From the IMG/VR virus record IMGVR_UViG_3300047678_000829, positions 1 to 37,680 of that record: a DNA stretch of 37,680 nucleotides. One strand, 5' to 3'. The notes below the pieces were generated by a model. That model did not search any database, was not told the DNA's origin, and worked only from the letters and a program-made list of their open reading frames with translations. Below are positions 1-37,680 of this stretch, piece after piece; position 1 is the stretch's first letter, and each line of letters opens with the position of its first letter. Source of the DNA: a virus. The position numbers were made by a program, and so were the translations under genes.

Positions 1-397
1 TTATTGTTCGAACAGCAGTCCCCAGTATTTCGTCTTGGAGCCAGGAAAGACAGTTTCTTTTTCAGCGATAAATAACCCGAAGGTGCTGCCTTCCTCCAGT
101 TCAAATGATTTCGCTAACTCTTTGCAGAGGGCTTTATGAGCGAAGGAAAAAGAGGTGTTATCAGAACTTTTTGAAATCAATGGAAACCCATCAGGATCCC
201 CAATTGTTAGATAGAAATTTCCCTCCTCATCCTGGACAATTGTTACAGTCATCTCACGCTTTAACTCAAAGCGATCAATAGATGATTTGTTGAATACAAT
301 TTGTCCGGATTTTGAAAAGCCAATCCGTGGTCTACCCCCCCCCCCGTCCAAGACTTGTACGAGGAAAGGTTTTGTTGTCAAATTTTGTGAGTTTCAT
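1..397 (-). CDS. Hypothetical early-operon protein with G-tract frame switch
   Basis: Function not recognised. The downstream frame encodes about 110 residues of soluble protein (begins GRPRIGFSKSGQIVF, ends at the TAA at 3-1). The only ATG (397-395) overlaps the stop of the upstream gene as ATGA, the same coupling used elsewhere in this operon, but it is out of frame with the body. Eleven G's (345-335 on this strand) lie about 17 codons in. With 9 or 12 G's the ATG frame (MKLTKFDNKTFPRTSLGR...) would run straight into the body; with 11 it ends after a short distance. In the sequence as given only a TTG at 381 opens the body frame. Either a phase-variable gene or a homopolymer sequencing error; I am confident about the tract and the frames, not about function. 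Confidence 0.6.
335..345 (-). repeat. 11-nt poly-G tract (poly-C on + strand)
   Basis: Eleven consecutive G's on the coding strand near the 5' end of the terminal early gene. Homopolymer G tracts of this length slip readily during replication. Changing the count by +1 or -2 restores the frame between the coupled ATG and the protein body. Confidence 0.9.
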
Positions 398-900
398 TGC
401 TCAGATTTTTTGTGTTTATTAAAAAAATGTTGATACATAGGAAAGGTTTCTTGCACCCATCTTTTAAAGTGATCCATAAATTTTTCTTCTTCTGTTGCTT
501 CATCAAAGAAGAGACCCAGCTCCGGTTGTATAGGCATATAAAAAAGAGTGTGAAGAGGAGCGTTGCGAAACCCTAATGGCATAGTATCAGGGAATTCTGA
601 AATCATACTTCTCAGCTCCCCAACTGTAGTAGGTGTACCAATACGCTTTATAAAGCGATGGTCCTGCCCAACATCTGGCCAAAAAGGAATAGGACACCAG
701 TATAATGGATCAATTGTTTGACAATGCCCATCACTCCATCGCTTCAATGTCGATTCAGATGCAGGATCTTTATACTCCACCAGGGTAGCCACAGTGATTA
801 TTTGCTCATCCCCTAACATATAAGCAACTAATACTTGATCATTGACATCGGGTGTCCAGTCAGAAACCTTTGTCCAGGGCAAAATTGATTTTCCTCTCAT
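394..900 (-). CDS. Hypothetical protein, possibly DUF551-like
   Basis: 168 residues, ATG at 900. The N-terminus (LPWTKVSDWTPDVNDQVLVAY) and the later DPLYWCPIPFWPD resemble the W-x(n)-P-x-x-x-x-VLV ... W-P-P pattern of DUF551 phage proteins. That family is small and of unknown function, and the match is by eye only. It starts 11 nt after the endolysin stop and its own stop overlaps the next ATG as ATGA, so it sits in one translationally coupled unit with its neighbours. No signal peptide or membrane segment. Confidence 0.6.
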   Translation of the reverse strand: MRGKSILPWTKVSDWTPDVNDQVLVAYMLGDEQIITVATLVEYKDPASESTLKRWSDGHCQTIDPLYWCPIPFWPDVGQDHRFIKRIGTPTTVGELRSMISEFPDTMPLGFRNAPLHTLFYMPIQPELGLFFDEATEEEKFMDHFKRWVQETFPMYQHFFNKHKKSEQ

Positions 901-910
901 GGCTATATTT

Positions 911-1573
911 TTATGCAGCTAATGCGGTTTCAATCTGGAATTCTTTCTCCAGCTTTACGTCATAGTCATCCCAATCGTAAAGAAGAGATCCTTTATAACC
1001 CGGACCATTGTATCCATGCGCAAACTTTCCCCAAAACGCTTTCCTCTCCTTTGTGGAATTTGCAATGGTTACATTCCTCAACTCATCATCCAGATGGCTT
1101 TTCTTTAAGTATTGAACAAATCCGTCCAGCTGTGAAGGTTCGCCGCCCATATTCCAGGCAGTGATCATCTCCTGTGCAGTTGCAAAACCGCATAAAGTGC
1201 AGTTATACCCCATGATCTGAAACGCTCCATAGCTTGCTGAATTCAAAGCCAGCATTTCGGGTGCGCCAATTTCCTTACAGACAGCGATTGCAGAAGACAT
1301 TCTATTCCATTCAGCTGCACCGCCGATGTAATGTTTCTTTGTCCACTTTTTATAGATGATTTTAGGATACTTTAAAGCCAGTTTATCAGCGTCAAAACCT
1401 TTCTTTGAAAGCTGATTGTAAAATACATGCCCTTCAAACAGAATTTTAAGGCGACCATCTTCCAGGAAGCCACTTCCCGCAGTCTCTACTTTGTAAACGG
1501 CTTTGATCACCGGCACAGAGCAGCCTATTTTAGTGGCCGCTTCTTTGAATTGTACAGTTGTAATTCTTATCAT
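911..1573 (-). CDS. N-acetylmuramidase endolysin (PF11860-like)
   Basis: 220 residues from the ATG at 1573; a longer reading to 1666 would overlap the previous gene, and the chosen ATG is preceded by an A-rich stretch typical of Bacteroidota starts. The pattern KAVYKVETAGSGF (candidate catalytic Glu30), then LKILFEGHVFYNQL, ASYGAFQIMGYN and FAHGYNGPGY is that of the N-acetylmuramidase (DUF3380) family, which cuts the glycan of peptidoglycan. There is no signal peptide, so it needs a holin; the likely partner is at 26809-27378, on the opposite arm of the phage. Catalytic assignment is inference from the family. Confidence 0.9.
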   Translation of the reverse strand: MIRITTVQFKEAATKIGCSVPVIKAVYKVETAGSGFLEDGRLKILFEGHVFYNQLSKKGFDADKLALKYPKIIYKKWTKKHYIGGAAEWNRMSSAIAVCKEIGAPEMLALNSASYGAFQIMGYNCTLCGFATAQEMITAWNMGGEPSQLDGFVQYLKKSHLDDELRNVTIANSTKERKAFWGKFAHGYNGPGYKGSLLYDWDDYDVKLEKEFQIETALAA

Positions 1574-1583
1574 AGTGTTTTTT

Positions 1584-2009
1584 TTAATTATTCCATTGTT
1601 CAGCGCTGAGGTAAGTTTCGCAGTATTTCTTTTCTGCGTTGCCCCTTTTTTTATTGTAGGTGTCATAGAAATAGTATGCCCTTACCTGGTTGTCTTCGGA
1701 GAGTTTATCCCAAAGCCGTTCCGATCGCTTTTTGCTACTTCGTTCTTTGTCGTTGTACTTATCCCAAAACATTTGAAAGGTTATCTTAAAGTCCATTTCA
1801 ACAACACTGCATCCGCCTGGATAGTTTTTTGCCCATTCCTTGAATCCTTCGAGTGTTGTTGGTACACGGCCCATTATCCAGGTAATGATCTCCTCATTCG
1901 GTTGCTGCTTAAATTCAAGGTGACAGAAGAGTTCGGACTCTTTAGTGTACCCGAAGATTACACCATCAGGACTTCGGGCCGTTGTTAATAAGAATAACCT
2001 CTTTATCAT
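1584..2009 (-). CDS. Hypothetical phage protein
   Basis: 141 residues. Not recognised. Basic and aromatic, with a charged C-terminal half (DKYNDKERSSKKRSERLWDK). The start overlaps the stop of the upstream gene by 4 nt (ATGA at 2009-2006) and the endolysin starts 11 nt after its stop, so it is part of the leftward operon. No signal peptide or transmembrane segment. Confidence 0.7.
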   Translation of the reverse strand: MIKRLFLLTTARSPDGVIFGYTKESELFCHLEFKQQPNEEIITWIMGRVPTTLEGFKEWAKNYPGGCSVVEMDFKITFQMFWDKYNDKERSSKKRSERLWDKLSEDNQVRAYYFYDTYNKKRGNAEKKYCETYLSAEQWNN

Positions 2010-2323
2010 TGTTCTTCCTTTGGTTCTGGCAGTTGTGGTTCTACCAACATCTGTATAAAAGTTTGGTATGCGTTATCGTAGTCGCCCAAGATATTATTAA
2101 TCGCAAATGCTTCTGCTATTGAAAAATTGATGTTTACAGTCCCGTTCGCTTTTGCGTTCCAGAAAGTGAATTTTGCCAGGCGTTTCCAGTATAATTCAGC
2201 GATCAGGCAACTTTCAACTTCATATCCCTGGATTGGTGCCAACTCACTGACCTGTTGCAGGGACCTCGTCAATAATGTCCAGTGATAGTTGTTTAGCTTG
2301 AGGCTTACCTTCTGCTTTTGCAT
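2006..2323 (-). CDS. Hypothetical small phage protein
   Basis: 105 residues, ATG at 2323. Not recognised. A mostly helical pattern with an acidic, proline-rich tail (EPQLPEPKEEQ). Its first 80 nt overlap the end of the preceding gene (2244-2516) in another frame, and its last 4 nt overlap the next start. The long overlap is unusual but both frames look coding: the upstream one has a clear helix-turn-helix pattern, and this one is coupled to its downstream neighbour. Confidence 0.65.
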   Translation of the reverse strand: MQKQKVSLKLNNYHWTLLTRSLQQVSELAPIQGYEVESCLIAELYWKRLAKFTFWNAKANGTVNINFSIAEAFAINNILGDYDNAYQTFIQMLVEPQLPEPKEEQ

Positions 2324-2516
2324 CCTGTATTTTTTTAAGTTCTGATTCTGCTGGAGTATTCAAATAGGTAAAGAATGTTGACCGGCTGATTTTGAACTCT
2401 GGATAGATGTACTTATTGTATATGTACTCTATCGTCATGCCGGGTGAATAGTGTTTTTTGAAGCACTGCTGCACAGATAAAATCCGTTTGAATTTGTTTT
2501 CTTTTGAATATGCCAT
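2244..2516 (-). CDS. Small helix-turn-helix-like protein
   Basis: 90 residues, ATG at 2516, immediately after the preceding stop. The segment from about 27 to 55 (MTIEYIYNKYIYPEF then ISRSTFFTYLNTPA) reads like a helix-turn-helix, suggesting DNA binding. The basic N-terminus and lysine-rich linker after it agree. Possibly a small early regulator comparable in position to Mor-type genes, but there is no sequence argument for that identity. The last 80 nt overlap the next gene. Confidence 0.6.
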   Translation of the reverse strand: MAYSKENKFKRILSVQQCFKKHYSPGMTIEYIYNKYIYPEFKISRSTFFTYLNTPAESELKKIQDAKAEGKPQAKQLSLDIIDEVPATGQ

Positions 2517-2517
2517 C

Positions 2518-2958
2518 TTACAGTTTTTTTACCGCCGATTTCATAAATCCTTCCTTTACTTTCTTAGCGTTCTGCAGCAGAATGAACAATTCCTGACCTG
2601 TGTACTCATTGAACCCCTTTTTCTGCCCATTTACGCCGTATTTCTCTGCCCAGGCGATAGCATCATTAGCCGACCGGCTAATGCTTCGGAATTGGCTAAT
2701 TATGGCCTTCCTGGTTGCATCGAGCGGATCACTGGCATACTTGTTAGTGTTGCCCTGGTACTTTGTTCTGGACATTGCAGCCAGTTGACGTTCAAATTCC
2801 TGGAATTCACTAAAGGACAGACTGCTCAGGCTGGTGGTACGGCCACTGGTGAAGTCCTTTACCAATTCCTGGTAGGTGACTTTACCACCGGCCTGGTTGA
2901 TCTGGCTGATGATCCCGAATATTTTTGCGTACTTACTCATTTTTGCGTACTTACTCAT
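2518..2958 (-). CDS. Mu gp16-like early protein
   Basis: 146 residues from the first ATG (2958). The order (a short K/A-rich start; SGRTTSLSSLSFSEFQEFERQL; then AIISQFRSIS and the WAEKYGVNGQKKGFNEYTGQELFILLQNAKKV tail) matches the small gp16 (DUF1018)-type proteins of Mu-like phages, where a 'T-x-S-L-x-x-L-x-x-x-E-x-x' helix is followed by a W-containing helix pair. Function of that family is unknown. The first 18 nt are exactly duplicated, so there are two equivalent ATGs (2958 and 2940) giving 146 or 140 residues. The first ATG overlaps the upstream stop. Confidence 0.7.
   Translation of the reverse strand: MSKYAKMSKYAKIFGIISQINQAGGKVTYQELVKDFTSGRTTSLSSLSFSEFQEFERQLAAMSRTKYQGNTNKYASDPLDATRKAIISQFRSISRSANDAIAWAEKYGVNGQKKGFNEYTGQELFILLQNAKKVKEGFMKSAVKKL
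2923..2958 (-). repeat. Tandem 18-bp duplication of a start codon
   Basis: Two perfect head-to-tail copies of the 18-bp unit beginning ATGAGTAAGTACGCAA (2958-2941 and 2940-2923). Each carries an in-frame ATG, so the protein begins MSKYAKMSKYAK. The first copy also contains the stop of the upstream gene (TAA at 2953-2951), which is therefore present a second time out of use. Confidence 0.9.
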
Positions 2959-3373
2959 TTGGATATTCCATTATTGCTTCATCGATATCCATACCCTGGT
3001 GATAGAAACTCTCCAGCAGATGATCATTCCAGTCCTGGTTCTTGTCATTGCCCTGGGCAATCCACTGGTCATTCAATTTTTCCTTCCATTGGTCGAAGGA
3101 GACCGTTTGCTTGTTGTAAACCATAAGTCGATTTTTTTTGGGTTTGTCCGAAGCGATGGCAGTTTTACTGCCATCGCTATTTTTTGTTATCAATTGTTTG
3201 TTGTGTAATGCTTTGAAGGTTCGGCCATGAACATATCGCAAAGGGTTACGTAGATTATCCAGCAGACGGTACTTGTATCCAGTCCTGGGCATTACGTAGA
3301 TCACTCCTCCAGCTTTCAGGACCTTTAACACCTTTCGCTGTGCATTGCTGATATGTTTAACTGTTTCTACCAT
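2951..3373 (-). CDS. Hypothetical protein with winged-helix-like start
   Basis: 140 residues, ATG at 3373. Not assigned. Residues 9-60 (AQRKVLKVLKAGGVIYVMP ... YVHGRTFKALHNKQLI) look like a winged-helix/MarR-type 'helix-helix-wing' with a final 'K-x-L-x-x-x-x-L-I' strand, as seen in small phage proteins. The second half is lysine/asparagine/tryptophan-rich and unassigned. Both ends overlap neighbours (7 nt with the upstream gene, 8 nt with the downstream one). Confidence 0.65.
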   Translation of the reverse strand: MVETVKHISNAQRKVLKVLKAGGVIYVMPRTGYKYRLLDNLRNPLRYVHGRTFKALHNKQLITKNSDGSKTAIASDKPKKNRLMVYNKQTVSFDQWKEKLNDQWIAQGNDKNQDWNDHLLESFYHQGMDIDEAIMEYPNE

Positions 3374-3714
3374 TCTCCTGTATGGCTTTTATTGCTGTAT
3401 TCAGATGGCGGTCTCTTGATTGTCGAGACAGGAACATAATACCTGGAAGATTTTGGTTTCTTTACCCGATTGGATGATCTCACCGGTGGATCAGGGTGAT
3501 CCTTCTTCCACTGGTCATCCAATGGCGGCAATGGCGCTGTCACCTGTACTTTACTTTCAGCCGTCTTGATCTTTAATTTTCCGCAATAGAATTTCACCAA
3601 TGTAATTGTACAGTCAAAGATGAAAGAGAAGTCCGAAGCTGTTAGCTTATCGTGGTACTCTTTCAGGTAGTCGATCTGGTATTGCTCCAGTATCAAGGAT
3701 GATTTTTTACTCAT
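3367..3714 (-). CDS. Hypothetical phage protein
   Basis: 115 residues, ATG at 3714. Not recognised. The N-terminal 55 residues are helical with FSFIFDCTITLVKFYCGKLKIK, perhaps an HTH of the 'recognise-and-match' type. The C-terminal half is basic and proline-rich (PPVRSSNRVKKPKSSRYYVP). It overlaps both neighbours by 7-8 nt, consistent with coupled translation in the early operon. Confidence 0.6.
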   Translation of the reverse strand: MSKKSSLILEQYQIDYLKEYHDKLTASDFSFIFDCTITLVKFYCGKLKIKTAESKVQVTAPLPPLDDQWKKDHPDPPVRSSNRVKKPKSSRYYVPVSTIKRPPSEYSNKSHTGEW

Positions 3715-4126
3715 GGCTTTTTATTTCAAATGACCGGTCCATTGAAATGAGTTCTTCGATCTCGTCCGAAACATCTGCGATGATCTCCAGCGCAGCACTC
3801 GTTTTAAGAGCAAACTTTGAAACGATTGAGAGATCCGGGTCATTCTCAGTGATAGTAATTCTTTCTGCATATTGATTCACTGCAAGATTGATCAGCTTAC
3901 AGAAGTCGGGAAAGACGCTTCCAGGATCTGCGCCCGGAAATAAAATCCCTTCAAACCGTGCTTCCCACAAATTGAAGCAATGGATTGTCCAGGATCGGGT
4001 TGAAATTTCCTGGCCTGCTTTATCATCAAACTTCGTTGCGATCGATGTATCAAAAAACTCCTTATGCCTGAGTGCATTGAAAAGCCTTTCCCTGAACCGC
4101 TGTTTATCAAAAATTAATTTTTCCAT
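3707..4126 (-). CDS. Hypothetical phage protein
   Basis: 139 residues, ATG at 4126. Not recognised. A basic start (MEKLIFDKQRFRERLFNAL) is followed by a cysteine/tryptophan-rich centre and an acidic helical tail (IADVSDEIEELISM). No membrane segment. It overlaps the DUF4406-like gene by 20 nt at its start and the next gene by 8 nt at its end. Confidence 0.6.
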   Translation of the reverse strand: MEKLIFDKQRFRERLFNALRHKEFFDTSIATKFDDKAGQEISTRSWTIHCFNLWEARFEGILFPGADPGSVFPDFCKLINLAVNQYAERITITENDPDLSIVSKFALKTSAALEIIADVSDEIEELISMDRSFEIKSHE

Positions 4127-4469
4127 GTCCTACAGTTTTACTTAACCAAAGTGTAACGTATCCATCTATCCATACGTCATTCGCTCTGTGGATTTTTTTG
4201 TTAAGTTGAGTTGCCAGAGCCATTTCAATTTTTGCGAGAGGATCCTTTGCCCAACCAGGAATAACAAATACAGCCTGGGCGTTGCAAAGCATCCTTACAC
4301 GCTCTTTTACCTCCAGTTCTCTGTCTGCCATCCAGTTTAGATTCTGCGCACTAATAATGCTCGATGCTTCATGCCCTGCTTGCATAATTTGCAGTGCAGC
4401 ATCAGTAAATATTTTGGATGTTGCCTGCACCTCCTGCATGTCAACATTCCCTATAATGTAAAAATTCAT
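4107..4469 (-). CDS. DUF4406-like (nucleoside deoxyribosyltransferase-like) protein
   Basis: 120 residues, ATG at 4469. The Rossmann-like pattern (MNFYIIGNVD; a helix with FTDAALQIMQAGHEASS; then MLCNAQAVFVIPGWAKDPLAKIEMALATQLNKKI) is that of DUF4406, related to nucleoside 2-deoxyribosyltransferases. In that group the 'D/N-A-V-x-x-x-P-G-W...S/A-x-x-E-x-x-A' segment holds the active-site glutamate; here it is Glu in KIEMA. Such proteins occur in many phages, perhaps handling nucleotides. Function here is inferred only from the fold. Confidence 0.75.
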   Translation of the reverse strand: MNFYIIGNVDMQEVQATSKIFTDAALQIMQAGHEASSIISAQNLNWMADRELEVKERVRMLCNAQAVFVIPGWAKDPLAKIEMALATQLNKKIHRANDVWIDGYVTLWLSKTVGHGKINF

Positions 4470-4498
4470 TGGAGTAGATTTTTGATTTTTAATAATTG

Positions 4499-4520
4499 CC
4501 CAGGGATAGAGATCCCCAGG
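4499..4520 (-). other. Intercistronic hairpin
   Basis: In the only sizeable gap of this operon (4470-4550) the leftward RNA can fold a 9-bp stem (arms CCTGGGGAT and ATCCCTGGG, two G-U pairs) with a CTCT loop. No T-run follows, so it is not a standard terminator; a processing or stability hairpin is possible. Confidence 0.45.
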
Positions 4521-4550
4521 CTTCTAACCCATCGTTAAAACAAAACGCTC

Positions 4551-5240
4551 TTATGCTTCCTTCTGTGCATCAGTAATGCTCAGAGGTAGAATCAATTTTG
4601 AGCCATCCTCGCCCTTGAATTCGCAGCGAACAAACTCTTTACTTCTTACAGGGCGGTAAGCATCCTGAATGATCTGAATTGCATCAATAAATGTCTTTAC
4701 TCCTGTCTCATCCGCCATTTGTTTCAGTTGGAGTACCCTGCTGGCTTTTAAAGTCCCTTTACTGTCCTTTGAAAGCAGTTTTAAAATGCCCTGAGAAAGT
4801 GCTTTTGATTCCCTGTCTTTGCCCAGGCCATTCAGGTAATCATAGATCTTTGCGATTCCTGTTTCTGCGGTGTCATCCCAACCATCGATCATATTGTGTC
4901 CGATAATTATGGTGATATCGCCATCGCTGGTTGTAAATGAATGGCTGTACTGATCGGTTTCCTTTTCGTACAATTCCGCTTTCGCCGCTACCAATGTTTC
5001 CATGTTCCGGTAAACTTTGGTTTTACATTGCGCCAATAATTCACTTGCCTTTCGCAGCATCGGGAATAATTCCCTTACAGTCTCATCAACTGTTGATTTG
5101 TACGTGGCCCTTTTTTTTCTTGTCAACGCCTTTTCAATGATCTGTTGCTCTTCCAATTCCTGCATCAGCTTCTTTTTCTGATCTGGTGTCAGTGCGCTGA
5201 TGTCAATTGGTGTGATTTTCTGTTCTGTTGTTGCAGTCAT
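4551..5240 (-). CDS. DUF3164 family protein
   Basis: 229 residues, ATG at 5240. It follows the DUF3164 pattern of Mu-like phages: VDETVRELFPMLRKASELLAQCKTKVYRNMETLVA; a beta region ending in TTSDGDITIIIGHNM; then a helical part (LNGLGKDRESKALSQGILKLL...LKASRVLQLKQMADET); and the RPVRSKEFVRCEF ending. The family occurs in the early regions of transposable phages next to MuA/MuB; its biochemical role is unknown. An N-terminal lysine-rich helix (residues 20-47) may bind nucleic acid. The start overlaps the upstream stop by 4 nt. Confidence 0.88.
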   Translation of the reverse strand: MTATTEQKITPIDISALTPDQKKKLMQELEEQQIIEKALTRKKRATYKSTVDETVRELFPMLRKASELLAQCKTKVYRNMETLVAAKAELYEKETDQYSHSFTTSDGDITIIIGHNMIDGWDDTAETGIAKIYDYLNGLGKDRESKALSQGILKLLSKDSKGTLKASRVLQLKQMADETGVKTFIDAIQIIQDAYRPVRSKEFVRCEFKGEDGSKLILPLSITDAQKEA

Positions 5241-5653
5241 AGTATTACTTTTTTGTCGTGAATGAGATTGAATAGATCCTGCTCCAGTATTTCACAGTGA
5301 AGCATGTATGTTTTGTATTGCGTGTATGAGATGGCCTGGTTGTAGACCTTATCGGTTATGTAGTTCCAGTCGTCCTGCATCCATTTTAGTTTCCACCAGG
5401 TCCAAAACCAGTTATGAGCGTTTCCCTCCTCAGCTGGAGACTTCAGGAGTACATTTTCGATTGTGTTCTGGATGTAAGGGAATAGCCTGGAGAAATGGAC
5501 AGCGAATCTTTGCCCATGCTCAAAGAGCATTTCCACCCATTCATTTTCAAACAGGTCCGTTTTTCTCAGGGTCCACCGGTGCGCCATCTTGAGTTCATCA
5601 ATACTGGTCATCGTCCGGGAGATACTTACAGATTCTTGGAGTAGATCTTGCAT
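5237..5653 (-). CDS. Hypothetical early protein
   Basis: 138 residues, ATG at 5653. Not recognised. Rich in Trp, Phe and His (NAHNWFWTWWKLKWMQDDWNY), all helical by eye, without a membrane-length hydrophobic run. It is the first protein gene after the 394-nt RNA-only stretch and overlaps the DUF3164 start by 4 nt (ATGA), so the two are likely translated together. Confidence 0.65.
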   Translation of the reverse strand: MQDLLQESVSISRTMTSIDELKMAHRWTLRKTDLFENEWVEMLFEHGQRFAVHFSRLFPYIQNTIENVLLKSPAEEGNAHNWFWTWWKLKWMQDDWNYITDKVYNQAISYTQYKTYMLHCEILEQDLFNLIHDKKVIL

Positions 5654-5683
5654 CGTATTTCGTTTTTGTGTTGACTTTAGAAA

Positions 5684-5704
5684 GCCTGTCTTTCCAGGCT
5701 GTCA
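5684..5704 (-). repeat. GAAAGA hairpin, copy 1
   Basis: Leftward strand: TGACA, then arm GCCTG, loop GAAAGA, arm CAGGC. Perfect 5-bp stem, plus an A-T closing pair outside. Same flank and loop as copies 2 and 3 but a different stem sequence. Lies just 3' of tRNA-like element 1 and 31 nt before the next protein gene. Confidence 0.75.
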
Positions 5705-5705
5705 T

Positions 5706-5721
5706 CAGGTGCCACCACCTG
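5706..5721 (-). other. Short perfect hairpin
   Basis: Arms CAGGTG and CACCTG with a GTGG loop, 1 nt upstream (in the leftward transcript) of GAAAGA hairpin copy 1. The two hairpins could stack. No T-run, so not a terminator. Confidence 0.5.
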
Positions 5722-5749
5722 CAGCGATTGTCTGCCCGTTTCAATTTGA

Positions 5750-5830
5750 GATCGGAGGAGGATTCGAACCTCCAGGCTACCAAAATGGTCCAGGTTTCCC
5801 CGGTGCAGCTACCTCGCCTGCCACCCGATC
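5750..5830 (-). tRNA. tRNA-like element 1, non-canonical anticodon arm
   Basis: 81 nt. Acceptor arms GATCGGG / TCCGATC pair over 7 bp (one G-U). The D-arm is GCAG-(GCGAGGTAG)-CTGC; the T-arm is GGAGG-(TTCGAAT)-CCTCC, a perfect tRNA T-arm. Where the anticodon arm should be, the sequence instead pairs CCGGG with CCTGG around a GAAA tetraloop, followed by a small ACC-ATTTT-GGT hairpin. No proper 7-nt loop with U33 is available, so no anticodon can be read. The 3' CCA is not encoded. Either a degenerate tRNA or an RNA that mimics a tRNA. Confidence 0.45.
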
Positions 5831-5834
5831 TACC

Positions 5835-5855
5835 ACCAGTCTTTCCTGGTTGTCA
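5835..5855 (-). repeat. GAAAGA hairpin, copy 2
   Basis: Leftward strand: TGACA, arm ACCAG, loop GAAAGA, arm CTGGT. Perfect 5-bp stem. Sits between the two tRNA-like elements, 4 nt before element 1. Confidence 0.75.
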
Positions 5856-5878
5856 TTATTCAACTAACCCAAAACAGT

Positions 5879-5962
5879 GGAGAGGGCAGGATTCGAACCT
5901 GCAATACCTTTCGGCCACTCACCCATAGCAGAGCTGCGTGTCCCACAGTTCGCCACCTCTCC
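5879..5962 (-). tRNA. tRNA-like element 2, class II (Ser/Leu-like)
   Basis: 84 nt plus discriminator A at 5878. Perfect 7-bp acceptor GGAGAGG / CCTCTCC, then TG, a D-arm of tRNA-Leu style (GCG ... CGC) and a perfect T-arm GCAGG-(TTCGAAT)-CCTGC. A long variable region with CC-GAAA-GG points to class II (Ser or Leu), and the acceptor resembles Bacteroidota tRNA-Ser. A loop CTGCTAT would give anticodon GCT (Ser), but its stem then has a G-G mismatch and shares a base with the D-stem. Best read as a diverged tRNA-Ser(GCT)-like gene; decoding ability is doubtful. CCA is not encoded. Confidence 0.5.
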
Positions 5963-6010
5963 GTTTCCCCGCCTGTAGAAACAGGAGAGGATTTTTTCCA
6001 ACAAAAGCCT

Positions 6011-6031
6011 GCCGGTCTTTCCCGACTGTCA
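6011..6031 (-). repeat. GAAAGA hairpin, copy 3
   Basis: Leftward strand: TGACA, arm GTCGG, loop GAAAGA, arm CCGGC. 5-bp stem with one G-U pair. Lies between the MuB-like gene stop (6048) and tRNA-like element 2. Copies 2 and 3 also share CAACTAAC shortly upstream. Confidence 0.75.
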
Positions 6032-6047
6032 ATCAAAACTCAACTAA

Positions 6048-6989
6048 CTAAAGACTTGAATTCTTTATGAGTTCACGCTTCACCAGGCGTTTCAGTCTTC
6101 GCTGATCAGTGATCACCCGGATAACAGATTCCCTCCCCCCGGTTTGTATCGCTTTACGTATTGGCGAGCATTGTTCAAATAGTTCTGAGATCACCTGGGC
6201 GTCACTTAAACCGTTAAGCTGGCAAATAGCGGTCGCATCCTTCAATGTGCATCCGATCAGGCGGATGTACCTACGACCAAATCTGCTGTCGATTTCGTCA
6301 TATCCTTTGACCTGGTATTTAACGCCCCTTTTGATTTCTTTCTCCAGGTTCTCCGTACCGGCAATGATCACTCCGAGCATATCTTCACATTCATTGTACA
6401 ATGAGATAAAAAACCTTAGTGCCGAGCCTTTCAATTTATCGCCTTCATCAACGATCAGGAGAGGTTTATACGGGCTGCGGGATTTAAAGAAGTCGATTAC
6501 CAACTGAATAAGTTGATTAGGTGTTTTAAAGCCACGACCGGCATCAATACCCAGGCACCGGCATAGGTTGTCCAGGAATTCTCGTTTCCCCCAATCCCAA
6601 CAGCGGATATAGAAAACATTTTGTTGCTGCAATTTGTCTGCGATATCTTTCAGAGGAGCGCTTTTGCCGATGCCTGCCAAATCACTGATCGGAAGAAAAA
6701 GGCTGTTATTTTTTGCATCAGCGATCACTTTAAAAATGCTTTTGTAATCACTTGTTTCAGCAATCTTCCATTCACCATTTTCAACAGCGGGCTTCCATCC
6801 GAGTTTTTGCCCAATCTTCAACCACATTTCATCCCCTTTTGTCTTATAGGTATTATCAACAATTTGTGAAACAGTCGCACTTGATATGCCCAAAAAATGA
6901 GATACTGCAGAGTAGCTGCCAAGTGCCGTTTTCTTTAATTCAATTAAGGATTGAATTGCCTTTTTGTCTGCGTTAGTTAGTTGTGACAT
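6048..6989 (-). CDS. MuB-like AAA+ target-site/transposition ATPase
   Basis: 313 residues. In Mu, MuB binds target DNA in an ATP-dependent filament and activates MuA. Here an N-terminal helix-turn-helix (about 22-46, SYSAVSHFLGISSATVSQIV) is followed by an AAA+ core: P-loop AGIGKS at 105-110, Walker B PLLIVDEGD at 176-184, sensor-1 VIIAGTEN at 207-214, and DEIDSRFGRR at 231-240, a likely box VII arginine region. The first glycine of the classical G-x4-GK[ST] is Asp103, as a variant P-loop. It starts 19 nt after the transposase stop. The order A then B matches transposable phages. Confidence 0.92.
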   Translation of the reverse strand: MSQLTNADKKAIQSLIELKKTALGSYSAVSHFLGISSATVSQIVDNTYKTKGDEMWLKIGQKLGWKPAVENGEWKIAETSDYKSIFKVIADAKNNSLFLPISDLAGIGKSAPLKDIADKLQQQNVFYIRCWDWGKREFLDNLCRCLGIDAGRGFKTPNQLIQLVIDFFKSRSPYKPLLIVDEGDKLKGSALRFFISLYNECEDMLGVIIAGTENLEKEIKRGVKYQVKGYDEIDSRFGRRYIRLIGCTLKDATAICQLNGLSDAQVISELFEQCSPIRKAIQTGGRESVIRVITDQRRLKRLVKRELIKNSSL

Positions 6990-7007
6990 TTTCGTTTTGA
7001 TTTATGG

Positions 7008-9062
7008 TTAGTATTGGTCCCTGATATCATAACTATCAGGTCCGGAGTTTTCGTTGAATTGATTTACCAGGATAGCTGTCTCAGCCGTCTCGTATTCTCC
7101 CTTTGATATTTCGCCCTGCAGCAACACCGTTACTTCGCTACCAACTGCCATCTTCATTGATAGCTGTCTTTGTCTTTCGTCATTCAGGCTTCTGATTATC
7201 GCTTGTTGCTCATTGAACTTGCCCCACTGAGGATTCGGGCCATATATTTGAACACTTACTTCCTGTGCAGTGCCGAGATATTTTTTTAGAGGTCTGTCCG
7301 TAATCTCATATAGGTGAACCTGGGTAAGATCCTCCAGATCGTAACAGATGGTTACACGGTCATATTTGCTAACAACTTCAGGATCCTGGCAGCGAAAACT
7401 GAAAGGATAAGATTGGATGTCTATGTTGAGGAGACCTTCTCCGGTAAATTTGCGCTGAGTACGCAGGCCAAAGAGGTAAACTATCTGGTGGGTCTCCAGG
7501 GCGATAATATTGGGCTTTTCGCTGGCAATATGAAGTTCTGCAGGGGATTGCTCAACATAGCTGAATTTGCGGCTGTAATGGCTTAATTTAGTGCTTCTAT
7601 ATGCTTCTATTGTTTTACAGGCTTCATTTACTGCAGTGTCAAAATTCCAACCGTCCTTTTTCGCTTCCTGCCTCATCTTCTTTAACTGCTCTTTGCTGCG
7701 ATGTGCAAACTTATTTCGGCTTTGTATGCCTTCGCCATAGTAGTAATTGCTGGCTTGCATAAACACCTGCTGGTTGGTGCTGAACCATCTCTCCAGGGAC
7801 GCTTTGCCTGTTGCCTTGTGCATGAAAGTCACTTTTACGCCTCTGTTCTTCAAGTCGTCAAACAAAGCAGTCATCTCCTCGGTATTGTGACCAGGGAAAC
7901 GGTCCATTGACAATTGATATGGGAGATAACCGGTTTGCTCTACAGCCATCTTGAGAGCATTGTGTACCACCCACCGGTTTTCTGATATATCGAAAGAGTA
8001 ACCCAGGATATCACCAGAATGAACATCTCTCACTGCTACGATGTACAGGAATACATTTTTACCATTCAATTGGAAGTCTATAAAATTGACCCTTGTTCCA
8101 TCTACCTGCCAGCAGTCTCCGGCATGAAGTGCATTTTGGAATGGGATGTATCCTCGGTATTGCTGGCCATGCCTTCCCTTTTCACCGAATCGTTCAGGGC
8201 CAGTGAGCCAACGAGTATTATGCTGGCTAAGGAAATCTTGCATCCATCGATATGAGGGAATTCGTTTTTCTGTGACCTTACACATCCATTCAACTTTTCG
8301 GATGATGTGTGAATCCGTGTAGTTCCTTCCTTCCTTCCTAAGTTCCAAAAGCCAAGATTGTATTTCATCATCATTACAGTGAGCAGCGGCATTACTATTA
8401 CCGGCCCGGGGGAGTTTAATTTCTCCAGCAGCTTGCTGACTTGTTGTGAATCTTCCTCCATTAATAAGAGACTTGAGGTTTCTGTAATTCTTAGGGAGGT
8501 ACTTGAAATCGTTTGCCGAGATGAAACTCGAAATATCTTTGAAGAATCCGCTCTTTGACGTATCAATACCGAATTGCTCTTTGTAAAGTACCGCTGCCAT
8601 ACAAAGCGTGGCAGCTTTTGCGAGATTAACCTGTTGTGTTTTTGTGCAATCGGCATAGTATGGGAGTAAGGTGTGATAATGTTGCTCGATGTATTGATTA
8701 AAGAAAGTTTCAAGAGGAGTTACTTCTGTTGCCTGCAACTGCTTAGACATTTCGATCAGCTTCAAACGGCTAGGCAACTGACCCAGGTAGTTCGTTGGCT
8801 GTTTTTCAGGAATGTTGTCATACGCATAATAAAATTGACCGAATGCTTTTCCCCACCTCCAGGACTTCCTGGTATCAGGGAGGAAACTTTTATTCTTATG
8901 ACAAGGTTGAACAGTGCTTTTATAAACCGGCCTTGCTTTTCTATCGAGGTATGCTTTCGACAAACCTTCAAGATTCATCAAAAGGAATTGTTCACTAAGC
9001 CATACAGCAGGGACCTCGTTTTCTTGCCGGCGAACCAAAATGTCGTTAGGTTTTATTTGCAT
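7008..9062 (-). CDS. MuA-like DDE transposase
   Basis: 684 residues, close to the length of Mu transposase (663). The rve/RNase H-like core is clear: WQVDGTRVNF with Asp321, SMDRFPGHNT with Asp387 and KASLERWFSTNQ with Glu424, the DDE triad with 36 residues between the second Asp and Glu. Before it lie helical DNA-binding parts (about 100-310, including RKEGRNYTDSHIIRKVEWM and a helix pair near 268-285). After it comes a Mu-transposase C-terminal beta-barrel region (about 515-610) and a MuB-contact-like tail. It carries out strand transfer for integration and replicative transposition. The stop is 19 nt before MuB, so the two form one unit. Confidence 0.95.
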   Translation of the reverse strand: MQIKPNDILVRRQENEVPAVWLSEQFLLMNLEGLSKAYLDRKARPVYKSTVQPCHKNKSFLPDTRKSWRWGKAFGQFYYAYDNIPEKQPTNYLGQLPSRLKLIEMSKQLQATEVTPLETFFNQYIEQHYHTLLPYYADCTKTQQVNLAKAATLCMAAVLYKEQFGIDTSKSGFFKDISSFISANDFKYLPKNYRNLKSLINGGRFTTSQQAAGEIKLPRAGNSNAAAHCNDDEIQSWLLELRKEGRNYTDSHIIRKVEWMCKVTEKRIPSYRWMQDFLSQHNTRWLTGPERFGEKGRHGQQYRGYIPFQNALHAGDCWQVDGTRVNFIDFQLNGKNVFLYIVAVRDVHSGDILGYSFDISENRWVVHNALKMAVEQTGYLPYQLSMDRFPGHNTEEMTALFDDLKNRGVKVTFMHKATGKASLERWFSTNQQVFMQASNYYYGEGIQSRNKFAHRSKEQLKKMRQEAKKDGWNFDTAVNEACKTIEAYRSTKLSHYSRKFSYVEQSPAELHIASEKPNIIALETHQIVYLFGLRTQRKFTGEGLLNIDIQSYPFSFRCQDPEVVSKYDRVTICYDLEDLTQVHLYEITDRPLKKYLGTAQEVSVQIYGPNPQWGKFNEQQAIIRSLNDERQRQLSMKMAVGSEVTVLLQGEISKGEYETAETAILVNQFNENSGPDSYDIRDQY

Positions 9063-9067
9063 GAGGG

Positions 9068-9301
9068 TTAGGCGGTTTTAGCTAGTTTTTGTAAATCGGT
9101 AATGAGTTTGCTTTTGCCATCAGAATATTTTCTGTACAGCTTTTTTATCTTTTCTGCCTTTACCATCGCATTTTTTCCTTTTGGAGTATACCCTTTTGCA
9201 ATGACCTGTCGTACGTAACGATCTGATACATTTACTACTGAAGCGACAACCGTTGCAGCATCATTCAATTTTTTAGGGATATTTCCTGTGCCTTTTATCA
9301 T
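9068..9301 (-). CDS. Ner-like small DNA-binding regulator
   Basis: 77 residues from the ATG at 9301; a longer frame to 9352 would begin upstream of the predicted promoter -7 element and run through operator O1, so it is unlikely. The core AATVVASVVNVSDRYVRQVIAKG reads as a helix-turn-helix, and the rest is lysine-rich. Position (first gene of the leftward early operon, opposite the repressor) matches Ner of Mu, which damps early and repressor transcription. An operator-like sequence (O3) lies inside the gene. Identity as Ner is by position and size, not by close sequence similarity. Confidence 0.65.
   Translation of the reverse strand: MIKGTGNIPKKLNDAATVVASVVNVSDRYVRQVIAKGYTPKGKNAMVKAEKIKKLYRKYSDGKSKLITDLQKLAKTA
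9118..9137. promoter_or_regulatory. Operator-like site O3 inside the Ner-like gene
   Basis: Matches O1 at 16 of 20 positions, including the block ATATTTTCTGTAC. The left arm is degenerate. Being within coding sequence (it encodes part of a YRKYSDG segment) it may be fortuitous, but a third, intragenic operator would be in line with multi-operator repressor control. Confidence 0.35.
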
Positions 9302-9326
9302 TACCTTTATTTCTGACTTGCGGAAA

Positions 9327-9358
9327 CAAAGTACAGGATATTTTCTGTACAATCCAAA
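9327..9358 (-). promoter_or_regulatory. Probable early promoter (leftward), Bacteroidota type
   Basis: On the leftward strand TTTG (9358-9355) is followed after 21 nt by TACTTTG (9333-9327), one base short of the Bacteroidota -33/-7 pattern TTTG-N19-21-TAnnTTTG. It overlaps operator O1 completely, and transcription would begin near 9320, just upstream of the ATG at 9301. Confidence 0.5.
9331..9350. promoter_or_regulatory. Operator O1 (inverted repeat)
   Basis: Perfect inverted repeat GTACAG-N8-CTGTAC, 30 bp upstream of the Ner-like ATG and 41 bp upstream of the repressor ATG. Probable binding site of the LexA-like repressor; it covers the early promoter. Confidence 0.7.
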
Positions 9359-9362
9359 TTTT

Positions 9363-9382
9363 TCACAGGAAATTTTCTATAT
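9363..9382. promoter_or_regulatory. Operator O2
   Basis: Matches O1 at 15 of 20 positions (ACAGGAAATTTTCTAT core). Centre-to-centre distance from O1 is 32 bp, about three helical turns, so bound dimers would lie on the same face of the DNA. Ends 9 bp before the repressor ATG, so it could serve autoregulation. Confidence 0.55.
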
Positions 9383-9390
9383 CCCTATTT

Positions 9391-10170
9391 ATGAAAGTCA
9401 TAGAACGTCTAGAAGTTTATATTAAGAAAAAGGGCATAAGCCTTAACAGTATTGACGTTGCGCTTAATTTAAGCAACGGATATATCGGGAAACAGATCAA
9501 AAGCAAGGCTTCTATTGGGTCTGATATACTACAGAAAATAATCTCACATCTACAGGATTTAAACCCTACCTGGTTGTTAACTGGAAAAGGAGATATGATA
9601 TTAAAACCCCATCAATCTTTGTCTGATTCGGGAAAAACAACCCTACCTGCTATTGTGGTAACAGATAAAAAGGGACAGGAACAGATCCTAATGATGGACA
9701 GTAAAGCAGCTGCAGGTTTTCCAGCACACATTAACGACGCTGATTTCTATAAGAAACTTCCAACAATGGCTTTGCCGCAGGTGAGTAATCAGAGCGGCAC
9801 TTTTATTTGTGTTCAGATCACAGGTGATTCGATGTCTCCAACAATACAACATGATCAATGGGTTGTGGCTCGATATGAAGAAGAGTTTGAAAATATTCGT
9901 GGAGGTGATATCTGCTTGGTTGTAACGGAGACGAACGGGGTAATCTGTAAACGAATTTATCCTAATAAAAAGACAGGCGGCATTGAGTGTGTATCGGATA
10001 ATGAACAGTATACGGCGTTTGAACTTCAGAGAGGACAGTACCAACAGCTATATAAATTTACTTGCTCTATAAGTTTCACAGCACCAGGAGAGCCAGCCAG
10101 TGAATTAAGAAAAGAGATAAAGAGATTTGAAAAAAGACTTTCTGTACTAGAAAAAAAAATGAACCTATGA
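9391..10170 (+). CDS. LexA/CI-like phage repressor (HTH + S24 peptidase)
   Basis: 259 residues. The N-terminal helix-turn-helix (about 15-50, ISLNSIDVALNLSNGYIGKQI) is of the Bacteroidota XRE/CI kind with the following LNPTWLLTGKGDM hinge. A S24 self-cleaving domain follows: predicted cleavage after Ala108 in SKAAAGFP, catalytic Ser147 in TGDSMSPTI and Lys187 in GVICKRIY. The C-terminus adds a short coiled coil (ELRKEIKRFEKRLSVLEKKM). It should hold the prophage silent and be inactivated by RecA-stimulated self-cleavage after DNA damage. Divergent from the early operon, with operators between. Confidence 0.92.
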   Translation: MKVIERLEVYIKKKGISLNSIDVALNLSNGYIGKQIKSKASIGSDILQKIISHLQDLNPTWLLTGKGDMILKPHQSLSDSGKTTLPAIVVTDKKGQEQILMMDSKAAAGFPAHINDADFYKKLPTMALPQVSNQSGTFICVQITGDSMSPTIQHDQWVVARYEEEFENIRGGDICLVVTETNGVICKRIYPNKKTGGIECVSDNEQYTAFELQRGQYQQLYKFTCSISFTAPGEPASELRKEIKRFEKRLSVLEKKMNL

Positions 10171-10598
10171 AGACGATTTTAATCTTTGCAGCATTTTTAT
10201 TAGCCGCAGCTAACCTGTTTTCACAGAGTCGGATAAAGAGTGATTGCATAAATGAAAAAAAATGTATTGATTCGATTTCTAAAATTTACAATTTTAAGTA
10301 TCTAGGTAACAATGAATACTTAAATACTGGATATGACACTTATTTATACAAGACTCCGACCAATGATACTGTATATTTTGTTACTTATACAAAAGGGAAG
10401 CTCGAGAAAATCACCTCAATAGTCGGTTCGTATGAAACCCTAATCGAATTGATCTATAAAAAATGGTATGGAAGAGTTGCCGATTTCCAGAAAATAAAAT
10501 CTGAAGGATCTGACTACTGGACCCCCGAACTAGTAAACAGGGCTATCAATATTTCAAAGAACAGACTTAACAACAACTGGACGCTAAAAATTTATTAA
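10167..10598 (+). CDS. Small secreted protein coupled to the repressor (candidate lysogenic conversion gene)
   Basis: 143 residues. Not recognised. A clear signal peptide (MKTILIFAAFLLAAANLFSQS, cleavage near Ser19-Gln20) precedes a soluble domain of about 120 residues with two cysteines close together (DCINEKKC). The ATG overlaps the repressor stop by 4 nt (ATGA), so it should be made whenever the repressor is made, i.e. in the lysogen. It ends convergently on the tail terminator gene, with the two stop codons overlapping. Confidence 0.75.
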   Translation: MKTILIFAAFLLAAANLFSQSRIKSDCINEKKCIDSISKIYNFKYLGNNEYLNTGYDTYLYKTPTNDTVYFVTYTKGKLEKITSIVGSYETLIELIYKKWYGRVADFQKIKSEGSDYWTPELVNRAINISKNRLNNNWTLKIY

Positions 10599-11110
10599 TC
10601 CAGTTTTTTCTTTAGATTTCCTTTTTGCAGGTTAATTGCAATGTCATCCAGGAGAGTACCCTCAATTCCGACATTATCATAAATTGTAGTTGTATAACCC
10701 AGAATGGTATAACAAATAACACCAGTATCAACAGCGGCATCTTCCGATCGTTGTATCTTATTGAATCCTGGTCCTTGCAAATCATCCAGAATCCTTTGCA
10801 CTGCAGTATGAAAGAATGCTTTCTTCAATGCGTCATCTGATCCCACATAAATATTTGCTGTTTCCCAGGGTTCGTCTGTCACTACATGAAAGGCGAGGGA
10901 AACTTCCCCGGTATAAGTTTTGCCCACCATGTTCCATTTCACCCCCCACTGAATAAAAATTGCCGGGATCCCATACAACTCAAACTGCTCAGGATTTAGT
11001 GTTTGTCCACGATACCTGTCAATGGTTCTCACTGGCTGTAAACCAGCATTCGTTAACTCCGAGTTTTTTTGTTCAAACAGTTCGTAAACTGCCTTTATAA
11101 TGTTATCCAT
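10595..11110 (-). CDS. Tail terminator/neck-like protein
   Basis: 171 residues, ATG at 11110. By position (next to gpG) and by pattern (N-terminal helix NIIKAVYELFEQ, then strands YGIPAIFIQWGVKW, EVSLAFHVVTDEP, and the C-terminal VICYTILGYTTTIYDN) it resembles the small alpha-beta tail terminator or neck proteins that cap the tail tube. The match is to general architecture only. Last gene of the leftward structural block. Confidence 0.55.
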   Translation of the reverse strand: MDNIIKAVYELFEQKNSELTNAGLQPVRTIDRYRGQTLNPEQFELYGIPAIFIQWGVKWNMVGKTYTGEVSLAFHVVTDEPWETANIYVGSDDALKKAFFHTAVQRILDDLQGPGFNKIQRSEDAAVDTGVICYTILGYTTTIYDNVGIEGTLLDDIAINLQKGNLKKKLD

Positions 11111-11111
11111 A

Positions 11112-11699
11112 TTAAATTTTTGATGAATTCTTTTTTAAAGTGCTAATCATCTGATCCTGGACTTCCTGAACAACGACCTTTTCGACCATTGGCGACACAC
11201 CTGCAAACTGTCTTTTAGCTATGTCCATTTTCCTTCTGTGCGTGCCTACCTGGATGGGGCCTTTTGAATCATCAATCTGTTTGCTGGTCCTTTTTCGCTG
11301 CTTCCCTTTTTTGTCAGTGTAACTTTCCTTTACATTCCTAAACCTCCTGCGCCGATATGCTCCAACTGTTACAGTTCCTGTGAAACCTTCGTTATGTGCT
11401 TTTGCGTACCCCCTGGTAAGCCTTGTTGTACCAATGATCACTCTTTCAGATGTAACACTTATGATCTGTAAGTCTCTTTTAAGAACACCTCTTTTTACCA
11501 GTATTGCACGACCTCTGTTTTTCTTACCGGCATCTTTTCTTTTCCTGAACGCTCTTCCATATATGTCCTGACCTTTTACAAAACGGGATTTATAGAAATT
11601 CAAAACCTTCACGGCTGCAAACCTGGGCAGTTTGGGGTATAGTCTGCTCATTGCATCCACGATCCGGATATAGTCTCTCATTTCCCTTGCGTTCATCAT
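11112..11699 (-). CDS. Phage virion morphogenesis protein (Mu gpG-like)
   Basis: 195 residues, very basic. The pattern of a helical start (MRDYIRIVDAMSRLYPKLPRFAAVKVLNFYKSRF), FRKRKDAGKKNRGRAILVKRGVLKRDLQI, then RVIIGTTRLTRGYAKAHNEGFTGTV and a basic loop is the PF05069 (Mu gpG / P2 gpS) family, needed for tail completion or head-tail joining. In the family the 'Y-A-x-x-H-n/q-E-G' stretch is conserved, as here. The start overlaps the tape-measure stop (ATGA). Confidence 0.85.
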   Translation of the reverse strand: MMNAREMRDYIRIVDAMSRLYPKLPRFAAVKVLNFYKSRFVKGQDIYGRAFRKRKDAGKKNRGRAILVKRGVLKRDLQIISVTSERVIIGTTRLTRGYAKAHNEGFTGTVTVGAYRRRRFRNVKESYTDKKGKQRKRTSKQIDDSKGPIQVGTHRRKMDIAKRQFAGVSPMVEKVVVQEVQDQMISTLKKNSSKI

Positions 11700-13573
11700 G
11701 CCCCACCGTATGATTTACCCAGGTTAACGAATGCACGCTGTATCATCTCATCAAAAAATCTTTCAATCTCTGTTTTGTCCATATTAGCGATCTGTGGGTT
11801 GTTGCTGATAAAATTTCCTTCAACAATTGAAAGTTTGTTAATGGTAATTATCCTGGTCTGTGTCCCGCTCGATATGCCTCCGTCGTCTTTCTTTTTCTTA
11901 TTCTTATCAATTTCAGAAAGCACTCCCTTTACTTTCGCATTTGGTTGCTCTTCCGGCTTGTACATATTTAGCGGTATGGGCTTTAAGGGGTTACCCATGT
12001 TGGTAAGATTCTCGGCATCATTCCACGAAAAGTTTTTTGCATTGTCGAGCCGCTTGTTGTACTCTGCGGAACTGGCTGGAACGTACTCTTCTTTTTTGTC
12101 TCCGGAGGAAAATGGATTAAGGCTTTTAATTTTTCCGTAAACCCAATCTATCGCATCGAGCATCGGACCGATAGTGTGATCAAACAGCCATTCAATTTTA
12201 TCAACTACCCATCCTACAATATCAAACACACCTTTAATAATTGTGCCAATAGCGGAAAAGATATCTTTTAAAAATTCACTTTTTGAAGTCCATTCCATAA
12301 TTTTCCTCGGCATGAACGTGAGCATTTTGAAAGTCCTGGCCAAGTATTCGAAGAGCATGCCAAATCCCTCCACTATTACAGGCATCCATTCCTCCATGAA
12401 TGGCTTCATCCACTCAGCTCCATCCCCCAGGGCTTCGTTAACCCTTTCGCCGATTTTAACCCACGCCGAATCAACCTGGTTACTGAATAGTGTAAAGTTG
12501 TCCATCGAAGAGGAAGACGCATCAATTGCTTTTGTAAGTTGCCCCTGGCTATTTGTAGTAAAATCAATGATCTCTTTAAATTTGGCCGCATCCATACTCA
12601 AGGCGCTGAATGCTCCCGCGGCTTCCATATCAAGCCCTAAGAAATCAAGGACCTTTGTTCTCTTTTCATCAGTAAGGCCCCTGAGCGCCACATTCAGATC
12701 GTTAATGATGCTGGTTAGAGGTTTGACTTTTCCTGCCTGGTCAAAAATGGTAACTCCGATTTTTTTGAATTTCTCAACTTTCTCCGGATCTCCCAGGACC
12801 TTAAAGGCATTCTCCAAAAGTGTTGCGGATCTTTCTGCAGTTTGTCCCTGTGCAGTAAGGTATGCGTATGCACCAGCAACCTGCTCCATATTGATTCCCA
12901 CGTTTTTTGCAACGGGAATGATCTTAGGCAAATAGTTGGCGATGTCCTGGAATTCTGCATTACCCTTATTGAGTGTTGCAAAAAGAATATCATAAACACG
13001 AGTAGCATCAGTAATCCCGCTGCTATTCATTGAAGCTGCTGCAGCTTTAGCAACAACCTCAACATCTGTAAACCCAGCCTTAGCTGCCTGCAGGGTAGGT
13101 TCAAGTGTTTTTAATGCCGTATCCTTATCCATGCCAGCACTAAGCAGTATATTATATGCCTGTGGTGTTGCCTGTACGGCGTTATCAAGTTTACTGTTAG
13201 CTGCAACATCTAAAACATGGGCTGAGGTCTTTTTAAAATCCGCTCTGCTTTCCTGGGCAGTAACATTTGCCTTTAGCATCGCTGACTCAAACTGATGCGC
13301 CATTCTGCTTGCATGTGCGTATGCTCCGGCAAGTGCGACAACCGCAGCTGCAACCAGGCCAATAGGATTTGCAAGCAAACTCAGTGCATTACCTAGCCCA
13401 GGAATCTGGGCTGCCATGCTTTTAAAATTGGTTACAAACGAATTTGTAAGGCCAGATAATTTGCCTTTAAATTCGCTTATGTTTTTGTTGATGTAGTCTC
13501 TTCCCTGGTTGAAGCCTTGCTTCAGCTTGTTTTTCATCTCAAGCCAAACAGTAACTTTTGCTTTTCCATCCAT
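11696..13573 (-). CDS. Tail tape measure protein
   Basis: 625 residues. It has an N-terminal charged helix, a hydrophobic segment at about 64-86 (ALSLLANPIGLVAAAVVALAG), a TP901-type tape-measure core (about 95-370, with PQAYNILLSAGMDKDTALKTLEPTLQAAK and the AYAYLTAQGQTAERSATLL motif), and a second membrane-active region at 400-480 (MPFMEEW...IIKGVFDIVGWVVDKIEWLF). It sets tail length and helps DNA pass into the cell. At about 1.5 A per residue this predicts a tail of roughly 90 nm (inference). Odd placement: on the opposite strand from the tube and chaperone genes and about 10 kb away. Confidence 0.9.
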   Translation of the reverse strand: MDGKAKVTVWLEMKNKLKQGFNQGRDYINKNISEFKGKLSGLTNSFVTNFKSMAAQIPGLGNALSLLANPIGLVAAAVVALAGAYAHASRMAHQFESAMLKANVTAQESRADFKKTSAHVLDVAANSKLDNAVQATPQAYNILLSAGMDKDTALKTLEPTLQAAKAGFTDVEVVAKAAAASMNSSGITDATRVYDILFATLNKGNAEFQDIANYLPKIIPVAKNVGINMEQVAGAYAYLTAQGQTAERSATLLENAFKVLGDPEKVEKFKKIGVTIFDQAGKVKPLTSIINDLNVALRGLTDEKRTKVLDFLGLDMEAAGAFSALSMDAAKFKEIIDFTTNSQGQLTKAIDASSSSMDNFTLFSNQVDSAWVKIGERVNEALGDGAEWMKPFMEEWMPVIVEGFGMLFEYLARTFKMLTFMPRKIMEWTSKSEFLKDIFSAIGTIIKGVFDIVGWVVDKIEWLFDHTIGPMLDAIDWVYGKIKSLNPFSSGDKKEEYVPASSAEYNKRLDNAKNFSWNDAENLTNMGNPLKPIPLNMYKPEEQPNAKVKGVLSEIDKNKKKKDDGGISSGTQTRIITINKLSIVEGNFISNNPQIANMDKTEIERFFDEMIQRAFVNLGKSYGGA

Positions 13574-13669
13574 ATTGTAAAAAATTATATATTCTTGTTC
13601 TCAAATTTGGGTGGATCCCTGGCCGTCAATGATCATTAAAGCCATTGCACCGTGTGCAACTGTTGCGAA

Positions 13670-16249
13670 TCACTCTGGTGATGGATCATTGCCGGCCTTT
13701 TTATGAATCAGGTATCCTTTACGGTCTTTCAACTCATCATCCATAGTTCCCCAGGAATTAATCTCCACCTGATCACTACCCAGGTCAGTCGTCACCACCA
13801 CGGCCTGATCGTTATAAAATTTGATGTACCTGGTTTGAAATACGCCTCCCTTTTCTCCTTTACCGTGTCTGGAATAATAAACCTCATCAGGATCCTTCAG
13901 GACATCTGAAATTTTTTCAAATAGTTGATGACGTTTCTTTTTCACATGATCCTTGAATGTATCTTCCTTCAAAATCATTTTACGGCCCAGGTGATCTTCG
14001 AAGCCCATGAAGTCTGTTCCCTTTTCTTTTGAGAATAACTCTTTAACATTTTTGGTAGTGATGGTCTCGTCAAGTTCCAGTGTTTTGTAGTTTTCTTTGA
14101 GATCATCAAAATCTTTCAGGCCGTATGTGCGATAATTGAGCGCATTGATTTCTTTTGCCAGGCCGGTTGTTTTCATGTACTGTTCAGCTGAAGTAAATAC
14201 CTGCTCGGTCTTTCCACGGTTGCCAGTCCATTTATCTCCAGGGCTTTTATCAATCAGTTCATATATGCTGTCAGTGTTAACCACATCATCAGGATCAACT
14301 TCGCCCAGGTGTTGAAGAATTTCACATCTGCACCCGATATCAAAAGGAGTCCATATATCTGGTCCTCCATTTTCTTTAAGGTTGACTTTCTTTCCCTCCA
14401 GTACCTGATGGCTGGCCCGGACCTGATCGTCTCCTATGGTTTGAATAATCCCCCACTCGGTAACCTCATCTACCTCACTCATAAACTGGTGATACCGGCT
14501 TGATCCCTGGCCAACCGCAATTGTGTGATTGTACTCCGTTTTCAACCAGTGCATGTCGGGGTTCTTCAAATACTGCAGTGACTTCTCACGGAAATCAGTA
14601 AAGTCCCGAACGTTATTGTTCTCCAGGTCAAGTTTTAGATGATTCAGTGCGATTACATTCGAGCGCTCTTTCATTCTGCTGAACTCAAAGAGGTTGTATT
14701 CCATTGATGCCAGGCAATGCAGATCAGTTGCATCATAAGTCATCTCTAAACGACGATCTCCCCAACCATCAAACAATCCGTCAAGTAATTGCCGGTGGCC
14801 AGCAATCGACTTCAATACCTCTGTCGTTAATGTGTCTTTACCTACCCATATTTCATTTATGAGTACATCGCTCAGGTGTTCCAATATGTTGGAACTAAAA
14901 CCGGCTGTAAACCTTGAATGATGCCTATGACCACAAGTAGGTTTATAGTTTGGCAGCATAACATCAAAGCCTACCAGGGCAGCTGCCATAGCGCTGGTAG
15001 GCGAATTAAAATTTCCATTTTCCTTTCCTGGATTCGATTGCTTTAACCCTTTGATTGGTAAGTTGAAAGTCTTTGCAACAAAACTTGGCTCGATATCATA
15101 AATGTTTACAGCCTCTTTTACTATTGACCATAGTTCTTTAAGAGGTATTTTTTCAGCCTCATCAAATTTGAACCCGTCATTTTCAGTAAACGGATATCCG
15201 TTTGCAGCCATCAACGGCAATAGCTTATCGTTAACAACAAAAGTGATTACCATCTTGTCAAACAGACCGAGTAGTTCATGCAGATTACGTTCATGTACTT
15301 CGCCCTGGCTTCGGCTGCTTCCGTTGTCAGTAAGCATTGTGCCGCCAAGCAGTCTTTTTGCTATCGCTGCATCGTCTACTTCTATTTGCTTCAAAAAAAC
15401 ATTATAAGGATCTCCCTTCAGCGCCTGGTCGTGAATGTTGACCAATGTTCCTTCAGGCAGAACTGCAGTTGCAGCTTCACCAAGCGATTTGAGCATTGCT
15501 TCAATTCTGTCAAGAGTGACTTTATCTCTTTTATTGGTTGTGGCCGATATCATTGGTATGCCAAATTTTTCGCTGAACTCAGCCCAAGCATGTCTGCTGT
15601 TCTTTTTCCAAATCAGGTTCGGAATGATATCGCTAAGAATACCTTTTGCGTGTTTGAATTTTGTAGATATGATAGTCCCTTTAAAAGCTGGATCATCCAC
15701 CTTTATACCTTTATCTCCACCAACCTCAAACATGATCATATCTCTTTGAGGTATGAAGTTTCTGCGGGGTATGTAATCGAATTTCATGGTAACAGGATCG
15801 ACCAGTTGGCTGACGGTGTAACCATATAGCACCGCATCCAGGTAATGCCATACGAAATTGAAGAACCACTCTTTGTGTAAAAGCAATTGTGTCTTTTCCG
15901 GTTGTTCTAATTCCGTCTTTTTATCATAGATGATAAACTTCCTGGAAAGTGTCGCTGATGCCCGCAGATCTTTTGCTGTTCCCAGCTGACTATCCGGCTC
16001 CAGGTAGTCAAGCAGGTCCTGGTACATGTACCACCTCGGATTAGCAGGATCCTCGAGGGCTTGTTTTGCCTGAACCATGGTTTCGATATCCTGGGCGTTC
16101 TGGTTTTTTACTTCCTGGACAATTTTCATAATGATGGCATTATCCTGGTTGGATAATCTTGAACTTCCTCCACCAGCCATGAGCGGTTTAAATACCCTGT
16201 TTAATCCAGGTGTTTTTGTCAACCAATTAGGGACTTTAACTATTTTCAT
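13670..16249 (-). CDS. Portal (DUF935) - gpF head morphogenesis - C-terminal nuclease-like fusion
   Basis: 859 residues, far longer than a DUF935 portal alone. Residues 1-400 follow Mu gp29-like portals (LDYLEPDSQLGTAKDLRASATLSR ... EKFGIPM ... LPEGTLV ... GGTMLTDNG). Residues about 440-650 are the Mu gpF / SPP1 gp7 minor head domain, with the typical WGIIQTIGDDQVRASHQVLEG and the CRC motif at 640-642. Residues about 745-855 (FMGFEDHLGRKMIL, then KDHVKKKRHQLFEKISDVLKDPDEVYYSRHG) look like a PBECR-type phage nuclease domain with His768 and His774. In Mu, gp29 and gpF are separate genes. Nuclease activity is inference. Confidence 0.85.
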   Translation of the reverse strand: MKIVKVPNWLTKTPGLNRVFKPLMAGGGSSRLSNQDNAIIMKIVQEVKNQNAQDIETMVQAKQALEDPANPRWYMYQDLLDYLEPDSQLGTAKDLRASATLSRKFIIYDKKTELEQPEKTQLLLHKEWFFNFVWHYLDAVLYGYTVSQLVDPVTMKFDYIPRRNFIPQRDMIMFEVGGDKGIKVDDPAFKGTIISTKFKHAKGILSDIIPNLIWKKNSRHAWAEFSEKFGIPMISATTNKRDKVTLDRIEAMLKSLGEAATAVLPEGTLVNIHDQALKGDPYNVFLKQIEVDDAAIAKRLLGGTMLTDNGSSRSQGEVHERNLHELLGLFDKMVITFVVNDKLLPLMAANGYPFTENDGFKFDEAEKIPLKELWSIVKEAVNIYDIEPSFVAKTFNLPIKGLKQSNPGKENGNFNSPTSAMAAALVGFDVMLPNYKPTCGHRHHSRFTAGFSSNILEHLSDVLINEIWVGKDTLTTEVLKSIAGHRQLLDGLFDGWGDRRLEMTYDATDLHCLASMEYNLFEFSRMKERSNVIALNHLKLDLENNNVRDFTDFREKSLQYLKNPDMHWLKTEYNHTIAVGQGSSRYHQFMSEVDEVTEWGIIQTIGDDQVRASHQVLEGKKVNLKENGGPDIWTPFDIGCRCEILQHLGEVDPDDVVNTDSIYELIDKSPGDKWTGNRGKTEQVFTSAEQYMKTTGLAKEINALNYRTYGLKDFDDLKENYKTLELDETITTKNVKELFSKEKGTDFMGFEDHLGRKMILKEDTFKDHVKKKRHQLFEKISDVLKDPDEVYYSRHGKGEKGGVFQTRYIKFYNDQAVVVTTDLGSDQVEINSWGTMDDELKDRKGYLIHKKAGNDPSPE

Positions 16250-16387
16250 AATATTTCCTTGCTTTTGGGATTGTTTCTGACCTCATTAGCTGCCCAAATT
16301 TGCCCGATTTTGTATCTGGGCAGGGTGATGTGCCACTCAGGGACGCTAATTCGATTTTGAAAGAGATTAAAAAGGGTTTAAACGGGG

Positions 16388-16831
16388 TTACCACCGGTGA
16401 GTCCTCTGTTTTTTTGAATTCATCCGGATTTCGACCGGATTCTGCTCAATTGGAAGTGTTGGAAGGGTCGATTGTATCGTTCCCCGGCCAACATCTTTCA
16501 GCCACATAATAACATCATCATATTGCATCTTCCTATGATCGGGGATATCCTTCTGACCAGTCTGATGGTACAGGTCGAAAATTGCCAGGACAATCACACA
16601 TTTTACTATATGAAGATTCCTGGTATCAGTATCGCCGGTTGTATGGGGAGTAAATATTGCATCGCAGTCATATTTACCACCGATGTATTCCCGGATCGTT
16701 GCCATAGCAGTATCCTCAGCGATGAATTGTTTATGTTCTTCATCCGCTTCCGGATTATTTGTTGCAAGCAGCTTCTTGATTTCGGATTTTACTCTTACCG
16801 TGTAATCCGACTCTTTAATAAACCTGGGCAT
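16388..16831 (-). CDS. DUF1320 / Mu gp36-like head-tail connector
   Basis: 147 residues from the ATG at 16831, 2 nt after the large-terminase stop (TAATATG); a longer frame to 16879 would overlap the terminase. The pattern fits the gp36 family: a short N-terminal strand (FIKESDYTVRV), helices, then ATIREYIGGKYDCDAIF (the 'YLaGRY' position), NLHIVKCVIVLAIFDLYHQT and the C-terminal YDDVIMWLKDVGRG. This protein is a head-completion/connector component at the portal vertex. Confidence 0.85.
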   Translation of the reverse strand: MPRFIKESDYTVRVKSEIKKLLATNNPEADEEHKQFIAEDTAMATIREYIGGKYDCDAIFTPHTTGDTDTRNLHIVKCVIVLAIFDLYHQTGQKDIPDHRKMQYDDVIMWLKDVGRGTIQSTLPTLPIEQNPVEIRMNSKKQRTHRW

Positions 16832-16832
16832 A

Positions 16833-18401
16833 TTAGTAGCGTTTGTTTCTAAATGTTCGTTTGTGAATCCTGGGTTCAAATTTTGAGCTGAAGGTTTCCC
16901 GGTTCAATCCATCGATACAACCATGAAGGCAATCAGGACCATCATCATTCAGCTTGCTTCCCTTTGAAAAGCCGATCAGCTGATCATACAGTGTTATCTG
17001 GTCGGAATGATCTTTCTCTTTTTCATTAAAGAAGATCCACCGGCGTTGGAAGTAGGACTCAATACTTTCAATGCGGTTGTACTTATTTTCTTTCCCTCTC
17101 TTATCTGCAACAACGGGGATATGGTAACCACGCTCATCCCCCTCATTGTCAAAATCGCTTACGAATTCATCCATAGCAAACAATCCCTCAATCTGTATTT
17201 TTACATTTACCTCAGATAGATTTCGCCTCTCCCACAGATCATAGGTCCATTGTGCAACCCCTGTCCTGGATGTTTGGCGGCATAGTGTATGTATCACATG
17301 AATTTCACGACCTTTCTTTCCGCAAAGGATCATTGCTTTGTAGTCAGCCTGGTCTTTATAGGATAGATCGCCATACAAGAACAGCGCATCATAATCTTTA
17401 AGCGGGAGCATCTTGCACCACTGCATCGTTTCGGGTTTAAAAACCTTTCCATCCTCGATGTGCATGTGCATGTATTCACGCATGAATGACTTCGGTTTTC
17501 TTTTGTATTTGCGCCTCCAGAATTCAGCGTTTGTTTTCTCCGGCCAGTTCGGTTCAAAATTGATCAGGTCTTTTACTGCAGTAACAGTTATGATCTCGTA
17601 ATCTGTTTTTACGCCCTCTTCAATATCTCTTTTTATGTTGTTTAAATATTCCTTTTTCAGTCGGTTAGTGATGCAGTTTTTGTGTGTGTTGTTGTTTGAA
17701 TAAACCATTCTTTCAATGGTGCTTTCATCACTATCGGCATCAAAGCATCCTTCGATGTCTTCAGTGATCTTATCGACGCCGCCGGCCATCATTTCGTCAT
17801 TATTCATGTGGCGTTTTGAATCCACGTCATCAATAACAATATAGTCGGGCCTGTTAGCACCTTCACGGGATCCTCGGGGATCCTGGTTAAAGCCGAGCGA
17901 CATAAAGCGTACACCATCATTTGTTATAAAGTGACCATCGCTCCAATCGCCTTCCATCATCCTTCGTCCATAGTCATTAAGAATCCGGGGGTTTACTTCC
18001 AGTTCTGCCTGAATGCCGCTGATCAGTTTCTTTGCTTTAGGATCTGTCTCACCAATCAGCATCATAAAATTCAACTCTCCCATGACCAGGTACAGGAAAA
18101 GAGGAATGCCCATACAGATATGAACAGATTTTGCGCCACTCCGGTATATTTCTGCCAAACATCTGATCCGCTTATTGCGGATGATGGCCTTCGCAAGTTT
18201 CCTGTGGAACCATGCGCATTTTCGTTTTGCATACTGTGGGAAGTAATACTCAAACCATTTGATATAGTCCTTTTCCAGTTCCGCAATTCTCTTTTTCTGC
18301 TGCTCCTTAGTTTCGCTACCATCGACTGCGGCCAGCTTAATGATCCGAAGGCAATGCACCTCATAATTATCCAGCAGTTTTAAATACTTTGAATCAAGCA
18401 T
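16833..18401 (-). CDS. Large terminase subunit
   Basis: 522 residues. N-terminal ATPase: P-loop-like RSGAKS at 87-92, which departs from the usual GxxxxGK[ST], and Walker B YIVIDDVD at 187-194. C-terminal RNase H-like nuclease: first metal Asp345 in LYGDLSYKDQADYKAM and a later acidic pair in NDDGPDCLHG (486-490). It cuts and pumps DNA into the prohead; Mu-type phages package by headful from integrated copies. The start overlaps the small terminase by 8 nt. Confidence 0.92.
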   Translation of the reverse strand: MLDSKYLKLLDNYEVHCLRIIKLAAVDGSETKEQQKKRIAELEKDYIKWFEYYFPQYAKRKCAWFHRKLAKAIIRNKRIRCLAEIYRSGAKSVHICMGIPLFLYLVMGELNFMMLIGETDPKAKKLISGIQAELEVNPRILNDYGRRMMEGDWSDGHFITNDGVRFMSLGFNQDPRGSREGANRPDYIVIDDVDSKRHMNNDEMMAGGVDKITEDIEGCFDADSDESTIERMVYSNNNTHKNCITNRLKKEYLNNIKRDIEEGVKTDYEIITVTAVKDLINFEPNWPEKTNAEFWRRKYKRKPKSFMREYMHMHIEDGKVFKPETMQWCKMLPLKDYDALFLYGDLSYKDQADYKAMILCGKKGREIHVIHTLCRQTSRTGVAQWTYDLWERRNLSEVNVKIQIEGLFAMDEFVSDFDNEGDERGYHIPVVADKRGKENKYNRIESIESYFQRRWIFFNEKEKDHSDQITLYDQLIGFSKGSKLNDDGPDCLHGCIDGLNRETFSSKFEPRIHKRTFRNKRY

Positions 18402-18819
18402 TGGTATTGATAATATGGATCAGAAATTTTTTATTGAAAGGAAGATTCGCAACAGCCAGTTCAGGATTCTCGTTAAGCAGAAATTCATCGTACATCCTCA
18501 AGATGGCAGCAACGATTCCTGGATTAATCTTGTCACTTATGCCTTCATAAACCTTGTAAAACTTAGAGAGCGCATCTGCATCAATAGTAGTTTTATCTCC
18601 CTGAGCAATCAGCAACATTTCCTTTGCAATCAGTCTTTTCATTTTGAGAGGATTGTTGATCGTCTCTTCTCTGAGCTTATCCCAATTGCCAGCCTTGCGC
18701 CACCGGCTTACTGTATTTTCCTGCAGGCTTAGAAAGTCGGCAATGGTTTTCGCATCCCAGAATTTCTCAACAAACAGTTGCTCAGCAGCTTCCTTTTCTT
18801 TGAGTTTTTTTTCTCCCAT
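18394..18819 (-). CDS. Small terminase subunit
   Basis: 141 residues. The N-terminal helix-turn-helix (about 22-48, AKTIADFLSLQENTVSRWRKAGNWDKLRE) is the 'W-R-K-x-x-x-W' form common in small terminases. A helical oligomerisation region follows (DADALSKFYKVYEGISDKI) and ends in a short segment that would contact the large subunit. It recognises DNA for packaging. First gene of the leftward head block; an 8-nt overlap with the large subunit. Confidence 0.85.
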   Translation of the reverse strand: MGEKKLKEKEAAEQLFVEKFWDAKTIADFLSLQENTVSRWRKAGNWDKLREETINNPLKMKRLIAKEMLLIAQGDKTTIDADALSKFYKVYEGISDKINPGIVAAILRMYDEFLLNENPELAVANLPFNKKFLIHIINTNA

Positions 18820-18834
18820 ACCGACAAAGTTGCC

Positions 18835-18851
18835 CAGCAGCTACGCTGCTG
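18835..18851. other. Hairpin/palindrome between divergent late blocks
   Basis: Perfect 7-bp arms CAGCAGC and GCTGCTG with a 3-nt loop, 16 bp upstream of the small-terminase start. Could be a binding site or an RNA hairpin in the leader. Confidence 0.5.
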
Positions 18852-18864
18852 TCAATAAACAATA

Positions 18865-18894
18865 CAAGGGTTGCACCATTTAATGCAACCCTTG
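18865..18894. promoter_or_regulatory. Long perfect palindrome in the divergent late promoter region
   Basis: 11-bp perfect arms (CAAGGGTTGCA and TGCAACCCTTG) around an 8-nt centre. It lies in the 100-bp gap from which leftward head genes and rightward capsid/tail genes diverge. No T-run follows on either strand, so a protein binding site, such as for a late activator, is likelier than a terminator. I could not find a clear Bacteroidota -7 box here, which would suit activator-dependent promoters. Confidence 0.55.
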
Positions 18895-18919
18895 CACGAT
18901 TGCTTGTATGTGAGTGTGC

Positions 18920-20131
18920 ATGATGCCACATTTGCTTACATCAATGCGATACACAGAAGTAGATAAACAAACTGCAGAACTTAAATTTTACGGGTACATC
19001 GGTTTTTGGTGGACTTCGGCAAAAGATTTTTCTGACACTATCGATGAAATTCAGAACAGGTATTCAAACCTGATCATCCGGTTGCATTCTTATGGTGGTG
19101 AGGTAATGGAGGGGAATACTATGTTCAATTGTATCCAACGCAGTAAACTCAAAACAACGTTTGTGATTGAAGGAGTGAGTGCGAGTATGGCATCAATTGT
19201 AATGCTTTCAGGGGATAGTATCGAGATGGCAGAAAATGCTTTTGTAATGATTCATGCGCCCTCTTCTTGGGAAGGGGGAACTGCAGATGATCTTTTCAGG
19301 GCCGCCAATCTCCTCAAGAAGATGCAGAAAAATTTCGCTACCGTTTATATGCGAAAAACAAAAAAATCGCAAAAGGAAGTTGATGCGCTTTTTGATGGGA
19401 ATGATCATTGGTTTTCTGCAGACGAATGCAAGGCGATGGGCCTGATCGACAATATCATCAGTCCCGTTGAAGGGACACCACCGGTTGGTCAAGTTACAAA
19501 GCCAGAGTCGAACGGTTCTGTTGAATTCGTTTTCGGGCAGTATGCTGCAATGCTTACTCCTCAAATGTCAACCCCTATTTCATCACTACAAAATACAAAT
19601 ACAGATATGAACAAAGAACAAAAGCAGGCCGCAATCGATAAGTATGGCCTTAAAGGTGTGACTGCTGAAAGCAGCGATGTTGCAGTATTGTCAGCAATGG
19701 ATGCCCGATTCGCTGAGATGTCAGGAAGGATCACTGCCCTGGAAGCAGGTCAGGGCGCTGTGGTAGAAGCGCAGGCAACAGCGATACTTTCTGCGAAGGA
19801 AACGCAACTCGGTAAGCCGTTCAATGAAGAGCAAAAAAAGACTTTCATGACCGTTGCGAAAAGCTCGGGTTTAGAAGTCCTTAAAACTGTACTCAGTGAT
19901 ATTGCACCAACGCCCAATGTGCAGTCGCTGATCGCCCCGGAAGCAAAAACGCCAGGTGCTGCTGCTGGTTCAACAGTTCCTGCAGATCGCAAGGATTGGA
20001 CCTGGGCAACATGGAGGGAAAAAGATGCTGCAGGGTTGGATCGTTTGTCTACATCCAAAAATGCAGATGATAAAGCGGCGTTTGCTGCCCTGTATAAAAA
20101 CGAATTCGGCAAAGAGCCGGGCGAAGAATAA
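18920..20131 (+). CDS. ClpP-like prohead protease fused to scaffold
   Basis: 403 residues from the ATG at 18920; GTG 18914, ATG 18923 and ATG 18944 are alternatives. Residues 15-190 are a ClpP/S14-type serine protease: HSYGGEVMEG, catalytic Ser89 in GVSASMAS and His112 in IHAPSSWEGG. Residues about 225-403 are an acidic, alanine-rich coiled-coil scaffold region ending in DKAAFAALYKNEFG. This is the Mu gpI arrangement (protease plus scaffold, gpZ). It matures the prohead. First gene of the rightward late block. Confidence 0.88.
   Translation: MMPHLLTSMRYTEVDKQTAELKFYGYIGFWWTSAKDFSDTIDEIQNRYSNLIIRLHSYGGEVMEGNTMFNCIQRSKLKTTFVIEGVSASMASIVMLSGDSIEMAENAFVMIHAPSSWEGGTADDLFRAANLLKKMQKNFATVYMRKTKKSQKEVDALFDGNDHWFSADECKAMGLIDNIISPVEGTPPVGQVTKPESNGSVEFVFGQYAAMLTPQMSTPISSLQNTNTDMNKEQKQAAIDKYGLKGVTAESSDVAVLSAMDARFAEMSGRITALEAGQGAVVEAQATAILSAKETQLGKPFNEEQKKTFMTVAKSSGLEVLKTVLSDIAPTPNVQSLIAPEAKTPGAAAGSTVPADRKDWTWATWREKDAAGLDRLSTSKNADDKAAFAALYKNEFGKEPGEE
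19607..20131 (+). CDS. Possible internally started scaffold (gpZ-like)
   Basis: An in-frame ATG at 19607 (MNKEQKQAAIDKYG), preceded by the A-rich leader ACTACAAAATACAAATACAG, could give a separate 174-residue scaffold covering only the C-terminal half of the protease gene. Mu makes gpZ this way from inside gene I. Suggested by the start context and by analogy only. Confidence 0.35.
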   Translation: MNKEQKQAAIDKYGLKGVTAESSDVAVLSAMDARFAEMSGRITALEAGQGAVVEAQATAILSAKETQLGKPFNEEQKKTFMTVAKSSGLEVLKTVLSDIAPTPNVQSLIAPEAKTPGAAAGSTVPADRKDWTWATWREKDAAGLDRLSTSKNADDKAAFAALYKNEFGKEPGEE

Positions 20132-20197
20132 CAGGGTTACAATAACAAAATCTACTCCACCCGATTGTCTTTTTAATAACGATTAAACATCATTCGA

Positions 20198-21271
20198 ATG
20201 AAACTTAAAATCTTCAACCAGTTTGCCAGTGCAATTATTGTGGCAGCCCTGGTTTCTTTTGTAATCCTTCCCCTTTTCGGCTTGGGTGGAACCAAGGCGT
20301 TTGCTGTCCTGATGGTTCTGAGCATTGTTACACCGCTGTTTTTCAAAATGCCAAAGCTGGCCATCTTCTCAGGGATTTATCGTGAAGCCTGGGACCGTGA
20401 ACTGGTAAGACGGTTTGATGATGTTGATAACGGCTCCTGGAGAGAGGGCATCCGTGACCTGGGTAAATATTTCCAGATGCTTAATGATGGAGAGGTTGTT
20501 GTTGTAAATCTTACCTATTGGGGTGTTTCTCCTGATGTTTTGATCAACAATACTTCCTACCCGATAACGATTCAGTCGCTTGATGGAGAAAATGTAACTG
20601 TTCAGGTAAATAAGTTCCAGACCAAAGCTACACCGGTAACTGATGATGAGATCCGGGGGTTGAATTATGATAAGATGGCTACAGTGCAATCAGAGCATGT
20701 CATCAAGATTACAGAAGAGAAAAACGCTATGGGCATACACTCGGTAGGTCCAGCTGCAAATACTACAGAAACGCCTGTTGTATTAACCACCGGCGCCCTG
20801 GTTGGTACTCGCCGCAGGTTGACCATACAGGATGTCATTGATTTCAGGGACAAACTCAATAAACTCAAGCATCCACGTGAAGGCCGCAGGCTTGTGCTTT
20901 GCAATGATCACATCAATGATCTGCTGAGCTTGGATGAAAAATTCCGTGACCAGTACAAAAACAACCAGACCGGCAAAATCTACAACCTGTTCAATTTTGA
21001 ACTGTTTGAAAACAATAGCAACCCTTACTACCATGTGGGTACCAAAGCTAAGCTGGCGTATGGTGGAACAGTTACTTCAAATCACTTTGAAGCATCTGTT
21101 TACTTCCACTTACGTCGTGTTGTTCAGGGTAAGGGTTTCTCAAAGAACTATCTCAGCGAATCAAAGACCGATCCGTTAAATCAGCGCAACCTGTTTAACA
21201 TTCGTCACTACGATATCGTAACGCCCTACAAACAAGCTGGTGTTGGTGCCATTGTAAGCGGTGTTGAATAA
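20198..21271 (+). CDS. Major capsid protein with hydrophobic N-terminus
   Basis: 357 residues. Called major capsid by position (directly after protease/scaffold, before a decoration-size gene and the tail sheath), length and the all-alpha/beta soluble body (EAWDRELVRRFDDVDNGSWREGIRDLGKYFQMLNDGE ...). Unusually, residues 9-29 and 33-49 form two hydrophobic segments (ASAIIVAALVSFVILPLFGL and AFAVLMVLSIVTPLFF), like a membrane hairpin. These could be a delta-domain-like part removed by the protease. The HK97 fold cannot be verified by eye. Confidence 0.75.
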   Translation: MKLKIFNQFASAIIVAALVSFVILPLFGLGGTKAFAVLMVLSIVTPLFFKMPKLAIFSGIYREAWDRELVRRFDDVDNGSWREGIRDLGKYFQMLNDGEVVVVNLTYWGVSPDVLINNTSYPITIQSLDGENVTVQVNKFQTKATPVTDDEIRGLNYDKMATVQSEHVIKITEEKNAMGIHSVGPAANTTETPVVLTTGALVGTRRRLTIQDVIDFRDKLNKLKHPREGRRLVLCNDHINDLLSLDEKFRDQYKNNQTGKIYNLFNFELFENNSNPYYHVGTKAKLAYGGTVTSNHFEASVYFHLRRVVQGKGFSKNYLSESKTDPLNQRNLFNIRHYDIVTPYKQAGVGAIVSGVE

Positions 21272-21333
21272 TCCTGGTACACCGGGTGTTTTTAATCCGT
21301 ATCCCAATTCATCACAACTAAATTTTTTCAATA

Positions 21334-21744
21334 ATGGCAAAATCGCAAACAAATAAAAAAGCGGCATTGGCTAATCCAAACCTGGAAGAAGCCAGGAAAC
21401 TGGCAAAGCAGGAAGGTGTAGATGTCATTTACCGCAATGACAAGGGTGAATATTTCAGCAAAGAGAACTACGCAATGCTGAGCGTTAGCAATGACAAAAC
21501 CAAGATCGAAAAGTTCGACTTCTCCCTGGAGAAAGAAAGTGAGCAAAGTCACCAGGACGAGAGCGATAAAAAGAAAGAAGCTGCAGAGAAGGCCGTAGAG
21601 GATGCAATGGATGCCTATGAAAAGTTCATGGCAGATGTGAATAAAGAAGAACTGAAAACATCTGTTCCTCTCCAGGATCAGCAAAAAGCACTCTCTGATA
21701 AGGTTGAAGCTGCGCAAGCTGCTCTCAGCGCCCTGGACAAATAA
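21334..21744 (+). CDS. Hypothetical protein after the capsid gene
   Basis: 136 residues. Not recognised. A small basic start (MAKSQTNKKAALANP), a beta-rich segment (VDVIYRNDKGEYFSKENYAMLSV) and then an acidic, Lys/Glu/Ala-rich coiled coil (SDKKKEAAEKAVEDAMDAYEKFM). The middle resembles small N-terminal domains of phage capsid-associated proteins. It precedes a strong terminator, so it is the last gene of the capsid unit. Confidence 0.65.
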   Translation: MAKSQTNKKAALANPNLEEARKLAKQEGVDVIYRNDKGEYFSKENYAMLSVSNDKTKIEKFDFSLEKESEQSHQDESDKKKEAAEKAVEDAMDAYEKFMADVNKEELKTSVPLQDQQKALSDKVEAAQAALSALDK

Positions 21745-21773
21745 CACGATTAAACAAAGAACATCAATCACAG

Positions 21774-21803
21774 AACAGCCGCCAATAACCGGCGGCTGTT
21801 TTT
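21774..21803 (+). terminator. Rho-independent terminator between capsid and tail genes
   Basis: Perfect 10-bp GC-rich stem (AACAGCCGCC and GGCGGCTGTT) with a 7-nt loop, running directly into a 5-T tract. It ends 13 nt before the tail-sheath ATG, so sheath translation signals lie right after it. Expected to lower tail gene transcription relative to the capsid, or to be read through or antiterminated. Confidence 0.85.
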
Positions 21804-21815
21804 AAAATTATCAAA

Positions 21816-23099
21816 ATGAGCAATTTCAAAGGAGTAGAGATTGTGAAAGGAGTGGTTGGGCCTGATGCTAATGGCCCGGCTACTTCTGTTTCTGCAATCC
21901 TTGCTACCGGCGTAGCAATAGCTGACAAGTTGGTCTTAGGAACCACCTATGTCATCACCAGTCTCAAGCAGGCTGAAGAAGTGCTTGGTATTACCGCTGC
22001 TTATGATACCGCCAATGACCTGGTACTGCATGAGCATATTGCGGATTTCTATTCCAGGCCAAAGAATGCCAATGTTCCACTTCACATCATGGTCGTTGCA
22101 GTAGATGATAAAACACCGGTGGAACTAATCGAGGACACCGGCGAACTCTATGCTAAGAAACTGATCAAAGCCGGAGGTGGCCAGATTAAGCAATTCGCCC
22201 TCGCCTACAATGTTGCGGATGATTATACTGAGACTCTCCTGGATGGATTGAATGCAGAGATTAAAGCTGCAATACCCAAAGCGCAAGAGCTTTACAATTG
22301 GGCTTATTCAACCGATCGGCCATGCCAGATCTTCCTGGAAGGAAGAGGGATCACATCTACAGTATCAGCCCTGCAGAACCTCCGCAATATCGTTTCCGGA
22401 TCTACTGTCCTGGAAGCTCACAAAGTGAGTATCGTAATTGCCCAGGATTGGGACTATGCAGAATCCAGGACAGGGAAGTGCCAGAAATATGCAGGCGTTG
22501 GTAAATTCCTGGGTGTAATTGCTGCAGCTGAAGTAAACCAAAGTGCCGGTGAAGTCAACACATTCGACCTGAGCGATGCAGTAAAAGGAAAATGGCTCAC
22601 AGCTGGCCTGTCCAATCACCTGAAAGTAGATGACCTGGAGATTCATATCAATGATATGACAACGAAAGGTTACATCTATGCTGGTACTTATTCAACCATC
22701 AGTGGATTGCGCTTCAATTCTGATGCTACCTGTACGCCGATTCGTGTCGATGACGATGGCAACATCAATGAGCATACAATCTATTATGGCCGCACAATGG
22801 ATTATGCTGCAATACGTCTGAAAGGTCATTTTATGCAGTATGTAAAGTCCAGGATCATAGTTGATCCCAGTCTCGGCAAACTTCCAACCGCTGTCAGGAA
22901 AGACCTGGAGAATGATTCAAACAGAGTTGTATTCGGCAAAATGATGAGCGAGGGGCTTATCAGCGGCGGTAAAACAACCATAGACCCTGACAGCCCTGTT
23001 ATGCCGCCCGAAAATACCATGAACGTGACTTTTGATATTGTTCCAACTGCAATCCTGGACAATATCAACGGCACAATTTACTTACGCAGAAAAATTTAA
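21816..23099 (+). CDS. Tail sheath protein (DUF2586-like)
   Basis: 427 residues. The N-terminal GVVGPDANGPATSVSAILATGVAI, the central SKIDADK-like ITSLKQAEEVLGI ... FYSRPKNANVPLHIMVVA and the C-terminal RIIVDPSLGKLPTAVRKDLENDSNRVVF follow the DUF2586 sheath proteins of Bacteroidota contractile phages. The sheath surrounds the tube and contracts to drive it through the envelope. The presence of a sheath shows a contractile tail (myovirus morphology). Translation starts 13 nt after a terminator. Confidence 0.85.
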   Translation: MSNFKGVEIVKGVVGPDANGPATSVSAILATGVAIADKLVLGTTYVITSLKQAEEVLGITAAYDTANDLVLHEHIADFYSRPKNANVPLHIMVVAVDDKTPVELIEDTGELYAKKLIKAGGGQIKQFALAYNVADDYTETLLDGLNAEIKAAIPKAQELYNWAYSTDRPCQIFLEGRGITSTVSALQNLRNIVSGSTVLEAHKVSIVIAQDWDYAESRTGKCQKYAGVGKFLGVIAAAEVNQSAGEVNTFDLSDAVKGKWLTAGLSNHLKVDDLEIHINDMTTKGYIYAGTYSTISGLRFNSDATCTPIRVDDDGNINEHTIYYGRTMDYAAIRLKGHFMQYVKSRIIVDPSLGKLPTAVRKDLENDSNRVVFGKMMSEGLISGGKTTIDPDSPVMPPENTMNVTFDIVPTAILDNINGTIYLRRKI

Positions 23100-23102
23100 T
23101 CA

Positions 23103-23531
23103 ATGCCAGGACAAACAACACGCAAAGAATTCGGACCTAATGACGCAACAATGAGCGTATTCGGTAAAGTTGTTGATCGCTTTAAAAAGATTAGCTATGG
23201 CACGAAAGCCGAAGCGACAAAAAACTATTCTGGTAACAATAAGCTCACTTCCTATTCAATGGGAAAAGAAGAAGAAGAATGCACACTTGAGGTTTATGTT
23301 AGCCAGATTATTGAATGGCAAAAAGAAGCGAAAGCCAGGAAGGGAAAAACCAACCTGACTTTACTGGATCCATTACCTATTGCGATGACCTATATCAATG
23401 ATGATAATGATGAGCAGACCGATATCATTACGATCAAGATCCTGAGTAATGGAAGGGAGGTTGCCGGTGGTTCAGAAGGTTTGTCCAGGGAACTGGAAAC
23501 ACTATGCCTGGGCATTGAATACGACGTATAA
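23103..23531 (+). CDS. Tail tube protein
   Basis: 142 residues, starting 3 nt after the sheath stop. Short, beta-rich (EEEECTLEVYVSQII, KTNLTLLDPLPIAMTYINDDN, TDIITIKILSNGREV), the size and position of the inner tube protein in Mu-like phages (gpM). It forms the stacked-ring channel inside the sheath. The match is by position and architecture. Confidence 0.7.
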   Translation: MPGQTTRKEFGPNDATMSVFGKVVDRFKKISYGTKAEATKNYSGNNKLTSYSMGKEEEECTLEVYVSQIIEWQKEAKARKGKTNLTLLDPLPIAMTYINDDNDEQTDIITIKILSNGREVAGGSEGLSRELETLCLGIEYDV

Positions 23532-23558
23532 TTTTAATCACAATAAATCTACTCTAAA

Positions 23559-23897
23559 ATGGAAGAATTGCAATTGCCGGAAGGCGTAACAGAAGAAATG
23601 ATTTCTGAATGGAAAACTAAGTTTAAAAATGTTTCCATCGCTGATCTTACTGATCCTGAAGGAAACGAATACGGTCAGATCATTTTACACGAACCGGGCG
23701 CTTTCATTCTCAACGAATGGGAAAAACACCTGGATCGTAGTCCAAACAAAGCCAGAGAGATCCTGATCAACGGATGCCTGCTTACCAGGAAGGAAGAGTT
23801 TAAGACAATGAACAAAGCAACTCCGGCATATACCGCCTGCTATGACGCTTGTTCACAATTGTTACCAATAGGAAAGGCTTCCGTAAAAAAGCTTTAG
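23559..23897 (+). CDS. Tail assembly chaperone, frame-0 product
   Basis: 112 residues, acidic and helical (WKTKFKNVSIADLTDPEGNEYGQIILHEPGAF). In position (after the tube gene) and size it matches Mu gp41 and lambda gpG, which load the tape measure. The stop at 23895-23897 lies 3 nt after a slippery heptamer (23885-23891), where a fraction of ribosomes would shift by -1 to make a longer protein. Confidence 0.85.
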   Translation: MEELQLPEGVTEEMISEWKTKFKNVSIADLTDPEGNEYGQIILHEPGAFILNEWEKHLDRSPNKAREILINGCLLTRKEEFKTMNKATPAYTACYDACSQLLPIGKASVKKL

Positions 23898-23930
23898 CGG
23901 AAATCATACCCAGTTTGGTATCGATTTCCG
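23885..23930 (+). promoter_or_regulatory. Programmed -1 frameshift signal
   Basis: Slippery heptamer A-AAA-AAG at 23885-23891, in the correct phase relative to codons GTA-AAA-AAG. After 6 nt comes a hairpin: 5' arm 23898-23910 (CGGAAATCATACC), loop 23911-23916, 3' arm GGTAT (23917-23921), bulged C, GATTTCCG (23923-23930), i.e. 13 bp with one bulge. A purine-rich GGAAAGG about 8 nt upstream could act as an internal SD. This is the same heptamer as in E. coli dnaX. Confidence 0.92.
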
Positions 23931-24148
23931 ATGATGAATTTTTCTCTTGCGATGATGAGGATTATATAGATACAGCTGAGAATGATATTTCATTAGGTAT
24001 AATTCTTTTTCAACACAACGCATTGCTATCAGCTTACATGCACATCCCATTCCCGGAACAATTGGAATGGGATGTTTGGCTAGAAAAAGCAAAACAGTTT
24101 CATTGGATGCAAAAAAAGGGAATACTGCCAGTAAAAATTAATTTCTAA
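23891..24148 (+). CDS. Tail assembly chaperone, -1 frame extension
   Basis: 85 codons read only after a -1 frameshift; no plausible start of its own (the frame's first start-like codon upstream is TTG 23849, within the chaperone). Sequence ALAEIIPSLVSISDDEFF ... IPFPEQLEWDVWLEKAKQFHWMQKKG. The fusion would be 111 + 85 = 196 residues, analogous to lambda gpGT. Its stop is 1 nt before the next gene. Confidence 0.85.
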   Translation, partial: ALAEIIPSLVSISDDEFFSCDDEDYIDTAENDISLGIILFQHNALLSAYMHIPFPEQLEWDVWLEKAKQFHWMQKKGILPVKINF

Positions 24149-24149
24149 G

Positions 24150-24767
24150 ATGCCTAAACAAATAGATCTCGGCGGAAGGTTCGGTAATGCTTTCGGATTT
24201 GTAGGGAGCAACATCGGACCAGGCATTGAGACTGGCGCTTTTGAAGAAAGTGATGGTGCTGCAGTCTATGTCGTGGATGGCCGAAGTAGTTATGAAAACT
24301 TTACCCTGGTGCGCAACGATGGCTTGAAGCTGCAGTTCTCTTACAATGGCTTGATCAGTTCTGATATCAATGTTTTCGCACCACCGGCGCTCGTCACATT
24401 TGATCACTCTAAAAGGATCGGTCAAACCATAGTCAGTAGCAATGATGACCAGGGCAATGAGGTTGAATATGGAGAAGTGGTAGAACTGTACGGAAGTGAA
24501 CCGGTGGCAGTAACCATACAGGGTATTCTTGTAGATATGGAAAAGCATGAATACCCATCGGGCAAAGTGAGACAGCTGATCGACCTGTTTCATTATAAAG
24601 GACCCTGGGATGTGGAGGGGCAGATTTGGAGAGATCACCGCATACAGACCGTTTACTTCACCAAATTGACAGATGGTCCGGTTCAGGGCTTTATGGACAC
24701 CTGGCAATTTACTCTGCAGGGAAACTCAATGAAACCGGTTGAATACTTTTTAAAAGCAAATCAATGA
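24150..24767 (+). CDS. DUF6046-like baseplate/tail protein
   Basis: 205 residues. The beta-rich sequence with NEVEYGEVVELYGSEPVAVTIQGILVDMEKHEYPSGKVRQLIDLF is like DUF6046 tail proteins of Bacteroidota Mu-like phages, which occupy the place of the LysM/gpN-type baseplate adaptors. It starts 1 nt after the chaperone extension. Its stop overlaps the hub start as ATGA (24764-24767). Confidence 0.7.
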   Translation: MPKQIDLGGRFGNAFGFVGSNIGPGIETGAFEESDGAAVYVVDGRSSYENFTLVRNDGLKLQFSYNGLISSDINVFAPPALVTFDHSKRIGQTIVSSNDDQGNEVEYGEVVELYGSEPVAVTIQGILVDMEKHEYPSGKVRQLIDLFHYKGPWDVEGQIWRDHRIQTVYFTKLTDGPVQGFMDTWQFTLQGNSMKPVEYFLKANQ

Positions 24768-25756
24768 TCTTTTTAACTACAATACTAAGCCTGATGAGCT
24801 ACATGATAATGAACGCCCGTGTTACCGTTGGCGATCTTGAGTTTACGGCCATTAACAGCTTTTCAATAAAAGAGAATGTCAATGAGACCAGTGACCAGGC
24901 AACTGTTACGCTGGCCAGGAACTATAAGGAACTTGCTGGCCACCCGATCCTGAAACATATAAGGTCCGGCCAACCGATACTCATCGAGGCGGGATACAAT
25001 GGCCAGTACAATACCGAGTTCTCAGGATACATAAAGCCAGGTGTAAGTGCATCAGATTTCCCCGTTGTCCTGGAATGTGACGAATTATATCCTTTAAGGC
25101 AAACAAACCATGTCCTTTCTTACAAGTCAATTACGCTGAAGGAACTGTTGCACAAGATTGCGCCAGGTTACACTATTGAAGCCATTGATGTGAAACTGGG
25201 AAAGGTAGCATTCAACAACCGGAGCAGCTTTCAAATTCTAAACGATATAAAAAAGGATTTCGGGTTTTTCAGTCGCATCAATGGAAATATTCTCCACGTT
25301 GGATATGCTTTTGATTTTAAGCCCTCATTCACAAAACAGCATGATTTTATTGTAGGTAAAAATGTGAAGGACCTGAGTAGTTTAAAATTCCTTACACAGC
25401 AGGACTTTAATACCAGAGTAGAAATAGCTGTAAGTACTACCAGTGGGAAAAAGAAAATATACAAGTTCGGTAGTAACGATTCTGATGCTGCAGTAAAGAA
25501 ATACAGTGCTGGCTTTATGGACACAAAGGCTGCGCAAAATAAGGCTGAATCAATTTATCACCAGTACACCTATGATGGTTACAGGGGAAATATTGTAGGC
25601 TTTGGCTTTCCGCTTGTTCATGCCGGTGACAGTATCAGGATCATTGACCAGGTACATCCTGAAAGAGATGCCACATTGCTCGTTGAAAAGATGGATCTGG
25701 AGTATGATGAATCCTATATCCAGCGGACTTGTTCAATCAGTTATAAAGTAGCTTAA
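24764..25756 (+). CDS. Baseplate hub protein (gpD / late control D-like)
   Basis: 330 residues. The early segment (VGDLEFTAINSFSIKENVNETSDQATVTLARNY) and the AGYNGQYNTEFSGYI, GFFSRINGNILHV, KNVKDLSSLKFLTQQDFNTRVEI and GDSIRI pieces form the gp27-like trimer hub of contractile tails. The first 15 residues (MIFLTTILSLMSYMI) are hydrophobic and lie before MNARVTVGD; the true start may be the ATG at 24809, although the overlap with the upstream stop favours 24764. Confidence 0.8.
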   Translation: MIFLTTILSLMSYMIMNARVTVGDLEFTAINSFSIKENVNETSDQATVTLARNYKELAGHPILKHIRSGQPILIEAGYNGQYNTEFSGYIKPGVSASDFPVVLECDELYPLRQTNHVLSYKSITLKELLHKIAPGYTIEAIDVKLGKVAFNNRSSFQILNDIKKDFGFFSRINGNILHVGYAFDFKPSFTKQHDFIVGKNVKDLSSLKFLTQQDFNTRVEIAVSTTSGKKKIYKFGSNDSDAAVKKYSAGFMDTKAAQNKAESIYHQYTYDGYRGNIVGFGFPLVHAGDSIRIIDQVHPERDATLLVEKMDLEYDESYIQRTCSISYKVA

Positions 25757-25757
25757 A

Positions 25758-26249
25758 ATGGGTGTTGAAGAAGGTTTGCTGCAATTATTCCGGGCGTTTC
25801 TCAATGAGCATGCTATCAAGAGCCACGTAATCGGTACTGCAGTGAATGTCGGAGATGAATACTGCGATGTGGAACGGGAAGGTGAGACTACTATTTACAG
25901 TGTCGTTTTCCATGCTATTGAGGATAGCGTTTCAAACAAGATCATTATAAAGCCAAAGGAAGGAAGTATGGTGATCTGTGGATTCCTGGAGAGTAATAAT
26001 GCAGCTGAGCAAACCACGGCCTTTATTGAACAGTGTAGCGAGATCGGTGAGGTGTTGATGCAGATCGGAAATAAAAAGTATCAGTTGAAAAGCGATGGCC
26101 ATCTGATCGCAGCTGGATCGGTTTCTCTTCTGGATGTTTTAACTCATCTGTACAATTCAATTAAAGTGATCAGTGTTCTATACGGCAACAATCCCGACTT
26201 CGGAGAACTTGCCCAGGCTAAATTAAAAATGGACCAAATTTTAAAGTAA
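25758..26249 (+). CDS. Baseplate spike / gpV-like OB-fold protein
   Basis: 163 residues. An OB-like region (GTAVNVGDEYCDVEREGETTIYSVVFH) is followed by the 'PKEGSMVICGFLESNNAAEQ' stretch typical of gpV/gp45 spike proteins, then a helical end. It would form the trimeric spike docked on the hub. Starts 1 nt after the hub stop; its TAA overlaps the next ATG (TAATG). Confidence 0.7.
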   Translation: MGVEEGLLQLFRAFLNEHAIKSHVIGTAVNVGDEYCDVEREGETTIYSVVFHAIEDSVSNKIIIKPKEGSMVICGFLESNNAAEQTTAFIEQCSEIGEVLMQIGNKKYQLKSDGHLIAAGSVSLLDVLTHLYNSIKVISVLYGNNPDFGELAQAKLKMDQILK

Positions 26250-26503
26250 TGCTCAACTCAAATGTTTTAGGTCAGGCGCTGCATGATGCCAGGGAACAGT
26301 TCAATAACAAAAGCTGGGAGGAATTGCTCCAGCTGTACGGATCACCTGAAGGAATAAGGCTAGCTGCGGCAAAAGCAGACGCTGCTGCCAACATTACACA
26401 CTTCAAAACTGATGGCGTGTTGAATGTACCTGGTGCGGGCCTGATAAGTTCAACACCAGGTAATCCAGTTACCGGTACATCAGTAACAGGAAAAATTCAA
26501 TAA
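26249..26503 (+). CDS. Hypothetical small tail protein
   Basis: 84 residues. Not recognised. Helical N-terminal half; the C-terminal 25 residues are rich in Gly/Ser/Thr (VPGAGLISSTPGNPVTGTSVTGKIQ) and may be extended. Start and stop both use TAATG overlaps, so it is translated with the spike and wedge genes. Confidence 0.6.
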   Translation: MLNSNVLGQALHDAREQFNNKSWEELLQLYGSPEGIRLAAAKADAAANITHFKTDGVLNVPGAGLISSTPGNPVTGTSVTGKIQ

Positions 26504-26799
26504 TGCCAACAGACAGGACCGACATATTACTTGATGAGAATTACGATCTCTTGGAAGATGGCAATCAATGGGCAGAGGGACCAGCTGATCAGCAGCATGT
26601 AGAACTACTGCTGTTAACTGATAAAGGAGAGGCCCGCCAATTCCCGTTTTTCGGATTTGGTATCGAGCGAAGGCTAAGGCAACGATACAATGCGCAAAGT
26701 TTCCTCCGGGGGATGGAAGTAGAGTTGGAGAATGACGGTTATACAAACCCGGAAATTACCCTGGGTAAAACAATAAAAGACTTTTCAATTATAGTTTAA
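26503..26799 (+). CDS. Baseplate wedge protein (gp25/W-like)
   Basis: 98 residues. The pattern TDILLDENYDLLEDGNQWAEGPADQQHVELLLLTDKGEARQFPFFG is the GPW/gp25-type baseplate wedge domain ('D-I-x-L-D ... Q-x-v-x-x-x-L-x-x-x-x-G-E'), comparable with Mu gp46. It connects hub and wedge. Confidence 0.72.
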   Translation: MPTDRTDILLDENYDLLEDGNQWAEGPADQQHVELLLLTDKGEARQFPFFGFGIERRLRQRYNAQSFLRGMEVELENDGYTNPEITLGKTIKDFSIIV

Positions 26800-26808
26800 A
26801 CACAATTT

Positions 26809-27378
26809 ATGAAAACATCGATCGCCTTTGGTTCTCTCCTGATGACGGTATTCGGATTGACTTTTACTGTCACTCCTATGACGCTGGTGCATCTCCTGGT
26901 AGCAGTAGTATTCTTTATGTTCCTTGACCTAGGCACCGGCATTGCTAAAGCCAAAGTAATGAAAGAAGCCAGGACAAGTGAAGGATACCGGCGTACTGTA
27001 AAGAAGTTGTCGCAGTACCTGGCTGCAGTTGTGCTTTCATTTGCCTTAAAGTACCTGGTCTATGTTGTAGTGAAGGACCCTTCCGCTGACATGACTTTAT
27101 CTTACCTGTGTGCGTGTGTACTACTATTCATTATCCTTATTGAAGTAACATCTATCTGCGAAAACACATACGCTATCGACCCCAAAAGTAAACTCTCCAG
27201 GTTTCTGATCAAGCCACTCCTTATCGTTCTCAAGTTTGGCATGGAAAAGAACCCCCTGATCAAAGAAGCGGAGAAATTAACTAACGAAAACAATACTCTG
27301 AGTAGAATAAGCCACGAGGGATACCTGATCAAAGAAGCGGAGAAATTAACTAACGAAAACAATACTCCTGAAAAATGA
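26809..27378 (+). CDS. Phage holin with duplicated C-terminal tail
   Basis: 189 residues. The PF05105-type holin core (LLVAVVFFMFLDLGTGIAKAKVMKEARTSEGYRRTVKKLSQYLA) has the conserved D-x-G-T-G-I-x-K-A and the following RRTVKK; membrane segments are about 24-45, 70-88 and 98-116. It would open the membrane for the endolysin at 911-1573. The C-terminus is unusual: LIKEAEKLTNENNT (150-163) is repeated at 173-186, with LSRISHEGY between. Confidence 0.85.
   Translation: MKTSIAFGSLLMTVFGLTFTVTPMTLVHLLVAVVFFMFLDLGTGIAKAKVMKEARTSEGYRRTVKKLSQYLAAVVLSFALKYLVYVVVKDPSADMTLSYLCACVLLFIILIEVTSICENTYAIDPKSKLSRFLIKPLLIVLKFGMEKNPLIKEAEKLTNENNTLSRISHEGYLIKEAEKLTNENNTPEK
27256..27366 (+). repeat. 42-bp direct repeats flanking a 27-bp SRISHE insert
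   Basis: Two identical 42-bp copies (27256-27297 and 27325-27366) flank 27 bp (27298-27324) beginning CTGAGTAGAATAAGCC. The insert is in frame and its first 22 bp recur at 34352-34373, with a near copy at 33451-33469. Confidence 0.9.
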
Positions 27379-28046
27379 AAAAAATATCACCAACAACCTG
27401 GTGGGCCATTGGGCTGATCCTCTCCCTGGTCCTGATCCTGTCCGGATGCTCGAGCATGAGCAAATCAAGGTCATCATCTTCCTCCAGTAAATTCAACCAG
27501 GATTCGTTAAACATCAAAGCAGGGCAGGTAAAAAAAGAGAATGAAAATAGTTCCCACGACTTGGTAGATACCACAAAAACCTCCAGCAACGTCAATGAGC
27601 ATGAGAAACAGAAAGAGACAGAGACAGAAACGGAAACAAAGGAATTCGGAACTATAGCAGTAGACAGCGGTGTTAAATTGATCCTGCCTGCAGATATTTC
27701 GGCCTTGTATCCTACAGTAAATGACGACGTGAATTCAAAACGGAAAATAGTAGTCCCCAGGAATACAAGCAGCAGGAATAAGACCACTGAAAAAGAGCAA
27801 AGCAAGTCAACCGACCAGCAGGAGAAAAAGGGTTTGTCCGATCGCCTGGATACGCAGAAGAGTAAAAGCGACTCAGCTGGCCTGAATATGACAGGTACCA
27901 ATAAGCAGATGGACGAAAGCCAAAGCGAAGAGTCAAGTAAAACCCGGATCACTTTTCACTGGTGGTGGCTACTGTTGCTTTTGCTGCTTTTGTTCCTCTT
28001 TCCTAAAGTAAGGCAATTCTTTAAAAAAATCTGGTTACGAATATGA
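27375..28046 (+). CDS. One-piece spanin-like lipoprotein
   Basis: 223 residues. N-terminal lipoprotein signal with lipobox LSGC (Cys25). A long polar, Ser/Lys/Glu-rich middle (with an ETETETET stretch) ends in a C-terminal transmembrane segment at about 195-209 (WWWLLLLLLLLFLF) and a basic tail (KKIWLRI). Lipid anchor at one end and inner-membrane anchor at the other is the topology of unimolecular spanins, which fuse the outer and inner membranes in lysis. It overlaps the holin by 4 nt (ATGA), so it is in the lysis cassette. No sequence relation to known spanins is claimed. Confidence 0.75.
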   Translation: MKKISPTTWWAIGLILSLVLILSGCSSMSKSRSSSSSSKFNQDSLNIKAGQVKKENENSSHDLVDTTKTSSNVNEHEKQKETETETETKEFGTIAVDSGVKLILPADISALYPTVNDDVNSKRKIVVPRNTSSRNKTTEKEQSKSTDQQEKKGLSDRLDTQKSKSDSAGLNMTGTNKQMDESQSEESSKTRITFHWWWLLLLLLLLFLFPKVRQFFKKIWLRI

Positions 28047-28324
28047 CTGTAGTTCAACAGGGGCAGAACATGATGGATATCGCAATACAGCATTGCGGAG
28101 ATGCCAGGTCATTATTTGACCTGGCTGTTCTCAATGATCTATCAGCCACTGATGAGGTTGCGCCAGGTACGGACCTAAAAATACCAACACCGGCACAACC
28201 AGGAATAGTTGCTTATTTCCAAAACGGTGGCTATGTACCTGCAACAAATAATGACGCAAACATTTTCTCCAATAAGGAAGGCATCGGTTTCTGGATTATT
28301 GGTGTAGACTTTAAGGTTTCATAA
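28043..28324 (+). CDS. LysM-like tail protein
   Basis: 93 residues. VVQQGQNMMDIAIQHCGDARSLFDLAVLNDLSATDEVAPGTDLKIP is a LysM-type motif ('v-x-x-G-q/d-s-l-x-d-I-A ... N-x-L ... d-x-x-x-P-G-x-x-L-x-I-P'), as in gpX-like tail proteins that grip the tube or bind peptidoglycan. Overlaps the spanin gene by 4 nt and the next gene by 1 nt. Confidence 0.75.
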   Translation: MTVVQQGQNMMDIAIQHCGDARSLFDLAVLNDLSATDEVAPGTDLKIPTPAQPGIVAYFQNGGYVPATNNDANIFSNKEGIGFWIIGVDFKVS

Positions 28325-29181
28325 TGGCAAGATCAATAGAAGATATATCGATTCAAATTATCGGGCAGCTCAGCGCCAAGGGGATAATTGTTGATCTCAC
28401 TCCGAGTATGACCAATATTCGGCTTATGTGGGTCTATGCGATCGCTTTTTGCATCAACTTCCATGAAAGAATCTTCGACCAGTTCAAATTAGATGTTGAA
28501 AGTAAGCTGAGGGAATTAAAGCCACATACGCCTCGGTGGTATGCAAAAACTGCGTTGGACTTCCAATATGGTTTTCCGCTTATCCCTGAAACGCATCTCT
28601 TTGACAATACAGGCAGAACAGATCAGGAGATACTGGAGAGTAAAGTAGTAAAGTACTCTGCAGTAGTTGAGCAAGTAAATCAATATGGCCGCACCCGTTT
28701 AAGAATGAAGCTGGCTGGAGAGGTTAATGGAGATTTAGGGCAACTCGGCGATGCTGTAATGGATGCAATCAGGCCATATTTCAATGAGCATGCAAAGGAT
28801 GCCGGTGTTCCTATGACCATTGAATCCTTACCGCCCGATGGCCTAAAACAAAAGTGGAGGATCTTCTATGATCCTCTTCTGCTCGATGTGAATGGTAACC
28901 GGCTGGATGGTTCGGCAAATGACGTAGGAAGGAAAGCAATAAAAGACTATTTGAAGGTAGTAATCTTCAATGGTCTTTATGCCCGGCAATTGCATACAGA
29001 GTATGTAAAAGCCACTGAAGGTGTGAAACTATGCAGCATAGACGAATGCCTGGCACAGTATGGCCTGCAACCATACGCCGCTGTTGATATTGAGTATCTG
29101 CCTGATGGTGGATATATGCGTTTCTTGGATGACAGCGATTTAGAAATACAATACATACCACACAGCGATGCCTTACAATAG
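28324..29181 (+). CDS. Baseplate J-like protein
   Basis: 285 residues. Position (between LysM and tail protein I-like genes), length and SIEDISIQIIGQLSAKGI...LTPSMTNIRLMWVYAIAFCINFHERIFDQF suggest the gpJ-type baseplate wedge protein of Bacteroidota Mu-like phages. The helical N-terminal part is followed by a beta-rich, tail-typical DPLLLDVNGNRLDGS region and a YLPDGGYMRFL end. Overlaps the next gene by 14 nt. Confidence 0.65.
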   Translation: MARSIEDISIQIIGQLSAKGIIVDLTPSMTNIRLMWVYAIAFCINFHERIFDQFKLDVESKLRELKPHTPRWYAKTALDFQYGFPLIPETHLFDNTGRTDQEILESKVVKYSAVVEQVNQYGRTRLRMKLAGEVNGDLGQLGDAVMDAIRPYFNEHAKDAGVPMTIESLPPDGLKQKWRIFYDPLLLDVNGNRLDGSANDVGRKAIKDYLKVVIFNGLYARQLHTEYVKATEGVKLCSIDECLAQYGLQPYAAVDIEYLPDGGYMRFLDDSDLEIQYIPHSDALQ

Positions 29182-29665
29182 GAAAATATTTACAGTGGAT
29201 TGGGAGAAGATGATCAGGTGGCTGATCAACTATCGGCTCCGTAAGCCCAGGCAAATAGCCTGGCTTAATAGTTTACTGTATCCATTGACCTACTTATACA
29301 ACCTATTTCTTGCCTTCAGAAAATCTGTTGTTTACAGGCTGAATATTACTCCACAGGTCTGTTACCTGGAGAAAGCACTAAATGACAGATATGATATCGT
29401 TCTGCGCCGCATCAGGATAGTTGATGGTAAGGAAATGAATCCTATACCGCTGTTTCAAAAGGTTGAGAACAAGAAACAGGTATTATTTACAAAAGGTGAA
29501 GACATTCCACTGGTCCTTTATACAAAGGAAGAAACAGCACAGTATGGCGTTGACTTCATTATTCTCATGCCTTTGTTTCTTCCATTCGACTACAATGAAC
29601 TCAGGGCATTTATGGAAACAATTTCAAAACTAACAACCCGGACTTACCGGGTACAATTCGTTTAA
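29168..29665 (+). CDS. Tail protein I-like baseplate protein
   Basis: 165 residues. Begins MPYNRKIFTVDWEKMIRWLINYRLRKPRQIAWLNSLL, a basic tryptophan-rich stretch, then LYPLTYLYNLFLAFRKSVVYRLNITPQVCYLEKALNDRYD, the common beginning of tail protein I/gp48-type proteins of Bacteroidota phages, which hold tail fibres to the baseplate. The 14-nt overlap with gpJ implies joint translation. Confidence 0.6.
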   Translation: MPYNRKIFTVDWEKMIRWLINYRLRKPRQIAWLNSLLYPLTYLYNLFLAFRKSVVYRLNITPQVCYLEKALNDRYDIVLRRIRIVDGKEMNPIPLFQKVENKKQVLFTKGEDIPLVLYTKEETAQYGVDFIILMPLFLPFDYNELRAFMETISKLTTRTYRVQFV

Positions 29666-29666
29666 T

Positions 29667-30800
29667 ATGTTCAGTGAAGTAGATTTTACAAAACTCGGTG
29701 GCTTATTCGTATATCAAAATACGCTGGCCTTTCTTCAAACGGCATACGGCTCTTCACTCGATGCAGTTGCTAAGGGTATTGGAGAAAAGTATGTAATGTA
29801 TGGCTGTGTGGATGATGGCGTTAATCTTTCAGACGGATTCATTGTCTGCAATGGAATTTTAATGCCTTTTATTGGCGGTTTAAAAACAGATACCATTTAC
29901 ATCGAGACGATCACCGGTGATGAAGGATTTGATGATGGTAACATCAAAGAGGTTTATAAAACCTACAGGGCAAAATTCGGCGCACCTGGCAGCGGTTTCC
30001 CATATACCGACCTGAAACGTCTGCCTTTTAACTCTTCGAGCATTGGCGATTTTGCAACTATTGCTGGACAGATCCTCAAAGCTGCAGTCGGCCAGGAGAA
30101 CGAAGTGATTCTGAAAGGATGCCTGGTGACAGATGTTGTTCCGGGAGGACCTGGTACCGGCACACTGGAGATTTCTGCAGGATTGGTCTTGATGGGCGAT
30201 AAGTGTATCAACACTCCTGCGTATAGCGGAGCCTATCCTTGCTACTTAAAGGATAATGCTTCCTGGGTTACTGCAGTACCTGGTGCAGGATCCTATATCA
30301 CTTTCGACCCATATACCAGCCAGCGATATGCTGATGTAATGAAACGAGCTACAACTTCAATTGGAGATATCGTCATTAAAAGAACCCTTTCAGATCGATT
30401 CGATACAGGTACCGGATTGGGTAGATGGGAGATGAAAGGATTTAAGTTGTCTTCCACTCTGCAGAATCGTGTGCCGGTCGGTTTGTGGTGGGATGGTATT
30501 GTTGAAGTTAATGTTTCGCATGCCAATAATACTGGACCTGAAAACCAGGGCGGTGAGAATGCACATACTCTCCAGTCTGCAGAGCAAGGTTCGCTTACTG
30601 TAGCTACAAAAACAGATGACATCGGTGGAGGAACCTACAACGCTGTTGCCAAAATAAGAATCAACGGTGTTGAAAATATAGACGGCCCATCTAATCAGGT
30701 CGGGTTTGGCACTAATATAACAGTCCCTGCAGCTGCTGCATTGCAAGCGCATGAAAACCGTCAACCATTCACAGTAGTTGTCTACGCAGAAAGAATTTAA
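29667..30800 (+). CDS. Tail fibre protein (collar-like C-terminus)
   Basis: 377 residues. N-terminal LGGLFVYQNTLAFLQTAYGSSLDAVAKGIG is an attachment-like region; the middle has glycine-rich beta segments (GSYITFDPYTSQRYAD). The ending NAHTLQSAEQGSLTVATKTDDIGGGTYNAV ... AHENRQPFTVVVYAERI is the phage tail collar/T4 gp12-like C-terminal form ('H-x-n-R-p-P-y/f-x-v-x-x-y-i/a'). Starts 1 nt after the previous stop. Confidence 0.75.
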   Translation: MFSEVDFTKLGGLFVYQNTLAFLQTAYGSSLDAVAKGIGEKYVMYGCVDDGVNLSDGFIVCNGILMPFIGGLKTDTIYIETITGDEGFDDGNIKEVYKTYRAKFGAPGSGFPYTDLKRLPFNSSSIGDFATIAGQILKAAVGQENEVILKGCLVTDVVPGGPGTGTLEISAGLVLMGDKCINTPAYSGAYPCYLKDNASWVTAVPGAGSYITFDPYTSQRYADVMKRATTSIGDIVIKRTLSDRFDTGTGLGRWEMKGFKLSSTLQNRVPVGLWWDGIVEVNVSHANNTGPENQGGENAHTLQSAEQGSLTVATKTDDIGGGTYNAVAKIRINGVENIDGPSNQVGFGTNITVPAAAALQAHENRQPFTVVVYAERI

Positions 30801-30802
30801 TT

Positions 30803-31246
30803 ATGGCAATAAGAGATATCAATACCCTCAAATCCTGGTATCAAACACAGGACAAACCATCCCAGGAACAGTTCTGGGACTGGATCGATTCATTCCGTCA
30901 TCGAAGCGAATTGATTGGCATGGTCGACTTGACAGAGGAAGTAAAAAGCGCCATCAATAATATTTCCCACAGTAGTGGTCGGCCTCAGCGCTTAGTTACT
31001 GCAGGTGATGACATAACCTTTACTATGTTGGCAGAATACAGGCTTACCAATATTTGGTTCAATAATAAAAGTGGTGCAGACATGACTCTGACTATTAGCA
31101 GCCCGGCGGGTGTTATCCAGGATAACATTCTTGTGGAAGCAGCCAAACAAACAGACGAAACCTTTAACCTCACATTTGTCGAAAATACAGACATCACCAT
31201 CTCCGGAGTAATCGGAGAATTGGTTGTCCTGATTGACAGAAGATAA
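30803..31246 (+). CDS. Tail fibre-associated protein
   Basis: 147 residues. The beginning (INTLKSWYQTQDKPSQEQFWDWIDSFRHRSELIGMVDLTEEV) is the short attachment region seen in Bacteroidota phage fibre proteins. The rest is beta-rich (FTMLAEYRLTNIWFNNKSGADMTLTISSPAG ... LTFVENTDITISGVIGELVVLIDRR), probably a receptor-binding domain. Function inferred from position. Confidence 0.6.
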   Translation: MAIRDINTLKSWYQTQDKPSQEQFWDWIDSFRHRSELIGMVDLTEEVKSAINNISHSSGRPQRLVTAGDDITFTMLAEYRLTNIWFNNKSGADMTLTISSPAGVIQDNILVEAAKQTDETFNLTFVENTDITISGVIGELVVLIDRR

Positions 31247-31251
31247 CATTT

Positions 31252-33435
31252 ATGAAACAACTTTTAATAATTACATGGACGTTCCTGGTTGCAATGATTT
31301 CCCAGGCACAACAAACAAAAACCACCTCCACAATCATAGAAGCAAAGTCTACTTTGATCGTAGGGGGATCTTCTATTACAGGAATAAGTAATGATGCTAC
31401 CGGTGTCAGCAAAAGCAGTACAAAGGCAATTACTGAACAGGCGGCAAAGGAGTACGCTGATCAGCTGGGAAGCCCGGTCGATTGGTTCAGTGTTTCAAAG
31501 GCGAATGTCTTTGCAGGAACAGGCACAATAGATGTATCTGATATCGTAAGGGCTGCTGCAGCTGCAGGCAATAAGGTAATATTCCTGGGTGCCGGCACTT
31601 ATAGGTTTGGTACTACAGTTGACCTTCCTGATTCAACTGTAATAATTGGTGATGCAAGAAGAACTGTTCTAACTGTAACAGATAACATACCCGTTTTCAG
31701 ATTAAGAAATTCAACCGGTGGTCGTAATTGTCAATTCAGGGACTTAACATTTTCAGGAACAAAATCGCTTGGGGCTACTACATCACAGCAGGCTATTTAT
31801 ATGGATACTGTCGACCGGGTTTATATAAGCAATGTTTCCTGCTACAATATGGGAGGTTATGCTATTGAGGTTAGGGGAAACGCATTGCCTGTGGCCACCT
31901 ACGTTATCAATGCTACAAAGGGGAACATCATTAATAATGTTTTTGTTTCCGGTTCTTATGGCGGCGTTTCATTTAGCCATCGAGGAGAATATAATGTCCT
32001 GGCTAACTCTTCCTTCTTCCAAAATACTTATGGTGTTCAAAATTCCGGTGGCAATAATCGCATAGTAGGTATCAACGCAAGCAATAATGAATACGGCTTC
32101 TCTGGAATAGGAGGAAGCAATCATGGCCATGGTGTAGTAGTTGGTTCCACTTTCAATCATAATTCGGTTTACAATGCGATTGTAGACGGCCTAACAAATT
32201 CGTTTATATTTTCAGGATGTACATTCATGGCTGGAGGTGCTATGGGGAAGGTGTATGTCAGAAACAGCAACAATATTGCTTTTGAGGGATGTATGTTCCT
32301 GGCTAACGATAGCATTATCATTGAGAATTCAACAAACGTCAAGTTTACTGATCCTACCTATTGGCAGGGTAATCCTAAATGGCTTATCACCGGTGATGCG
32401 CCAAGTATTTTGCAGAATAAAGGTGGAGGGGTAGAATTCAACGATGTAAAGAATGGAGTAAACTTCGCTATTACGCATAGCAACGGATCAGCAAATTTCA
32501 CCGGTGCTAAGATCGGGATTGACCAGGCAACCCCTTTATTTCGATTACACCTCGGCGGATCGTTCGGAATGAACAAAGACAGCCTGCCGATCGGCAGTGG
32601 ATATATATGGGCTATGGTTATGGATACCACTACGGGAAAATTCTATAGACAACTCACTCCGCAGGGATCAGGAGAGGCCAATAAACTTGCTTACTGGAGC
32701 AATGCTAACACATTATCATCGATGACAGGAGCCAGGCTCACAAATTCAGCTGCACCGGTACTAACATTAACAGGATCTTCATCTGGAACTGATCCGAAAC
32801 TTGTGATACAGAATACCGGGACAGGAAATGGTGCTGGTGCTGGTTTTGAAATGTGGAATGATCAGGGCAAAAGCATTGGCGTTTATGTGGGTGCAAGCAC
32901 CAACACTTCTGTCCCCAATGTAGCGTCATTATATACTGGGAATTTAAGTGGTTGGTCCATGGTGTCTGTTGCTGGGAAAATAAGGTTTGGCAGAGCGCTA
33001 AACTGGAATAACAGCGTCACTATGAGCCTTGAAAATGATGGGAGGGTATTTATCGGAACGACTTCCGCTATCGGTTCAGGTCTGTTACAGGTAAACGGAG
33101 TTATTGAGGGTGCAGACAGTATCAAAGGATCATTAATTGTCGCACGCAATGTAATCTGGAAAACAATTACTGCAGGTGATGGTGATTTAACCGCCGTACC
33201 TGGTGCCGCATATATACTACCCGATATAACAGCAAATAGAAATTTCACCATCCCTGCTTATGTTGAAGGTGCTCTCATTGAAATCTATGTTGAAAATGCC
33301 ACAGGTTTCACTTGGCAAACTGCAGGAGCGACTCTTTATGATCCTGCGGGTGTTGCAATCACTTCATTAGTTGGATCACAAGTATATTCTATCAGGGCGG
33401 CTGGTGGAAAGTGGAGACTGCTTTCGATGTTATAG
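31252..33435 (+). CDS. Tail spike / pectate-lyase-like beta-helix protein with signal peptide
   Basis: 727 residues. Residues about 78-400 form a right-handed beta helix: DVSDIVRAAAAAGNKVIFLGAGTYRFGTTVDLPDSTVIIGD, then repeats (NCQFRDLTFSG, VYISNVSCYNMGGYAIEVRG, NIINNVFVSGSYGGVSFSHRG). The C-terminal half is glycine/threonine-rich fibre repeats. Such proteins cut surface polysaccharide. Strange for a virion protein, it begins with a convincing signal peptide (MKQLLIITWTFLVAMISQAQ). Start 5 nt after the previous stop. Confidence 0.8.
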   Translation: MKQLLIITWTFLVAMISQAQQTKTTSTIIEAKSTLIVGGSSITGISNDATGVSKSSTKAITEQAAKEYADQLGSPVDWFSVSKANVFAGTGTIDVSDIVRAAAAAGNKVIFLGAGTYRFGTTVDLPDSTVIIGDARRTVLTVTDNIPVFRLRNSTGGRNCQFRDLTFSGTKSLGATTSQQAIYMDTVDRVYISNVSCYNMGGYAIEVRGNALPVATYVINATKGNIINNVFVSGSYGGVSFSHRGEYNVLANSSFFQNTYGVQNSGGNNRIVGINASNNEYGFSGIGGSNHGHGVVVGSTFNHNSVYNAIVDGLTNSFIFSGCTFMAGGAMGKVYVRNSNNIAFEGCMFLANDSIIIENSTNVKFTDPTYWQGNPKWLITGDAPSILQNKGGGVEFNDVKNGVNFAITHSNGSANFTGAKIGIDQATPLFRLHLGGSFGMNKDSLPIGSGYIWAMVMDTTTGKFYRQLTPQGSGEANKLAYWSNANTLSSMTGARLTNSAAPVLTLTGSSSGTDPKLVIQNTGTGNGAGAGFEMWNDQGKSIGVYVGASTNTSVPNVASLYTGNLSGWSMVSVAGKIRFGRALNWNNSVTMSLENDGRVFIGTTSAIGSGLLQVNGVIEGADSIKGSLIVARNVIWKTITAGDGDLTAVPGAAYILPDITANRNFTIPAYVEGALIEIYVENATGFTWQTAGATLYDPAGVAITSLVGSQVYSIRAAGGKWRLLSML

Positions 33436-33444
33436 TGCTTTTAA

Positions 33445-33482
33445 GTTTCATGAGTAGAATAAGCCATGAATGCTTATGAAAC
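33445..33482 (+). promoter_or_regulatory. Start-codon stem and leader peptide before the methylase
   Basis: GTTTCAT (33445-33451) pairs perfectly with ATGAAAC (33476-33482), which contains the methylase start ATG. Between the arms an ORF of 9 codons (ATG 33450 to TGA 33477-33479, peptide MSRISHECL) overlaps that ATG as ATGA. Translating the leader would open the stem and deliver ribosomes to the start. Confidence 0.55.
33451..33469 (+). repeat. SRISHE repeat, copy B
   Basis: 19 bp beginning TGAGTAGAATAAGCC; differs from copies A (27299-27317) and C (34353-34371) at two bases, both silent in the SRISHE reading frame (H: CAC to CAT; E: GAG to GAA). Confidence 0.7.
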
Positions 33483-34279
33483 GACACAGTATATTGAGAA
33501 CGCCGATAAGCTACTACGGCGGCAAACAAAAGTTAGTAGCTAAGATCTTACCACTGATTCCCGAGCATCGCCTTTACGCAGAAACCTTTGTAGGCGGCGG
33601 GGCGGTTTTCTTTGCAAAACCTGCAAGTGAGATCGAGGTAATAAATGACACCAATAGAGAGTTGATCAACTTCTACAGCGTGTTACAAAACAAGTTCATT
33701 GACATAGAGAAAATGGTTAGGGTAACACTTCACAGCAGAAGTCTTCATGACGATGCCTGGGTGGTTTATAACAAGCCTCATCTATTTGATGAAATAAAGA
33801 GAGCCTGGGCAGTTTGGGTACTGAGTACGCAAAGTTTCAGTTCGCTCTTGGATGGCTCCTTTGGTTATGATAAAACCTGCAACACTACGACCAGGAAAGT
33901 GAGCAACAAAAGGAATGAATTCACGGAACAGCTTACCATCAGACTGCAGAACGTTCAGATCGAAAGCGCCGATGCCCTTTACATCATACAAAGCAGAGAT
34001 TCAGTTGATGCGTTTTTTTACTGCGACCCGCCCTATTACAATAGCGATATGGGCCATTATGATGGATATTCAGAACAGGATTATGAGAACCTTTTGAAGC
34101 TGCTCTGCAGTATCAAAGGAAAGTTCCTGCTCTCCAGTTATCCATCCCCGTTGCTACAACGCTATATAAAGGCAAACGGCTGGCACTTTCAATGTTTTGA
34201 ACAAGGTGTAAGCGTTGCGGCTAAAAGTGGCTATATGAAGCGGAAATGGGAGATGCTGGTAGCGAATTACAAGATATAA
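33476..34279 (+). CDS. DNA adenine methylase (Dam-type)
   Basis: 267 residues from ATG 33476 (MKRHSIL); ATG 33470 would add two residues. Residues ISYYGGKQKLVAKI (11-24) and ETFVGGGAVFF (36-46) are the SAM-binding motifs. FFYCDPPYYNSDMGHY (181-196) is motif IV (DPPY), and a C-terminal WHFQCFEQGVSVAAKSGYMKRKWEMLV resembles the end of Dam/DpnM-type enzymes. It is expected to methylate adenine-N6, possibly to protect phage DNA. It stands at the place of mom in Mu and is the last clear late gene. Confidence 0.9.
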   Translation: MKRHSILRTPISYYGGKQKLVAKILPLIPEHRLYAETFVGGGAVFFAKPASEIEVINDTNRELINFYSVLQNKFIDIEKMVRVTLHSRSLHDDAWVVYNKPHLFDEIKRAWAVWVLSTQSFSSLLDGSFGYDKTCNTTTRKVSNKRNEFTEQLTIRLQNVQIESADALYIIQSRDSVDAFFYCDPPYYNSDMGHYDGYSEQDYENLLKLLCSIKGKFLLSSYPSPLLQRYIKANGWHFQCFEQGVSVAAKSGYMKRKWEMLVANYKI

Positions 34280-34283
34280 AAGA

Positions 34284-34397
34284 ACCGGGGCTGTTATTGG
34301 TTTTGGCAAACAACAATAGCATTGGCACTAAAGCCTGCCCCGGTCTTTATTCTGAGTAGAATAAGCCACGAGGTATAAATCACTATTGTTGTTTGCC
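34284..34397 (+). other. Interleaved inverted repeats (pseudoknot-type) at the late operon end
   Basis: Arms in the order a-b-a'-b': ACCGGGGC (34284-34291), GGCAAACAACAATAG (34305-34319), GCCCCGGT (34337-34344) followed by CTTTATT, CTATTGTTGTTTGCC (34383-34397). The 15-bp b pair is perfect. Both can form together only as a pseudoknot, or as alternatives. The a pair plus T-rich end may be the terminator. The SRISHE repeat copy C (34352-34373) is in the b loop. Confidence 0.6.
34352..34373 (+). repeat. SRISHE repeat, copy C
   Basis: 22 bp identical to 27298-27319 in the holin gene (CTGAGTAGAATAAGCC...). The frame would read LSRISHEV-stop. With the preceding bases TATTCT it can fold with AGAATA. 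Confidence 0.85.
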
Positions 34398-34453
34398 GGT
34401 CGCAAATATAGTTTAAAAGCATTTTTAAAGCCTTTAGAATATTATTTTTGGAT

Positions 34454-34747
34454 ATGAAGTTTGAGGTTGCTATAAAGTACAATGGGTGGCAATACAGCGT
34501 TACTGTCGAGCTGATATGGTACGATACCAGGATTGAGAGATTTAGCGCTTCTATCAGCAATAAAACGATAATACTGCAAAGCAATCGTCCACTGCTCAGG
34601 AATAAGAACCTAAAGAAGAGGCGACCAAACTGGACTCTGGTAGAGGGGAAGGTTAAAAGTTCATCAGCTGTAGAGGACATCCAGGCCCAGATCACCAAGT
34701 TAATGGACTCAAAGTGGCCTGATAGTGAGCCAAAGGGGCTGAAATAA
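34454..34747 (+). CDS. Conserved Bacteroidota hypothetical protein
   Basis: 97 residues from ATG 34454 (MKFEVAIKYNGWQYSVTVELIWYDTRIERFS). The later KTIILQSNRPLLRNKNLKKRRPNWTLVEGK segment belongs to a small protein family I have seen in Chitinophagaceae-type genomes; no function is known. It lies beyond the pseudoknot-type repeats and close to the presumed right prophage end, so it could be the last phage gene or the first host gene. Confidence 0.6.
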   Translation: MKFEVAIKYNGWQYSVTVELIWYDTRIERFSASISNKTIILQSNRPLLRNKNLKKRRPNWTLVEGKVKSSSAVEDIQAQITKLMDSKWPDSEPKGLK

Positions 34748-34756
34748 TGGCAGGAA

Positions 34757-34801
34757 GGGGAGAATTGAGCCAGAATGAAACAAAAAGTTTCGTTCTACCC
34801 C
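34757..34801. other. Compound inverted repeat at the prophage/host junction
   Basis: GGGG (34757-34760) ... AGAA-t-GAAAC (34772-34781), AAAAA loop, GTTTC-g-TTCT (34787-34796) ... CCCC (34798-34801). One mismatch in the inner arms. It lies between the last rightward gene and the convergent host gene, so it may be a bidirectional terminator or part of the phage end. Confidence 0.45.
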
Positions 34802-34861
34802 ATCAAAAAAGTGCATATTTGGTTTTGCCGATTAGTCATATTCTCCCACTCGCACATCCAC

Positions 34862-35227
34862 TCATTCCACAATCTGCTTCTTATCCTCAATCACAATCTG
34901 CGGTTTTTCTTTATATAGTACCAGTTTGCCGTAAATGCATACCGTTTTGCCTTTGTAATAGGTTTCGGGGTTTTCCTGCCCGGCATAGGTGGCCCTTACG
35001 GGTGGCCAAATTACCACGGTAAGAGGTGCGTTGGGGTAGTCGCCGCCCACGTTTAGGAAGGTGGGTTTATTATCCGTACGGCCCAGGAATACCCCGCCGT
35101 ATATTTTGGCGCATATTTTAACCGAATCGCCGATGTGGTTTTTAATATCCTCGATCTTTATTTCGGTTTGGGCGAATATTGATCCGCAAAAGAGGGTGGC
35201 CAGGAGGAGGAAACACAGTTTTTTCAT
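34862..35227 (-). CDS. Secreted OB-fold-like host protein
   Basis: 121 residues. A signal peptide (MKKLCFLLLATLFCGSIFAQ, cleavage before or after Gln20) is followed by about 100 residues of beta-rich sequence (IEDIKNHIGDSVKICAKIYGGVFL ... YKGKTVCIYGKLVLYKEKPQIVIEDKKQI), the pattern of a small OB-fold as in secreted nucleic acid binding or nuclease-associated proteins. Compare the 'DIKNHIGDSVKICGKIYG' and 'GKTVCIYGKL...KPQIVI' halves. Judged to be host: leftward, outside the phage gene order. No partner is evident. Confidence 0.75.
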   Translation of the reverse strand: MKKLCFLLLATLFCGSIFAQTEIKIEDIKNHIGDSVKICAKIYGGVFLGRTDNKPTFLNVGGDYPNAPLTVVIWPPVRATYAGQENPETYYKGKTVCIYGKLVLYKEKPQIVIEDKKQIVE

Positions 35228-35260
35228 GTTGGAAGGTGTTGAGGGTGCAATGATAAGGAA

Positions 35261-35533
35261 TTATTGGGCGTGCACGAGCTTATACTATCAGTGCATTTAC
35301 TGATACTATGCTTGCATTAGTCTATACTACTCATACGACCAGATGTACTATTAGAGCGGACTATAATACTATCTGTGCGCCTGCTTATGCTATTCATGCA
35401 CTTTAATATACTACCTACATACCTTGCTATACTATGCGTGCACTTAATTATGCTGTCTGCGCACCTGTACATACTATTTGTGCACTTACGATTACTATGC
35501 GTGTGGCTGCCTGTACCAGCTGCGCACCTATGA
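35261..35533. repeat. 21-bp degenerate tandem repeat, 13 units
   Basis: Consecutive 21-bp units start at 35261, 35282, 35303 and so on to 35513, with a partial unit after. Consensus close to ATACTATnnGTGCACnTAnnn. On the minus strand the unit encodes a 7-residue repeat of the type I-x-K/R-C-x-x-S (for example IIKCTHS, ILKCMNS) in the open frame 35577-35317. That frame stops inside the array, so it is either noncoding or eroded. This is the main content of the 399-bp gene-free stretch 35228-35626. Confidence 0.85.
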
Positions 35534-35626
35534 ATACTATGTATTGACAAGGGAGAATGAACGGAAAACCTGCCCAATAAAAAAAGGCCAGCCGGTAATG
35601 GCTGACCCCTGTAATATAAAACACCC

Positions 35627-36376
35627 TTACTTACCGGGAATGGACCGGAAAGGGATGGCGCTTACCTGCCTGTATTGCGGACTTGCGCCGCCGAAAATGG
35701 ATTTTACATAGAGCCTGACGGAAAGCGCTGCCGGCACTAGACCGCTGAGCGGGTTGTACAAGGTTTCATCGCGCTGGACACGGGCATTGCTCCAGTTGGT
35801 GAAGGTGCTGATGACGCCGGAGTTGGCCTGGTGCAATTGTTTAATGTAATTGCTGACGCCCACTGCACTGAGATCGGCCTCGTTGGGTGCATAGCCATTC
35901 TGCTGGGCGATAAGCTCCTGCAGTTTGGCGAGATGATCGACCAAACTATCAAAGCTTTGCTGGTAAATGGAGATGGTTTTGGGCGTGGAACCGGGAGATG
36001 CCGGGTCGGTTGCAAGGGGCTTGTTTTTACCGGAAGGTGCTTTTGCTCCCTGTATTTTACGATTGATGGTGCGGGCATCGGCCACGGCCAACGGACCGGC
36101 ACCCGAAGCCGCGATGGCATTGACAAGGCGTGTGCAAAGAAAACGCAGGGGTTTGAAAGCCTGGCGGCGGGCATTGGTGGCGTTGTCGAACGCGGTGCGG
36201 GCTGCTTTTACCTGCTGCTGTTTGGCATTGGCCTCTGCACGTAACAGCTCCAGCGAGGTGATCTGCAATGCGGGCCGGGAAGGATTGTAAGTGGCACCGT
36301 AAGATTTGCAGAAAGCAATGAGATCTTCAAAATTGGCTACATTTTTTGCGTGGCCGGTTTCTGATGTTGAGGGCAT
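35627..36376 (-). CDS. Bacteroidota hypothetical protein
   Basis: 249 residues, ATG at 36376. A helical protein with the motif YGATYNPSRPALQITSLELLRAEANAKQQQVKAARTAFDNATNARRQAFKPL, the beginning of a family I know only from Bacteroidota (for example Chitinophaga-like genomes), of unknown function. Basic middle, SAIPFRSIPGK end. No signal peptide. Host gene beside the repeat array. Confidence 0.7.
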   Translation of the reverse strand: MPSTSETGHAKNVANFEDLIAFCKSYGATYNPSRPALQITSLELLRAEANAKQQQVKAARTAFDNATNARRQAFKPLRFLCTRLVNAIAASGAGPLAVADARTINRKIQGAKAPSGKNKPLATDPASPGSTPKTISIYQQSFDSLVDHLAKLQELIAQQNGYAPNEADLSAVGVSNYIKQLHQANSGVISTFTNWSNARVQRDETLYNPLSGLVPAALSVRLYVKSIFGGASPQYRQVSAIPFRSIPGK

Positions 36377-36611
36377 GGTGTTTTTGTTTTTATAGGTTTG
36401 AAAATTGATAAGAAGGGAAAATAAACCAAAGAAATAACAGATGCCTGTACAGGATACTTAGGTGAACAAAGTTGTGAAGGAAGTAAAATGTACCCTAAAG
36501 CCCCAGTGTACATAAGAGTACAGGCTCTAAAGTATAGTTGAACGATAGGGCTTCAAAGCGAACTTTAGATAAAAATGAAAAGGACAAAAATTGAACGGAA
36601 GTGCGGAACGT

Positions 36612-37088
36612 TTAAGTGGACAAAGTTTGTGATGATGGATTCTCTCCCTGCTCTTCAGCCTTTGCTTTTGCCTTTTTTTCAGGAATTAATGAAAAGAAAA
36701 GAAGGAAGCAGGATGCAACAAATAAAATTACGATTGCTGTTTTTGAATTGAAAGGGCACATGTAATGAGCAAACGAAAGGATATCGAGAGTAAAAGTGGT
36801 CAATAACGCAGCCAATAGTGTGATTCTAATATCTACACTGTTTCTGAGTTCCGGGTTCAATTTTTCCAGATTAATGCCTGAGATTTTTTGTATGCAGAGA
36901 AACAGGATTGAAATTAATGGGAAGGTGAGTGCCAGTAAAAACAGAAATAACCTTATAATATCTAATTCCCGGAATAAATAAGGAAAGAAAGAAAAGATAA
37001 AAATGGCTGCAGCAGGCAATGTGCCGAACGCAATGCACGCCAGCGTAAGTAATTTATGTCTGGGAACTTCCAGAAATTCTTTTATCAT
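36612..37088 (-). CDS. Small host membrane protein
   Basis: 158 residues from the ATG at 37088; a TTG at 37118 would add ten residues but would overlap the upstream gene. Four hydrophobic segments (about 12-36, 44-65, 89-106 and 117-136) and a lysine-rich, glutamate-rich cytoplasmic tail (EKKAKAKAEEQGENP). Not recognised. The 235 bp to its left (36377-36611) show no gene. The upstream 70-residue gene stops 13 bp before its start, so the two may be one unit. Confidence 0.65.
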   Translation of the reverse strand: MIKEFLEVPRHKLLTLACIAFGTLPAAAIFIFSFFPYLFRELDIIRLFLFLLALTFPLISILFLCIQKISGINLEKLNPELRNSVDIRITLLAALLTTFTLDILSFAHYMCPFNSKTAIVILFVASCFLLFFSLIPEKKAKAKAEEQGENPSSQTLST

Positions 37089-37101
37089 AACTGTTATGAA
37101 G

Positions 37102-37314
37102 CTATTTTTCTGATTCAAACTTTCTTAATAATTCATCCAGTTGTGACCAGGAAATTTTAATCGGCTTTTTCCGTTTATTGGGATAATAATCCATTCCTCC
37201 TTTTGAAATTGTGATTTGACCGAGTTTTTCATCGTCTTTGTACAAAAAGAAATTTGCATCAACTTTTCCCAATTCTCGTACCGGTAACTGAAAAAATACA
37301 TTGTGTTTAGGCAT
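37102..37314 (-). CDS. Small hypothetical host protein
   Basis: 70 residues, ATG at 37314. Sequence MPKHNVFFQLPVRELGKVDANFFLYKDDEKLGQITISKGGMDYYPNKRKKPIKISWSQLDELLR, soluble, with the shape of small Bacteroidota proteins of an antitoxin-like or regulatory kind. There is no evidence for a toxin partner; the membrane protein next to it is larger than typical toxins. Probably expressed with it. Confidence 0.65.
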   Translation of the reverse strand: MPKHNVFFQLPVRELGKVDANFFLYKDDEKLGQITISKGGMDYYPNKRKKPIKISWSQLDELLRKFESEK

Positions 37315-37353
37315 ACGAAATGTTTTAGGGTTTGACCACTAATATATATGTTT

Positions 37354-37680
37354 TTATTTATCTATTTCTCTTTTACCTTGCTCCAATGCGTTGAGGTGAT
37401 TTACGGCACTAATAAACATAAGAGTGAACTCGTAAAAAAAGATAAGATTATGCCTGCTGACGGGCTTTTTAAGCACGGCCATTTGCTTGCTGGTGAGCGC
37501 CCCGGATAACAACTGCCACATTTCTGACTGTATGCTGCTGGGCGAAAAGCAGAAAAAGAACTCCTTTACAATGGCCCAGGCGGCTTCGGGGGTTTGGTGG
37601 GCGAGGAGTTGTTTGTGGAGATCAAGCAGAGCTTCCGGAAGGTTTACCGGGGTAAAATGTGTTGTTGTTGTGTTTTGCAT
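37354..37680 (-). CDS. Hypothetical host protein
   Basis: 108 residues; the ATG is exactly at the window edge (37680), so an upstream extension cannot be excluded. Helical, soluble (LPEALLDLHKQLLAHQTPEAAWAIVKEFFFCFSPSSIQSEMWQLLSGALTSKQMAVL...). It resembles short Bacteroidota proteins of unknown function found in accessory regions. Confidence 0.65.
   Translation of the reverse strand: MQNTTTTHFTPVNLPEALLDLHKQLLAHQTPEAAWAIVKEFFFCFSPSSIQSEMWQLLSGALTSKQMAVLKKPVSRHNLIFFYEFTLMFISAVNHLNALEQGKREIDK

Follow-up and report, generated by a model that had tools for sequence, protein, structure and literature searches.

The window analysed here is an IMG/VR virus record of 37,680 bases. It carries genes for an rve-domain transposase and a MuB-like AAA ATPase, the latter with 25-39% identity to counterparts in Bacteroides, Porphyromonas and Winogradskyella phages, so the window is a Mu-like phage with a Bacteroidota host. 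The 394-nt stretch between the ATPase gene and the next open reading frame (ORF) is intergenic, in agreement with its initial annotation as non-coding, and folding of the whole stretch beats shuffles (z = -2.7). The region comprises:

7008-9062: rve-domain transposase
6048-6989, minus strand: MuB-like AAA ATPase (transposition), the gene upstream of the hairpin array
6011-6031, minus strand: junction hairpin 1, TGACA-GTCG-GGAAAGAC-CGGC (TGACAGTCGGGAAAGACCGGC)
5878-5962, minus strand: tRNA-like RNA 1, with a long variable arm and a degenerate anticodon stem
5835-5855, minus strand: junction hairpin 2, TGACA-ACCA-GGAAAGAC-TGGT (TGACAACCAGGAAAGACTGGT)
5749-5831, minus strand: tRNA-like RNA 2, with acceptor, D and T arms in the predicted cloverleaf
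5706-5721, minus strand: candidate helix P1 upstream of hairpin 3 (CAGGT/ACCTG), read from the sequence
5684-5704, minus strand: junction hairpin 3, TGACA-GCCT-GGAAAGAC-AGGC (TGACAGCCTGGAAAGACAGGC)
5237-5653, minus strand: downstream ORF with no assigned function, starting 31 nt past hairpin 3

The three hairpins, each with a TGACA flank, a GAAAGA loop and a paired stem of its own, are all present on the minus strand as first described. From 5' to 3', the leftward transcript reads hairpin 1, tRNA-like 1, hairpin 2, tRNA-like 2, hairpin 3, which reverses the order originally given. The pattern TGACA-N4-GGAAAGAC matches the window three times, at these hairpins, against 0.00 matches expected from 100 dinucleotide shuffles. 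The 5-bp stems all close with the same G-C pair, so that conservation extends beyond GAAAGA to the core GGAAAGAC. A single A lies between the candidate P1 of hairpin 3 and its TGACA.

Two tRNA-like RNAs had been proposed at the locus, and the evidence differs between them. tRNA-like 1 is called by ARAGORN as tRNA-Ser(GCT) at 5877-5962 and scores 35.2 bits in Rfam, as a weak tRNA. tRNA-like 2 folds into a cloverleaf but receives no call from ARAGORN or Rfam; in the folded cloverleaf its 'anticodon' arm is CCGGG-GAAA-CCUGG, a GAAA tetraloop without an anticodon. We therefore reject it as a canonical tRNA, the 7-nt anticodon loop being replaced by the tetraloop. Upstream of tRNA-like 1, CCTCTCC (5984-5990) is complementary to the acceptor 5' strand GGAGAGG (5956-5962), so that the precursor of this RNA could possibly fold in another way.

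Single-sequence scans with MuA and MuB found no relatives in the viral contigs, and phages were therefore compared by the RNA pattern instead. The hairpin is not peculiar to the window phage: in the Bacteroides transposable phage BS-TP2 a stop codon is followed by the hairpin, a tRNA-like RNA and NinG. Carrier phages span hosts in Bacteroidota, Gammaproteobacteria and Bacillota, the last including the Bacillus phages 035JT001 and 055SW001, and in Vibrio PS10B.1 the hairpin lies upstream of tRNA-Tyr. The crAss-like phage cr272_1 (L350:1068-2405) has a long non-coding stretch with an Rfam RAGATH-1 hammerhead at its start and four hairpin-like elements, TGGCA and GGAATAGAC variants among them. 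Matches in a Halorubrum virus are unpaired and were taken as chance. In 781 bacterial genomes from two lineages there are 16 matches to the sequence pattern, of which only about four are paired, and this rarity indicates that the element belongs to phages and presumably prophages. As a control for chance, the pattern longer by one N, TGACA-N5-GGAAAGAC, gave five matches in genome contigs, all unpaired.

Covariation across many phages lends strong support to the initial view of a selected RNA structure. Searching 2.9 million viral contigs for TGACA-N5-GAAAGA downstream of a T arm, with no constraint on the stem, returned 92 contigs with 70 unique hairpins and 35 distinct stems. All five positions pair in 58 of the 70, and nine more pair with one bulge. 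The covariation score of the 35 distinct hairpins is 0.81; shuffles score 0.20 (sd 0.035) and slid partners no more than 0.18. All five stem pairs show compensatory, two-sided changes. The closing G-C pair is nearly invariant though the search pattern left it free.

The geometry is equally strict. Phage contigs hold at least 120 sites for the 5-bp stem pattern TGACAGCYYGGAAAGACRRGC and at least 120 for the 4-bp pattern, whereas the same scans gave no site for a 6-bp stem and no match when the loop or the flank was permuted in an otherwise identical pattern. In 151 of 183 hairpins an A directly follows the stem. The hairpin is thus a selected RNA element in which stem length, loop and flank are fixed.

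A second helix, P1, can abut the flank. Among 290 hairpins, 42 have an upstream 5-mer complementary to the sequence abutting TGACA, compared with 7-18 at control offsets; for 6-mers the count is 28 against 4-11. P1 is detected in only a minority of hairpins. One RNA family has the form CTCGNN[N4]GAG ... T-arm-like hairpin ... [N4]TGACA. At 23 of its 25 loci the N4 in the loop and the N4 abutting TGACA, 65-86 nt further downstream, are perfect complements, and eight different 4-mers are represented. This places UGACA, in that family, between a long-range helix P1 and the hairpin P2. P1 next to UGACA is hence established by covariation in one family and, in general, as an excess over controls. 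The family has a pseudoknot-like P1, one or two T-arm-like hairpins and the junction hairpin at its end, and occurs at L006, L017, L023, L033, L034, L055, L064, L066, L080, L089 and other loci.

The initial annotation had offered cleavage sites for tRNA maturation as one role, which is too narrow; the hairpin may still serve in processing or bind a protein. In a context-free scan a T arm lies within 130 nt upstream in only 23 of the 109 unique hairpins among the matches listed, and many hairpins precede other structured RNAs or lie in early-operon leaders. The scan rules out an association with tRNAs alone. Hairpins avoid ORFs, lying wholly inside one in 74 of 258 cases where 184 are expected.

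The hairpins usually lie just 5' of structured RNAs, the closing arm of which often begins 0-5 nt after the hairpin. In 61 of 258 cases the first 10 nt past the hairpin contain the start of a perfect 8-nt closing arm, compared with 17 at random and 15-16 at shifted sites; for more than half of the hairpins no downstream arm is detected. Counts of 7-mer arms peak at an offset of 4-5, which fits tRNA acceptor stems, while offsets of 0-3 fit other RNAs. Examples of such arms are ACTATCAAGTCATAACAG...CTGTTATGACTTGATAGT in L167, AACTTTAGAGAGTG...CACTCTACTAAAGTT in L192 and L211, and ACCACACGC...GTGTGGT in L197 and L208; L192 has four hairpins, each between different RNAs. In L024 (3615-3966) the hairpin lies inside the spacer of a phage tmRNA that ARAGORN calls as permuted (two-piece).

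Recurrent small structured RNAs are observed directly 3' of hairpins in L192, L211, L167, L118, L164, L197 and L208. They have long closing arms (ACTATCA..., AACTTTAGAG..., ACCACACGC...) and gave no Rfam match where scanned.

Early leaders of temperate phages sometimes carry the hairpin, and several hairpins in early leaders or before ATG codons have no obvious structured RNA adjoining. The leader after the HTH regulator of Stenotrophomonas phage BUCT708 holds three, and in Pectobacterium phage ZF40 and Aeromonas phage pAEv1818 the hairpin lies in the leader adjoining the repressor gene. These three phages have it just downstream of early promoters; most hairpins are located elsewhere. A conserved early leader of about 65 nt (AGGCAGGACGCCCACGAAGTAGCCG...) adjoins repressor genes in L338, L339, L340, L337 and L226 and is found in enterobacterial and Aeromonas temperate phages with the hairpin present or absent. 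SPN3UB and mEp237, which have the leader core in common, were rejected as carriers because on reading the sequence the hairpin is absent.

The element also appears in single-stranded RNA phages. The genome of Esthiorhiza.2_44 (Fiersviridae) ends in ACTCATTTGAGT-TGACA-GC(T)CG-GAAAGA-CGGCT, and at the corresponding position its relative Gerhypos.1_32 carries CCCTTAAGTGGG-AGACA-GT(T)CG-GATAGA-CGACT. In both (L351 and L352) the element lies in the 3' UTR, and P1 and P2 are kept through compensatory changes: P1 is altered on both sides, and a C-G pair of P2 is replaced by U-A. The first match alone has E = 10 and the sample is two related genomes; the case is made by P1, the compensatory changes and a bulge variant also known from tRNA arrays. 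Compensatory changes in two related RNA phages argue that the element acts at the RNA level. If these carriers are right, the element cannot function solely in DNA or solely through the host RNA polymerase.

The hairpin was compared with known phage RNA elements. Lambda boxB has a stem of about 5 bp and a purine, GNRA-like pentaloop, GAAAA. The junction hairpin resembles it in stem length, A-rich GNRA-like loop and flanking A, but differs in its hexaloop GAAAGA, its obligatory UGACA flank and the lack of any tie to an N gene. A lambda-type nut site is not apparent, as there is no boxA and the 20 nt upstream of TGACA contain no conserved positions. An intrinsic terminator is rejected because no U tract follows the stem, the next base being mostly A, and the stem is strictly 4-5 bp.

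The put antiterminator RNAs of phage HK022 are, like the junction hairpin, cis-acting phage RNAs of adjacent helices (PMC9378689), and some hairpins occupy the putL position in early leaders. The junction hairpin differs in being multi-copy, beside non-coding RNAs, and present in phages of many phyla and in ssRNA phages. Identity with put is rejected, since the 9-kb HK022 immunity region contains no GGAAAGAC and the putL and putR loops differ.

Theta ribozymes are HDV-like and lie next to gut phage tRNAs (PMC10879173). Both they and the hairpin are short cis elements beside phage tRNAs that may define tRNA ends, but where the junction hairpin has a tRNA beside it, some 25-55 nt separate it from the T arm, and most copies have no tRNA nearby. 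A single hairpin of 4-5 bp with an optional P1 has no nested double pseudoknot, and assignment to this class was rejected. GOLLD and ROOL are likewise structured phage RNAs near tRNA islands, of 500-800 nt (PMC12286853), whereas the junction hairpin is a 19-21-nt module separating many different RNAs; neither Rfam model matched in the loci tested.

Rfam 15 gave no match covering the hairpin at the gathering threshold or at E values up to 0.5-1, for which 21 nt may be too short. We found no earlier description in the full-text literature searched, which lies mostly outside subscription journals, so that a prior report is possible. The junction hairpin (UGACA, a 4-5-bp stem and a GAAAGA loop) is apparently an undescribed RNA family. 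Its core GGAAAGAC is identical to 23S rRNA around A2058, which may be coincidence.

Our tentative reading, favoured but at less than even confidence, is that the hairpin serves as a recognition module by which structured RNAs are marked and separated within phage transcripts. Phages would set this cis-acting module at the boundaries of structured non-coding RNAs, in the order helix P1, UGACA, P2 (4-5 bp, closing a GAAAGA loop with G-C) and then A. Recognition may be due to a conserved factor that occurs widely in bacteria or to the compact fold of P1 and P2, and the module would separate or insulate the adjoining RNA from the remainder of a polycistronic transcript. In the window, this would allow maturation of the two tRNA-like RNAs or keep them separate from the mRNA on the MuB side and from the downstream mRNA. 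An ssRNA phage cut in its 3' UTR would lose the end of its genome, and simple cutting therefore cannot explain every case. Stated more broadly, and again at less than even confidence, a factor common to bacteria, or a new functional fold, may recognize a 19-21-nt boundary element across DNA and RNA phages of many phyla, and the element may mark, separate or protect structured RNAs, including anticodon-less tRNA-like arrays.

An alternative that we consider unlikely is antitermination of the HK022 put kind, in which the nascent hairpin would bind host RNA polymerase, as put RNA does at the beta' zinc-binding domain, and allow read-through of terminators and of long untranslated stretches. RNA polymerase is conserved across hosts; in ZF40, pAEv1818 and BUCT708 the hairpin ends or punctuates the untranslated leader between repressor and early operon, the putL/nutL position, and elsewhere it is found enriched in arrays of untranslated RNA. 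In L111, L130, L136, L142, L173 and L196 the hairpin has a terminator-like stem about 20 nt downstream. Leader positions and these few terminator-proximal cases lend the put-like reading genuine support. Overall, however, terminator-like sites lie at 0-120 nt for 9 of 138 hairpins and at 120-240 nt for 5, which is no clear enrichment and leaves a general coupling to downstream terminators unsupported. The difference from putL and putR, the occurrence of part of the leader without the hairpin in SPN3UB and mEp237, and the two ssRNA phages, which host RNA polymerase does not transcribe, also weigh against this explanation.

Binding of a phage-encoded protein, in the manner of boxB and N or for autoregulation, would account for the 5-bp stem, the purine GNRA-like loop and the strictness of stem length, loop and flank. 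This seems distinctly unlikely given that the PHROGs of neighbouring genes are heterogeneous, with no single recurring protein family, that the element spans phages of Bacteroidota, Gammaproteobacteria and Bacillota as well as ssRNA phages with very few genes, and that no conserved boxA-like motif lies upstream.

We are similarly doubtful of a stability element that would involve no cleavage and protect phage RNA ends against exonucleases or against a defence nuclease. The position 3' of tRNA-like RNAs and in the ssRNA phage 3' UTR is consistent with it, as is the restriction to phages, but the hairpin also occurs in 5' leaders, and its short, sometimes A-T-rich stem would by itself be a weak barrier.

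That P1-UGACA-P2 forms part of a new small self-cleaving ribozyme is less plausible still. The small invariant core with variable helices would suit one, the positions beside tRNAs resemble those of theta ribozymes (PMC10879173), and the array of cr272_1 opens with a hammerhead. Outside one family, however, no invariant nucleotides surround the 5' strand of P1, the hairpins match no Rfam ribozyme model, and a self-cleaving motif would harm an ssRNA phage genome. An attC-like recombination site exchanging RNA gene cassettes between phages at the DNA level, as the cassette-like arrays, in which similar linkers join different tRNA-like bodies, might suggest, is highly improbable because the hairpin covaries in ssRNA phages, always has the orientation of the RNA and shows no attC core boxes.

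A covarying element under strict conservation, common to dsDNA phages of several phyla and to ssRNA phages, points to a common bacterial target, exploited or avoided. That target could be sought simply with a 21-nt probe, for which loop and flank mutants make clean controls. The pattern also offers a way to locate the many structured RNAs and tRNA-like arrays that phage genomes contain without annotation.

The leader of the E. coli K-12 Rac prophage (L343:3606-3703) contains the KilS sRNA and lacks the hairpin. It includes TTGCTGTGTGTAGTC, a sequence that the leaders of L136, L137, L142 and L346 also have between their hairpins.

In L036 (983-3290) and about 25 other contigs, tRNA-like RNAs that share constant ends (AGTCAGGTGGCGGAATTGGTAGACGC ... 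ACAGGTTCGAATCCTGTCCTGACT) form arrays. Their 43 distinct units have a variable middle of about 40-120 nt in place of the anticodon arm, and the arrays often sit just upstream of ORFs.
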